Assembly (NCBI RefSeq): GCF_027595985.1
Contig: NC_073303.1
Span: forward strand, 326,677,679-326,741,678
Direction of reading: 5' to 3'
Source: Sorex araneus
Lineage: Eukaryota > Chordata > Mammalia > Eulipotyphla > Soricidae
Length of the DNA: 64,000 nt
Of the stretch, positions 1-64,000 are shown one piece after another (the first letter of the stretch is position 1; the number at the start of each line of letters is the position of its first letter). Below the pieces are notes generated by a model. That model ran no database searches. It was not told where the DNA came from and saw only the letters and a list, made by a program, of their open reading frames with translations. The translations under genes were made by a program, and so were the position numbers.

Positions 1-554
1 ATTTTTTTTTCAAAAAAGGTATTTTTGAATGTCACAGTGAAAAGAGCACCAAGTAGTGACCGTGGACCATAAGTCAAAGGTTAAACACCAAAGCTCTAAA
101 GCAGGCACCACAAATAGAGAATTGAAGTCTGGACTCATTTCCTGCCCCAGTAGCATCCTCTTTAAGGGCAGCAGTGCCATTATGAAGCACAATAATGAAA
201 TATAAATAATTCCTAATATTTGTTCCTCAAATACACATCCTCTAACTGCCTTTTTGGGCTTGCTATTTTTCTCAATACCCTAGTGGACTGGCTGCGCTGT
301 GCGCTTATAAAGCAGGTGGAGAGCAAGTAGAAAGTTGTTGAAAGGATGGAAGGATCATCCGATTATGAATGCTCCTCAAGTGTCCTGGTTTTGTCTTCGC
401 TGCTTACATTTTTCTCAATGAATAATAAGTAGAAAGAATTTCAATGTTCAGTGTCTTACAAGTGAAAGTATGGCTAAAACAATAGTTTACTTTTGCTCAG
501 ACCATATTTTTTCCTGCTGTTCTTTCCCTCATTGGACGGGAAGGCAGTGGTCAG

Positions 555-665
555 TGGCTACTCTAGGCTCTGTGTTGAGGGTACTCAGGAGACCAGACCT
601 GGATCGAACCAGGGCCTCACATATGCAAAGCAGGCATTCAGACCATTGAGCTATCTCTGAAGTCC
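555..665 (-). mobile_element. Old SINE-A copy
   Basis: The antisense strand shows the tRNA-like head: the B-box-like motif 'ggatcgaaccagg' and a 'caaagcaggcattc' stretch matching the head of better preserved copies. The A-rich tail is no longer recognisable, so the copy is old and partly eroded. Boundaries are approximate. Confidence 0.65.
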
Positions 666-835
666 CTGAGCATTTTAGTATTTATTTTTAACATTTATTG
701 TCTTGATATTTATATGGTGACATTTTTCTAGGTTTACTCATGGAAAAAAATCAATCAAGTAATAAGCAATCAGGTTTTAGATTTTGCACGGGATTTAATA
801 TGAAACATTATTAGGTTGCACTAATGGACAGAAGG

Positions 836-990
836 GTTTTTTGGTGGTGGTGGTGTTCAGGGCTTACTCTTGGCATTGCACTCCAGGATTAATCTGGTGG
901 GTCTGAGAGCCATATAGGAGCTGAGCACTGAACCTGGGTTGGCATGTGCAAGGCAAGCTCCCTACCTGCTGTACTATCACTCTAGCCCCA
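836..990 (-). mobile_element. SINE-A copy
   Basis: It reads in antisense from a T-rich end through 'gtgttcagggcttactc' to the head 'gctgtactatcactctagcc'. That order (tail, body, head) is the same as in the young copies at 27.8 and 34.6 kb, with many substitutions. Confidence 0.8.
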
Positions 991-1324
991 TGAATAGGAA
1001 ATTTAGGTGAATTTTACAATGACAAAAACAAAATCAAGAAGAAATCAATGGGAATCCTGCTGGATTTCGCAAACAAACTTTCTTTGCAGTCACAGAAGCA
1101 GGAATATAGATCATTATGACTATCACCATGCTCAAAAACAGTGGGCGTGTCCTTTGGAATATGACAGGTTTCTGGTTTTGCTCTCTCGACCACAAATCAG
1201 GAAGCAGAGCACATGAAAGCTGATAAAAGTTCTAGAAAGTTTGGAAGTAATAAGGGAGGGATACTATTTCCTTGAAGGGCTTTTTAAAAGCACGTTTTAT
1301 TACTGGAAAAAATGTGAAATTTAG

Positions 1325-1487
1325 GGACACTGAGATAGCAAAGAACTAAACACATACTTTGCAGGAGACTCAGGTTCAATCCCCAGTAATATACCAATCC
1401 CCTGAGCATTGCCAAGAGTGACCCTTAAACACAGAGCCAGGGATAACCTCAAAGTACAACTGAGTTTGTCCCCCAAACAAAACAGAA
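1325..1487 (+). mobile_element. Old SINE-A copy
   Basis: A sense copy. It contains the B-box-like 'aggttcaatccccag', the body motif 'ccctgagcattgccaagag' and an A-rich end 'cccccaaacaaaac'. The head is strongly diverged. Confidence 0.7.
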
Positions 1488-1515
1488 CTTAAATTTAACT
1501 TCAAAGTTTATTTCA

Positions 1516-1690
1516 GAGCAGAAGAGATAGCTCAAAGGACTGAGGCAAATGTCTGTCTTACGCCGCCTCTGAGTTCAGTCCCCAGCTCTCCACGGCCTCC
1601 CAAACCCCACTGCATGTAGTCCTGGAGGCTTCCAGTGTTGAGCTTGAGTAGCACCACATCACCTTGCCAGGGCAGTGAGGCCCCTGGACA
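1516..1690 (+). mobile_element. Degenerate SINE-A copy
   Basis: The head 'agaagagatagctcaaagg' and a 'gagttcagtccccag' motif are recognisable. The body past 1600 does not match other copies well, so the right boundary is a guess. Confidence 0.5.
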
Positions 1691-1778
1691 GCTGGGATAA
1701 ACATTATCAAAGTGGCCTGAGATTCCATGCAACACTACTTAGGAGGAACCCCTCAAAAAACTTTCATTACAAAAAGTG

Positions 1779-1955
1779 TCTGGGGCTCATGGTAGTATGG
1801 GAAGAACACTTGTTTGGCATGCAGGCCGCACAGGTTCAATCCCCGGCACCCGGAATGGTTTCTCCAGCCCTGCCAAGAGCAATCCCTGAGCTCAGAGCCA
1901 GAAATAATTCCTGAGTACTGCCAGATGTGACCCCAAAAGCAACAACAATTTTTTT
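1779..1955 (+). mobile_element. SINE-A copy
   Basis: Sense copy with 'ggttcaatccccggcaccc', 'gagcaatccctgagctcag' and the tail 'gtgaccccaaaagcaac', followed by an AT-rich tract. The complete head-body-tail order is preserved. Confidence 0.8.
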
Positions 1956-2114
1956 TAAGTTCATTTTGCTAGCTTTAAATTTTATAAGGAAAATGTTTAG
2001 TGTTGGCTTTTCTGCTGCTGCAGGGAGGGAGAGATACCACCTTTTCCTTCTTACAGTGGTAGAGAAGATACCCAGTGTGAGAAAAAGCCCGACTTCCTCA
2101 CTGATGCATAACCC

Positions 2115-2315
2115 TAAACTAAGGGATTCAATAGTGCCACCGGGCAGAAGTGACAGTTTAATGTGCCTGGTACACATGAGTCCATGCTGGAACTTGTCTA
2201 ATCTCCACCACCAGACCCCCAAGTATTACTGGGAGCAACCCCGAGCACAGAACCAGCAGAAATCCCTGGGGCTCTCTGACTGTTAGTGGTCCCCAATGAA
2301 CAACTAAACAAGCAG
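2115..2315 (+). mobile_element. Degenerate SINE-A copy
   Basis: Weak matches to the SINE-A body ('tactgggagcaaccccgagc', then 'cagaaccagcagaaatccc') precede an A-rich end 'caactaaacaagc'. The head is hard to align. Low-confidence assignment. Confidence 0.45.
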
Positions 2316-2671
2316 CCTATCTTAAGAGTAAAGAAACATGGGTTTCACATGCTTGATCAAGCTAGAAATCATGAGTCTTAATTAAAATAAAATCATATTT
2401 AAAATTCTATTTTGAATAAAAAGTTATATTCTGAATATTGAGGACCTTTCACAATGAAAGGTAAGGAAGTAAGGTGCAAAGAGAAGCAGGCAGAAGGGAT
2501 AACTCTTACAAATATCAGAGCATGGTAGCTAGAGAAAAACAAGGCAGTTATGCTTTCCTGAATATCCTTACTTCTACTTGTCTGCCATTACTTAAACTGT
2601 CCTTTCTCCCCTGTGGGGCTGAAGCTGTAAAATACACTGAGATGATAAAGAGATTTATAGCAGACCTTTAA

Positions 2672-2682
2672 ACCTAATATGA
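2672..2682. repeat. Target-site duplication, left, of twin-primed L1
   Basis: The 11-bp sequence 'acctaatatga' is repeated exactly at 3808-3818. Confidence 0.85.
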
Positions 2683-3807
2683 TTTTTTAAATTTATTTAG
2701 TTTTTTAATTTTTAATTAGTGAATCACCGTGAGGGTACAGTTACAGATTTATATATTTTTGTGCTCATGTTTCCCCCATACAAAGTTCGAGAACCCATCC
2801 CTTCACCAGTGCCCATTCTCCATCACCAGTAAACCCAGAGTCCCTCCCACCCTCCCCAGTCCCGTCTCCCCCCACCCCAAACTGCCACTATGGCAGGGTA
2901 TTCCCTTTTGTTCTCTCTCTCTGATTAGGTGTTGTGGTTTGCAATAAAGGTGTTGAGCGGCCATTGTGTTCAGTCTCTAGTCTACATTCGGTATGCGTTT
3001 CACCCCTCTACTGCATGACCTCCAACCACATTTTACTTGGTGTTCCCTTCTCTGAGTTGCCCAGAATGAGAGAGACCAGCCTCTAAGCCATGGAGTCAAC
3101 CTCCTGGTACTTATTTCTACTATTCTTGGGTGTTAGACTCCTAGTCTATTTTTCTATATTCCACAGATGAGTGCAATCTTTCTATGTCTGTCTCTCTCTT
3201 TCTGACTCATTTCACTTAGCATGATACTTTCCATGCTGATCCACTTAGATGCAAACTTCATGACCTCATTTTTTCTAACAGCTGCATAGTATTCCATTGT
3301 ATAGATGTACCAAGTTTCTTCAACCAGTCATCTGTTCTAGGGCACTCGTGTTTTTTCCAGATTCTGGCTATTATAAACAGTGCTGCAATGAACATATAAG
3401 TGCAGATTAAGGGGATTCAGATTGGAAAGGAAGAAATCAAGCTCTCACTATTCGCAGACGATATGATACTATACCTAGAGAAGCCTAAATCCTCTACTAA
3501 GAAACTCTTAGAAACAATTGACCTGTACAGTAAAGTCGCAGGCTATAAAATCAATACCCAAAAATCCATGGCCTTCCTATATGCAAACAATGAGACAGAG
3601 GAAAGGGACATGAAGAAAGCAATCCCGTTCACAATTGTGCCCCAGAAAATCAAATACCTTGGAATCAGCTTAACTAAAGAAGTAAAGGACCTCTACAAAG
3701 AAAACTATAAAACACTACTCCATGAAATAAAAGAGGACATGAGGAAATGGAAACATAACCCCTGCTCATGGATATGGAGAATAAACATTGTCAAAATGGC
3801 AATACTC
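2683..3807 (-). mobile_element. Twin-primed (5'-inverted) L1 insertion
   Basis: The left part (about 2683-3405) is an L1 3' end on the minus strand: A tail read as T-rich sequence, 3' UTR and the last part of ORF2. The right part (about 3406-3807) is an earlier section of ORF2 on the plus strand. Both lie inside one pair of 11-bp direct repeats, 'acctaatatga', at 2672-2682 and 3808-3818. The two opposed segments therefore arrived in one event, the hallmark of twin priming during L1 integration. The ORF2 stretch between the two segments is missing. Confidence 0.9.
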
Positions 3808-3813
3808 ACCTAA
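3400..3813 (+). pseudogene. L1 ORF2 reverse-transcriptase fragment (inverted segment)
   Basis: An open stretch of 137 codons encodes part of the L1 ORF2 reverse transcriptase. The catalytic FADD motif (the YXDD-box equivalent) is at residues 18-21, preceded by 'KLSL' and followed by 'MILYLEKP'. The later motifs '[17 protein letters not shown]' and '[11 protein letters not shown]' are also typical of L1. The first codons and the final residue belong to flanking or junction sequence. It is a piece of ORF2 only, lacking the endonuclease and C-terminal domains, and it is the inverted arm of the surrounding twin-primed insertion, so it cannot act alone. Confidence 0.85.
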
Positions 3814-3818
3814 TATGA
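3808..3818. repeat. Target-site duplication, right, of twin-primed L1
   Basis: Exact copy of the 11 bp at 2672-2682. Confidence 0.85.
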
Positions 3819-3819
3819 A

Positions 3820-5200
3820 TTTTTGTCACTGAGAGAACATAGAGCAGGGGTAGGAAGGTAGAAGGGAAAATGACAAGGACGGACAAAATAAGTAGGCAAT
3901 AAAAAAAGAATGAGAAAGTAGTTATTTCTGTGCATTTTGAATCACATGGTTGGTAATAAAAAAACATTCAATATCAATCACAGTTATCAAAAGTACTTTA
4001 GAAGCCTTGATCATTGAAATGCTAATTTCAGATTTAATAAGTTCCTTATATTTACAAATATTATTTTCATTGTATTTATCAAGAGTGCTATTTCTTGCTT
4101 CAATAGTCAAGAAGCTTTAGTAAAGACCTACAATAATTTCCCCAATTGATTTTTTTTTTAGCTTTTATTTCTTAGAAACTGTCTGTCTTTTCCAAGCACT
4201 GTTCCGGTACCCTGAGCCTTGGTGTAATTCACGTGGCATCTTTCCTCTCAAGCTTTTATCCCTTTCAGAAAAGTGGCCTAAACCAGCAGCTGTGGATTCA
4301 AGATTTCCAGAACATCCTATTTGCATACTACTTGTCTCCTCTCTGAGGCTCTGGAAGATAGTTCTGCAATGGCTTTGATCCTCTACTAGACTCTAAGCTC
4401 CAAGAGGATGGGAAAGTGAGCAATGGAATAATGACAGCGTGATAGCACACAATACATGCCAGTTCTTTTTCTGAGTGCTTTACATCACTGATACAACCAT
4501 CTTCACGACCATCCCACAAGAGACAGTGGCAGGGCAGAACATCTTTCCTAAGATCACCACCTAGATGCAGAACCCGAGCTCTGCAGTTGTTTCCAAAGAC
4601 CGTGTTCATTGCCTGAATATGATATTACTTCCTGAATCAGAGAATCTTTGGATCTAAAATAAGATCAATCACTTACTAGTCATTTGACCTGGGGAAACTA
4701 CTTACCCTAAGTGAGTTTCATCTTATCATCCAAAAGTGAGAATGAATAAAAGTATTCACCTTAAGTAGTGGAGATGAGATGTAGTTGAGGATGAGAAAAT
4801 GCAGCTGGCAGAGAGTAAATAATTCACTCAGTATATTGCTTGACATACAGTAAATGCCCAAAGAGGACTTGCCTTTTGCCCTTTTACCCTTAAAGATGTT
4901 GTGGGATGCTCTAGCTGGTGCAGGGAAAGGGGGGAAGGGGGACAGGAGGCACATAAGCAAGGTGTTTCTTCCAACGGAAACACTGCCAGCCTCCATCTTT
5001 ATTTATATGATTCTCCTTCTCTTGATCCTCTCCTCCATATTCTCTTTTCCTTCTGCTTCAGAATTATGTCCGTATCTTCAAGAGGAGGATGGACAAGCTG
5101 TGGATACTAATGACTGAAATGCTACAAATAAAGGAGTGAGTGAGTGAATGAATAAATGAATAAAATATCAGCGACATCTTCTCAGAACTGAACTTTTATC
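3820..5200. other. Repeat-poor intergenic sequence
   Basis: No gene or recognisable interspersed repeat. A short GAGT/GAAT-type microsatellite lies at about 5139-5164. Open frames here are short and appear on both strands without homology I recognise. Confidence 0.6.
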
Positions 5201-7070
5201 AATTTTCCATATGTCTTAGCTGTGTATCTTCTCTTCAGCACATTGGGGGAGATCCGGCATTGACAGCCACAGCCCTGATTTGGGCTGGCTTTTCTGGCAG
5301 CTGTATCTCTTCTCTCCCTCGGCAGCGCATGCCATGGAAGAGCAGGAATCTTCCTGGACTAAAAACATGGGCCTTCCCTAAAGGTGCCCTTCTACACATC
5401 TGTCTTGTTAAAAACCACAAAAATTGGTATTTAAGGTCCATTGGAAATGCCTGTAACACTGGTACACACTATAAAGCCTCGAATTCTACATAGTTTGTGT
5501 GCAAAAGATGTAATTTAAAAAAATCTGCAATGACTTTTACATGTTGAAATATGTAAATTCCAACACTCTTGCATATTATTGGAATGTGTAAATTCCAATG
5601 ACACTCTTTTACATGTTGGAATATGGGTGGAGGAGAAAATAAATTGTACAATTAACCAATTAAAAAATGAATCACTGTAACTTAAAAATATAGTTTGTCT
5701 AGCACCTAATTGCTTAAAAGGTTTAATTAGCAAGAATGTACATTATTGTGAGTATAATACTAAAAAACAATTTTGTTAAATTTGGCTAGTAGTACAACCA
5801 TGCTTCAAAGTCATTATTGTTGTATTTTATTAATGAGTATCAATTTACACCAATAATAAAAATGATTATTGTGATCATTGTTAAAATGTATACACAGTCT
5901 ATTCCTTTGGCGTTCATAGCTACAAATAGTGTCAACATTTTTAAGCTGCCAGATTTTATTGGCCTAACCACAAATAGCAGCTATTCTTTCCTCGACACAC
6001 CCAAAGGTTAAACATAAGCCAGAAACCAACACCAAATGCACTTCAGGCATTCCTGAATCAAATACCTTAGTGAAAGCCTAAGATACAATCTCATTCTTGG
6101 CAAGAATTTCTGTACTTTCTTTCTTAGTGTTTGTTAGTCTCTAGAGAGAACTCTGACATAGATGAAATTTTCTACAAAATGGGTATTTAGCTGTTAAATG
6201 TTTTCTACTGCTCCAAAGTCCCCAAAGGCTACTCACCAGACTTGTTTTGTTCTATCATCAATGGAGACGATGTTTTTGTCATTCTACATGGGTTTGTGTT
6301 TCTTTGTGGAGCCTGGAAATGTGAAAGGTGAGCACAAACAGCACACAGACTGGAAAGAGCAGGAGGGTGTCTAGTCAATTGGGCTGTTCTCTACCTTGGG
6401 GAAGGTTTTGCTGTTCTTTGTCCAATTGTTACCTTTGTTACCCCTCTTTTTACTATAGTCTTACTGTTCTTTTGTTGTGGTCTACAGTGTTCTTCTACTT
6501 AGGAGGAATATACAGTTTTTGGCTTTCTCCTTTCACTTGGTAGCAAAAAAAGGAATCCCAGAGTGTTTGGGGATCAGAACTCTTTCAGCAGAGTCCTTTC
6601 CAGATTGTTTTCATTTTCCACATAGAACATTTAGAATCATTGGCACTAAGCAATTTGTCACCCTTGTCAACAAAATTAATGGCCCAAATGAAAACAAATG
6701 TAAAGAATTTTATCTTACTCTTACGGTATTTTACATTTGTCTGTTTCTTTCAGAATACACTCATTAAATCCGGCATTTAACTAAAGAAATACAAGATTTA
6801 TCTGAATTTTTAGTTTTTCTTTGAGTTTTCTGGCTACATACAATTATTTTGGCTTAAAAAAAATCAAGACAAAATAATTACAAGATGTGGGGCAGGAGAT
6901 CAATGAATGAGCTTCAAACACATCAGATCTGGTTCATGAAAATTCCTGGCTGTTACCCCAGGGTTTAAGGTAATTGTAAGTTTCTAATAGATTTCCCAGA
7001 AATTTGTGCTATTGTTGATTGAAAATGAGTTATTTAAAAGTCTCCACAAGCATATAGAGATTTAAAATAT
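5200..7070. other. AT-rich intergenic sequence with local repeated motif
   Basis: No gene recognised. At about 5535-5625 a motif close to 'ttttacatgttggaatatg' occurs twice, around an inverted pair 'attggaat'/'attccaat'. The remainder is AT-rich unique sequence. Confidence 0.55.
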
Positions 7071-7072
7071 TT

Positions 7073-7085
7073 AGTTCTTAATTTA
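7073..7085. repeat. Target-site duplication, left, of composite C
   Basis: The 13-bp 'agttcttaattta' is repeated exactly at 7637-7649. Confidence 0.85.
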
Positions 7086-7636
7086 ATTTTAATTTTTAAT
7101 GTTTTAAAAAATTTCTCTCCACACGTTCGGACGAGCCTCACACATGAAGGAACTGACAGAGGACTCCAGGTGTTTGGGACACGGGGCCAAGATCTCCAAG
7201 ACTGCTCGGATTGGGACTGGGCCTCTTCCACCCAGATTCCCCATTTTCCAGTAGTTAGGCAGTCACACCCAGAAACTGCCCCCGCCCCTCCCCCACTCGC
7301 TGCCATGTAATCCCATCAACAGCCACCATCCAGAGACTATAAAACAAAGCTCCTGGAAGCTGATAGCCTAGTTCTCCCTCTCGGAGAACCTGGTAAGCTA
7401 CCAAGAGTTTCCTGCCCACATGGGAGAGCCTGGCAAGCTCCCTGTGGCGTCTTCATATACCAAATACAGTAACAATGATGGGTCTCATTCCCCTGACCCT
7501 GAAAAGCCTCTAATGCGGCATCATTGGGAAGGACAAGTAAAAAGAAGCTACTAAAATCTCAGGGCTAGGATGAATGGGGACATTACTTGGCCCGCACGAG
7601 CAAATCCTTGATCAATGGGATAACAGTGACAGTGAC
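7086..7636 (+). mobile_element. Composite C retroposon with SINE-B-type body and tail
   Basis: A 551-bp insertion bounded by a perfect 13-bp duplication, 'agttcttaattta' (7073-7085 and 7637-7649). From 5' to 3' it holds an AT-rich start, a C unit ('cacacgttcggacgagcctc', 'gagactataaaacaaagctc'), then a SINE-B-like body ('gagagcctggcaagctccc', 'acagtaacaatgatgggtct') containing an extra segment of about 100 bp absent from ordinary SINE-B. It ends in the tail 'gataacagtgacagtgacag' with no poly(A). It has no coding capacity. The C unit carries a TATAAAA motif at about 7340, which could be promoter-derived; that is inference. Confidence 0.85.
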
Positions 7637-7649
7637 AGTTCTTAATTTA
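7637..7649. repeat. Target-site duplication, right, of composite C
   Basis: Exact copy of 7073-7085, immediately after the ACAGTG tail. Confidence 0.85.
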
Positions 7650-7732
7650 CAGAAAAGTTAGTTGTTTACAATTAGATTAATTAGATAAACAGTTAATGAT
7701 TCACTTCAATTATTGATAGTTAATCTTGCCAA

Positions 7733-7971
7733 TAGCACAGCGGGTAGGGTGTTTGCCTTGCACGTGGCAGACCTGGGTTCAGTTCCTCCACCCCTCTTGG
7801 AGAGCCTGGCAAGCTACCAAGAGTATCTCGCCCACACGGCAGAGCCTGGCAAGCTCCCCGTGGCGTATTTGATATGTCAAAAACAGTAACAACAAGTCTC
7901 ACAATGGAGACATTACTGGTGCCTGCTCGAGCAAATCAATGAGCAACGGGGGACAGTGACAGTGACAGTGA
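7733..7971 (+). mobile_element. SINE-B copy, full length
   Basis: tRNA-like head ('aatagcacagcgggtagggt', 'cctgggttcagttcc'), SINE-B body ('acggcagagcctggcaagct', 'aaaacagtaacaacaagtct') and a tail of three GACAGT units. A perfect 12-bp duplication, 'taatcttgccaa', flanks it (7721-7732 and 7972-7983). There is no poly(A) between tail and right duplication, so the tandem tail is the true 3' end. Confidence 0.92.
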
Positions 7972-8061
7972 TAATCTTGCCAACAACCAGGGTGCTGAAT
8001 TTCACAATATAGTTAGTAAAGCTAAATGCAGAAGAAAAATAGTAAGGTTTAAGAAATTGAT

Positions 8062-8240
8062 AATACAGGCCCAAAATATGGTGCAGCAGCTATTGCCTTG
8101 CCAGGGGCTGTCTGAATTCAAGCTGCCAGCATCCCATGTGGGCAGCCAAGGCAGCTCAGCAGTGATCCCTGTGTTCAGAGTCAGGAGTAAGCCCTAAACA
8201 TAGGAGGGTGTGGCCCCAAACCAAAATGAAGAAGAAAGAG
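8062..8240 (+). mobile_element. SINE-A copy, eroded
   Basis: Sense copy with 'attcaagctgccagcatccc', 'agtgatccctgtgttcagag' and the tail 'gtgtggccccaaaccaaaat'. The A-rich tail grades into a short GAAA-rich stretch to about 8255. Confidence 0.75.
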
Positions 8241-8705
8241 AAAGGAAAGAGAAGAAATTGATAATACTTCCTCAAAGATATTCTCTGGAAAAAAGATTAG
8301 TGACAGAGCCGAAAGTTTTATGATTCTATTGTTAAGAGTAGACTAATCTTTAAAAAAGGGAAAGATTCCTAAATTTGGAGCTAAATTTTGAGAAAGCATT
8401 TACAGAATGAAAACATAAGGTAGGTGCAGAACTTCTTTTTGTAAAGAGTGATATTTAAAAGGAAGTGCCTGAGAGTCAATGATGCTATGAGAGCAAACCC
8501 AAGCATTTAAGCAAACACATTCAAGTAGTTTGGCATTTGTTACTGAATGCATAGAGCTTGCCTCAGGCTGGAAACCAGAACCCTGACCAGTAAGTAGGGA
8601 GAGCAGATGTGGCTACTGAACAAGAAGAGATATGGCTGGACAACCACAAAGGTCAGACCTCCCTCAAAGTTTTGTTATTTATAGCATGGACTTCAAGAAA
8701 TGATA

Positions 8706-8707
<2 letters not shown>

Positions 8708-8760
<53 letters not shown>
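8708..8760. repeat. (CA)n microsatellite
   Basis: About 26 uninterrupted CA units. It produces spurious His-Thr open frames on the plus strand. Confidence 0.98.
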
Positions 8761-8761
<1 letters not shown>

Positions 8762-8764
8762 CCT

Positions 8765-9350
8765 TCCTTCTTTAAGGGACTTTTGGTGTCCCTTAAACTC
8801 TATTTCCATTATTTTTTGTTATCAAGCTATGTTCTTTCCTTTCAACTCATACACTTTTCTTAAAATCTATGCATTTACTCAAATATTTCCTATGTCCTTT
8901 AAATTTGGGTCTTGATTTATGCTGTAACTTAACCTTTCCTTTCTTAGAAAATTTTCTTTGTGGTCGCAGGAGCTCAGCATTATAAGGAGACAGTTAAGTC
9001 ATCTGCTTCTCAGGGCTGCTCTGGAAGGACTTCCGGCTCCTTTTCGCCCCTTTGAACGAAAGAAAGGGGCTAGAAGGGGGAATGAGGCCTTTTGCTGAGT
9101 ACTGGGACTCCCGGCAATGCTGGCCTCCTCCGCCTCCTGCTGGGAAATTCTCCTAGCCTGTCTGCCACCTCTCCCATTTTCATTCCCACGTCTTTGGTCT
9201 TCGGGGGACCGAGTAAGAGGTTTTCCAAGGTAATAGAGTTTTCATTACATCATTTCCCACATTCCTTTCTCTTTCTATTCTCCTTCCTTCTATTCTTCAC
9301 CATCCCTTAAAATTCTTTAAAAAACAAAACACTATAAAATGATACATTTC
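8765..9350. other. Repeat-poor intergenic sequence
   Basis: No gene recognised. The GC-richer part around 9030-9080 has a small inverted repeat, 'gccccttt' (9046-9053) against 'aaaggggc' (9063-9070). Confidence 0.5.
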
Positions 9351-9364
9351 AACCAGGCATTTTT
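9351..9364. repeat. Target-site duplication, left, of young L1
   Basis: 'aaccaggcattttt', repeated exactly at 11040-11053; the T end merges with the L1 tail. Confidence 0.88.
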
Positions 9365-11039
9365 TTTTTTTAAATTTATTTATTTTTAATTAGAGAATCA
9401 CCGTGAGGGTACAGTTACAGATTTATACACTTCTGTGCTCACACTTCCCTCATACAAAGTTTGGAAACCCATCCCTTCACCAGTGCCCATTCTCCACCAC
9501 CCGTAAACCCAGTGTCCCTCCCACCCTCCCCAATCCCATCTCCCCCCCACCCCACCCTGCCACTGTGGCAAGGCATTCCCTTCTGCTTTCTCTCTCTAAT
9601 TAGCTGTTGTGGTTTGCAACAAAGGTGTTGAGTGGCCCCTGTGCTCAGTCTCTAGCCCTCATTCAGCCCGCAACTCCCTTCCCCCACATGGCCTTCGACT
9701 GCAATGTAGTTGGTGATCGCTTCTCTGAGTTGACCTTTCCCCGGAACGTGAGGCCAGCCTCGAAGCCATGGAGTCAACCTCCTGGTACTTATTTCTACAG
9801 TTCTTGGGTGTTAGTCTCCCACTCTGTTATTCTATATACCATAGATGAGTGCAATCTTTCTATGTCTGTCTCTCTCTTTCTGACTCATTTCACTCAGCAT
9901 GAAGCTTTTCATGCCCATCCACTTAACTACAAAATTCTTGACCTCCTTTTTTCTAACAGCTGCATAGTATTCCATTGTATAGATGTACCAAAGTTTCCTC
10001 AACCAGTCATCCATTCTGGGGCATTCGGGTTTTTTCCAGATTCTGGCTATTGTAAACAGTGCTGCGATGAACATACATGTGCAGATGTTGTTTCGATTGT
10101 ACTTTTTTGATTCTCTGGGATATATTCCCAGCAGTGGTATTGCTGGGTCAAATGGGAATTCAATATCAAATTTTTTGAGAGTCGTCCAAATTGTTTTCCA
10201 GAAGGGCTGAACCAGTCGGCATTCCCACCAGCAGTGAAGAAGGGTCCCTTTCTCCCCACATCCTCTCCAACAGCGGTTGCTTTTGTTCTTTTGGATGTGT
10301 GCTAGTCTCTGTGGTGTGAGGTGGTATCTCATGGTTGTTTTGATCTGCATCTCTCTGATGATTAGTGATGTAGAGCACTTTTTCATGTGCCTTTTGGCCA
10401 TTCGTATTTCTTCCTTGGTAAAGTTTCTGTTCATTTCTTTGCCCCATTCTTTGATGGGGTTGGATGTTTTCTTCTTGTAGAGCTCAACCAGTGCTTTATA
10501 TACCATTGATATCAACCCCTTATCTGATGGGTATTGTGTAAATATCCTTTCCCATTCTGTGGATAGTCTTTGTATTCTGGTCACTGTATCTCTTGCGGTG
10601 CAGAAGCTTTTTAGTTTAATGTAGTCCCATTTGTTGATCTCTGTTTTTACTAGATTGCTTAGTTCCGTGTCACCTTTGAAGATACCCTTATCTTCAATAT
10701 CGTGGAGGGTTTCGCCGACCTTGTCTTCAATGTACCTTATGGTTTGTGGTCTAATGTTGAGGTCTTTAATCCATTTTGATCTGACTTTTGTGCATGGTGT
10801 CAGGTCAAGGTCTAAACCCATTTTTTTGCATGTGGTTGTCCAGTTGTGCCAGCACCATTTGTTAAAGAGGCTTTCCTTGCTCCACTTCACTTCTCTTGCT
10901 CCCTTATCAAAGATTAGATGGTCATACATTTGGGGTTGTGTGTAGGGATATTCCACCCTGTTCCATTGGTCTACGGCTCTGCCTTTGTTCCAGTACCATG
11001 CTGTTTTAATTGTTACTGCTTTGTAGTAAAGTTTGAGGC
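9365..11039 (-). mobile_element. Young 5'-truncated L1
   Basis: A minus-strand L1 of about 1.67 kb: poly(A) tail at the left (read as T at 9361-9372), 3' UTR to about 9831, and the C-terminal third of ORF2 to 11039. A perfect duplication 'aaccaggcattttt' flanks it (9351-9364 and 11040-11053; its last T's overlap the tail). The antisense of the duplication starts AAAAA, consistent with L1 endonuclease cutting at TT/AAAA. The 5' end is truncated inside ORF2, as is usual for L1. Confidence 0.95.
9832..11039 (-). CDS. L1 ORF2 C-terminal part, uninterrupted (partial)
   Basis: About 402 codons without a stop encode the end of the L1 ORF2 protein (reverse transcriptase of the LINE). The open frame runs on to an ATG at 11133, but the first 30 or so residues come from flanking DNA. 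The carboxy-terminal zinc knuckle is intact: C288, C292, H300 and C305 (CX3CX7HX4C, about 10272-10219). Other L1 landmarks are 'LKLYYKAV' at the truncation point, '[14 protein letters not shown]' and '[13 protein letters not shown]' near the end. The endonuclease and RT catalytic domains are absent, so it is not active, but lack of any frame damage argues for recent insertion. Confidence 0.85.
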
Positions 11040-11053
11040 AACCAGGCATTTTT
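11040..11053. repeat. Target-site duplication, right, of young L1
   Basis: Exact copy of 9351-9364 directly next to the ORF2 truncation point. Confidence 0.88.
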
Positions 11054-11224
11054 GCTAATTTGACTAAAAGTATGTGCCACTTTAGGTAATAGCAACCTCC
11101 ATCCTCACATGAGCTGGCATACCATAGATGCACACAGATGCACTGCTACCCTCACCACCATCACCAAGCAGACAAAGATGTTTCTACTAAGTAGCTTCAA
11201 GATTTGACCCACTTGAAACCCACT

Positions 11225-11480
11225 ATCTTCTTTCTTTGGGGGATGTGTATGGAAGCATCCCTAACTATGTTGGAAGTCCACAACATAGTTGTGGGCCTTG
11301 ACTGATCATACTGCAGTGCTGGGGAGTTAAGTGCTCTGACCAGGGACAAAGGGAGACTTGGTCCCAGTAGCATGGGGCTGGGTGGTATGGGGGGAGCACA
11401 AGAAGCTACACTCTATAGTATTCAGGTTACCATGAGATGCTTGGACTTAAATTTGGGGTCTCGGGCATGTAAGACATCTA
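11225..11480 (-). mobile_element. Possible degenerate SINE
   Basis: The stretch ends with 'ggtctcgggcatgtaagac' and contains words resembling the SINE-A body, but alignment is poor. A 10-bp inverted repeat, 'aactatgttg' (11263-11272) and 'caacatagtt' (11281-11290), lies inside it. Confidence 0.35.
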
Positions 11481-11499
11481 TCTGATCTTTTTAAAATTT

Positions 11500-11690
11500 T
11501 AATTTATTTACAGTTTTAGTTTGGGGGTCATACATGGAAGTGCTCAGGACTTTCTTGTGTCTCTGCACTCAGGGATCACTACTAGCAGAACTCCAAGAAA
11601 CATATAGGGTGCCAGGGATGGAATCCTGGTCTACCACAAGGAAGGCAAACTCTGTACTCACTGGATTTTCTTTCTAGCCTTTGTGCTTAA
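11500..11690 (-). mobile_element. SINE-A copy
   Basis: Antisense copy: T-rich end, 'gggggtcatacatggaagtg', 'gatcactactagcagaactc', then head-derived 'gaaggcaaactctgtactca' and 'tttctagcct'. Moderately diverged. Confidence 0.7.
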
Positions 11691-12035
11691 TCCTTATCCT
11701 TCAAGGTATTTCTTTTAGTCCATAAAAAAGAACTCTAGATTTTTTAACATACATGTGACAATCATAATGTTTGCAATGAAAGAACAAGGGTACTCTATAG
11801 AAACTTGAGTTTTCATTACCCTAGCTGAGATAAATGTCCTTACATTCCCGTACCAGGCCTTAGAAGGAACAGAAGTCACCCTTCACCTTTCCCCCATGTA
11901 AAGGATAGGGATTCACTGATCTGAGTCTTTCTGAATGGTGGTCTTTTTCACAAGAGCATAAAGTTCAAATAAAGTCTATTAAAAAATAACCTTCCTTTTG
12001 TTTTAAATATATGTGTGTAAATATATGTGTGTATA

Positions 12036-12212
12036 TATGAAGAGCCTGGCAAGCTACCTGTGGCGTATTCAATATGTCAAAAACAGTAACAATAATGGGC
12101 CTCATTCTCCTGACCCTGAACGTGACAGGGATGAATGGAGACATTACTGACACCCGCTTGAGCAAATCGATGAGCAATGGGATGACAGTGATACAGTGAT
12201 ACAGTGATATAT
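12036..12212 (+). mobile_element. 5'-truncated SINE-B/C-type tail
   Basis: It begins inside the SINE-B body ('agagcctggcaagctacctg') and continues through 'cattctcctgaccctgaacg', a segment seen in composite C, to the tail 'tgatacagtgatacagtgat'. The head is missing. The flanks are both TATA-rich, so a target duplication cannot be told from the microsatellite. Confidence 0.8.
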
Positions 12213-12290
12213 GCATAAAACATATGTTTATATAGTCTGGCTCTCAGATATATTTTGAACAGTCTGCTCAGATACTTAGGTAGTTCCATT

Positions 12291-12305
12291 AGTAATCAAC
12301 ATTTC
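12291..12305. repeat. Target-site duplication, left, of element M copy 1
   Basis: 15 bp matching 13279-13293 with one mismatch. Confidence 0.8.
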
Positions 12306-13278
12306 TTTTTTAAAAATTTATTTATTTTATTGAATCACCATGTGGAAAGTTACAAAGCTTTCAGGCTTATATCTCAGTTATATAATGCTCGAACACCCGT
12401 CCCTTCACCAGTGTTCATATTCCACCATCAAGTACACCCCAGTATACCTCCCATCCCCCACCCCCAGCTCCCACCTGCGTAGCTGATAAATTTCACTTCA
12501 CTTTCTCTTTACCTTGATTACATTCCATATTTCAATACAAAACTCACTAATGTTGTTGGAGTTTTCCCCCAAAAAACAGCCCTGCTGGAAAGGAAGCATT
12601 TGATAATTAGTTTTGCATTGCTGAGAATGAAGAGATATGAAGTCGCGTGGCCGCTATCGCGGTTTGGGATTTCTGTATTTTAGTATTTAATAACTAAGTC
12701 CAGGGAGATTTATGTTAGAAATTGCATCATTTCCCTTCCTGGGGCAACATGGGGCTATGGCTTAGTTCACAGTCTAGAGACATTTCTGCAAGCAGCTGCT
12801 GGTACCAAAAGTAGTCTAGCTGGCCTCCGGATCATGTTCGATCAGCAGCAGAGCGGCCACACAAATGTGCGGCCACCCGGGTCGCATCTCAGCGGAAAGC
12901 TCGCCAGTATCATCCCCATCCTGAGATCACCCACGCGTCCTGCTGTTGCAAATTCATACCTCTTTTTTTTTTCTTCCTGCGCCTCCAAGTTCATACCTCC
13001 TTAATGGCCCTTATAAAATGGTGGATGCCATGCCATCTTTCCCAGAAAAGGGAAAAAAAGCCGAGAAAGAAAGACCTTTCCTCTCCTTGGCCGGCATGGG
13101 GCTATGGCTTAGTTCACAGTCTAGAGACATTTCTGCAAGCAGCTGCTGGTTACCAAAAGTAGTCTAGCTGGCCTCCGGATTGTGGTCAATCAGCAGCAGA
13201 GCGGCTGCACAAACGTGCAACCAGCCTGGTCACATCTCGGTGGAGATCGCGCAGGTATCGCCCCCGTCCCAAGATCCT
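12306..13278 (-). mobile_element. Element M copy 1: GC-rich tandem units joined to an L1-like 3' end
   Basis: A 973-bp insertion bounded by a 15-bp duplication with one mismatch ('agtaatcaacatttc', 12291-12305; 'agtgatcaacatttc', 13279-13293). Reading the minus strand, two GC-rich units come first; the words 'atggggctatggcttagttc' recur at 12749 and 13096, an offset of 347 bp. An L1-like 3' UTR of about 300 bp follows, with 'aatcaccatgtggaaagtta' (plus strand) just inside the A tail. No ORF1 or ORF2 is present. The tandem units resemble 5' UTR monomers of other L1s in arrangement, not visibly in sequence. Confidence 0.82.
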
Positions 13279-13293
13279 AGTGATCAACATTTC
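13279..13293. repeat. Target-site duplication, right, of element M copy 1
   Basis: Partner of 12291-12305, directly after the last GC-rich unit. Confidence 0.8.
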
Positions 13294-13980
13294 AAATAAG
13301 AAAATTTTCCTTAAAAATCTTGATTTAAACAAATTAAGTGTCTTCAATCCTAGCCCATACTCCTTCTTGGAAGTTCTGTATAGTGACTGTCTTTTTCCCA
13401 CTGAGGTACACATCTGCTTTGAACAGCTTCAGTAGTTCAGTTTCTCTTCCAATCACCCCACTATATTCTGCTGCCTTACCTTACTGACCCCTACAGACAT
13501 GTAGTTTGTTCCTCTAATGGAGACACATTGAACCTGGTGGTGAACCGATTTGAAAGAAACAAACAAACATACTCTTAAATGACTCACAACAGTGGTTGGT
13601 ATTGATGACTAGAGACTTTGGAAACACAGAAATAAACCAAATCAATGGCTTGTTCTTTACTCAATAGGACAGCTAACTTGTTCACTAAAAATTGCTCATA
13701 GAACCAAGATGAAAAACTGGAGACAAAAACATGTGAAAAGGGGATTGCTGTATCTCCCCAAGCCCTGGGTTCCTTTAATTTTGGGGAATTTTAGCCAGGT
13801 CACTTACCTCAGCCTTACCTGAACAGGGAAGCATTAACATGATTAGAACTTGAGTGCAATGCCATCTACAAGACTGGCCCAGATGTCATATACAGGGCTG
13901 GCCAGATAGTTTGTCACATAAACTCCATGGTCTGTCTCGGTTATTTGCTTCCATTCCAAAGAAGAGGACAACCAAGGACC
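13294..13980. other. Repeat-poor intergenic sequence
   Basis: No gene and no repeat recognised; includes a short AAAC-rich stretch at about 13556-13568. Confidence 0.5.
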
Positions 13981-14094
13981 TAGAAGGGGGTAGAAGATGA
14001 AGAGTCAGCTAAACACTCCAGGCCCATCATACCCTCAAAGCCCCACTCCATTGACCTGAGACTTGACTGGACAATAAATATGTATATTCTGTTG

Positions 14095-14690
14095 AGGGCA
14101 GAGTCTCTTACCCCTGCGCCTGGCTGTCTGAATTGGGGCCTCTCGAAGGGGGCAGGTTGAGTTTCCCTCGCTGCCCTGAGCAGAGCCCCGGCAGCTGAAA
14201 ACCTCCGGAACTCAGTCACAGCCATGCCACTCTCCACACCTTTGGACGAGCCTCCTGCATGAAGGAACTGGCAGAGGAACCCAGGTGTGTGGGACCTGGG
14301 ACTGAGATCTCCAAGCCTGCTTGGATCAGGACTGGGCCTCTTCCACCCAGAGCCCCCATCTTCCAGTAGCTTGGCAGTCACATCCACAAACTGCCCCCAG
14401 TGTGTGTAATACCATCGATGGCCAAGATCCAGAGACTATAAAACAGTGCTCCCAGAAGAGAGCAATGCTGAGTCTCCTGCCCCTGTGCCTGGCTGTCTTT
14501 ACCGGGGCCCCTCAGAGCGGGGCAGCTTGATTTTCCCTCCCTGCCCCAAGCAGAGCCCTGGCAACCAAAGACCTCCGGAACCCAGCCACAGCCATGCTCA
14601 AGGCCCCTCTCCACCCGTTCTGATGCCCGCTCAAGCAAATCGATGATCAATAGGATGACAGTGATATAATGATACAGTGATTTTATTGAG
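14095..14690 (+). mobile_element. Composite C, two tandem units with SINE-B-type tail
   Basis: Two C units in direct tandem: matching words 'ctgtctgaattggggcctct' near 14124 and 'ctgtctttaccggggcccct' near 14492 give an offset of about 369 bp. Each carries 'gagcagagccc'/'agcagagccc', 'acctccggaa' and 'cacagccatgc'. The second unit breaks off after 'ctctccacccgttctgatg' and jumps straight to the tail 'cccgctcaagcaaatcgatg' plus 'tgatataatgatacagtgat'. The SINE-B body is missing here, unlike at 7.1 and 25.6 kb. Left boundary uncertain. Confidence 0.78.
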
Positions 14691-15660
14691 AGGCTGAGAC
14701 TTAGGAGATGTTTGATATAATAGTTACCTACTCCTGACTAACACTGAGATCTTCTAAAAGCCCGATAGGAAAGAGATGGAATATAATGTTCCTGAAGATT
14801 GTAAAGTTTGCTAATGAGCATGACGACACCACTGAAGAGAGAAGGATCCTAATAGGAGCGTTTAGTCCTTAATGGGATAGAAACCTGCTGTTTTTAGGTT
14901 CCAGCTCCCTGCTGAAGAGCAGATGAAAAGCTGTGCATGTTTTTAGGAACTCTTTTAGACAAATTTACTCAATGCATCTGTGTTCTTCCTGCCCAAGTGG
15001 AAAGGAACACATAGAGGAAAAGTCCATCTGTTTGGGATCTGTTAATGAGTCTCTAGGCTCTTAGGTAACACATACCTGAAAAGGGGGAATAGAGATACAA
15101 GCATGAAAAGATCCAATTCAGCAGTAGAACAGCATCTAAATCGATGGCCCCCTAGAGGGACACACAATTCCAAATTAGAACTTGTTATTAGTTTAATGTT
15201 CTTCAAATGAGAGGAGTTTTAAAATTCTAGTTTACATTAGCCTTAAACTTTGAATGCACTGTTGTAAGCACCAATTTTATCTTTTCTATAGTGTGGAGAC
15301 AACTATTTTGAGGGTTTCCAAGGATTTAGCAATTTTTTTAGATAATCAGAAATAAAAGAAAGAGATGGCATAATGACTAACATGACTAACTTATGACTTT
15401 GAACTCCTTTGCTGTTATTCAATTTGTTATGGGTTGTTAGTAATATAGCAATTTAATGTAGAAAATTTAATGCTAATGATCCTATTTCCTGAAGAGTTTT
15501 TCCAAATTGAGATAGTTGGTTCCTAAGTAGCTCCAGCTATCAAAATGAGACTTGCCCTGTAGAAAGTAAAATCCTATAAAATGAAGCCTCAGAAAGGTTG
15601 AAGGAATGACAGGGTGACAACTTCAATGTCTAATTCCATCCCAGGGTACAAAGCCAATAT
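14690..15660. other. AT-rich intergenic sequence
   Basis: No gene or repeat recognised; frames on both strands are short. Confidence 0.5.
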
Positions 15661-15668
15661 GTTTGAAG

Positions 15669-15822
15669 TCACTGTCATCCTGTTGCTCATCGATTTGTTT
15701 GAGCGGGCACCAGTAATGCCTCTCGATTGTGAGATTTATTTGTTATTGTTTTTGGCACATCCAATATGCTACGGGTAGCTTGCCAGGCTCTGCTTTGTGG
15801 GCGAGATACTCTTGGTAGCTCC
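15669..15822 (-). mobile_element. Truncated SINE-B copy
   Basis: Antisense copy beginning with the tail/3' body ('gctcatcgatttgtttgagc', 'ggtagcttgccaggctctgc') and ending at 'ctcttggtagct', before the head. It abuts the TTTC array. Confidence 0.85.
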
Positions 15823-15894
15823 TTCCTTCTTTCACTCTTTCAGAAATTCTCTTTCTCTCATTTTTTCTTTCATTCTTTCCTTTGTTCATTTATA

Positions 15895-16400
<506 letters not shown>

Positions 16401-16404
16401 TGCT

Positions 16405-16562
16405 TTCTTGGTCCCTTATCACCTGTGCTCAGGATTCATTTCTGACTTTATGTTTAGGGATCACTTTTGGAAGTGCTCAAAAGACCATATGGTGTGTCTG
16501 TGATGGAACCCAGATAAACCACGTGCAAGGCAAGTGCTTTATATGCTGTACTACCTCATATA
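16405..16562 (-). mobile_element. SINE-A copy
   Basis: Antisense copy: 'cacctgtgctcaggattcat', 'aaagaccatatggtgtgtct' and 'cacgtgcaaggcaagtgct'. Its A-rich tail faces the TTTC array, which probably grew from that tail. Confidence 0.82.
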
Positions 16563-16944
16563 TGTGTTGTTTTCTGTTAAAATACCTAAAGCCAAGTTAG
16601 AAATATGAAGAACTGATGATTAAAATTGTAAATGATCCAAGATGTTCAGTTATGTAATTCCAAGAATTTGAGTATATGCTTTATAGTTTAGACATTTTCT
16701 TTAGAGGGTAGAGACAGACATACCAATTACATATTTGAAAACACTTACCTTTTGGTTATCTGTCAAAATCCCACTGGATGAGATAGTTGTGTGCCCTGTG
16801 GCATTATGGTCATCTGTACTTTGATCCTGTGGTCCAAGCATGAGGAAAGAATAACAGGTCCCATGCAGTGAAAGAAGAGTCATTACAGACTTTTAGTATA
16901 AAAGTTCTTCTCCCCAAACCAAACCAAAATAACCAAAACAACAG

Positions 16945-17075
16945 GGGAGTCAGGGAGACAACTCAAAAGGCTAGATCACATGTCTTATATGCTCAGGGCC
17001 TTGGGTTTGACTTCCTGAACCCCAGCAGGGAGGTGCTCTCCATATAAGCAAACACAAACACAAAGTCCTGTTTTA
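16945..17075 (+). mobile_element. Degenerate SINE-A copy
   Basis: Head-like 'gggagacaactcaaaaggct' and 'ccttgggtttgacttcctga' with a short remnant body and A-rich end. Confidence 0.55.
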
Positions 17076-17149
17076 AAGCATATATAGATTTCTCAGAAAC
17101 TAAGCAAATACCTCCATACTCTTTCTTATCAGGTTGAAGGAATGCGGCA

Positions 17150-17268
17150 CACCTCAAGAGCTATTCCTGGCTCTGTACTAAGAGTGAACCCTGCCAGGGA
17201 TTCAAACCAAGGTCAGTAGGATGCAGGCAAGTGCCTTTACTCTGTAGCTGACTCCATATTTTAAGGCA
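17150..17268 (-). mobile_element. Degenerate SINE-A copy
   Basis: Antisense remnants: 'agctattcctggctctgtac', 'gattcaaaccaaggtcag' and 'gcaggcaagtgcctttac'. Confidence 0.65.
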
Positions 17269-17304
17269 TAAAAAATCATAAAAGCAGTTACCATAATAAT
17301 ACTT

Positions 17305-17320
17305 ACTGGGAACTTCTTTC
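17305..17320. repeat. Target-site duplication, left, of element M copy 2
   Basis: 16 bp matching 18154-18169 with two mismatches. Confidence 0.75.
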
Positions 17321-18153
17321 TTTTTTTTAATTTTATTTTATTGAATCACCATGACAAAAGTTACAAAGCTTTCAGGTTTAAGTCTCAGTCATATAATGAT
17401 CAACCCCCCATCCCTTCACCAGTGCACCTGTTCCCCCACCAAGAGCCCCATTATACCCCCTTCCCACTGCCCTCGCACCTGAGTGGCCAATGATCTTCAC
17501 TTTATTCTCTCTATACTTTGGGTACATTTAATATTTTAACAGAGAACTGATTATTATTATTATTTGGAATTTTCCCCCAACAATCAAACCTGCTGAAAAG
17601 GTTTCATTTGATAGTTTCTTTTCCATTGCTGAGAGTGAAGATTATAGGAGTGGTTTTGGATTTCTGTTGTTTTAGCTCAGCTCACAGTTTAGATGCATTT
17701 CTATAAGTCTCTGGGTGCCAAAATGGGTTAGTAGACCTCCTGGATCATAGTCTTTAAGGAGCAGAGGGGCTGGCCGTGTCGTGCGGGACTGCTCCAGATC
17801 TTATCTGGGCCAAGGGCATGCCAGTAACACCCCCATCCCATGATCTCTTGCGCACCATGTCACGATAAGCAAGTACCTCTGGGTTGTGAGTCTTAGAAGA
17901 TGGCGGACACCACGTGGGCGCTGCTGCTCCAGTCGCCGCTATCATCTCCATAGAAAGAAAGCATTGGGAGAGAGAATCCTTCCCCCTCCCCTGGCAGCTT
18001 GTAGTCGTAGCTCAACTCACAGTCTAGATGCATTTCTATAAGTCTCTGGGGGCCAAAATGGGTAAGTAGACCTCCTGGATCATAGTCCTTAAGGAGCAGA
18101 GAGACCAGCCATGTCGTGCACTGCTGCTCTGGATCTCATCTGGGCTGAGGGCG
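17321..18153 (-). mobile_element. Element M copy 2: two GC-rich units plus L1-like 3' end
   Basis: An 833-bp insertion flanked by a 16-bp duplication with two mismatches ('actgggaacttctttc', 17305-17320; 'actgggaccttatttc', 18154-18169). On the minus strand, two tandem units lead into an L1-like 3' UTR whose A tail is at 17321-17330. The unit words 'ctcacagtttagatgc' (17681) and 'ctcacagtctagatgc' (18016) give an offset of 335 bp. The plus strand has 'gaagatggcgg' at about 17898, like a YY1-type site, in the equivalent place to 'atatggcggcc' in copy 3. No coding sequence. Confidence 0.82.
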
Positions 18154-18169
18154 ACTGGGACCTTATTTC
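18154..18169. repeat. Target-site duplication, right, of element M copy 2
   Basis: Partner of 17305-17320. Confidence 0.75.
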
Positions 18170-18486
18170 AATCTAAGTACCAAGAGATTTGCACTAGGCA
18201 TTTCATAGAATGCACTCAAAAAGCCTGTGGGTGTAATATTACAAGTAGCTTTCTGTCTGTGTGAATTCTGAGACATAGCATGAACAAAGGTTACCAAATC
18301 TAAGAAAAAGATGAGGAAACTGAGGTATTGAGATGTCAGATAATTAGCCAAGATCATTTAGATAGAAAGAAGTAGTCTTAACATTTCAGTCCAGCCCATT
18401 AACTTCTGAACTCAAGTTCTGAAGATTTATATTGTACCGTCTCCTCATAAAAATCACTTTAAACCATTAGAAAATAAATGAAGTTT

Positions 18487-18665
18487 GGGACCAGAGTGAT
18501 AGTAGAATGGGTAGAACACTTGTCTTGCATGTGGCTGACTCAAGTTCAATCCCAAGCATGCAATATGGTCCCCTGAACACTGCCAGGAATAATCCGAGTG
18601 AGAGCCAGGAGTAAGTTCTGAGCACCACAAGCCATGGCACCCAAACCGAAAAACAACTAACAAAA
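18487..18665 (+). mobile_element. SINE-A copy
   Basis: Complete sense copy: 'ggaccagagtgatagtagaa', 'caagttcaatcccaagcatg', 'tatggtcccctgaacactgc' and A-rich end 'cccaaaccgaaaaacaac'. Confidence 0.88.
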
Positions 18666-19260
18666 TTCCTATAGGTACATTGGCTCAGGGTTGCATCCAT
18701 ATTTCTCAATATGAAACAGTTATGGATTCAAAATCAGGTAGTACCTGAAGAAAAGGAGAGCAGGAAAAACATAAGAATTCTTTTCCTCTCCTTTATTCTC
18801 ATGCTATACACCAGCAGATGGGCTTATGCTTAGGTGAGTCTTGAAGCAAGGACTCCAATTTTATTAGAACTGCGCTCCATTTTGCCTGTAAGAAAAAACT
18901 TCAATGAGCTAAAGACTCTAAGATTCTTCATTACCAACAAACCTTCAAGGCACAAATTTGATTATACATGTGGAGTAATTTCAAATCCATCCTGCTTAAT
19001 CTAGAGATGTTTCTGGGATGTAGGATGAGTGTTGGATTGCCTATAACTTTTTTAGACCCCTGCAAATGAAGTTTCATTTGTTTTCAAAGCAAAGTTTTAA
19101 CATATTTTGAGTTGATTCTTTATTTGTGAAGTGTGCATGGGGATCCTGTCCAGTGGTGAGATGAAGATGTCCTACCCCATGAGATCATCCAGCAGTATAT
19201 GTCTGAAAGTATGGTGCTCAGTTTCAGCAATGAGATGATCCCTGAGCTAAAACGTATTTG
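18666..19260. other. Repeat-poor intergenic sequence
   Basis: No gene recognised and no clear interspersed repeat. Confidence 0.5.
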
Positions 19261-19264
19261 GAGC

Positions 19265-19398
19265 CCATCAGGGTCACTGCTGTAGTACAGGGTGGTGGGG
19301 GTAAGGGGATGGTGGTGGAGGTACAGAGCTGGAAATCAAACCAGGGACCTTGTCCCAGCATGGCATACAGTCCAGTCTTTCGAGCTATCCCCAACTTC
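19265..19398 (-). mobile_element. Degenerate SINE-A copy
   Basis: Antisense remnants near the right end: 'ggaaatcaaaccagggacct', 'gcatggcatacagtcc' and 'cgagctatccccaact'. Confidence 0.5.
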
Positions 19399-19555
19399 TA
19401 TTTTAGTTGATTCTTACAAAATTCTTCAAGACCCTCAACTTTGGAGATGAGGAAACTGATGCTAAAGAGAGACAAGGGAATTTATCCCAGGACATCAGTG
19501 GTGATTCTGGTATTCACCTGATGTTATTTTTTCACTAGAAAGTTCTGTGTTTTTA

Positions 19556-19567
19556 AAGTAGCCCTGT
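19556..19567. repeat. Target-site duplication, left
   Basis: 'aagtagccctgt', repeated exactly at 20243-20254. Confidence 0.8.
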
Positions 19568-20242
19568 TTCAGTTGGCCTGGGGCCCACCCAAGCAGAGCC
19601 CCCAGAAGTCATTTGCTTTCATACTCCAAAATCAAGTTTCCATACCCCTGGCCTAACTCTACCATCTCAGGATGGACCTCATCAAGATATAATCTGTTGA
19701 AAATTCTGGTATGCGGGTTTTGTGACTGAAATGCCCAGGTTTTCTCAGGGTTGGCATGGGCTACCTCCCTCCATATTCCTATACTTCTGGAAGCTTTGGC
19801 AGTCACATCTACACCTCAAAGCTGCCACCCAATTGAAAAGCTACTCCAGCCTTACCATCCTGATAAAAATACTGAATGCCCTGAACAAACACCATGACCT
19901 CTTAGCGCCTATATTGTAAACAATAATGCATAAAAGGAAAAGGAGAGAGAGAACAAGAAGGAATATGCCTCCCATAGAGGGAGGCTGGGGGTAGGGGGTG
20001 GGGGTTTGGGAGATGGTGGTGGGGAAATAGGAACATTGGTGGTGGGAGATGTGCACTGGTGGAGGGATGGGTGCTGGATCATTGTATGATTGAAACCCAA
20101 TCATGAACAGCTTTGTAATGGTCTATCTCACAGATATCCAATTAAAAAAATTTTTTAAACAGTAATGTGGAATTCATGTCCAGCTCAATGAGCTTAATCA
20201 ATGGCTGAATAAATAACAGTACTCCTACATTTAAAAAAAATT
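19568..20242 (+). mobile_element. Divergent composite C with L1-like 3' end and extra 3' segment
   Basis: A 675-bp insertion between perfect 12-bp repeats 'aagtagccctgt' (19556-19567, 20243-20254). The 5' half (to about 19915) is related to the C unit: 'tgtgactgaaatgcccaggt', 'ggaagctttggcagtcac' and 'acctcaaagctgcc' align in order with C words. The middle (about 19920-20150) is an L1-like 3' end including 'ggtgggagatgtgcactggt'. After an A/T-rich stretch comes a 72-bp segment (20161-20232) that also ends the elements at 27.2 and 58.7 kb, then a second A run. The whole unit therefore transposed as one piece. Confidence 0.8.
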
Positions 20243-20254
20243 AAGTAGCCCTGT
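20243..20254. repeat. Target-site duplication, right
   Basis: Exact copy of 19556-19567, just after the second A run. Confidence 0.8.
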
Positions 20255-20389
20255 GATGAATCTTGAAAAATATTTTATGATTAAATATTTATAAGAAAAA
20301 ATATATAAATTAAATTTTCTCTGAATAATTGACATTAAATTTGAGACACTGGGGGAAAGAAAGGGAAAAAGGAATTGCAAAAAAATAGT

Positions 20390-20560
20390 CAGAAGGGTCT
20401 GAGAGATGATAGTTCAAGGAGTTGAGCTAATGCTTTGCATGCAGGAGGCCCAGGTTCTGTCCCTGGCACCGTATTGGGTACCCTGAGTACTGCTGACTTC
20501 AGAGTCACTTGGGAGTAACTCTGGAGTAACAAGCTGAGAGAAACCCTTAAATACCAGTGG
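20390..20560 (+). mobile_element. SINE-A copy
   Basis: Sense copy with 'gagagatgatagttcaagga', 'gcccaggttctgtccctggc' and 'tgagtactgctgacttcaga'; an AAAAT-rich tail follows. Confidence 0.75.
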
Positions 20561-20569
20561 GTTGACCAA

Positions 20570-20860
20570 AAAGGCAATAAAATAAAATAAAAACTGAAAA
20601 ATATTCCCCAAGGAAAGAATGAGAGAGGGAGAGAGTGGGGGGAGAGAGAGACTGACACAGAGAGAGACATAGACAGAGAGAGAGAGGGAGGCTGGGGTGG
20701 TAGTGGGAGGGAAATAAATGGGATATTGGTGTTGGGAGATGTACACTGGTTTTGGAACATTGTATGGTTCAAACCTAATCATTAACAATTTTGCAACTGT
20801 GTATCTCATGATTATTCAATTAACATAAATTTTAAAAAGAAAAAAGTTTCAATACAATAA
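20570..20860 (+). mobile_element. L1-like 3' end
   Basis: An A/G-rich 3' UTR with 'gttgggagatgtacactggt', 'acattgtatggttcaaacct' and 'tttgcaactgtgtatctca', then an A-rich tail. It contains a GAGA-rich microsatellite at about 20620-20690. Confidence 0.75.
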
Positions 20861-20869
20861 AAATAGTCT

Positions 20870-21985
20870 GAGGGGGAAAAAAATTTCTGCACAATCAGAC
20901 TTCCTACTAATCTCAGGTTAAAGATCTGTAAGTTTGCAAGGAAAAGGAAAAACAGAATATTGCCTAAAATGAGTTTTTCTGTTTCCCTGCCTTATCTTTT
21001 GTTGAAATATTTTATCTAATTCACTTGTTTATTTATCAAACACTTGTCCAAGAACACACTGTGTGCCCTGGCAAGCCGGTAGTCCCTAGTGAGGGAGAAG
21101 CAAAGGGAAAGACAGCAATCTATGAGCCAGGCTCTGGGTCCAGGTCCCTAGGCACAGTGCCAAGTACCAGTGAGAGAAAATGTGTGCTTACAAGGGCATG
21201 AAGAGCACTGATGCTGTGTACCAAACATAGAGAATCTCATTACCATTAGCCAGTCCATGGAGATTCTCTGTGGGGAAGGATGCAGTCCCAGCATAATGAA
21301 GTAGGAAGATGATGAACCAAAAGCCAGGACAAATGCAGCATTTGCTTTAAGGAGATGAGGAGGGCTAGAAGAGGGAAGGTGATAGACGAAGCCAACTCCC
21401 AGTAAACTAAAGGGCAGATCCTGACCAGATTCTATGAGTGCAGCTAGCTCTCAGCAAGACCTCCCTTCTCAACTTGTTCTTCTACTGATTTGAAGCTGGG
21501 AATGAGCTTATGAGAAATTAAGTGCTCCAGACAGATAGAACTCAGAACCCAAATACAGGCTCGATGTGCAGTGTGGATAAGGAGCTGTCTAGGACAGAAA
21601 TGTAGGGCATGCTGAGTTCCACCTGCAAAGCACACCCAAGTGGGGCATCCTGTGTGCTGGAGAATATGCAAATGTGGTGCTCAGGCAGAGGAGATGCTGA
21701 AACTGCGGCCTGTAGGTAGATCACTTCCTACAAAGTACTGTTCCCCTAGATACAGTGTCCTTGGCAATTATCTGCAGAGACATAGAAACTCCAAGTCAGA
21801 ATGGCCACTAAGTTAAAAATCTTCAGGGGGATTATGATTCAATGTTGCTATGTTTGTTTTCCTTTTGTTCTTTCACTGCTTAGGAAGGAGTTAGTTGTGA
21901 CATTTCTTTTATATTCTTGAATTTCTCACCTGCTTTCAAAGAGTTATACATACTGTTGTAGAAGAAATATCCTATTCTAAAAATA
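20870..21985. other. Repeat-poor intergenic sequence
   Basis: No gene recognised. The sequence is less AT-rich than its neighbours, with short frames only. Confidence 0.5.
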
Positions 21986-21989
21986 ATAC

Positions 21990-22700
21990 TAAAAGAACCA
22001 ATGAGATACTATCTCACACCAGTGAGAATGGTATATATCTGAAGACTGGAAATAATCAAGTGTCCTTAAAAAAGGAACTCTCATTCACTCCGGTTGGAAT
22101 ATTATCTGGTTTGGCTTTATGGAAACTATATGGAAACTTCTCAAAAATAGACTCCTACATGAAGAGCAATACCATTTCTTGGCATCTACCCTGAAACCAC
22201 AGAACATTAATTATAAAAACATATCTACACAATTTGTTCTTTTCAGTGCTTAGTACAACAGTCAGAACATAGGTATCACCCAAATGTCAAAAAAAAAGAT
22301 GAATGGATAAAGAAGCTACAGTATAAATACCCGGTGGAATAGTAGACAACTATAAAAAAGATAAAATCATGCAGTTTGCTGCAATGTGGATGGAACTGGA
22401 GGATATTATATTAAGTGAATTAAATCAGAAGAAGGATAAATACTATTTGATCTCACTCACCCGTGGACTATAACATCAAAACAAGAGAAAGACAGTATCA
22501 AAGAATGACAAATCCTTGTCTTGGATTCTGAAACTAATGAACAAACAGTGAGGATAATGGGGGGAGTAGCAAAGGTTAAATCAAAGATGATAAGAATAGT
22601 GATGGAGGCTATTAGGCATTTTGATGGTGATAGTAGGATGGAAATAAATTTACATCACTACTATAAAATTTAACACTATTATAACCACATTTCATAGAAT
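21990..22700 (+). pseudogene. Old L1 fragment: ORF2 end and 3' UTR
   Basis: Words typical of the L1 ORF2 C-terminus occur in order on the plus strand: 'gagatactatctcacaccag' (22003 on), 'aagatgaatggataaagaag' (22299 on), 'tgctgcaatgtggatggaac' (22378 on) and 'tttgatctcactcacccgtg' (22447 on). The frame is destroyed by stops and indels. It looks older than the L1 at 9.4-11.0 kb and differs from it in sequence. Confidence 0.85.
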
Positions 22701-22704
22701 ATAG

Positions 22705-23195
22705 AAATTTTAAAAATAAGTAAAATATTTTCTCACCTTCTGAAAAAATAGTTTCTTTTGAAAGAATATGTTTTTGTGTTTCTAAAAGAAAAACATGAAG
22801 ATTTGAACATTGCAGTTATAAAAAGCTGTGCTATCTACTACAAACTACAAAAGCATATAGATACCATCAATCGACTTTGTGTTCTGAAGCAGGAATTTTA
22901 AATTTCAATAAATAATTATTTTATTTTTAAAAAGACAACACAAGCAGTCTACATTCTTGTCACCAGGTATTTTTGCTATCTCATCAAAAATTAGGGACAA
23001 ATCATTTCATATCAAGAAATAGCCCTGGGGCTTGGGAGATGTGTAAAACTCCAATAGTGTCCAATATGCGGACACTACTCTAATATGGAATAATTTATTA
23101 ATGATGAGTAATAAATAAAGAAGCATCCAACAAAAATGGGGATACAAAGTCTCTAAAAAAAAAGTTTCCCAAAACAGAATTTCATGGTCAGAAAT
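22705..23195. other. AT-rich intergenic sequence
   Basis: Nothing recognised besides A/T-rich stretches. Confidence 0.5.
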
Positions 23196-23210
23196 CTGGG
23201 GTTGAACTAT

Positions 23211-23468
23211 ATAGCATTGCACTGTAGCACTGTTATCCCTTCCCGTTGTTCATCAATTTGCTAGAGTGGGCACCAGTAACGTCTCCATTGTGAGACTTGT
23301 TGCTGTTTTTGGCATATTGAATATGTCACGGGTACCTTGTGAGGCTCTGCTATGCAGGTGGGATACTTTCAGTAGCTTGCCGGGTTCTCTGAGAGGGATG
23401 GAAGAATCGAACCTGGGTTGGCTGTGTGCAAGGCAAACACGCTCCCCCCTATGCTATCGCTCCAGTTC
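23211..23468 (-). mobile_element. SINE-B copy, full length
   Basis: Antisense copy from its tail ('gcactgtagcactgttatcc') through 'tgagacttgttgctgttttt' and 'gaatcgaacctgggttggct' to the head 'gctatcgctccag'. A 13-bp duplication with two mismatches flanks it ('ggggttgaactat' 23198-23210, 'ggggctgaaccat' 23469-23481). Confidence 0.88.
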
Positions 23469-24971
23469 GGGGCTGAACCATGGGAGGCAAAAGGGCTCTA
23501 TATCTTGACTGAAGAAGTCTATCTTGGGTCAGTGCTCTACGACCTACTCTAATGAGAGAGCTTTGGTGATGTCTAGGTTTTGCCAAATAAAGATTCTAAA
23601 TTTGAGGCTGATGCCTCCTTTCTTAAACTCTAAAACACGAAGAAAACTGCTGTTCAATTAGAACTACAAATGCTGGAAGTCATTTGCTGCACTAAACCTA
23701 GGCACCCCAGATATCAGTCCTTGATTTATTGGTACATGAGAGACAAGGAATAAATTTAGGGGTATCAATCCAGAAGTGGGATCAAGAGAGAACCAGTGGC
23801 TTATTTCCCAAACAGTTCCCCATTACCACATAAAAATGGTTTCTTTGTCTAAAGGGAGTAGCTGCCTCTTGTGACCTCTTACAGGAAGCTCTCCTCCCAT
23901 CCCTAGTTATTAACCTACCATACAGGAACCCCCAATTGAAGCTTCCAGCAGGCGGTTAACTCAGGAATGGACACTGAATGAGCTGCTCTGCTCTGGAGGT
24001 GAGCTTGGCCCCTCCAAGGGAGCCCGACCCTGAAAAGCTACTATACAAACCATGTATGTAGAGGAACTTCAAGATGTAAGGTTTACAGGATACCTGGATT
24101 CCCAAAGTCAGGTTTGTTATTTTGTGACAGCCAAATCAGGAATCTAATTAGGTACGTGTAATTAGAAGCACTTTAAATCTAAACAGCCCTTGAGTACCAT
24201 TCATCAGGGATGGTGCTTATTGAAAACAGTAGTCTGCAACAGTTGCTCTTTAAAGATGATGATAGATGAAAAAAGGTAGGAAAATATGAACTGTCACAAA
24301 ATCATGTCTATTCACATTTGAGTACCTGGCCCTATCATTGTCGTTATCTGTTTTAAATGTCTGTCCTCTTCCTCATCAGCTCCGGCCATAAACATTAACA
24401 AATAATATTGTTCTGACGCCTGTTCTGATGTCATTGATTAGAAAAGGAGTGAGCTTCTTTGAATAACTCTCTTGTAAGGTCCATGTAGGTCAGTGGCTCT
24501 ATCTTTGACAACAGGAGTGTCAGATGGTACTGGACCTCAGCTCAGAGCAAAGCAAATACAATTGCTATTGTATCTCTCAGTTTCAGATGACCATTATTCT
24601 AAGTATTCTTATCTTTTTTTCTAGTAATTATATATAAAAAACTAAAAGCACTGAGAAATGAACATAGTTAAAATAATTCTATGGAATAAAGTAAATAGAG
24701 TTCAAATTGCTAAATAAATACTGTAAACATTGTGGTAAGTCAAGTATTGTGTTTTGATAAAGCACTAAATTAGGTGTAGCATGGGAAATTGGGCATCTGC
24801 ACTTCAGTCAGACTTCCCTTTGTTATCCTGATTTCTCCCCACCTGATTTCTTCTCCCTGGGGAGAAGCACATGCCTGTTGTTTGTAAATTGCCTGAGAAT
24901 CCTGTCTCTCAGGCTACAGTTTCTCAGTGTTGAGTATTGAAGTGAAGGCAATTCATTGATCATATAGTTTT

Positions 24972-25059
24972 AGCCTAAACTCTACAAGCATTTACACAAA
25001 CCCTGCATATCTAAGCCTTAATTGCATTTGTTTGCATCAGATATCTCTCCATGAGACAT
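24972..25059. repeat. 88-bp direct duplication, copy 1
   Basis: Identical to 25173-25260 except one A/G difference, at an offset of 201 bp. The unit matches nothing else in the window. Confidence 0.92.
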
Positions 25060-25172
25060 TAGCAAGAGCTCTGTGGTTACCCAGGGAGAAACTCTGCTGT
25101 CAAAACTCTTTATTCTTAAAGTAAATGTTCATTGGTAATCAAAGATACAAATTTTTAGCTATAATATAAATA

Positions 25173-25260
25173 AGCCTAGACTCTACAAGCATTTACACAA
25201 ACCCTGCATATCTAAGCCTTAATTGCATTTGTTTGCATCAGATATCTCTCCATGAGACAT
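25173..25260. repeat. 88-bp direct duplication, copy 2
   Basis: Second copy of 24972-25059. At its right edge 'atatctgatg' (25259-25268) is the exact inverse of 'catcagatat' (25236-25245) inside the copy. Confidence 0.92.
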
Positions 25261-25564
25261 ATCTGATGTGTGATAATTATGATAAAATACTCTGTTGCAT
25301 ATTTAAAAGTTGCTAAAAACTAGATCTTAAAAAATTCTTGCCACAGGGGGCATGGTGCCACCAGCAGGTCAACTTGTACCTGTGGGATGAATGCATCAGC
25401 AGCCTGATGGTGCCTTCAGACTTCCAGATACACCCCAAAAATGCTGTTGTGCCTTTGGCCAGACCCCAGCAACTTGGGGTAAAGTTTCTTGAGGTCAAGT
25501 TTATCAAGAAATTAAATGGCCAAAAGTTAGGTATGTGGGAGCCATATCCACAAACCACCTCCAC

Positions 25565-26125
25565 CTCAGCTATATAAGCTCATTTATCGACCTTATTTCA
25601 GACAGAGTCTCTTGCCTGGCTGTCTTCCCCAGGGCCCCTCGGAGGGGATAGGCTCCAGCTGCCGTCCCCATCCTGAGCAGAGCTCCGGGTGGCCGAAGAC
25701 CACCGGAACCGGAACCTAGCCACAGCCATGCTCAAGGCCTCTTTCCACACGTTCAGACAAACCTCACGCATGAAGGTACCGGCAGAGGAACCCAGGTGTG
25801 TGTAATCCCATCAATGGCCAACATCCAGAGACTTAAAAGCAAGCTCCCAGAAGCGATATCTTATAACCTACGTCTCTCTCTGGGAGAAATTAGCAAGCTA
25901 CTGAGAGTTTCCTGCCCACATGGGACAGCCTAGCAAGCTTCCCATGGTGTACTCATCATATGGTAAAGCCAGTAACAAGCTGGATCTCATTCCCCTGACC
26001 CTGAAAGAGCCTCCAATGTGGCATCGTTGGGAAGGCCAAGTGGAGAGAGGGTTCTAAAATCTCAGGGATAGGACGAATAGAGAGGTTACTGAGCCCACTG
26101 GAGAAATCGATGATCAATGGAATTT
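25565..26125 (+). mobile_element. Composite C with SINE-B-like body
   Basis: C unit words ('ctgtcttccccagggcccct', 'cagccatgctcaaggcct', 'acacgttcagacaaacctca') lead into the same long body as at 7.1 kb ('gagagtttcctgcccacatg', 'cattcccctgaccctgaaag', 'gcatcgttgggaaggcc') and the 3' words 'aaatcgatgatcaatgg'. The tandem ACAGTG tail is missing or replaced by 'aatttcgcgattcgtgattc'. The stretch 25330-25565 upstream may be a diverged extension ('ccatatccacaaaccacctc'). Confidence 0.78.
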
Positions 26126-26204
26126 CGCGATTCGTGATTCATGATTTCAGATACCCAAAATCTCAAAAGAGAGTAAAAGATGCAGTTAGGACCTGTGGTG
26201 CAGA

Positions 26205-27260
26205 GGTAAGCGGAAACCCATGACTGAGATATCCAAGCCTGCTTGGATCAAGACTGAGCCTCCTCCCCACAGGTTTCCTGTAGTTTGGCAGTCACACCCA
26301 CAAACTGCCCCCAGTACCATTTAATCTCAGCAACAGCCAAAACCCAGAGATTATAAACTAATGCTCCAGGAATAGAGTGCCACAAAATGTCTTGACCCCG
26401 TGCTAAGCTGTCTTCACCTGGGGACCTCAGAGCAGGGCTGGTTGAGTTTCCCTCCCCACCCCAAACAGAACCCAGGCAGCTGAAAACCTCCAGAACCCAA
26501 CCACCGCCATGTCAAGGCCATTCTCCACATACTCAAACGAGCCTCACCCAAGACAGAATAAACCTCACCCAAGAGTGGACGGGCAGGAAAACACAGGTAT
26601 GCTGGAACCCATGACTGAGATCTCCAAGCCTGTGACTGAGATCTCCAAGCCCACTTGGATCAGGGCTGGGCCTCCTTCCCCTAGGTCCCCAGTTTTCCAA
26701 TAGCTTAGCAGTCACACCCACAAACTGGCCCTGGTATCATGTAATCTCATCAACGGCCAAGACCCAGAGATTACAAACTAAAGCTCCTGGAAGAGAACAG
26801 CACAGAATTTCCTGGACACTATATTCTATCCATAACAAGCAATACAAAGCAAATTGTCTGGCATTGTCTTTTTGGCAAGTTTGAGTGGTGGTGGGACTGG
26901 TATTGAAATATCGAATGTAACCAAAGTAGAGAGAGAGTATGGGGGAAATTGTCTTCCATACAGGCAGGGGAAGGGTTGGAACGGGGTGGGGTAGAATACT
27001 GGGGATTTTGGTGGTAGAAAATGTGCACTGATGAAGGGATGGGTGCTTGATGATTGTATGACTGAAGCTCAAACATGAAAGCTTTGCAACTGTATCAACG
27101 GTAAATTAATAAAAATGGGGAAAAGAATAATAATAAAATAATAAAATTAAATTGACATTCTTAATTAAAAAAAAGTAATGTGGAGTTCATGCCCAATTCA
27201 ATCAGCTTAATCAGTGGTTAATTATTTACTGCTGAATAAATAGCAGTACTCCTACATTAT
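26205..27260 (+). mobile_element. Composite C: two tandem units, L1-like 3' end, extra 3' segment
   Basis: Two C units: 'aacccatgactgagatatcc' (26214) and 'aacccatgactgagatctcc' (26606) give an offset of 392 bp. In the second unit 'tgactgagatctccaagc' is itself doubled. From about 26815 the element continues as an L1-like 3' end ('agagagagtatgggggaaat', 'gaaaatgtgcactgatgaag', 'caaacatgaaagctttgcaa'), then an A-rich stretch, then the segment at 27174-27259 shared with 20161-20232 and 58719-58788. Frames inside are short and non-coding. Confidence 0.8.
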
Positions 27261-27318
27261 ATATATATACGTACATATATACATATATGTATATACATAT
27301 ATACGTATATATGTATGT
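27258..27318. repeat. AT/TACATA-rich microsatellite
   Basis: Alternating TATA, CGTA and CATA units between the composite C tail and the following SINE-B. Confidence 0.9.
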
Positions 27319-27562
27319 GGTCTGAGCAATAGCACAGTGGGTGGGGCATTTGCCTTGCACGAGGCCAAACCGGGTTCGATTCCTCCACCCCTCTTGGAGA
27401 GCCCAGCAAGCTGCCTTCATGGCAGAGCCTGGCAAGCTACCTGTGGCAGTATTTGATATGCCAAAACAGTAACAACAAGTCTTACAATGTAGACGTTACT
27501 GGTGCCCGCTCGAGCAAATTGATGAGCAATGGGATGACAGTGATACAGTGATACAGTGATAT
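27318..27562 (+). mobile_element. SINE-B copy, full length
   Basis: Sense copy: head 'gagcaatagcacagtgggtg', B-box-like 'cgggttcgattcc', body 'acagtaacaacaagtcttac' and tail 'tgacagtgatacagtgatac'. It is set between AT-rich microsatellites, so a duplication cannot be assigned. Confidence 0.9.
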
Positions 27563-27780
27563 ATATATAAATTTCTTGTAACAAGGAAAAATCCCTGTGA
27601 TTATGTGAATTGATTTTGTTAATTAAATTTGTTAACTAAATTTATTTTATATATATATATAAAATTATTGAAATGTACACTTAAAACTAATATAATGTTT
27701 TAGTTTAGTGAAAAACCCTGCACCAATCAGTATGAATGGAATTTTATTTTAATGAAGATATCTGAATGAATCTTTTATTT

Positions 27781-27795
27781 TTATTGCTGATTTTC
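27781..27795. repeat. Target-site duplication, left, of young SINE-A
   Basis: Exact match to 27986-28000. Confidence 0.92.
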
Positions 27796-27985
27796 TTTTT
27801 CTTTCTTTTTTTTTTTTTTTTGCTTTTTGGGTCACACCTGGCTCTGCCCAGGGGTTACTCCTGGTTCTGCACTCAGGAACTATCCCTGGCGGTGCTCAGG
27901 GGACCATATGGGATGCTGGGAATCAAACCCGAGTCGGCCGTGTGCAAGGCAAACGCCCTACCCGCTATGCTATCGCTCAAGCCCC
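27796..27985 (-). mobile_element. Young SINE-A copy
   Basis: A well preserved antisense copy: T run (A tail) at 27811-27831, 'gctttttgggtcacacctgg', 'gggaccatatgggatgctgg', 'gtgcaaggcaaacgccctac' and head 'gctatcgctcaagccc'. A perfect 15-bp duplication, 'ttattgctgattttc', flanks it (27781-27795, 27986-28000). Read in sense the duplication begins GAAAA, consistent with L1 endonuclease. Confidence 0.95.
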
Positions 27986-28000
27986 TTATTGCTGATTTTC
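27986..28000. repeat. Target-site duplication, right, of young SINE-A
   Basis: Exact match to 27781-27795. Confidence 0.92.
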
Positions 28001-28018
28001 AGTCAGACCTGGCATACT

Positions 28019-29295
28019 CTAAGGAAATGGAAACATCCCCTGCTCATGGACTGGGAGAATTAACATTGTCAGAATGGCAATACTCCCCAAAGTATTGTAC
28101 AGATTCATTATGACCTCCATAAGGGTACCCAGGACATTCTTCAAAGAAATTGATGAAACTCTCCTGAAATTCATATGGAACAACAAGCCCCCATGAGTAG
28201 CTAAGGCAATTCTTGAGGGGAAAAAGATGGGAGACATCACCTTCTCCAACCAAAACAGTACTACAAAGCGGTAGTAATTAAAACAGCCTGGTATTGGAAC
28301 AGAAGCAGATCCACAGACCAGTGGAATAGGGTTGAACATCCTTACACAGACCCTCAAATATTTGATCATATAATCTTTTATATGGGAGCAAGAAATATGA
28401 AGAGAAGCAAGGAAAGCCTCTTTAACAAATGATGCTGGCAAAACTGAATAGTTAAATGCAAAAAAATGGACTTGGAGTTCTACCTAACACCATGCACAAA
28501 AGTCAGATCAAAATGGACTAAAGACCTCAACATCAAACCAGAATTTATAAGGTACGTTGAACAAAAGGTCGGCAAAACCCTCTAGAACATTGACGCTAGA
28601 GGTATTTTTAAGGATGAAATGTGACTGACCAAGAAAGTGTAAACGGAGATAAATGGAACTATTTTAAACTGATAAGTTTTTGTACCTCAAAAGAAACAAT
28701 GACCAGAACACAAAGACAGTCTACAGAAAGTGAAAGAATATTCACCCAATATCCTTCTGGTAAGGGGTTGATATCAAGGATATACAAGGCATTGGGAGAA
28801 GAAAACATCCAATCCCTTTAGAAAATTGGGCGATGAACATAAACTTTCTCAAAGAAGAAATCCGAATGTCCAAAAGGCACATGAAAAAATGCTCTTCATC
28901 ACTAATCATCAGGGAAAAGCAGATCAAAACAACGCAATGTGATCTCACACCACAGAGACTGGCACATACTCAAAAGAACAAAGGTGCTGGTGTGAATATG
29001 GGGAAAAAGGGAATCTCCCTCACTGCTGGTAGGAATGTCAACTGGTCCAGCCTTTTTGGAAAACAATATGGACGTTTGTTAAAAAACTAGAAATTGAGCT
29101 CCCAATTGACCGAGCAATACCACTTCTTGGAATATATCTCGGAGATACAAAAAGTACAATAGAAATGGTATCTGCACTTGTATGTTTATTGCAGCACTAT
29201 TTACAATAGCCAGAATCTGGGGAAAACCTGAGTGCCCAAGAACATATGAATGGTTAAATAAACTTTGGTATATCTACACAATGGAATATTTCAAA
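28019..29295 (+). pseudogene. Decayed 5'-truncated L1 ORF2
   Basis: Plus-strand L1 sequence starting in the RT/thumb region ('aaatggaaacatcccctgct') and running to near the ORF2 end ('tatctacacaatggaatatt'). It overlaps in content with the young L1 at 9.4-11.0 kb. The frame is broken several times: open pieces of 66, 85 and part of 106 codons at 28621-28821, 28833-29090 and 29182 onward lie in different frames. The zinc-knuckle region near 28985-29030 has lost its regular Cys spacing. Retropseudogene, no function expected. Confidence 0.88.
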
Positions 29296-29399
29296 AGTAG
29301 GGTTCATTCCCACAGAGATACTCCTGCAAGATCATGGAGTCTTGGGATCAAACCTGAAATTTCTTCATCTGGCAGCAGATGCCTTCCACTTCCATGCTC

Positions 29400-29525
29400 T
29401 GGCCCAGCATGCTCTGGGCTCAGGCCCAGGCTCAGTCTGGTACATGTTGTCAGGGACTGTGCTCAGAACCTCATACATCTGAGGCATAAGCTCCCCCACT
29501 GAGACTATCTCTTTAGTGCTAGAGA
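29400..29525 (-). mobile_element. Degenerate SINE-A interrupting the L1
   Basis: Antisense remnants ('cagggactgtgctcagaacc', 'aggcataagctcccccactg', 'ctatctctttagtgctag') lie between the ORF2 part and the L1 3' end at 29.7 kb. Confidence 0.45.
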
Positions 29526-29729
29526 ATTAATTTAAGGAGACAGAGGACCTTATTAGAAGAAATTATATTATTAATCTTGCTAAGACCAGTAAAGATTAAA
29601 TGTATGAGCTAAATACTTATGAGAGTGAGACCCAATGACAGTAGACACAAGGGCTTGCATAGTTGGAAGTCTGTCTCATGAGCTGGGGGAGAAGGCAGCT
29701 GGGATAGAGAAGGGATCACTATGTCAATG

Positions 29730-30008
29730 ATGGTTGAAGGGATTGTTCAGGATAGGAGATGTGTGCCGAAAGTAGAAAAAGGACCAAACACGATAGCTTT
29801 TCAGTATCTATTGAAAACCACAATACCCAAAAGTAGAGAGATAGTATGGGGGAAATTGTCTGCCGTAGAGGCAGGGGGAGGTTTGGGAAGGAAAGTATAC
29901 TGGGGACATTGGTGGAGGGATGGGTGTTCGATTATTGTACGGCTGAAACTCAAACATGAAAGCGTTGTAACCGTATCTCACAGTGATTCAATAACAAATT
30001 ACATGTAG
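29730..30008 (+). mobile_element. L1-like 3' end
   Basis: 3' UTR words 'agagagatagtatgggggaa', 'ttgtctgccgtagaggcagg', 'ggagggatgggtgttcgatt' and 'tctcacagtgattcaataac'. It probably belongs to the same insertion as the ORF2 part at 28.0-29.3 kb, separated by about 430 bp. Confidence 0.82.
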
Positions 30009-30009
30009 T

Positions 30010-30560
30010 ATCTAAGTCTTGTAATATGTTAAATAAATATCAAATCTGTTCCTCAGTTCATGCTGAGATGTGTTGGTAGCCCTGCAGCACCTCACATGGT
30101 GCTCAAGCGTCTAAAATCCTGGACGCCATCAGCATTGTCTTCTCTTTGCCTCCCCCTTTTCTACTTTTAAATGCCTGGTGTATCCACCAAATATCACTAG
30201 AGTTGACATGTTACAAAATATAAAATACAAATGCAGGGACCCTCTAAACACCACATGACTCAGTACTTTGATGTCATTTTTGTAACAAAATTGTCTTTTT
30301 GAAAGAGCATAGCAAACTTGATATGCACATTTGACAATTTGATTCGATTACTCTCATTTTAAAGTGAAACAGTTCTTTAAGTGATGATTGGTAAAATTCT
30401 TAGGTTTGACTTCATATTTTGGCATTGAATATGTCAAAAGACAATATATATTTTATCATGAGAAAATGTAGTTCTAAAATAAAGTGGGTTTCATGTTTTA
30501 TTTTTGTTCATTTTTACAGGAAATGTCATAAACATTACTAAGCTATTGCAAGAACAGAAA
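30010..30560. other. AT-rich intergenic sequence
   Basis: Nothing recognised. Confidence 0.5.
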
Positions 30561-30564
30561 TAGT

Positions 30565-30765
30565 GTGGAATCAGAAACAGTGTACAGCAGATGAGGTTCT
30601 TGCTTTGCACATGACTGACCTGGTTTCAATCCCTGATGCCACATATGGACATATGGTCCCTGAATATGGCAGAAATGATACTTAAGCACATATCTAAGAG
30701 TAAGCTCTGAGCACCATTGGGTATGATCCCCAAAACAAACAACACCCCCCTCACCAAAAAGAAAG
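30565..30765 (+). mobile_element. SINE-A copy
   Basis: Sense copy: 'gcacatgactgacctggttt', 'caatccctgatgccacatat', 'gtaagctctgagcaccattg' and the end 'gatccccaaaacaaacaac'. Confidence 0.8.
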
Positions 30766-30769
30766 AAGT

Positions 30770-31620
30770 ATCATAGGGGAAAGTTTCTGCACCAGTAATC
30801 TGTAATTTTAACTTTGGTTTTCTGATTATTGGAACCTAAGGAAAAGCTGTCTTGCCAGTGTTCTATTTTGGGGTGCAATCACAGGGGATCCAGAGTATAT
30901 ATGACTGCATATGTATGGGCTGGTGGGGGGGGGCAGGGAGTGAAGCAGGGAAGGAGAGAATGCGAATAAAAGGAACACCTGGCTGGACTGGCCAACATTT
31001 CTCAAGGACACAAAGCTATTTGAGGTTGCAGGGCTGCCAAGAGATGCCATGTAAGGGCTCTGTCTGCAGGGTAGAGGGCCTTAAAGAGCTTGGTCCTCTC
31101 CTGACCCCTCTCCAGTCTGCTAGGCCTATCTGTCCTGCATTTCTAGGTTGTGGAGCTTAGTCCCTATATAATCTTCTGAAGATATGCTCTTCCCTGGGGC
31201 CACAGCAAGGCCCAATGCAGGGTTCTGGGTATCATGCTGCTTTCCATGGGAGCAGGTGCACTGGGACACAGTGCTTGGCCTGGTGCTCACGTCCCAGGAA
31301 TTTCTGAAAGGTCCCTAGATTCAGAGACAATGACGGGGATAATACTCAGTACTCTAGGCCTGTGGGAACAATGTCAGTAGCCTGAGGGAACCCTGTAAGC
31401 CCCTCTGCCAGAAGACAGACGTGGCCAGTAGGTCTGGGCAAGGCACACACATGGCATGACACAGGAGCAGAGGGGAAGAGATGAAGTTGGTTCACTTATA
31501 GGTGTGTGACTTCAGCAGATCAGTTTTGCTCAATCTGTGACTTCTCAGAAGAAGGATTGTCCATGTGGGAAGAAATTGGAAAATTGCTTAGACTTAAGTG
31601 ATTCAAGCTGGTCTTGTATG
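30770..31620. other. Repeat-poor intergenic sequence, moderately GC-rich
   Basis: No gene recognised. Includes a G run at about 30925-30933. Plus-strand frames (for example 30852-31160) have no recognisable homology or coding signature. Confidence 0.5.
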
Positions 31621-31626
31621 GTACTG

Positions 31627-31862
31627 GAAGGAACGATAGCACAGCAGGTAAGGCGTTTGCCTTGCATGAGGCTGACCCTGGTTCAATTCCTCTGTTCCTC
31701 TAGGAGAGCCTGGCAAGCTACAGAGAGCATCCCACCCACACGGCAAGCTATCCGTGGCGTATTCGATATGTCAAAAACAGTAACAACAAGTCTCACAATG
31801 GAGCCGTTACTGGTGCCCACTTGAACAGATTGATGAACAAGGAGGTGACAGTGCTGCAGTGT
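31627..31862 (+). mobile_element. SINE-B copy
   Basis: Sense copy: 'gaacgatagcacagcaggta', 'ctggttcaattcctctgttc', 'aaaacagtaacaacaagtct' and a short diverged tail 'aggtgacagtgctgcagtg'. A duplication could not be identified. Confidence 0.88.
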
Positions 31863-31864
31863 TA

Positions 31865-32870
31865 TTCTAATCCAGTGGTTTTCAACTGTTGGTCTGTGGA
31901 TCAGTTCCTGTCCATAGAAATGAACGGGTTGAGAATGTCTGATCTATCTCATTCAGTTCAGAGCTCTAGTTTTCAATTTCAGGTAACTGGGCTGATCTGC
32001 AGGTGTGAACACGTGAAAACCACAATCCAACACCCTCACTTACCACCTGGGAAATAGTCATAAGATGAACCTCAGTCTTTCAGTTTTCTTTTATAATATA
32101 TATGGTTAGCGCAAAAATCTAATACTTTCAAGTTGACCCTTTCCAAGCCCATGGCACACATTAGCTATTAAACTAATACTACCTAGTAATATTAGAAATA
32201 GAATCTTTGTGTCTTGACTCTAAAGTTAAAGGTATTTCTTTTATGCTCTCTATTCCATTTCACTGGAATTCCATTCAGTTTAACATGTAAGAGACCTTCT
32301 TATCAACATATACTTTGTTTTCCAAGGAGCCCAGATGCTTCCTTTCTGCTAACGTTTCCAGTAGTCAGCACTAATTGCTTTAATATGTTTGACCCATGGT
32401 CCCTGGCAGAGAGTGGGCTGCTCTAGGTGAGATTAATCCCAGGGAATGCCTATGATTACTGGCACACGTCAGAAGACAGTAAGCCCTGACTGGGCCCAAG
32501 GCAGGGTGCCAAGAATCAGAGCTTGATAATCAATGTTGAGATTAAACATCAAATCCAGCAAAGCCATAAGTAATATTTAATGACTAAAGGACAGAGCAAA
32601 GGAATTGTGAAAGAAATGACCCAAGGAACAGAGAATTGGAAGAAGGGTGGAGGAGCTCTAAGTAAACGGTCGTGATGAGATGGTGGCTTTCTGAGTAGTT
32701 GAGAAGGGGAGCATGGCAAAGCTAAACCCACTTGAAGAGCCAACCCTAGAATCTGAATATCCTTTTTTTTACTGCGTAGTGAAAATTCTCTATTTGATCA
32801 CTATTCATGAAATGTTTACTTTACATACATGCTTAAGGGCTCAACCCTCAAAGTGCCCATTCTGTAAAGA
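31865..32870. other. Repeat-poor intergenic sequence
   Basis: No gene recognised; short frames on both strands. Confidence 0.5.
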
Positions 32871-32874
32871 AATA

Positions 32875-33072
32875 GGAGCTGGAGTAATAAAACAACAGAT
32901 TGGGTGTTTGTCTTGTACGTAGCCAACCTGAATCTGATCACCAAAACCCAAATGGTCCCCCAAGTACCAGTAGGAGTAATTCCTGAGTGCAGAGCCAGGA
33001 GTAATTCCTGTGCATCACTGGGTATGCCCTCCTGCTCCACTCCCCCCCACACAAAGCTTTTTTAAAAAAGAA
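32875..33072 (+). mobile_element. SINE-A copy
   Basis: Sense copy: 'ggagctggagtaataaaaca', 'gaatctgatcaccaaaaccc', 'agtaattcctgagtgcagag' and the end 'acacaaagcttttttaaaa'. Confidence 0.85.
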
Positions 33073-33074
33073 AT

Positions 33075-33400
33075 ATAATTTGTGCATATTTTGTTACATC
33101 ACAAGATAGTATAAGTAAAATGTCATATGAGTAGTATAAACAACAGACTTTAGTTACTGCAAGAGAAGAGGAAATGGACCTTGGCTTCTTAACCTATAGC
33201 ATTTGGAGAAAAGAACGTCAAGATTTGTGAGGATTTGCCTGTAGGCTGGATACACAGCAAGTGAGAGATGAAGTGACAAAGACATAAATTTGTATTAGCA
33301 GCTTGTGGTAGTAGTCCAGGTATAAGGGGTTAAGGGTTTAGTATAGGTCTTTGCAATGTATACATCTTAAATTTGTAAATTTCCTCACACTCAAGTTCAT
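33075..33400. other. AT-rich intergenic sequence
   Basis: Nothing recognised. Confidence 0.5.
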
Positions 33401-33404
33401 CTCT

Positions 33405-33585
33405 TTCTGGGAGAGAGTATAGGGGTAAGGCAATGTCTTCCACATAACCAAGTCCTGCTTGGTCTCTGGCACCAAATATGGTTCTCTGAGCACTGACAGG
33501 AGTAATCCCTGAACACAGATTCAGGAGTTATCCCTGAGCACAGCCTGGTGTTGTCCCCCCAAAACAAACAATAACATCTTCAAGT
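33405..33585 (+). mobile_element. SINE-A copy
   Basis: Sense copy: 'gggagagagtataggggtaa', 'ctgacaggagtaatccctga', 'agcacagcctggtgttgtcc' and the A-rich end 'ccccaaaacaaacaataac'. Confidence 0.8.
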
Positions 33586-33764
33586 TCAGCTATTTATATA
33601 TTATATATTTTTTTCTTAAAGACGTAGTATCAAAATTAGTGTACATTTAGCTCATTAAGTCATGTCCAGCTGAATATTTTTTGAGCCAATATTTTTTTAT
33701 ATATATATACTGACCCAGCTTTGTTTAGAGGGAGTGGAGATTAGCAGGTGGATATCATGTAAGA

Positions 33765-33780
33765 GAGAGCAATTTTTATT
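33765..33780. repeat. Target-site duplication, left, of minus-strand composite C
   Basis: 16 bp, exact match to 34486-34501; its end merges with the T-rich tail. Confidence 0.88.
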
Positions 33781-34485
33781 TTTATTTATTTTTATTTTTG
33801 CAATTTTTAAATATTTTATTCTCATGAAGTAGTTCACAATAGTTCAGTGCAGATAATATTCAAACATCAATCCCACCACTGAGCACCTTCTTACCAGAAT
33901 AAGAGGGAAGTGTATGAAGGTTGTTGTATATTGTTACATTTCATTCTGGAGCCATTTAAGCCCTTATCTGGGCTTAAATAGGCTTAAAATTTAAATACAA
34001 GCAAGTGTGTTAAAACCAAACAAATGTGTGCTACTTATACATAATCTAGAGTATAAGAAGTCATGCAGCCACAGATGAGGCCACAAGCTCTAGGAAATTC
34101 TGCAGCACTCTCTTCCGGGAGCTTTGGTTTATAGTCTCTCAATCTTGGCCGTTGATGAGATTTGAGATTGTGTGCCAGGGGCAGTTTGTGTGTGTGATTC
34201 CCAGGCTACTGGAAAACTGGGGATCTAGGGGGAGGAGGCCCAGTCCCGATCCAAGTGGGCTTGGAGGTCTCAGTCATGGGGCCTGCATACTTGGATTCCT
34301 GCGCTGGTTCCTTCATGGGCGAGGCTCATCCGAGCAGGTGGAGGTTGGCCTTGAGCATGGCAACAGTTTGGTTCCTGAGGTTTTCAGCTGCCAGGGTTCT
34401 GCATGGGATGGAAAGAGAAACTCAACCTACCCCCCTCTGAGGTGTCCAGGGCAGACCGACTGGCACAGGGTCAGGAAATTCTGCC
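33781..34485 (-). mobile_element. Composite C with a distinct LINE-like 3' end
   Basis: A 705-bp insertion with a perfect 16-bp duplication, 'gagagcaatttttatt' (33765-33780, 34486-34501). In antisense the right part (about 34080-34485) is a C unit ('gaggtctcagtcatgg', 'ttcctgaggttttcagctgc', 'ttatagtctctcaatcttgg'). The left part (33781-34080) is an AT-rich 3' end with a repeated TTTTTATT tail, different from the L1 3' ends at 20.0 or 27.0 kb but sharing 'gtggtgggattg' with 56.9 kb. A short hairpin, 'taagccc'/'gggctta', lies at about 33958-33977. Confidence 0.85.
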
Positions 34486-34501
34486 GAGAGCAATTTTTAT
34501 T
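34486..34501. repeat. Target-site duplication, right, of minus-strand composite C
   Basis: Exact copy of 33765-33780. Confidence 0.88.
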
Positions 34502-34587
34502 GGTGAGATGTTATTGTAATGCATTATGCTAAATAAACCTGGAAATGTGGTAGAATTGAGTTCAAATGTATCAACTTGCAATTTTTA

Positions 34588-34780
34588 TTTTTTTTTTATT
34601 TTTTATTTTTTTTTTGCTTTTTGGGTCACACCTGGCGATGCACAGGGGTTACTCCTGGCTCTGCACTCAGGAATTACCCCTGGCAGTGCTCAGGGGACCA
34701 TATGGGATGCTGGGATTCGAACCCGGGTTGGCCGCGTGCAAGGCAAACGCCCTACCCGCTGTGCTATCACTCCAGCCCCT
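34588..34780 (-). mobile_element. Young SINE-A copy
   Basis: Antisense copy close to the apparent consensus: T-rich tail at 34588-34614, 'gctttttgggtcacacctgg', 'gattcgaacccgggttggcc' and 'gctgtgctatcactccagcc'. A 9-bp duplication, 'caattttta', is seen at 34579-34587 and 34781-34789; in sense it begins TAAAAA, consistent with L1 endonuclease. Confidence 0.93.
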
Positions 34781-34949
34781 CAATTTTTAATAAATTACTT
34801 AAAAGTTCTCTATATATACTTCCAATTTCTCATCTCTAATATGGGATTAATAATACCTACCTACTGGTATTAAGGTTTGATTTTTATGAGATTGTATAAT
34901 AGTACTTTCTTTACATAGCCAACATTCCAGACATATTTGCAAAGGGTAT

Positions 34950-35112
34950 ATGTGGTTTGGGGCCAGACTCAGCAGTGCTCAGAATTTACTCCTGGCTCTG
35001 TGCTCAGGAATCAATCCTGGATATCCTCAGGGGACCATAGCCTGGAATAGAACCTGGGTCTGCCACATGCAAGACAAGTGCCTAATCTGCTATATTACCT
35101 CTCCAGCCCTTT
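34950..35112 (-). mobile_element. SINE-A copy
   Basis: Antisense copy: 'tactcctggctctgtgctca', 'aatagaacctgggtctgcca', 'catgcaagacaagtgcctaa' and 'ctctccagcc'. Confidence 0.87.
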
Positions 35113-35114
35113 TC

Positions 35115-35530
35115 TCGTAACATTTTATCATTGCTACCTCATCATTTTAAAGGTCACATCTCTGTCATCTTATATGTTAATGAGGTCACCAGAAGTTTCT
35201 GTGTAACCAGAGCTCAGGAACTGCATTAAGAACAACTGCATTAAGTTCTGCACAATTGAAGTTGTAAAAACAAATGATACAGATACCTATATGGGAGATA
35301 TGAAAATGTCTCATTGTGCCTTGCAGACAGGTACAGCCTTTTGGAAAAACACCACGTCCCAATAGCCAACAAAAATTGGTCACAGGTATGCATCAGCCAT
35401 GGTGTGGGATTCCCCAGCCTCCGTGGTCTTCAGATGCCTGATCTCCCTCTGACATCAGTATGTGTCCTCATGAACCAGCACAGCCACTTGTTGCTAGTTT
35501 TAATTTTTTTTAATTAGATAAAATTTAAAT
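35115..35530. other. Repeat-poor intergenic sequence
   Basis: Nothing recognised. Confidence 0.5.
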
Positions 35531-35534
35531 ATCA

Positions 35535-35712
35535 GGGCTGAAGGGATAGTGCAGTGGTTAGGGCACTTGCCTTGCATGCAGCTGACTTGAGTTAAATCTC
35601 TGGCATCTCATACATCACATGAACACTGCCAGGATTAATTCCTAAGGGCAGAGCCTAGGAATAAACCCTGAGCATCAATGGGTGTGGCTCGAAAACCAAA
35701 AACAAAAAGGTT
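35535..35712 (+). mobile_element. SINE-A copy
   Basis: Sense copy: 'agggctgaagggatagtgca', 'ggcacttgccttgcatgcag', 'gagcatcaatgggtgtggct' and the tail 'cgaaaaccaaaaacaaaaag'. Confidence 0.9.
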
Positions 35713-35714
35713 TT

Positions 35715-37610
35715 AAATAAATAATAAACTTTAAAAAATTTGAAATGCCAGACTTTTAAAAAGTGAAGCATTAAGTATCTTAATTGAAGCAGAATTGTCA
35801 ACAGTGTGTATACATGTGCTGGCATGAATGCTCTAATTTTAGAGATCAGATGTCAAATTAGTTTGAAAAAAACTAGGGCTTTTATAGAGAAAGTAGAAGA
35901 GAAAGACCCTTTCTCTTTGGTTTCATGTGATTTATCTAACAAAGATTCTGAAAACACTATGAAGAAGAAAGTCTTGGGCTTAGAAACAGGGCACATGAAA
36001 ATCAAGAGAGACAAAGATTCAGGAAGCACACTGTTGGGATTGAGTATTCTGATTTCAGGGGTAATATTGGCATCCTGATACTTTTTTAAAAAAATATTTA
36101 TTCATTGTTCTTCTTTCTGCATCCCCAAATTTGGCTTTAAATATCAGTGACTATATTCATGCAAAAATTCTCAGATTTATATCAACTCAAGACTAGTATT
36201 TTGACAAGGCAGTGTTCGAATCACTCCATAAGCATCGAAGAATTACCTGTAGTTTCTTTTAAAACTGTCAAAATATTCTGCTCTATAATAAGAAGGGTAG
36301 AAGAAACCTCCAACAAATACAAAAATGTTCAGTTAACTAGTCAGAATCCCAAATAATTTTGAAGTTGTCATGAATTTAAGCGGTATCTCTATATGATTAA
36401 GAATATCTGTGATTTATTTTGGTAACTCATGATGTTATGAATATTACAGACGTTTGTTTTCTGTACTGAATTTAAGTATAATTATGAACTTTTGTTTGAG
36501 GTAAGTAAAAATAAAGTTAGGTTTTCTTCTTCAAAATGAATAAAAATAATCTGGGCTATGTCAAAGAAAACTTTGAACATTGGTCTCCAGCACACTTCAA
36601 CACTTTCAGTATGTTTCCTACTCATGGGCTCAAGTTTGGGGGGAGAGCACAGAGAGAATTTACAAAAGCATCCCCTGAAAATTCCTGTCTTCTTAAACAG
36701 TTCACTGAACATGAAGGATAAAGCTTAATCAGGTATGATTTCAGCAGAGACCACCTAGTTAGTATCATTGAATGCTTTGGATAAGCTTGGCTGGGATAAG
36801 TAACCTATTGAACCCTGAATAGATGGAGTGGACAGAAATCTAAACATCGTTCAAAGCAGCAAAGTCATAGACATTAACCTTCAACAAATATTTATTGAAT
36901 ATCTGGCAGCCTCACTGCTCTCCTTCCAGAGGAACTAAGGAACTAAAGAAGGGCAACAAGAGAGACACACATGTGACCAACCACAATTTATTTTCACAAG
37001 CAACATGCTAAAGAACAAAGAACAAAGAACCAAGAATACACATCAAAAATGGCAGTATATTCTGATGGGGGGATGGGGAGGCTGAAGTCATCTGGAAGAG
37101 CTTACAGAAGTGTAATATTCATGGGGGGGTCTTGGGAAGTGAAGAAATTCACCACAGAGAAAAAGGAAGAAACTTTCTATAAGAGGGAGAGCAGAATTCA
37201 CCGTGGCAAATAGCACTTGGCATTTTTATGGATGAAATATAAACTGTGGAGGAAGAATGGTGAAGGAGAGAATTAAAATGATATTGCAATCAGATCCCGA
37301 AGGAGTCTGAGTATCAAGTTAAGCAATGAGGGCTTTATTCTGTAAGTATTATGAACCACTGACTCATTTATTCAAATAAAATTTTAGGGGTTCTTCTACA
37401 TACTAAGTACCATGTCAGCATTTGAAAAGGAAAAGGACAGTCTTTGTCCAAGATCCTGTGGTCTAGCAGGAAGAAAGACAACCATCACTCCACAGTAAGT
37501 TTAATGTTAGGACAGTAGTGGGAATATGAGAATCTGAGAGACCAGGAAGGCCTCATAAATAAAGGGACCAAGGACATGAGTCTGTTTTTCTAAGTTCAGG
37601 GGGTTATTTA
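35715..37610. other. AT-rich intergenic sequence
   Basis: No gene or repeat recognised in about 1.9 kb. An open frame of 90 codons at 35806-36078 has no recognisable domain and is probably chance. Confidence 0.5.
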
Positions 37611-37614
37611 CACT

Positions 37615-37990
37615 TTAAAATAGTTTAATGGCTTTGAATACCTGCCTTGCAAATGTATGGTCAGAAGTTCCACCCCTCAGTGTCACCTCATGCACCAGTT
37701 GTGATCCCAACAACTCTACTATTCAAGCCAGTCACTGCTCCTGTATGTCATCACCAAAGTTGCAAGGGATTTCTGGCCACCCCACATATGTGTAAGCACC
37801 ACAAGGGGTGAGAACTCTAGTGAACACAACTGAAAAGGTATGAGCAATCCAGTCAGGAAGTGTGATCCATGGTGTACATGTGTGTGAGCACTACAGACAG
37901 TGCTGGCTAGCTGGACAACCAGAACATTGTGGCCCTCAATTAACACCACAGCTCCCAATGAGCTTATGTGCAAGCACCGCTGGCTGATTG
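37615..37990 (+). mobile_element. Possible degenerate SINE
   Basis: Words such as 'gaatacctgccttgcaaatg' and 'cagaagttccacccctcagt' resemble the SINE-A head. The rest does not align, so both the call and the right boundary are uncertain. Confidence 0.35.
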
Positions 37991-37999
37991 TGTGAGACA

Positions 38000-39500
38000 T
38001 TCGGGGTCGATGAAACAACAGTATCAACAACAATGAAAGAAAGACAGAGGGAATAAATAACTCAAAGAAATTTGAATGCAACTCATGGACTTGAACATAA
38101 ACTCAACATTGGAAGAAAGCTTTCTCCAATGTAATCCTCGGAGGAATGGTAGCATCTCAAAGAATAAAAGGAAGTGTCATCTTCAAATCATAAGACTCAG
38201 AAGCAGTAGCTGGTAATTGGTAGAGTCTTCCAAAGAATAGCTCTAAAGATTAAAATGAGCATATCTCAAATTTGTAGTGAAATACACAAAATAACGCCAA
38301 CCTCCAGGCCCATCGAAGTGCTACCCTACAGGATCTTCCTCCCAACCAGCTATTAACTAATTCCTGCCAAGGTACTAAACGATGAGAGCAAAGATTTACC
38401 TCTAATGAGGAATTCGTAAGCATCAAAAAGCCCTTTATCATCAGCTGGAATAATGAGCTAATGGAGTGAATCCAGGCATGGTGACACGCAGGAGACAGAT
38501 ACTCGAGAGAAGGGCTTTCAGAACACCATTAAATTTACATCCCATAAAAGGTTCCTGATAATCTGCTTGTAATAGAAGCTCTGCACGGCCACTGTCAATT
38601 CTCTGCATGATAAAGTGGACCCTCTAAAAACAAATTATTTAATTAACCTGTACCTGAGCATACCCACAAAGCCCTCCAAAATTTCACAGCAAAGTAAACA
38701 TATTCCAAATGTGAACTTTGAAGCTTGACAATAAAAGCAGGCTGCTCCTTCTCTGCATCGGGGGTGAGCTCATATCAGAAGCCCCTGGCTGTCACCATGG
38801 ATGGCTGGAGATAATGAGTTTTTATAGGGTGGTGAGGGTGGATAATGACTCACTCCCACATCTCACAGCCCAGGTGCCTAAAGCAACTGGCAGTTCACTC
38901 TTGATTAGAGTGCTCACTGAAAAGCTTACCAGAACATTAAAAATAATAAAATTTCATTTTTGAAGAAAAGAGAAACAAAGTGACAGTTAGGCAGCTTCAA
39001 CTCAATAACATACAGATGTGGTTAGTCTGACAGCCCTACAGCAGACAGAGAAGCGCCTTGATGCCCAGCTCTGTCTTGTTGCTCCAGATACTACACTGTG
39101 GTTTTACAGGGAAGACATTTTGAACTGCCTTTTTCCTGTCTCTTTCAAATTGGGGGAGGTAAAGGTATAAAGACACAGGAAATTTGATTTTTATTGTTTA
39201 TAGGAATTTTGTTTATGTTTTATTATTTATAGGAAATATATATATATATATACAGTTCATGTCCTAAAGCATCCACTGTTTGCTTAGCTCATAATTAAGG
39301 TGGCGGGGAGTTGGATTGTCTGGTCTTTTTTGAGCTCATGAGTGTGTCTGAGTCAGATCCTAGGTGGGCACCTCAGTTTCTCAGAGCTGGCTGAGAGGCA
39401 AGGGTAGGACAGTCTGGACCCACACTTAAGGAGGAGTGAGGAACTGGACCCATTTTACAGTCTAGCAAAGACATGGCTATGCTTGTACTAGGCACAGGAC
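38000..39500. other. Repeat-free stretch, possible non-coding conservation
   Basis: No repeat or gene is visible between about 38000 and 39500 apart from a short TA run at 39237-39252. Several TAAT and ATTA words lie around 38340-38700. This is compatible with regulatory sequence, but nothing in the sequence proves it. Confidence 0.4.
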
Positions 39501-39504
39501 TGTT

Positions 39505-39700
39505 TTTCATTTGTCTGTTTTTAGCTTTGAAGTTATACCTGGCCTGTGCTCAGGGCTCTCTTTTGGTTCTGTATTCAGGGATCACGCCTGGTGAGGTCAG
39601 AGACTATTTGTGGTGCCAGGGACTCACTGCCTGAGTCAAACCAGGGTCTACTGCATGCAAGGCAAGTGCCCTATCCACTGTACCCAACCTCCACTAGTCC
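39505..39700 (-). mobile_element. SINE-A copy
   Basis: Antisense copy: 'agttatacctggcctgtgct', 'gtattcagggatcacgcctg', 'gagtcaaaccagggtctact' and 'gcatgcaaggcaagtgccct'. Confidence 0.85.
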
Positions 39701-40117
39701 CAGAACTGTTTAAGATGAAAGAGAAGAAAGAATTCTTGATATAATGACTACTTTATTACTGTTTTATTAGAACAGAATCAATTTCCAAGTCTGCTCGTTT
39801 GTTGTATTTTTTTAATTCAATGTCAAGACTCCTTGGCATATAATATGACACCATTTTTATAATAATCATAAAATATTACATAAAGTCATACTTTATATTC
39901 TTATTTTGCCTTTTCTGATAACTTTCCCTGACTATGGTCTTTTCTAGAGATCACCTTCACCTAGAGTGAAGGTTAGATGATTATTGGAGAGAAAATTAAT
40001 GTAGAAAATTTCTGCTAGCAAAATAGAGCTATTCCCTTAACACTCAGAAAATATAAACAATTTGCCCAAGACTAGCTACAAACAGGAATAGTTCTAGAAT
40101 CCCAGTTTCTTAATTAT

Positions 40118-40130
40118 TGATTCAGTACTA
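40118..40130. repeat. Target-site duplication, left, of truncated SINE-B
   Basis: Exact match to 40231-40243. Confidence 0.88.
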
Positions 40131-40230
40131 TTGCACTGTTGCACTCTTCCCATTGTTCATCAATTTGCTTGAGCAGGCACCAGTAATGTCTCCATTGTGA
40201 GACTTGTTGTTACTGTTTTGGGCATAAATA
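40131..40230 (-). mobile_element. 5'-truncated SINE-B with perfect target duplication
   Basis: Only the last 100 bp of SINE-B are present, antisense: tail-side 'ttgcactgttgcactcttcc', 'cttgagcaggcaccagtaat', ending at 'actgttttgggcataaata'. A perfect 13-bp duplication, 'tgattcagtacta', flanks it (40118-40130, 40231-40243). The element integrated in this truncated form. Confidence 0.9.
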
Positions 40231-40243
40231 TGATTCAGTACTA
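40231..40243. repeat. Target-site duplication, right, of truncated SINE-B
   Basis: Exact match to 40118-40130. Confidence 0.88.
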
Positions 40244-40479
40244 CATTTTTTTAATACCATGCAGGTTACCTAGAATTTTTAAGAGGTAAGTCTGTGACTC
40301 AACTATTTTTAGGTGACCAGAGGGCTCATGAACCTACAGTATCTTGTTTGAAAAGGTACATCCCACTGTCTATTGTTTCTTGTTCCTTTCAGCTGCTTGG
40401 GCTTCTTGGACCCCCTGCCCCTGACTACTAGCCATGATTCTTGAGGAACTACAGGGCCATTGTAACTGGGAGTAGTGCT

Positions 40480-40532
40480 CTTGCCTCTTTCCTACTGACA
40501 GTAAGCATTACTGTCAGTAGGAAAGAGGCAAG
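40480..40532. repeat. Perfect 25-bp inverted repeat with 3-nt loop
   Basis: Arms 40480-40504 and 40508-40532 are exact reverse complements, separated only by 'gca'. Neither arm occurs elsewhere in the window. A second, overlapping hairpin set follows at 40543-40572. Confidence 0.97.
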
Positions 40533-40542
40533 ATTACATAAA

Positions 40543-40572
40543 ATCTTATGTTTTATCTACATAAGATAAAAC
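40543..40572. repeat. Alternative 9-bp hairpins next to the 25-bp palindrome
   Basis: 'atcttatgt' (40543-40551) pairs with 'acataagat' (40559-40567), and 'gttttatct' (40550-40558) pairs with 'agataaaac' (40564-40572). The two foldings exclude each other. Confidence 0.9.
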
Positions 40573-40574
40573 CC

Positions 40575-41025
40575 CAAACATTATCATATAAACACAATTC
40601 TCTCATCAAACAGTTCTCACATCATGAAAGGTGAATTAGAAAATGTGCCCAGAAAGGTAGTTCAACAAAATTCCTCAGAGACCCAGGTTGCTGTTTTTTT
40701 CCCCCTGTTTTTCTGTGCAACTCTAGTGTTTCACTTCAACCCTCAAGAGCATCACACAGGCTCTGCCATCACTTGTGCCTTTCAAGCAATGAGAAAGTAG
40801 AAAATAAAAAAAATAGGCCCCGTTGTCACTAAGCAGTCATGCTGGGTCGCCTCTCTAGCATGTCCTCTCACTCCTGGTTTGTGAGCTTATCACAGAGCTA
40901 TACCCTACATTGTACCTCAGTGAAGTTGGCTTTCCTCGTATACTGGGAATAGGTTTTGTTTCTGTTTTTGTGCTACAAGGGAGTCTGAGAAAGTTACCTG
41001 GACACAGCTTGAATTTTAAAAGTAT
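40575..41025. other. Repeat-poor intergenic sequence
   Basis: Nothing recognised. Confidence 0.45.
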
Positions 41026-41029
41026 GACA

Positions 41030-41220
41030 GGGACTGGAGAGATAATACAGCGGGGAATGTTCTTGCCTTGCACATGGCCAACTTGGGTTCAATCATCAGC
41101 ATCCCATATGGTCCCCTGCACACCGCCAGGAGTGATCCCTGAGCAGAGACCAAGAGTAACCATGAACATTGCCAGGTGCAATACAACACACCCCTACCCC
41201 CAAGTAGAAAATAAATAACA
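41030..41220 (+). mobile_element. SINE-A copy
   Basis: Sense copy: 'gggactggagagataataca', 'aacttgggttcaatcatcag', 'atcccatatggtcccctgca' and an A-rich end 'gtagaaaataaataac'. Confidence 0.9.
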
Positions 41221-41224
41221 AAGC

Positions 41225-44080
41225 TGGTTAAGAGGAGACTGAAAATTAGGCAGGTACCTATTAACCATCACATTTGCTTACTGGAGACAACCAAGTGTTG
41301 GTGAAATTAAATGCTATTTCTTCTCAAAATAGCGTTCTTTTCCTCCTAATTAAGGAGGAGTATTGAAGAGCAACACTTTGTAGCAAAAGGCAAAAAATTA
41401 TTTTTATAACACGCCAAAAGACCCTGACAAAACATGGCTACAGGACTTCCCCATTGTTCTGAATATTAAGGGGAATTTATCTTTTATTGAACTGAAATTC
41501 ATTTGATCCCCATATATTTACTACCACCCTATTCAACGCCATGAAATTTCTTTAGCCCTGAATATTGAAAAGTAAATTTTAGCTAATATGAAACAAGAAT
41601 AATGATACCGATGGCAATACAAATTTATCAAATTAGTGATTAGGAAATGCAGACTAACATGAAAAAGCGTGACATTAATTTGGAGCATTAATGATTTTTA
41701 TTAATAGTTTCTTCAGTAGACCAACTGGAACTCATATATTTTGCTAATGATATTGTAAAATAATCTAACAGTTTTGAGAAAGAGCCCTTAGTACATTTCT
41801 ATACAAAAGAATCCTTACAATACTGTTCTATTTATATGTCATTCTGGGAAAAATGAAATTAGGGAGAGACCAAGTCCATTTTTGTAATAGATCAGAGATT
41901 AAACAGAATGATAATAAAGGGAAACAGATAAAATACAAAAGTTCTCAATCATAATTGCAATGTTGATCATATGGGTGTGTGATATGTCAGAACCCAATGA
42001 ATGGGTTTATGTAATGTATATGCATTATACCTCAGTGAAGTTGCGTTTCCTTTTATATTGGTTTAGGGTTTTGCTTTCGTTTGATTCACTGTTGGTCATT
42101 TTGTTGTTGCTGCTGTTTTGATGAACGTATGTTGTTTGAGCAAGTATTAAAATAACTTTCCCTCCCAGATGGAACCACATGCCAAGGGTGTCAGGAGATA
42201 GAGGACTGGGGCATCACCCTCATCACCCTTACATTCCATCAGACTCATACACTTCCTGTATAATTCAGGAATTTGGTTCTTCCATTTTGCTTTTTTTCCA
42301 GTGCACGGAGAGTCTACTGTGCAGAAAGGCTTTAATCTGCCAGCTGATTTGAAATTGTTTCTCCTGCACAAGGCAGTATGAATCCTGCCAAGCTGTGTCT
42401 TATGTTCTGTAATGTGCACGATAAAGAAGTTTGCTTTAAGTTAAAAGCAAATAAATAAACAAGCGTCATCCAAATGCTCCTTGGAAGCAGGTACCCATTT
42501 ACACAGAGCAAGTCCCTCTGTTTTTCTGGGACCACATGGCTTCCCAGCAGCTCAAGGCCTCTGGATTGTTTAGAAAGAGAACATCATGTTCAACAAGAGC
42601 AGGAAAAAGTACAAGTAATTGAGTTTTATAATTGTGTATTTGAGAGTGGTTATGGAATAGAAAAAACCTTTAATGGAAAATTAACCAGTGTGTGCCTGAA
42701 AATTAATTTCTGAGAAGTCCCTATTCAAAGGGCTGTATGTTTGATTATAGGTGTTCCCTTAAGCTGTACCTAGTTAGGATTATTGGTAACAGGATTGTAA
42801 ATTTGTGGGCATAGAAGCAGCTACATGAAAAAAGAAATAAGTAGCATCAATTCTATCCTCAGAATGACTCCCCAGACTTCATGAGAAGCATCCCATGTAA
42901 GCTTCCTACTAGTAGATCTGGCTGTGTGTACAAGTGGGGATTGTAGCAGTTCTCAGAAAAGAATGTCCAATAAATTATTTGCTTTAATCCACTGACACTG
43001 TCTTTGCACATACACTTAGGAGATAATGAAAGCTGCCTCAGTACTGGAAGGCAGACAGGCCAATAGTTGAGGTTAAAAACAGTCATTATGATAACATGAA
43101 CATTATGGGAATTATGTTAACAAATGTTCCTGCTAATTCATTTAATCAGCATTTTAATAGGTTCCAATTTTCCCCAGGTCTTATAAAATTAAATTATTTG
43201 TGATATAATGTATATTCTGATGGCCTCTTGGATATTCACCCCCCCAAAAAAACAACTACATTTTAAACTCTAAGACAGTATCTCATAAACTTACATGGGC
43301 AGTTCTTCCCTTTTTATCATCCTTACTTTTTGTTTCTCAAATATGGCCTTTTAAAAATTCCACGGAACATTCTTCAGGAAATGCTACAGAATCAAAAATT
43401 GTTTTAATTGCTAAGAGCCACTCCGCATAGGTCACTGGGATATTGAAGTCACTCATTTGAAATGATGACATGCAGAGACAGGTTTTATGTACACAATTTG
43501 TCTTAACTCAGTAACTTTATATCTAGGAAAGGAAGATATTGATGCACATCTAAATAAGAAATTTAGTTTCTACACTTAGGGTTAATTTTATACATATAAA
43601 TTTCTAAATTATATTCATAATTTGTCCATTTTTACAGATGCAAAATTTGGTACCAAAATGATCATGCAAAACCAGTCTGATGTTGGCAAAATAAACTACT
43701 CTGGGTACAATTAGCCACCTGGCATTCAACAGATGCAGCCAACTAGCTGGCTGGCTTACATGTGGGGGCTGGAACTACTTATCTCACTGTTTCTTTCCTG
43801 ATACCATTTGTGGAGAAAATTTCTTAGGCATAATTTTAAGGGCAAAAATAGGAATATTATAAGAACATCTGAACTCCCTCAAAGATTACTTACTGTACTG
43901 CAAATTTTTTTTAATCACTGGAAGAAACTTGTTTTGATCCAAGCCATTTAAAAAGCTTTCAGAACTACAAATAAAGCAATAAATGCTTATTTCATAATTT
44001 TGGCTTTTTATCAGAAAAATATAAAATCTTTCCTTATTTACCTAAGTGGGTTATACAGTTAATCTTTATAAAGTACTTGT
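41225..44080. other. Longest repeat-free stretch (about 2.8 kb)
   Basis: No SINE, L1 or composite copy is visible, in contrast to the rest of the window. It is AT-rich. At 41341-41359 a 7-bp inverted repeat 'tcctcct'/'aggagga' encloses a TAATTA-type homeodomain core. No coding exon is recognisable. Candidate region for conserved non-coding DNA, not demonstrated. Confidence 0.45.
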
Positions 44081-44081
44081 G

Positions 44082-44218
44082 TGGGGCTGGAGAGATAATC
44101 CATTGGATAAGGCACTTGCCTTCTACTCGGCTCACTCGGCTACGATTCCCAGCACAGAACCAGAAATAAACCCTGAACACTGTCAGCTGTGAACCAAAAA
44201 TGAAAACACGCAAAAACC
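44082..44218 (+). mobile_element. SINE-A copy, shortened
   Basis: Sense copy: 'tggggctggagagataatcc', 'tacgattcccagcacagaac' and 'ccctgaacactgtcagctgt'. The middle of the body is deleted between 'cagca' and 'cagaaccag'. Confidence 0.87.
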
Positions 44219-44219
44219 A

Positions 44220-45068
44220 AGAGATACTGGTGTGAGTTCATTATTTATTTTTGTACAAATATTTAATTTTAAGAACAGTGGCTTTGGAAAGTCATGAACA
44301 TCCAGTCTATAAGGGAAGTATCTAGTGATCACCTGAACATGAATACTAACTATAAGCTCAAGTGTAGTATTTGACTTTCATTCTTAGCTCTAGAAACTTC
44401 TTTTTTTTTTTGCATAACCAAAATTAAGTTTTCCAGAGATATTGGAGACTAGTCATGTTCCCTGATGGCACACAGTGCTCTCAGCTGATCTCAGATAACC
44501 TTGTATCTGATGGAATAAACTTACTGATAACTAGAAACATTGATGCTAAAAAATTGACTATATAATTCTAACACCAAGCATTACTATAGATCACAGATTA
44601 ATAGTTCAAAAAATTCAATTGAATGAGTAAAGGGTGAAAAAAGACAGAGATTGGAAGCCCATAGTAGAGTCCTACTAACTTGATTCCAAAGAATGTCAAC
44701 ATTTTCATTTGGGTATAAAAGTAGTTCTCCCTATTTGTATGTGAGACGATTGAAGAATTTACTTTAAAGTCTGCATAAAAACAAACAGATATAAAAATTT
44801 TAAATCATAGGAATTTCTTCCTTATTAGTGTTACTAGGAAGATCCTATCACTTTGAATGCTACCAAAATATGACCAGAAGAAAGGAATAAACAAAGAAAA
44901 GGGAGGGAAGAGAGAAGGAAGGGGGATAGTAGGAAGGGACAAGGGACAAAAGCAATTTTAATCTCAGGCTAATTATAGTAAGTATTTGCAAGAGGCTCAT
45001 TCAAAACTGGTGAGTTTTGAGTTTTTATTGGATGTTTAAATGATTTGTCTAATGCTTTATATCAGACC
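44220..45068. other. AT-rich intergenic sequence
   Basis: Nothing recognised apart from an A/G-rich run at about 44880-44950. Confidence 0.5.
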
Positions 45069-45082
45069 CTTATTGTTGACTC

Positions 45083-45334
45083 GGCTGGAGCGATATCACA
45101 GTGGCTAGGGCGTTTGCCTTGCATAAATGGCCGACCTGGGTTGGATTTCTCTGCCCTTCTTGGAGAACCCTGCAACCTATGGAGAGTATCTCACCCCCAC
45201 AGCAGACCCTGGCAAGCTACCCATGGCGTATTCAATATGCCAAAAACAGTAACAACAAGTCTCACAATGGAGACGTTACTGGTTCCCTTTTGAGCAAATC
45301 AATGAGCAACAGGATGACAGTATGACAGTGTGTG
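45083..45334 (+). mobile_element. SINE-B copy, full length
   Basis: Sense copy: 'ggctggagcgatatcacagt', 'gggcgtttgccttgcataaa', 'acccatggcgtattcaatat' and tail 'atgacagtatgacagtgtg'. A perfect 11-bp duplication, 'attgttgactc', flanks it (45072-45082, 45335-45345). Confidence 0.93.
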
Positions 45335-45349
45335 ATTGTTGACTCTGCT

Positions 45350-46000
45350 TGACTGCTCAATAGGTGAGGCAGGAAACTGAAAGAACAAGGGCACAGCCCA
45401 TCTAGAATAACTAAGCAGTAAACTGGGGCCCAGGGTCCAAGTCCCTTGTGCTTTCTAAATCATCTCTTAAGTGTTCTTATGCTCAGAAAAATGAAGACTC
45501 ACTGAACTCCACTCCTCACTAATAAATAGTTGTTCCATGTAGTCTCATGAATGCTAAATAATAGTAGCTATATCTATTTAAGATACTTTTCTTTAGAACC
45601 AACTAGTACACATTTTGAAAATAACTGATGTGCTTGCATTGATCACTAGGGGGAACTCTTAAAATTCCTCAGTAATTATCCTCATCAGTTTGCACTGTAT
45701 CAATTAAAATTTTAATGTATATGATAATATAGTATGAATATATGTAAATTATATATTCATATAATTAAAAGCTTGAGGTTCTTTTCATAAGTTTTTCCTA
45801 AGCTGCATCTATGAAGCTATAAATTCTAAAATTAGTTGCAGAAAGATGATGCTTTCCAATTAGGGTGTTTTTTCCTTAACTAAATAATTAAGTAGCTCAG
45901 TTGATTTTAATAGTCTATAGATAAGAGAGAAAAATGAAAATGTGCTCATTAGGGAATAATGTTTTCATGAAGGAAAATAATTCACAAAGATAAAAGAGAG
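45350..46000. other. AT-rich intergenic sequence
   Basis: Nothing recognised. Confidence 0.5.
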
Positions 46001-46002
46001 AA

Positions 46003-46016
46003 ATGGAAATAGTTTT
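46003..46016. repeat. Target-site duplication, left, of U1 pseudogene
   Basis: Exact match to 46164-46177. In sense (minus) orientation it starts AAAAC, consistent with L1 endonuclease cleavage. Confidence 0.9.
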
Positions 46017-46165
46017 GTAGCAGTCCCCCACTACCACAAATTTCGCAGTCTGAGTTTCCCACATTGGGGAAATCACAAGGTCAGCACATCTGGAGTGCAA
46101 TGGATAAGCCTCGCCCTGTGAAAACCACCTTCATTATTATGGTATCTCCCCTGCCAGGTAAGTAT
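46017..46165 (-). pseudogene. RNU1: U1 snRNA retropseudogene, 3'-truncated
   Basis: The antisense strand is U1 spliceosomal RNA from nucleotide 1 to about 148: the 5' end that pairs with splice donors (seen as 'ccaggtaagtat'), the stem-loop core 'gagtgcaatggataagcctc', and the Sm-site region (seen as 'ccacaaatt'). The last stem-loop (about 16 nt) is missing. There is no A tail. A perfect 14-bp duplication, 'atggaaatagtttt', flanks it (46003-46016, 46164-46177), overlapping the first two U1 bases. About a dozen differences from the mammalian U1 I remember, and no proximal sequence element beyond 46165. Not an active gene. Confidence 0.95.
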
Positions 46166-46177
46166 GGAAATAGTTTT
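46164..46177. repeat. Target-site duplication, right, of U1 pseudogene
   Basis: Exact match to 46003-46016. Confidence 0.9.
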
Positions 46178-46324
46178 TAAAGTATGATAGCTCTTTAGTG
46201 AAATTTTGTAATTTGCCGTTACTTAAGATAATAAAGAAGTTATGGCATCTTTGTAGATTTGACAGTTCTCCAAAGTGGTTTATTCCAATTTAAAATTTAC
46301 AATCTCATTTAGCACTATGTGCAC

Positions 46325-46325
<1 letters not shown>

Positions 46326-46372
<47 letters not shown>

Positions 46373-46425
46373 AAGGGAGAGACAGACAGACAGACAGACA
46401 GATAGACAGACAGACACACAGAGAG
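46326..46425. repeat. (GA)n and (GACA)n microsatellite
   Basis: GA units to about 46382, then GACA/GATA units to about 46420. Confidence 0.97.
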
Positions 46426-46429
46426 AAAT

Positions 46430-47240
46430 AATCCCACAAAACAAAACAGCAAGTATACTGGAACCAAAATACCTTCTTCAAAGTATATTTTTGAACTAAA
46501 TAAAAAACTGTCCAAATGTATTTGTAAAATGAATTCTTTTAAGTATTGGTCATCAAGCTTCAGAATTTTTTCCCCCCAGTTTCTATCTAATTTTTTGGAT
46601 CTTATTTGCCTCAGCTACTTTAGGAGATTACAAAGGTTCAGATAACCAACTGAATGCTTAACTATTTTGGAATGTTATTTATCACCTGAAAATAATTTTA
46701 GGCCAAATACTCGTGATACCAGAAAAATCTCTTTTAATTTGCCAGTTCAATCTCAAGGATGATTTATTTGTTCACAATGTTCTCTAAAGGATTGTGGGTT
46801 AATTAAATTGCTCATCTGGTAGAAATCTCAGAGTTCAGAGAATGCAATCCAAGCTTCAAAGAATATAAAAATAAGATAAATGCAAGGAAATAGGAAATAA
46901 ATGAACATAAAAGAATACCATACTTCCCTCTCATAAAAGCAGGTCATGGTTCTCTTCAGATGTCACTTATTATCTTTCTCATACCTACGATGAAAAGATA
47001 AGACAAAAGCAGAAGTTTAAAACTTTTAAACACTGAAGGAGTTTAAAAGTTTCAGGGATACTTGAAAGCAGAAGGCTGTACTTGTAAAATGCAGATGTGG
47101 CTATTTAAAATCAGGTGCCTCAAGACAGAAGGACAGATGTTGAATTAACAAAATTTTTCCTTTGATTTTTGGTTTCCTGGTTCTGTTTCATCTGAAAGTT
47201 TAGGAATGGAGAAGAGAATATTTGTAAGGGAGACAGATCC
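46430..47240. other. AT-rich intergenic sequence
   Basis: Nothing recognised. Confidence 0.5.
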
Positions 47241-47261
47241 CATCCTTAACAACATTTGTTA

Positions 47262-47375
47262 TTTTTGAACTGAGGCCCCCAAACTGATGGTGCTCTGGGG
47301 GATCATACAGTTCTCAAGGTCTCACACATGCTTGGCATGTGCTCTGTCACTTTTAGCTTCCTCCTCATTTTAATA
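47262..47375 (-). mobile_element. Degenerate SINE-A copy
   Basis: Antisense remnants: 'gggggatcatacagttctca', 'cacacatgcttggcatgtgc' and 'tctgtcacttttagc'. Confidence 0.55.
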
Positions 47376-47426
47376 AATGCTAAAAGCAGAATTTGTTACA
47401 ATACCTCTGGGTATAGCCCTCCATGA

Positions 47427-47428
47427 AA

Positions 47429-47521
<93 letters not shown>

Positions 47522-47642
47522 AGGAAGGAAGGAAGGAAGGAAGGAAGGAAGGAAGGAAGGAAGGAAGGAAGGAAGGAAGGAAAGAAAGAAAGAAAGAAAG
47601 AAAGGAAGGAAGGAAGGAAGGAAGGAAGGAAGGAAGGAAGGA

Positions 47643-47689
<47 letters not shown>

Positions 47690-47765
47690 GAAGGAAGGAA
47701 GGAAGGAAGGAAGGAAGGAAGGAAGGAAGGAAGGAAGGAAGGAAGGAAGAAAGAAAGAAAGAAAG

Positions 47766-47800
<35 letters not shown>

Positions 47801-47870
47801 AAAAAAGAAAAAAAGAAAAAGAAAGAAAGAAAGAGAGGAAGAAAGGAAGGAAAGAAAGAAGGAAAGATGC
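47427..47870. repeat. (GAAA)n/(GGAA)n microsatellite
   Basis: About 445 bp of alternating GAAA and GGAA blocks: GGAA about 47520-47580, 47604-47640 and 47688-47746. Long Lys/Glu/Arg or Phe/Leu/Ser frames over it are artefacts. Confidence 0.98.
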
Positions 47871-47939
47871 AAATAGATATTAAAAATCATGTAGAGGTTT
47901 GTACGTGTTTTAAGATAGTAAAGATGATTTTTAAAATCA

Positions 47940-48055
47940 AAGCTAGAGCTATAGAGATAGCTCAAGAAGCTGAACACATGCTTCACAGCACATGGTGCCA
48001 GCATGATTGGTAGTGACTGAGCACAAAGCCAGGAGTACTCCTGACATAAATGTAT
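47940..48055 (+). mobile_element. SINE-A copy, shortened
   Basis: Sense remnants: 'agctagagctatagagatag', 'tgcttcacagcacatggtgc' and 'caaagccaggagtactcctg'. Confidence 0.7.
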
Positions 48056-48080
48056 GTTTACATAGATATGCACATATATA

Positions 48081-48328
48081 GCACTGTAGCACTGTTGTCC
48101 CAATGTTCATTGATTTGCTTAAGCGGACACCAGTAACGTCTCCATTGTGAGACTTATTGTTACTATTTTTGGCATATTGAATACACCACAGGGAGCTTGC
48201 CAGGCTCTGCCGTGTGGGTGGGATACTCTGGGTAGCTTGCCGGGTTCTCCGAGAGGGGTGGTGGAATTGAGCAAGGGTTAGCCATGAGCAAGGCAAACGC
48301 TCTACCCGCTGTGCTATTGCTCCAGTCC
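48081..48328 (-). mobile_element. SINE-B copy, full length
   Basis: Antisense copy: 'gcactgtagcactgttgtcc', 'gtctccattgtgagacttat', 'gggagcttgccaggctctgc' and head 'gctattgctccagtcc'. A 14-bp duplication with one mismatch ('tatgcacatatata' 48067-48080, 'tatgcatatatata' 48329-48342) flanks it; the right copy grew into a TA microsatellite. Confidence 0.9.
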
Positions 48329-48439
48329 TATGCATATATATATATACATATATATATGCACATTTATATGTCTAAAGTTTTGTGTATATATAATAGAGAG
48401 AGAATAGAGAGGAGAGAGTGGGAAAGGCAAAGAGAGGTA

Positions 48440-48575
48440 ATCAGGGGCTACTCCTGACTCTGTGTTCAGGGGTCACTCCTAGCATTGCTCAAGAGACCAT
48501 ATGCAATGCTGGGGATCATATAGGGTTGACCACGTACAGCAAAGAAACCTTAACCCCTGTATTATCTAGCACAGA
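48440..48575 (-). mobile_element. SINE-A copy
   Basis: Antisense copy: 'aggggctactcctgactctg', 'ttcaggggtcactcctagca', 'gagaccatatgcaatgctgg' and a diverged head. Confidence 0.8.
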
Positions 48576-48769
48576 AATTTTAATGTATTTAAAGCAATAA
48601 TTTATAAACTTTGAAAGTTTATAAATAAAAATAAACTATAAAAATAAAAATACCCTTATATCATATCATTACATATATCATTCTAACATAAAACATTTAG
48701 ATATAAAATTTACCAGGACTAGGTGATAAAAGGAGATAGAGTGACATGCATGGTGTCCCATCAGTAACA

Positions 48770-48995
48770 GTATTGTAACCCAGTGCCCCAAAGGTGGTGG
48801 GAAGTGGGGAGTAAAAGAGAGGAAAAAAGAAAATCTTGACTGCCATTGAGGTAGGCTGGAAGGAAAACTGGAGATATTTGTGGACAGAAATGTACATTGA
48901 TGAAGGGATTGGTTTTGGAACGTTTTGTGCTTGAAACTCAGTCATAAATCATTTTGTAACTTTGTAGTTCACGGTGATTCAATGAAAATTTTTTT
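48770..48995 (+). mobile_element. L1-like 3' end
   Basis: 3' UTR words 'gcccatt'-like remnants, 'cagaaatgtacattgatgaa', 'ttgaaactcagtcataaatc' and 'tcacggtgattcaatgaaaa' at the very end. It faces the U1 copy that follows tail to tail. Confidence 0.75.
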
Positions 48996-49004
48996 TCTTT
49001 TCTT

Positions 49005-49167
49005 CAGGGTAGTGTGTGAAGGCACTCCCACACTGCTAAAAATTCTGTAGTTGAGTTTCCCACGTTTAGGGAAATCACAGGGTCAGCACATCCAGAGTGC
49101 AATGGATAAGCCTTTCCCCAGGAAAACCACCTTCGTGATCATGGTATCTCTCCTGCCAGGTAAGTAA
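49005..49167 (-). pseudogene. RNU1: U1 snRNA retropseudogene, near full length with A-rich tail
   Basis: Antisense U1 RNA covering almost the whole molecule. The 5' end ('ccaggtaagta') and 'gagtgcaatggataagcc' are well preserved; the 3' third is badly diverged, and the Sm-site region reads differently from the functional motif. Next to its 3' end the plus strand is T-rich (48989-49004), meaning a 3' A-rich tail in sense. That distinguishes it from the tail-less copy at 46.0 kb. No clear target duplication ('tcttttctt' at 48996-49004 and 49176-49184 is weak) and no U1 promoter element upstream. Confidence 0.9.
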
Positions 49168-49189
49168 GAAAAAGATCTTTTCTTAAGAT

Positions 49190-49800
49190 AAAAATCAGTA
49201 CATGTTTTTTAAAAACTAATGAAAATAGCACATTAACATGGAATGCATATAGTTAATCTTGGGACATCTTATTGGAATAATTTTATCAAAACTATTAAAG
49301 TATGACCTTAACATATAAAGAGAATCATGATGCTACATTATGAGTGTAGGAGGAATATTGAACAAAGGCCTTGAGCTGCTGACAAAGCCCTTCTGATCCT
49401 AGACTACTCATGGGAGTGAATAGCAGATAGAACTGCAAATATCACACATCATCACCTTGAAACAGATCTATCTTTTGGTGACTGTGAGGATGACATTTTC
49501 TACAATTTTTTTTAGATTGCAAAGACTGCAATGTTTTTATCAATAGCAAACTGTAGCCCGTTTTATATTCCTCTTTGACATGTTTAATCTATTTGATGAC
49601 TTATTTCACCAAATACAAATAACATTGCCTGTAGCATTTTCATCATAGTGACAGTGATTCAGTTCTTTGGATGTCTTTAACTAGAGTTAGATTTACACAT
49701 ATAGCAGACCTTGTCATACTATACACCAGATTTTATGTGGACTATGTGACCTTGGTCCCAGCTTGCAGACCACACATGTATTTTTGTTTGTTTATTTCTA
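49190..49800. other. AT-rich intergenic sequence
   Basis: Nothing recognised. Confidence 0.5.
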
Positions 49801-49815
49801 TTTGTATTACCAGGT

Positions 49816-50067
49816 GGGCTGGAGCAAGAGAACAGCAGGTAGGGCGTTTGCCTTGCATGTGGCTGTCCCGGGTTTGATAACTCTGTCCCTCCCAGAGAGC
49901 CTGGCAAGCTACCAAGAGTATCCCGCCCGCACGGCAGAGCCTTGCAAGCTATCCGTGGCATATTCGATGTGCCAAAAACAGTAACAAGTATCACAATGGA
50001 GACATTACTGGTGCCCGCTAGAACACATTGATGAAAAACAGGATGACAGTGACAGAGTGATACAGTG
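49816..50067 (+). mobile_element. SINE-B copy, full length
   Basis: Sense copy: 'ggtagggcgtttgccttgca', 'gcccgcacggcagagccttg', 'attcgatgtgccaaaaacag' and tail 'gacagtgacagagtgatac'. A perfect 10-bp duplication, 'attaccaggt', flanks it (49806-49815, 50068-50077). Confidence 0.92.
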
Positions 50068-50091
50068 ATTACCAGGTAGTTAATGATTCTA

Positions 50092-50330
50092 AGGGCCAGG
50101 GAGAGAATACAGGGTCACTGATGCCAGCACCACATTGCCTCTCAGTCATGGCCTTACAAAGGGCCCGAGAGGCACTCGAGCACCAGGGGATATGCACCTC
50201 CTGGTTGCCAGCGACACATCCTCAGGTCCACACATGGAACTGCCAGCCCAGGTGACCAGGGATCACTGGGGGTAGCCTCTAGCCTGCTCCCCACAGCACT
50301 GCTTGGGAGCCTGGTCCTCAAAATAAAAAG
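50092..50330 (+). mobile_element. Degenerate SINE-A copy
   Basis: 'aagggccagggagagaatac' resembles the head and 'gaccagggatcactgggggt' the body end; the middle aligns poorly and is GC-richer. Confidence 0.5.
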
Positions 50331-50334
50331 TCTA

Positions 50335-51990
50335 AATTTAGAAAGTCTCATAAAAATAATGGTATTTCTTCCAACCCATTATTTAACTACTCAAATAAAG
50401 ATAATATGTCAGAAACCACCACAACAAATAGTGGTATATTCTTTTCTTATTTTTAGAGTCTGTAGATGAACACTAATGAAAACTCACAGCCTTTGTGAGA
50501 GGATTACAGAGATGGAGAAATAAAATAGCTAGCACAGAGAAACATTCAAGTGTTATTTATTCTTTTGATGGATGGAGGGATTTTTATAGGGAAAAACTGG
50601 AGGTTCTATATGGTCAGGCTGGTATTTTCGTCACACTTGTGAGTACTTAGATAGACAGTGTTTATACTCTCAGGGGGAAATGACGCTCTTATGGAGCGTG
50701 TCAGCTTCATCATGAGACTCTACTTCAATGAGGTGCAGTATCACAACTTCCCTAATATCAGAAAAAAGGGAAGTATTTTTTAGAAAGACAGAAGAAATGG
50801 GGTTTTCATTATGTCTTTATATGTTCAGAGAGTTTTTGCTTACAGAAGCCATCCTCCTAAAACAATGCTAATAATACCCTTAACATTATATTTTACTCTA
50901 CACTATAGACAAAGCAAGCTACATCTTGGGAAGGATTTGCAGGAAAATTGACATATGAGCACGATTCTTGGTATCATATTTATTAGGAATTCTTTTCCAA
51001 GATTAAAAAGACAATTTACTGTCTGCTTGCAGTCTGGCTCAGGATAGACTTTTCAAGCCTTTTATGGAAAGGAATAATAATAGAACAAATTGAATTTGAC
51101 CCTAAAACCAAAGAGGTAGAAAGTAGATCTACTTCAATTACCCTAGTTAAAAGCTGGCCCTCACATGGAGACCCCTCAACCCCCACTTTACATTCCACAA
51201 CAGGTCAAATAAATAGCAGATCCTGCCGTGCACTGCGGTGGCCCACGCCGTGCTGGCTGGGTCAGCACAGTCAGACCTGTCAGAAAGACAACAAACGCTG
51301 TGTGTTCTTCCCGACGTGCAGGAGGAAGCGTTTCTCTCGAGGCCATTTTTCATTGTTAAAAAAAATATTTTAAAAAGTATTTCAAGAGAGTATTTTCTTT
51401 GCATATTTCTTAATGAAACAGCATTTGAGGGATGAAACCAGGTCATTTGAACAAGAGAAAGAGCCCTAGATGTCATCTCAAGCTTTCAAAAGGAACCACC
51501 TCATCACAGCAATTTCATAGAATTTTTGAAACTGAGATACATTTTCTTTTCAAACAATTGAACTGTGGCTGATGGAGTTCAGAACAGACACTGTGAAAAC
51601 CCTCTAGTCACAGAGTATTTCTAATGAGATTCCAGTGACTTATCCTCCTCCTACCTTGCTATCCATTTTGGTCCAGTAGCATTCATGGTATTTATGCCAC
51701 CCTAGAAATCCCTCATGTCCTTTGGTACCTCTGCCAAGCATCTCTCTGGCAATTGGAACCTTCAGAAAAGAGATATTCAGGGCAATTGGAGTATCTGCCT
51801 ATACTATTCTTTTAACTAAATTTCCAACTCTCCAATTAATGAATCAAAACAGTCTAAAACAGGTCAGGTTGGTACTTCTCAATTGTTCTACCTGAATAAT
51901 TCACAGAAGGTCTACAAATATTGGAAGTATTCATGGCGTGCACATGCGCACCACACACACATGCATGTATGTATGCACACATGCACATAT
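50335..51990. other. Repeat-poor intergenic sequence
   Basis: No gene recognised. A 42-codon stop-free run at 50655-50783 was considered and rejected. A CA/GCAT-rich patch lies at about 51940-51990. Confidence 0.5.
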
Positions 51991-51994
51991 ATAA

Positions 51995-52172
51995 TTTGTT
52001 TGTTTGTTTTGTTTGGCCACTTACAGCTGTGCTCAGGGGTTCCTCCTACCCCTGAGCTTAGGGTTCATATCTAGTGGTACAGGGAAAACCATATATGGTG
52101 CAGGAAATCAAACCCCGCTCTGCTCTGAGCAAATTACCTTACCCTCTATTCTATCTCCCTGGCTCCCATAGC
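51995..52172 (-). mobile_element. SINE-A copy
   Basis: Antisense copy: TTTG-rich tail, 'acagctgtgctcaggggttc', 'aaccatatatggtgcaggaa', 'atcaaaccccgctctgctct' and 'ctatctccctggctcc'. Confidence 0.87.
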
Positions 52173-52174
52173 TG

Positions 52175-53670
52175 ATATATTTCTGAAAAAAAAAGTGATA
52201 ACTTGAATGTCTTGGCAAGAGGAAAGTTATAAAAACATTCTAATATATTCCCAGTTTTTTTTTTAAATCCCTTATTTGTTTAGTCAAAGGCTCTTGTAAT
52301 AATAAGTTTCTGGACACATATATAGCAGGTATGCATAACATGTTTTCAAATATAAAATGAGAATACTGAATTTGTTCTATATTTCACATATATTTCAACA
52401 TTAGATAATTTTATCTAAAATTATGCTATTTTGTGTACAGTTTAGAAAATGTAGCTCGAATACATTCCTGATAGATATCTATAATATGTATCCATTTTAT
52501 ACATGGCTCGCAGAGGAGATTACCTGAGTTTCAATGTCTTACATGAGAATCAAAAAGAAGTTTAAACTCGATGGTGCTGTCTCTGAGTTCACAGACTTCA
52601 TTGAAAGTGATCATGGGAGAACATTTGAGAAAACTCAAGCAATGTCTGATCATATGAGAAAAGGGAGGTGAGCAAGGACTCAAGCCCATATAAAACAGGA
52701 AGAACTGAAAGAGGTCCTGGATCTTGGTAGAGCCCGAAACCTGATCAAAAATAATCTTCTGACAAAATTCTCAGATTCTTATATTTTCTTGCCCTTGTTT
52801 TTTCACATAGTAAAATGCGCAACTCTTTGTAGTTTCTTGTTAGACGTAATTAAAGTTTTATGTATCTGTCTGGGAAGATAGACATTAGATTCACTGTTGC
52901 ATGCTGTTTTATTTGATAGCTGTGTATTTAGGAACATCAAAAGCATGTTTTTCAAGCATGCTAGAGACAAGATGGGTGTTGTGGTCAGACCTAGCTGTTC
53001 CTTGCTCTTCAGAAGGGTGTGGTAGCTTAAATGAAGCTTAGAGAATCACCAGAATTTGAAGACTCCCTGAATTAAAGTAATAAGTATGTTTGACTTCAAG
53101 TTGAATCTGAAAGAGATTTACCTGAGAAAATACAACACCCAATAATATCTATAATCCCGCTCTTTGTTATCTTTTCACCTTTCAGTGTAATAAGGGAACA
53201 TGTGCACTTGTTCATAAGTCAAATAAAAAGATTCAAAAAACAAGGCCTGCCCTGAAACTGTCTGTGAAATTTCCCAGGATTGCAGCTTCCTGACACCAGA
53301 GTTGTAGTAGTTGGCTTTCTTGTTGGGTGTGTCATTAGCTTCCATCGTTAGGTTTACAATTTTATTCTAGAAACATGCTGTGGTTGAAACCTGACAAACA
53401 GGCTCCTACTTCTGAGAAGTGGAAAACTTGAAGGACACAGTAGTCAACCATGGTTTTCTGCATAGTTTTCAGTGGCTATACTATCTAGGAAAAGTAAGAG
53501 AGTCGCTTTGTTTGTAGGCAGGCAGACATGTGACTCATACAGTGTTCCCATCTCCCATCTGCAACCAGAGAAATTGTAACGTGACTTCTCCTACAAAACA
53601 GAGATGAAGGAATTCAGAACTGCTGAGCATCCAGAGAGCCTTTTTGCTGCTTTAAATGTTGGTTCCATTT
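52175..53670. other. AT-rich intergenic sequence
   Basis: No gene or repeat recognised over about 1.5 kb. Confidence 0.5.
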
Positions 53671-53674
53671 GTTG

Positions 53675-54010
53675 GTCAGAGAGGTCATGCAGAGGTAGGG
53701 CTCTTGCCTTTCATGGACCAATTCCAGTTTAAATCTGCAGCACCACATCACTGTCACTGTATCACTGTCATCTCGTTGTTCATCCATTTACTTGAGCGGG
53801 TGTCAGTAGTGTCTCCGTTCATCCCAGCCCTGAGATTTTAGCAGCCTCCCCTTACTCGTCTTTCCCAACGATTGGAGGTTTCTTTCAAGGTCAGGGGAAT
53901 GAAACCTGTTATTGTTGCTGTTTTTGGCATATCAAACACATGGGGAGCTTGCCAGATATGGTCCCCAAAACATTGTCAGAAGTGATACATGAGTGCATGA
54001 GCACTGCTGT
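53675..54010 (+). mobile_element. SINE-A copy split by a later insertion
   Basis: The head half ('tgcagaggtagggctcttgc', 'tttaaatctgcagcaccaca') ends at about 53747. The body continues at about 53956 with 'tatggtccccaaaacattgt' and 'gtcagaagtgatacatgag'. In intact copies these parts are adjacent. Confidence 0.75.
53748..53955 (-). mobile_element. Composite C 3' part nested in a SINE-A
   Basis: Antisense: tail 'cactgtcactgtatcactgt', 'ttgagcgggtgtcagtagtg', then the C-specific segment 'cagccctgagattttagcag' and 'tcaggggaatgaaacctg', ending at 'catggggagcttgccag'. It is a 5'-truncated C of the 7.1-kb type. Confidence 0.8.
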
Positions 54011-54011
54011 A

Positions 54012-55090
54012 TGTGTGTGTATGTGTGTTTGTGTGTGTTGATACCTATATGTAGGTGTAATACCTCTCTTGTTAACAACCTATATTCTTCACCTCAGACT
54101 TTGGCTGAACAGAATTGTGATACCATTTCAGCACTTAATATTGTGCATGCTCTATGGATGAAGATGGTCTTTTTGATATTATACCTTTCACTATTCCCTT
54201 TTACTATAATTCATAAGACATTTGTTTTAAAATAAAATCAATTTAATTTTTCTTTGTCTCCCTCATACTTTGTTGAGTCTTAAAAATGGCTTTAGACTGT
54301 TTATTGTTTTTCCTTTAGCCTCTTCCCCATTTTGCAAACTGACCTCCTTCAATCTCTTTTTTTCTTTCCTTTTTTTCACTAGGAAAAATGAAGCACACCA
54401 TGCCAAGGAAAATATTTTCTTTGCCAAACATGTTCCAAGAAAGTGAGCTTTTCCTCCAAGCCTCTAAATTATACTCTGAAATCTAAAGAAGTCTCCACAT
54501 ATTACTTCAACTGTACATTTGGAAACCTTGGTACTTTTATCTTTTGTTGAGTAGCAGTTTCCAAATGTCAAATATAGTTTATTTAATTGTAAGTAAGGCA
54601 TTTTAAGTAAATATATTCTCCAAATCTTTATATCCTTTGGTCAAAACTGCATCTCTCTTAGATGGTTCTCAAATATAGCTAGGCCTTTCCATAGAGTTAC
54701 CAGATATGTATTAACCCCAAAGGACTCCTCCTACCTCCACTGTCACAGCCTTTTCATCTGTCGGAGCTGAAATATGATTTTTGCTAGAATTCCATTTGTT
54801 TGTTAACATTAGCTCCTGGTGTGTGTTTAACACACGGTGATCAAATGTTATTATTATCAGTGGAAAACTTTGGAACCATGGATAGATTTGCAAACATAAC
54901 CATGACTGTTGAAATGCCAAGGAACCTAAATCTGAGCATCCTCCTTGAAGGGCCTCTTCCTTCCTCTTCACTTTATTTCCTATGGTTTGACTGGCTAGGG
55001 CATATACTTCCCAAGAAGAAAGTGAATTGAGTGGGAAAATTAAGGGGGGGGGACTAAGGACAGAATATTTTAAAAGGATAAAGAAAAGAG
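54012..55090. other. AT-rich intergenic sequence
   Basis: A short TGTG-rich run at 54009-54040; otherwise nothing recognised. Confidence 0.5.
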
Positions 55091-55093
55091 TCT

Positions 55094-55217
55094 CCCCTGT
55101 GGCACTGCTGGGAAGAACGAGTAAAGAGAGGCTGCTAAAATCTTAGGGCTAGGACAAATGGAGACATTACTGGCACCCGCTCAAGCAAATTGTTGATCAA
55201 CGGGATGACAGTGAAAG
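55094..55217 (+). mobile_element. 5'-truncated composite C
   Basis: It begins in the C-specific body ('cctgtggcactgctgggaag') and runs through 'gctgctaaaatcttagggct', 'tactggcacccgctcaagca' to 'cgggatgacagtgaaag'. Same 3' half as at 7.1 and 25.6 kb. Confidence 0.8.
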
Positions 55218-55219
55218 AA

Positions 55220-56140
55220 AAGATTGTAAGCCAGTGAGGCCACTATTCGAGAAATGATATTATCGATTAAAAAAGATAGAAACCTAATAATCAGGCACAA
55301 GCATTCTTTTTCCTCACTTATATATTGTTCATTCTTCATTTCCAGCACTAGAAATTTAAATCTTAAGAAATTGGAGAGTCTGATGCCATTCTCTAGAATT
55401 TGGCTTTGAGCTTAGACTCTGTCATCATTGCGGTGCACAAAGGATGCTGCAGGATGCAATGAGGCCTGCACATGTTGACTGTTCTATTGCTGCGCCACAC
55501 CTCTATGTGCCCCTTTTAACAGAAAGTTGTACATTTCAAAGTGCAGCTTAAAGAGTAGCAGCAAGGACAGAATTCTTTGATGGTTCATTTTGGGGACTGA
55601 GTTCACTGCCTGTAATTCAGTTTCTTTTTCAGTGCTTGCTTAAAATTTAGTTACAGGAGTCACCAGAATATAAAGCAAAGTAAATAGCATTAATTTATCT
55701 TAAAAATATGAGAGGGTGGAGGAGAAACTAAAGCAATACAGCTTATTACCTAAAAATGCTTTTATAATCAAAACCAGAATGGTTATAGTTCCAAGTGGAA
55801 TGAAAAATTTCTGCTTTGTATAACAGGTTGCAAGGCTGCAACGATTTTAAAAAAGCATTTTTTAGGGGCTTGCAAACTTCAACATCTTCTGCTTAGTATG
55901 TAAAAGTCTTGTGTTTAGTATGTAAAAGTATTTATGAGACGCTCATTTGAAATCTATATTGCTCTTTACACATAGTTATACTTACCTGTTTAGTGGGCTC
56001 CAGGTTGAATTAATTTTTTTAAAAATTAGTATATTTTAATGACAAACATGCTATAATTCTTAGTGAATATTCAAACTTCCTTAAATTAAAGAAAAAAAGA
56101 AAAGAAAGAAAGGAACTCTTAGATTCATGTAACTAAAATA
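55220..56140. other. AT-rich intergenic sequence
   Basis: The phrase 'tagtatgtaaaagt' occurs twice at about 55895-55930. No gene recognised. Confidence 0.5.
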
Positions 56141-56144
56141 AACC

Positions 56145-57020
56145 AGGCTATGTGGGACTCTGTGACTGAAACTTCTAGTTCAAGGGAACCAGGAACAGGC
56201 GTCCTTCACTGTCTCCCCGTGTTCCCAGAAACTTGGCAGTCACGCCCATAAACCACCTGTGGCTGGCACCAGATAATTTTGTCATCAGCCACGACCCAGA
56301 GACTCATTGTCCATCTCTCCCGGAAGAGACCATAAGACAACACACACCACAGCTATGCCGCAGGACCTGGGCTCCAGGCTGTTTCTTTCAGGGTGCCCCG
56401 GAAGGGGTGGGTGAGACCCCTCCCCGCCCCAAGGGACTCAGCCCCAGCAGCTGAAAACCTCCATAATTCAACCACCCCATGCTCATGGTTGTTCTCCACA
56501 CACTCAGACCGAGCCTCACCCATGATTGAACGGATTTCTGGATGCAAGGCGCCATTTGTGGCAGCGCGACATCCCATACCTCACACCACTCATACTCCAA
56601 GAGTAGGATATCACATTTGACGGGGGTTAAAGTAGGAGGCAACCAAACTTAGAAGGATATGTATATATATATGTACTCACACATTCATGCACACACACAC
56701 ACACACATATGCACATAAGGCTCAAACTTTAACAACATGTTAGTGATCTCTCATAGAAGGGCTTAATGGCCCCTTCATGAAATACAATAATCTTCACACA
56801 CTTTCCTTTAAGAAAACTTTTTTGGAGCATTTTCAAAGTTTTTCATAACAAACAATGCAAAATAAATTACTTTGGTTCTGCTTTGGGGTAGGAGTGGGGG
56901 TTCGGGATTGAAACATCTGAAATATGGTGGTGAGAAGGTGTAATAGTGGTGGGATTGGTGTTCAAACATTAAATGTAATAAAATATTGTTAAATACTTTA
57001 TAAAATAAAGTAAAATTTTA
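56145..57020 (+). mobile_element. Composite C with LINE-like 3' end
   Basis: One C unit ('gggactctgtgactgaaact', 'acttggcagtcacgcccata', 'cagcagctgaaaacctccat', 'cacactcagaccgagcctca'), a TA/CA microsatellite at about 56655-56710, then an AT-rich 3' end ('aatagtggtgggattggtgt') with an AAAATA tail. The 3' end resembles that of the minus-strand copy at 33.8 kb. Confidence 0.75.
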
Positions 57021-57024
57021 AAAA

Positions 57025-57850
57025 ATAGAAAAGCAAAATAAAATAATCAACAATATTTGATGCTTTTGTTTTCTCTATCCATCACTTGACTTTACATTTT
57101 TCTTATTTTAACTTCATTTTCAGAATCTTCTTGGTTGTGGCCACTGGAAGCTCTAAGGTTTTGTAAACTTTATAGCAAGGAATTTCTGTTCCCAGTAGAT
57201 TCACAAAATTAGCAAGAACACACCCTGTGTCCAATGAGACAGAGCAAGTCACTGCACCAAGAAAGGATCATCTGTTTATTTTTAGACAGGAGAGGAGGGA
57301 CCAGTTTGGTGGAAACCTCAGCAGACTATGGTTTAGGTGATACACAGAGCTAGAAAGAGTATTTGGAAAAAGGGTGGGTCAAAAAAATGGGAATAGATAT
57401 TTTCAGGTCAAGGCTTTTGTAAGTCTACTAAGATTATATTTTTAAAAATCATGTTTCTTCTATGAGCTCTGATATCCCATGTGATAAAGTCTGATAACAC
57501 TGAATTTATTGGAAAATGAAACCAATATTTATCTACCACTATCTACCTACTACTTCAGCGTCCACAATAATCTGTGCTAGATGCGGTTAAATCCCATTTT
57601 ACAGAGAAAGAAACAGGGTCTCAAGAAGATGACAGGGAATGGTTACAAAATAATTATGACAATGGCAACCATATCTATTTCCACTTGTAAAAGCCAAGCT
57701 GGGAGATGAAATCTCTCCAAAGTAGAAGAGGAAGGAAAAGAACCAAGTGGAGTCTGAGGAACTCAGGTTGTCAGAGGAGCTGCTGGGTCTTACTTTCCTA
57801 GAGACACATTCATGCTCTACCCCATACCCCAAAACATACACGGGTCAACA
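57025..57850. other. Repeat-poor intergenic sequence
   Basis: No gene recognised. Confidence 0.5.
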
Positions 57851-58359
57851 GTTAACCTATTCAAAAATGTGTGTCCTCAGCACTGAGTACTGGAAGACAC
57901 CACAGTGCCGGCAATCTCTCTGGGCCCCATACCAGGTCGATTTCACCAGGCACCCCAGATGGAGCAGGTGCAGTCTCCCCACTCTCCAGATGGAATCCTG
58001 GTGACCAAGAGCTTCCACAAGCAAGGCCCAGGTATGCGGGTTCCAGGACTAAATCTCCAGGCCACATGGCCACAGAAAACCTGGACTGCCTAACCCCAGC
58101 AGACTGACTGTAATGCCCACAACTTTCCTCCAGGTGCCATATTAGCACACCAGCAGCCCTGGCCCAGAGACTCCCCAGCTGAATCCCAAAATGGATTAGT
58201 GCTATACAGAGATGTCTCTGGAACTCAACCATTTGCAATCTAAAAATTTACATTTATAATCACGGCCGTGTGAGCTCTCATGATATTCAAAATGAGCAAT
58301 GAAAAATAAATTATCTAGCATCTGCCCCTGGCAGGTAGGCTTGAATGGTGGTGGGAAAT

Positions 58360-58373
58360 TTCAAGCAAAACTT
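58360..58373. repeat. Target-site duplication, left
   Basis: Exact match to 58517-58530. Confidence 0.9.
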
Positions 58374-58516
58374 GTATCACTTGTATCACTCGTCATCCTG
58401 TTGCTCATCAATTTGCTGGAACGGGAGCAAGTAACATCTCCATTTGTCCCTGTCGCTTGCTAGTGTAGCCCAAGGGCATCTGCTTGTTCCAGGAACATGA
58501 AGAGTATCAAACCTTA
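58374..58516 (-). mobile_element. Truncated SINE-B/C tail insertion with perfect duplication
   Basis: Antisense tail 'gtatcacttgtatcactcg' and 'ttgctcatcaatttgctgga' occupy about the first 80 bp; the remaining 60 or so bp do not match SINE-B. A perfect 14-bp duplication, 'ttcaagcaaaactt' (58360-58373, 58517-58530), bounds the whole 143 bp. The target lies inside the L1-like 3' end of a composite C. Confidence 0.85.
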
Positions 58517-58530
58517 TTCAAGCAAAACTT
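58517..58530. repeat. Target-site duplication, right
   Basis: Exact match to 58360-58373. Confidence 0.9.
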
Positions 58531-58799
58531 AATGCCCAAAATTAAAGAGAGAGTATTGGGGAAATTGTCTGCCATAGAGGTAGGGTGTGGAATGGGATGT
58601 GGATGGTGGAAGGTGTGCACTGGTGCAGGGATGGTTGTTTCATCATTGTATGGTTGAATCTCAAACATGAAAGCTTTGTAACTTTATCTCATGGTTATAC
58701 AATTTTAAAAAAGAGAAAGTAATGTGGAGTTCATGCTCAATTCAACTAGCTTAATCAACGGCTGAACAAATAGCAGTACTCCTACATTATTAAAAAAAT

Positions 58800-60280
58800 G
58801 CAAAAACAAAACTGCATGTCCTTTAGGGATAACTAGTTCTTAATTATAAACATATTAGTGTGGGTTGAGGTAATCTGCTGTTTGGGGTTTTTCTTTTTCT
58901 TCTAATGTCTGAATAAAGCTAATGAACTCTGAGAAATAGATTATTAAAGTATGAGGGGTTATTTGGTGACCCTCAGGGAAAGGCAGGTCTAGATATGGAG
59001 TCATTACATTTCAGAAAACCATTAGGGCTCTGGTGCCTTCAGGCATAGAGCAATCAGCAGGGAGCAATCAGCTCAGCAAGGGCAGCCAACATATCCCACT
59101 GATGAAGCATTTTCACATATGAGCAGAATTTGGACCTCACTTAGGAAGCTGTGTAAGTGAAGGAATTCAGATAGTTTCTGATAAGCCATATGCCAACATT
59201 TCTCTCCTCTACCATTTGATCGAGCTCCCAAAACTTGAGTAACAAGGTCTACATCCTTGAGTGATAGACTCAAGTACTTTGTTAATCATCATACATGAAA
59301 ATTATGTCTTGAAATGGAACTTTTTTATTACTTGCCTCTTTCTGGTTTCCTTAATCTTCTCCCATTTCAGAAAGAAGAAAGCATTACTTTCTCATGTATA
59401 ACCAATCAATTCAACTGAGGGAAACATGGGATCTCATGTGAAATATATTTTCAAGGTAAGGGAATAGACGGAGGAGGTACAGAAAGTCCTCCAACACTAT
59501 CCCTGAGCTTTGTAAGTTCCTCTTAGATTCCATACCTTGCCAAGAAATTCCTTTCTACGCATGTAGTTTACTAAAATAATTAAGTTACAGGGGTTTGCTT
59601 TTCTAGTGCTCATGTTGCTAAGACTGAGTCCTACAGAGAATCTGAGAGTCTGGGACAGGGGCTGCAGGAAGAAGGGAATGATGCTTCCAAAGAGGCCAGT
59701 AAATGAGAAAGAGACACCAACCACTGAGGTGGGGGAAGAGTTGAATTCAGTCTTGGGAACTATATTGGAGAAATATATGGACTTTGGTGCCATCAAACAA
59801 ATGTGGTTTCTATTTCAGACCCAACCTTTCATAGGAGAAATTTCAGGCAGGCTGCCTCACCACTGTACCTCACACAATGAAAATCATGACTTGAGTTCAT
59901 ATGTGTTCATATGGGTCCCTGTGGAAATTCTCAGTAGGATCTTGGTGAGTGGTTGTGGCCTTCTCCCTTCTCTAGCTGGAGAAAATGAAAATGCCTATCA
60001 GGCTTAAAATTTGCCCTCTGACTTTCCAGAATCAAGTAATGTTCAGAAGAAGTTTGGGGTGTGAGTGGGGGGGAAGAGATGAATGGCAGAGAAAGCAGAG
60101 TTGTAACTGTTTTAAAGTCTGAAAGACATCCAGAAAAGTTGTCAGGACAAATACTGCAGGGACAAAACAAGCTAAAACTTCCACAAACATTTCCATAATT
60201 GGAGTGGCTCATCCCCTGTAAGAGATGGCCAGATCTATTTTATGCAGTTGTCTCTTGATTCCTTACAGGAACTCTAGACC
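58800..60280. other. Repeat-poor intergenic sequence
   Basis: Contains the longest open frame outside recognised repeats (59606-60007, plus strand, 133 codons), with a 99-codon frame opposite it at 59497-59796. Neither shows a domain I recognise, so I do not call a gene. Confidence 0.45.
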
Positions 60281-60284
60281 ATAG

Positions 60285-60405
60285 ATGATGTGATGGATCA
60301 AGTATGCGGTGGGTGCATGCTTTCCGGGTGGAAGGCCCAGGTTTGATGCTTGGCACTTACATGGTCTCCTGAACACTACTTGGTGTCCACCAAAATACAC
60401 CACCA
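60285..60405 (+). mobile_element. SINE-A copy, shortened
   Basis: Sense remnants: 'ggtgggtgcatgctttccgg', 'cccaggtttgatgcttggca' and 'catggtctcctgaacactac'. Confidence 0.7.
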
Positions 60406-60409
60406 AGTG

Positions 60410-61215
60410 TGTTCCACCATAATAAATACACAGCAAAGGTATATTATCATTGTTATCCCCAACATACAGATAAGAAAATGAGATTTACTAAGTTGAACTG
60501 CCAAGTTTCAAATCTGGCAGCTTTCAGCTGGTGCAGCTGTGTGTGGGGCCCAGGTATGGCAGCCACACCGGACAGGTGCTGGCCCACCCACAGAGCTTAG
60601 CCCCTGTGTCACTGAGGTGCCCAGTAATGGCAGATAGACATTTTTGCCAGTTTCCAGTGACGTCATGAATGGATCTTCCCATGTCAGGAAAGAGAAGGGG
60701 AGGGGGAGTGGGTAAAAGAGAATGGAAGGGAAAGAGAAAACATGGTCTGAAGGGAAGAAAGGAATAAGACAGGAATTGCAGAAATGACAGTCTGCAGAGA
60801 GCGTGGGACCAGCTGAGACTCTGCTGAAGCTCCAGGAACCAGTAATCTCCAAAAGATGCCACTTTGGGCAAGGGAATGGGATGAGGATCAGACCATGTTG
60901 GCCCTGATTTGGGGCAGAATTCCTGGTGGCTTAAAAGGCGGAAGGAGAGGAGGCCTCCATCTGTCCTGAATACTTCCGTGGTGAGAATGTGAACAGGCCG
61001 AGACTTCCTCCTGGCCCTTCAAGGGTTTTCTTAGCATCACCAGCCAGTTTTAGCTGTTAAGGAAAATTTAATTTTTTTTTAATGAAAGAAATTAAATTCT
61101 TGTTCTTTCTAAAACTTATTGTTTATTTTATGAGTTGTTCCTCAAAACATGGAATCTCATTTTTTATACAGAGCTCACCCTTCTGCATGCATGTAAAATA
61201 AAAAATTATGTATTC
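60410..61215. other. Repeat-poor intergenic sequence
   Basis: Somewhat GC-rich from 60520 to 61000. No gene recognised; the 114-115 codon minus-strand frames overlap each other in different phases and look like chance. Confidence 0.5.
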
Positions 61216-61221
61216 ATGATT

Positions 61222-61972
61222 TTTAAATTTTTTTTTAATTTTATTGATTTTATTGAATCACCGTGAGATAGTTACAAGCTTTTATGTTTGATTTACAATC
61301 TCACAATGATCAAACACCCATCCCTCCACCAGTGCACATTCCCCACAATCAATATCCCGTGTATATCCCTCCCTCCCCCTACCTCCATCGCAGACAATAT
61401 TCCCCATACTCTTTCTCTACTTTTGAGCATTATAGCTTGCAACACAAACACTGAGAGGTCATCATGTTTGGTCCATTATCTACTTTCTGCATGCATCTCC
61501 CATCCCAATTGTTTCCTCCAGCCATCATTTTCTTAGTGATCCCTTCTCTATTCCATCTTCCTTCTCCCCTCTGCTCATGAAGCAGTCTTCCAGCTATGGG
61601 GCAATCCTCCTGGCCCTTGTATCTATCTACTGTCCTTGGGTGTCAGCCTCATGTGATGCTACCCTATACTCCACAAATGAGTGCAGTCCCTCTATGTCTG
61701 TCCCTCTCTTTCTGACTCATTTAACATGATACTCTCCATGTTTATCCATTTAAAAGCAAATTTCATGACTTCATCTCTCCTAACATCTGCCTAATATTCC
61801 AAGATGTACCAAAGTTTCTTTAACCAGTCATCTGTTTTAGGACACTCCGGTTGTTTCCATATTTTGGCTATTGTGAACAGTGCTCCAATGAATATATAGG
61901 TACAGATTTCTCTTGACATTGTTGGTTTATTTTCAGGTTCTTTTCCATTTTCTGCTATCAATTTTTGCTTTC
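61222..61972 (-). mobile_element. Internally deleted L1, 3' part
   Basis: Minus strand: A tail read as T at about 61226-61250, L1 3' UTR ('attgaatcaccgtgagatag'), then the end of ORF2 up to 'tgctccaatgaatatatagg'. At about 61908 homology with ORF2 of the other L1s stops, and the sequence continues as ORF1-like coding sequence (about 61910-61955) instead of upstream ORF2. Element M copy 3 separates this part from the rest of ORF1. Confidence 0.75.
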
Positions 61973-61979
61973 TTTATTT

Positions 61980-62674
61980 TATTTTTTATTTTTTATTTTA
62001 TTAAATCACCGTGTGGAAGATTACAATGCTTTCGGGCTTAGGTCTCAGTTATACAATGCTGAAACAACCATCCCTTCACCAGTGCCCATATACCACCACC
62101 AAAAAAAAAAAAAAAAACCAAACCCACACAGTACATCTCCCATCCCGCCCCCCCACCCCCTACCTTGTAACTGATAAGTTTCATTTTACATTCTGTTTAC
62201 TTTGGTTACATTCAATATTTCAACACAAACCTCACTATTGTTGTTAGGAGTACCCCACTAGATTCAGACCTACTGTGAAGACAAATAAGGTCGCGCGGCC
62301 GCAGTAGCAGTAGCGGCCACGCGGTTTTGAATTTCTGTACTTTAACAAGAAGTCCAGGGAGATTTCTTCTAGATATTAGATAATTGCAGGCTTGAAAACC
62401 CAATCTGTGGTAGTCTTAATATGGCGGCCACTGCGCCCTTCATCCCCGGAGAGAAAGAGGAGAGAGAGAGAAATACCTTTCCCCTCCTGGGCGGGCACGG
62501 GGCCGAGGCTTAGTTCTCAGGCTGGAGACATTCTGCGAGGAGTTGCCCACGCCGAGAGAGGTTTTGCTGGGTCTGGATTCACGCTTGTGCAGCTGCGGAG
62601 AGGCCACACATGCGTGCGGCCCCCGGGATCACATCTCGGCGGAGGGAGGGGCCGGTGCCTCCCACCTTCCCAAG
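61980..62674 (-). mobile_element. Element M copy 3: one GC-rich unit plus L1-like 3' end
   Basis: About 695 bp inserted into ORF1 of the deleted L1. The tail is at 61975-62003 (T-rich), the 3' UTR runs to about 62280, then comes a CpG-rich part. A stem-loop 'gcgcggccgc' (62293-62302) / 'gcggccacgc' (62313-62322), one mismatch, is followed by a unit beginning 'atatggcggccactgcgcc' and ending 'ccttcccaag'. Only one unit is present, against two in copies 1 and 2. The flanks share an imperfect duplication, 'aatttttgcttt' (61960-61971) against 'aatttttttgcttt' (62675-62688). The high CpG content suggests relative youth. Confidence 0.8.
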
Positions 62675-63027
62675 AATTTTTTTGCTTTATTTTTATGTTC
62701 ATTTCCATTTTCTGCTGTTGTCGGGAGAGTCTCTGCACCTCATCTCCGAGCTCACTGATTCTATCCTTAGCAACGGTTGCTCTGTTGCTGAGGTCTTCCA
62801 TTGAGTTTTTCATTTCACCTGTCAAGTTTTTTAGGTCTGTCATTTCTGCTTGTTTGCATTTTCCTCACCTCTGCTTCCATATTCTCTTGTATTTTATCAG
62901 CAGTGTGTCCCATTGTTTCTTTGAGCTCCTTATACGTCTTTAAAAGTTCTATTTTAAATTCCTTATCTCAGATGTAATACAGTTCATTGTTACTGTTTGA
63001 TTCATTTGGGCTAGCAACTTCAACCAT
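62675..63027 (-). pseudogene. LINE ORF1-like N-terminal part with coiled coil, broken
   Basis: From a putative ATG at 63027 the minus strand encodes the start of an L1-type ORF1 protein (the RNA-binding chaperone of L1). A region rich in E, K, L, M and Q with heptad-like spacing, including 'MKNSMEDLSNRA' and 'RISELGDEVQRL', resembles the ORF1p coiled coil. The frame has a TGA about 17 codons in and a 1-bp shift near 62850. After removal of element M copy 3 and one duplication the frame continues into 61955-61910. Sequence upstream to about 63170 may be its 5' UTR. Confidence 0.7.
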
Positions 63028-63174
63028 TGGGCTTGGTGAGTTTCTGCATTGTTTTACCATAGTGACCTTTGTGTTTTGGAGTTTTATCTCCTGTTGTTGT
63101 ATGTTTATGGTCCTTGCAATCGGGCTATTTTTGTGAGTTGCCTGGCTTATTGGTAGGTATATGTGAGACCTGGG

Positions 63175-63952
63175 ATAAGTAATGCCTCAAATGTGGGGTG
63201 TAGAGAAAATAAGTTCTTGACACAGATGCACCAGAGTCCATGTGGTTTTGTGTTTAGGGGGTTAGGAGGTGTTCCAGATGAGTGGATGGGGGAGTGACAA
63301 TAGGGGTCCACAAACCTGATGGAGGAAGTTGACAGCACAGCACTGGATGGGCAACGGCTGGGGGCAGGATGCAGGACCCCCAGGATGCTGGGAGGAGTTG
63401 GGGTCTGGGTGCATTGGGCACATTTTCACCTCAAACATTTAAAAGTAAAGTGTCTTGAGAAATTAGAAGAGGAACACACAGTACCTGACAGTGAGGTTTT
63501 CTAGGATTAAAACTAAGCTATAGTTTAAAAAGTTGCCTTGTCACCAGCCCTGAAGCAGCATGAAGGCCAATCCCAGTAGAAAATGCAGAAAGAGCCCTGG
63601 TGAGACCAACCGAGGGTCCCCTCAGAAAAATGTTTCAAGGGGGAAAAAAAGACCATGATAAGAATTTGAGAAAATATCACCAGGAATTCAATCTGTTTCA
63701 TATCATGCTAGCAATGGGTGCTTATCTCTACAGAGAAAGCCCTAAGTTGAAAGTTTCAGAAAATTCCTGTAAAAATCACCTTCGCAAATACAAGCCACAA
63801 AGTCTTCATTCTGGTGCTTCCTGTATTTCTATCTGACAAGTGTAATTCGTTTGTTTGTTTGTTGGTTGGTTGGTTGGTTTTGTTTTTTCACTTTGTGGGA
63901 GATCCTCAGCTCTCTCCTCTGTAGAAATCTGGATTCTCTTTTGAATGCAAAA

Positions 63953-63986
<34 letters not shown>

Positions 63987-64000
63987 TCTAGGCTCCTCTC
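63175..64000. other. Sequence upstream of the L1 and unique DNA
   Basis: No gene recognised. TTTG/TTGG-type microsatellite at about 63847-63882 and a GTCT array at 63954-63982. How far the L1 5' UTR extends beyond 63170 cannot be told. Confidence 0.5.
63954..63982. repeat. (GTCT)n microsatellite
   Basis: About seven GTCT units near the window end. Confidence 0.95.

Follow-up and report, generated by a model that had tools for sequence, protein, structure and literature searches.

What is the element at 7086-7636 of the window, the 64,000-nucleotide stretch of Sorex araneus DNA analysed here: one retroposon assembled from unlike parts, or a row of repeats that happen to adjoin? The initial annotation had read it as a composite retroposon carrying a GC-rich unit, C, and had proposed comparing C with the source genome. 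We searched the genome (2.41 Gb, 65 contigs), and the composite reading was borne out. The head-body-tail order of 7086-7636, with the same junctions, was kept by all 39 of the other copies scored, with identities of 82-85% (best 40 of 11,077 first-look candidates). For the family of this element, with its C head, linker, RTE-derived body and tail, we use the label CB. When the C unit alone (14095-14460) was the query, the best 40 of 6,424 candidates were scored, and an uninterrupted C-linker-body-tail was present in 22 of the 29 non-window loci fetched from that search, 14 of these 22 canonical CB loci having themselves built the CB model. One of the remaining loci (L023) was a CB locus broken up by another repeat, and six (L011, L022, L034, L035, L037 and L038) deviated from the CB form; these seven were excluded from the C HMM, which was made from 22 C copies. 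Throughout, copy numbers should be read as lower bounds or as first-look counts, and identity ranges as those of the best-scoring copies only. The element at 7086-7636 belongs to a dispersed family whose members move as single units.

The window copy is bounded by an exact 12-mer, gttcttaattta, at 7074-7085 and again at 7638-7649, and the forward strand of the window holds only these two copies of it. Inside the left duplication lies an AT-rich filler of 28 nt (7086-7113, + strand), which is neither flank duplication nor C. Because this filler is unmatched by the C model, the element proper begins at about 7114. From there the parts follow one another on the + strand. The C unit (7114-7359, right edge from BLAST) is 5'-truncated and has a TATAAA close to its 3' end; positions 149-443 of the C HMM aligned to 7114-7407 with an E value of 3.7e-85. 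A linker (7360-7375, BLAST boundaries) leads to an RTE 5' part, a stretch located at the RTE ORF's 5' border (7376-7569, right edge approximate; a relative of B 27-217) and then to an RTE 3' part made up of the final ORF codons and the ACAGTG tail (7570-7637, a relative of B 222-285). A second copy of this type, with C-type sequence at 25597-25907, lies at 25597-26138 (+), where the CB HMM matches with positions 5-211 and 325-669 and C model positions of about 212-324 are lost internally.

Perfect target duplications were found at three elements of the window, of 12 bp at 7074/7638, 12 bp at 19556/20243 and 16 bp at 33765/34486, in agreement with the initial count of three chimeras within duplications of 12-16 bp. 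Across the genome, a flank repeat score of 10 or more was reached by 8 of 30 CB loci (window copy included), as compared with 1 of 236 mispaired flank pairs, and a score of 9 or more by 13 of 30 as compared with 4 of 236; the other 17 loci had none at that score. One of the eight (L029) is a simple AT repeat, and in one of the thirteen (L025) the duplication lies 36 nt past the expected 3' end. The excess over the mispaired controls supports the earlier proposal that the composite moved as one unit. With respect to the 3' end, a run of eight A residues in the last 45 nt was seen in 0 of 22 CB copies, and two or more agtg motifs in the same interval in 15 of 22.

Then, what are the body and the tail? 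A search with the domain Exo_endo_phos_2 (PF14529) returned two sorts of LINE copy, L1 and RTE, which were separated by eye; the domain was above the cut-off in the RTE copies, and the L1 copies match it too. The clade name RTE is one that we take from sequence features together with the domain match. The RTE copy L051 holds a stop-free open frame of 1049 aa. Positions 27-217 of B align to the 5' border of the RTE ORF, directly after the 5'UTR, in L051 (27-196), L054, L055 and L059, and all or nearly all of positions 222-285 align to the 3' ends of L051, L052, L055, L056 and L059, a match that takes in the last codons of the ORF. In the RTE copies these two stretches are some 2.8-2.9 kb apart, and the interval is absent from CB; the RTE contributions to CB amount to about 190 nt from the ORF 5' border and the last 60 nt or so. 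Since B matches RTE at both of these places, what had been called a SINE-B body is an RTE that lacks its middle, and the former label gives way to two stretches of an RTE LINE, which an ACAGTG-tailed SINE uses as well. In two RTE copies whose ORF is oriented forward (L040 and L056), the RTE-type 5' sequence is inverted relative to the ORF, resembling the 5' inversions made by L1 twin priming.

That SINE is represented in the window by a separate insertion related to CB at 7730-7970 (+). It is of the tRNA type and consists of a head (1-55), an RTE 5' part (56-166) and an RTE 3' part (174-241), with BLAST matches to RTE copies at both ends. Relative to CB, its RTE 5' piece is shorter and its 3' piece begins at a nearly identical point. 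The ACAGTG-tailed SINE and CB thus share a common origin in that each is built from two parts of one RTE. The head of the SINE resembles part of an ARAGORN tRNA-Ala call at 34702-34774 (-), which overlaps a match, with one mismatch, to a shrew SINE primer (34699-34718); because of this overlap, the call probably represents an A-tailed shrew SINE head. The same 20-base primer, taken from the accessible text of PMC8608897, has an exact match at 27905-27924, where 0.00 chance matches would be expected. As far as the accessible text of PMC8608897 and PMC8466645 goes, the published A-tailed shrew SINE "Sor" appears to be distinct from the ACAGTG SINE.

The C unit is about 369 nt long and stands in tandem in some copies (14.1-14.6 kb, L007, L028, L035 and others). 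Its kinship was approached from both sides. The C HMM matches four RTE 5'UTRs (L051, L054, L055 and L057; E 6e-9 to 4e-5) in sequence that lies some 240-420 nt upstream from where the RTE body matches; for three of these 5'UTRs the matched stretch is only about 100 nt, from the central part of C. In reverse, an HMM of these four 5'UTRs matches 35 of 38 C-bearing loci among the 40 matches listed (E 6e-12 to 1.3e-4), with spans of 200-250 nt in nine C-bearing loci; the best E value in shuffled targets was 0.15. Twelve pairwise alignments of C with RTE 5'UTRs gave z values against shuffles from 2.1 to 10.8, weak in places, and with values of only this size the kinship is a distant one. C is therefore not foreign to the RTE LINE, whose 5'UTR holds a diverged C-like monomer; C is a distant relative of this RTE 5'UTR monomer, which is partly collinear with it.

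The RTE 5'UTR is a widespread sequence in its own right. Used as a genome query, it found 39 other scored copies (4,173 candidates), 34 of which begin at query positions 8-16 and hence at the same border. RTE-type 5' sequence was present in nine RTE loci, four of which had built that model; in L058 and L059 only the portion after the C-like monomer was matched, and the other seven include the C-like part. Among these nine, no RTE copy was found in which a CB-type C replaces its own 5'UTR. A joined query of RTE and a CB-type head returned both parts at 0 of the 40 listed places, the list being filled by RTE ORF copies. Three L1s with long ORFs (L060, L061 and L062) gave no match to the C HMM beyond an E value of about 0.2, and no Rfam family was found in the five loci checked.

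The anatomy of C is suggestive of a promoter. A TATAAA stands at one fixed position close to the end of C in 20 of the 22 CB copies, as against 70 of 2200 random flank 55-mers, and elsewhere within C it was found in none of the 22. In tandem units it lies 31 nt ahead of the motif cagagtctc, the start of the next unit. By hand count, among 12 displayed copies that have a candidate duplication, two of them scoring below 9, 6 start within about 4 nt of this unit start, and the distance from TATA to start is about 30-31 nt for C, for CA (the A-tailed family of the 33.8-kb element described below) and for RTE. A tRNA gene was found in 0 of 22 CB copies and a B-box-like motif in only 1 of 22; CB does not have the Pol III promoter (a tRNA, 7SL or 5S head) that defines a SINE. 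Given a TATAAA about 31 nt before the next unit start, where roughly half of the examined copies begin, C is probably a Pol II promoter cassette. A Pol II start inside tandem C units is probably the simplest reading of this arrangement.

C-type sequence also heads elements with other tails. Sites in the window were located by BLAST and HMM, and all of those listed in the initial annotation were recovered, the matches being weak at 19.6 kb (E 3e-10) and 57.9 kb (E 1e-5). At 14.1 kb, a complete C unit (14094-14462, +; C HMM 6-383, E 8e-122) is followed in tandem, with a period of about 369, by a partial second unit (14464 to about 14625, +; C HMM 7-168; 81.7% identical to the first), to which an RTE 3' tail is joined straight (14618-14688, +; CB HMM 614-684). 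This form, a "tail alone", had been counted as a third kind of 3' partner. Its junction, at about 155-162 of a 227-nt query, was crossed by none of the 39 other copies scored (5,296 candidates), the matches ending at or before position 174. Being private among the scored copies, the junction looks like a local deletion rather than a third partner kind.

At 19.6 kb, the duplication aagtagccctgt (19556-19567, right copy 20243-20254) encloses a composite at 19572-20242 (+) with a C-like head (19587-19826; C HMM E 3e-10) and an L1 3'UTR tail (19888-20159; L1 3'UTR HMM E 5e-26). Head and tail were spanned together by each of the 39 other copies scored (10,667 candidates; 83-87% identity), and 17 extra matches were a second head some 370-395 nt upstream. 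At one place in the genome (G000 C12:318768852-318780257), three such composites with equal head spacing follow each other about 5.2 kb apart, which suggests tandem duplication. Tandem heads of the A-tailed type occupy 26202-26816 (+; CA HMM 195-391 and 6-394), with C-type sequence at 26202-26376 and 26383-26799, and an L1 3'UTR match (26920-27115; HMM E 5e-18) begins 104 nt past them.

The CA family, a C head with an A-rich tail, is typified by the element at 33802-34486 (-), the head of which is closer to the CB one and whose duplication gagagcaatttttatt lies at 33765-33780 with the other copy at 34486-34501. It is matched by CA HMM 2-669 (E 6e-225, with a model that includes the copy) and by the C HMM (E 4.5e-89, with a model that does not), and its C-type sequence runs from 34486 to 34047 (-). 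The part after C was found at 39 other scored places (3,364 candidates), and a C head lay upstream in all four fetched relatives, L064-L067, truncated in L066 (L064 by HMM, the rest by eye). A longer and more diverged CA relative at 56138-57012 (+) is matched by the C HMM at 56141-56328 (E 1e-20) and 56371-56533 (E 4e-14) and by pieces of the CA HMM; of 39 other scored copies (11,818 candidates), 37 cover it from the head through to the tail. A weak C-like head at 57917-58172 (+) gave C HMM E 1.3e-5 (58027-58172) and CA HMM E 0.009 and 1.8e-5.

The 33.8- and 56.1-kb elements have an A-rich tail in common, and the CB relatives at 19.6, 33.8 and 56.1 kb all terminate in A-rich sequence; the tails of the A-tailed families showed no RTE parts. 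L1- or LINE-like 3' ends had been proposed for these elements. This stands for the 19.6-kb composite and is not borne out for the 33.8- and 56.1-kb ones: their similarity to L1 3'UTR-type sequence did not reach significance (best E value about 0.05), though for the 33.8-kb family the same place of the model was aligned in several L1-type sequences. The combinations of head and tail form subfamilies of their own, for the 7.1-, 19.6- and 56.1-kb types recur in 39/39, 39/39 and 37/39 other scored copies. The opposite prospect, a C-tail junction unique to a single locus in every case, applies to the 14.6-kb junction only, among the scored copies. Another doubt raised at the outset, that C just forms the 5' portion of a single full-length repeat, is right in part, namely for the RTE branch; it does not extend to the A-tailed families because their tails show no RTE part.

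The window contains further retroposon and small RNA sequence. L1 pieces in opposite orientation meet near 3405 within 2701-3813, an apparent 5' inversion. An L1 3' part at 9369-11038 (-) is 98.6% identical to the L1 at L062, both ORFs of which are long and open, and at this identity it is probably a recent insertion. Two full-length U1 snRNA matches, at 46003-46165 (-) and 49004-49167 (-), are 3 kb apart; since they are alike over just about 150 nt (83%), they are likely two retropseudogenes or diverged genes.

How are the heads related among themselves? We built a tree of 24 heads, with 11 of the 22 canonical CB copies, 5 CA, 4 RTE and 4 other window heads. The CB heads, together with the 14.1-kb unit, split from CA and all others with a support of 1.000, consistent with the earlier suggestion that related heads with different tails represent separate families. 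Median head identity was 86.5% within CB, 80% within CA, 76% between CB and CA and 54% between CB and RTE. Since the CB heads are nearer to CA than to RTE, CB need not derive from a C-carrying RTE. On these identities, the likeness of CB to CA favours a separate acquisition of the head over simple deletion, with the qualification that the RTE sample is small and that extinct RTE subfamilies could explain the pattern.

With regard to age, the best-scoring copies had identities to the query of 88-92% for the RTE 5'UTR, of 82-88% for both CB and C, of 83-87% in the 19.6-kb family, of 74-82% in most CA rows (86% in two short rows) and of 73-82% in the 56.1-kb family; the four RTE 5'UTRs are 71-89% alike among themselves. 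The median divergence to the majority was 0.096 for CB (22 copies), 0.080 for CA (5) and 0.049 for RTE (5), the CA and RTE values being biased low by the few copies. The CA value speaks against CA being older.

The reading that we prefer, with a probability of roughly three in four, is that CB is a non-autonomous retroposon in which a promoter-like C precedes two RTE parts, the rest of the ORF being deleted, and that C is shared among retroposon lineages. Transcription would begin about 31 nt downstream of the TATAAA in a preceding C unit, and the CB RNA would be reverse-transcribed in trans by an RTE protein recognising the RTE 3' end; composites with A-rich or L1 tails would use L1. C would then be a promoter cassette that forms, or once formed, the 5' end of RTE (in diverged form), of CB and of the A-rich- and L1-tailed composites, and it probably spread via template switching or recombination, the direction of head transfer being inferred. 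More tentatively, and with the odds somewhat against it, C may have arisen in resident L1-dependent shrew composites and been taken up at least twice by RTE-based elements, as the RTE 5'UTR and in CB.

The principal competitor is a plain internal deletion: CB would come from an older RTE subfamily with C as its native 5'UTR, no modules would have been exchanged, and the A-tailed elements would later have borrowed or lost parts. The relationship of C to the RTE 5'UTR fits such an origin, and so does the end of the CB linker, which by eye resembles the RTE sequence before the ORF. It is harder to reconcile with the position of the CB heads, apart from both RTE and CA heads and nearer to CA (76% vs 54%), with the count of CB-type heads in RTE loci with RTE-type 5' sequence (0 of 9), and with the A-tailed families, in whose tails no RTE part was seen. 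We regard it as a possible account, but the less probable one. That C is instead a shrew L1 5'UTR, so that every C element would be a deleted L1 beside chance neighbours, would explain why one C-like family, at 19.6 kb, ends in an L1 3'UTR; yet none of the three L1s with long ORFs matched C better than E of about 0.2, and CB holds RTE parts, which makes this origin improbable.

Two further explanations carry very little weight. GC-richness, a TATA box and a border like a transcription start would fit C being a piece of an endogenous retrovirus LTR attached to repeats. Retroviral target duplications, however, measure 4-6 bp, as against about 9-16 bp in the copies here; C stands in tandem units and is akin to the RTE 5'UTR, and no retroviral genes stood out beside C in the fetched C loci, read by eye. 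An LTR origin is accordingly very unlikely. The least likely explanation of all is that unrelated repeats were nested by insertion or came to lie together by chance, which the density of repeats in the window might invite but which is at odds with identical junctions in 39/39 other scored copies and 22/29 C loci and with target duplications lying outside the whole composite. For the 7.1-kb form, nested insertion is ruled out by these recurrent junctions and outer duplications.

Several known systems resemble parts of the preferred reading of CB as a shared promoter-like head on two RTE parts. Mouse L1 5'UTRs consist of tandem promoter monomers, and copies keep a promoter after truncation. C is similar in consisting of repeated promoter-like units at a 5' end; unlike the mouse monomers, it heads non-autonomous composites and an RTE-clade LINE, and the three L1s examined showed no relation to it. 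In ruminants, Bov-A is derived from the ends of the RTE BovB, and Bov-tA has a tRNA head. Bov-tA and Bov-A2 are described as RTE-dependent in the accessible text of PMC8620236. The parallel is that a non-autonomous element thought to be RTE-dependent stands beside a tRNA-headed SINE on the same LINE, and CB has these features of the Bov-A2 kind: a 3' end shared with RTE, an RTE 5' part kept with the ORF deleted, target duplications and no poly(A). CB differs from Bov-A2 in the long, partly tandem, promoter-like C before the RTE parts, and a C-type unit heads A-tailed families too.

The likeness to SVA-type composites that the initial annotation had drawn applies to the logic but does not extend to the parts. 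The hominoid VNTR composites SVA, LAVA, PVA and FVA, all four mobilised by L1 according to the available portion of PMC4432496, are like CB in that modules move together and one module is common to families with differing ends; unlike them, CB carries an RTE 3' end and lacks poly(A), the comparison being one of logic, judged by description. Chimeras made by L1, L2 and RTE machinery, including U6-LINE, are reported in the available portion of PMC4476161, and the template switching described there is a possible route for joining C to RTE; the U6-LINE chimeras in that text are single chimeric copies, whereas CB is a propagated family. CB thus joins a Bov-A2-like RTE deletion with SVA-like modularity, each principle having been known before. 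No description of a CB-type composite was met in the literature searched, which did not take in Repbase, Dfam and most subscription journals, so that a named entry may exist.

The abundant RTE-clade LINE of this genome is probably RTE1_Sar, with which the PF14529 endonuclease domain and the long ORF agree. RTE1_Sar is reported, in the accessible text of PMC6542046, as found among mammals only in Sorex araneus and as shared with strongylid nematodes; the word SINE does not occur in the main text as available. If C did arise in resident composites, a horizontally acquired LINE, the RTE here probably being the one reported as a nematode-shrew transfer, would have obtained its promoter from retroposons already resident. 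Should the head be a shared promoter, a single short sequence would control the 5' ends of both RTE- and L1-dependent elements in one mammal, and it would become testable how a LINE gains a promoter in a new host and whether retroposons swap 5' heads besides 3' tails.
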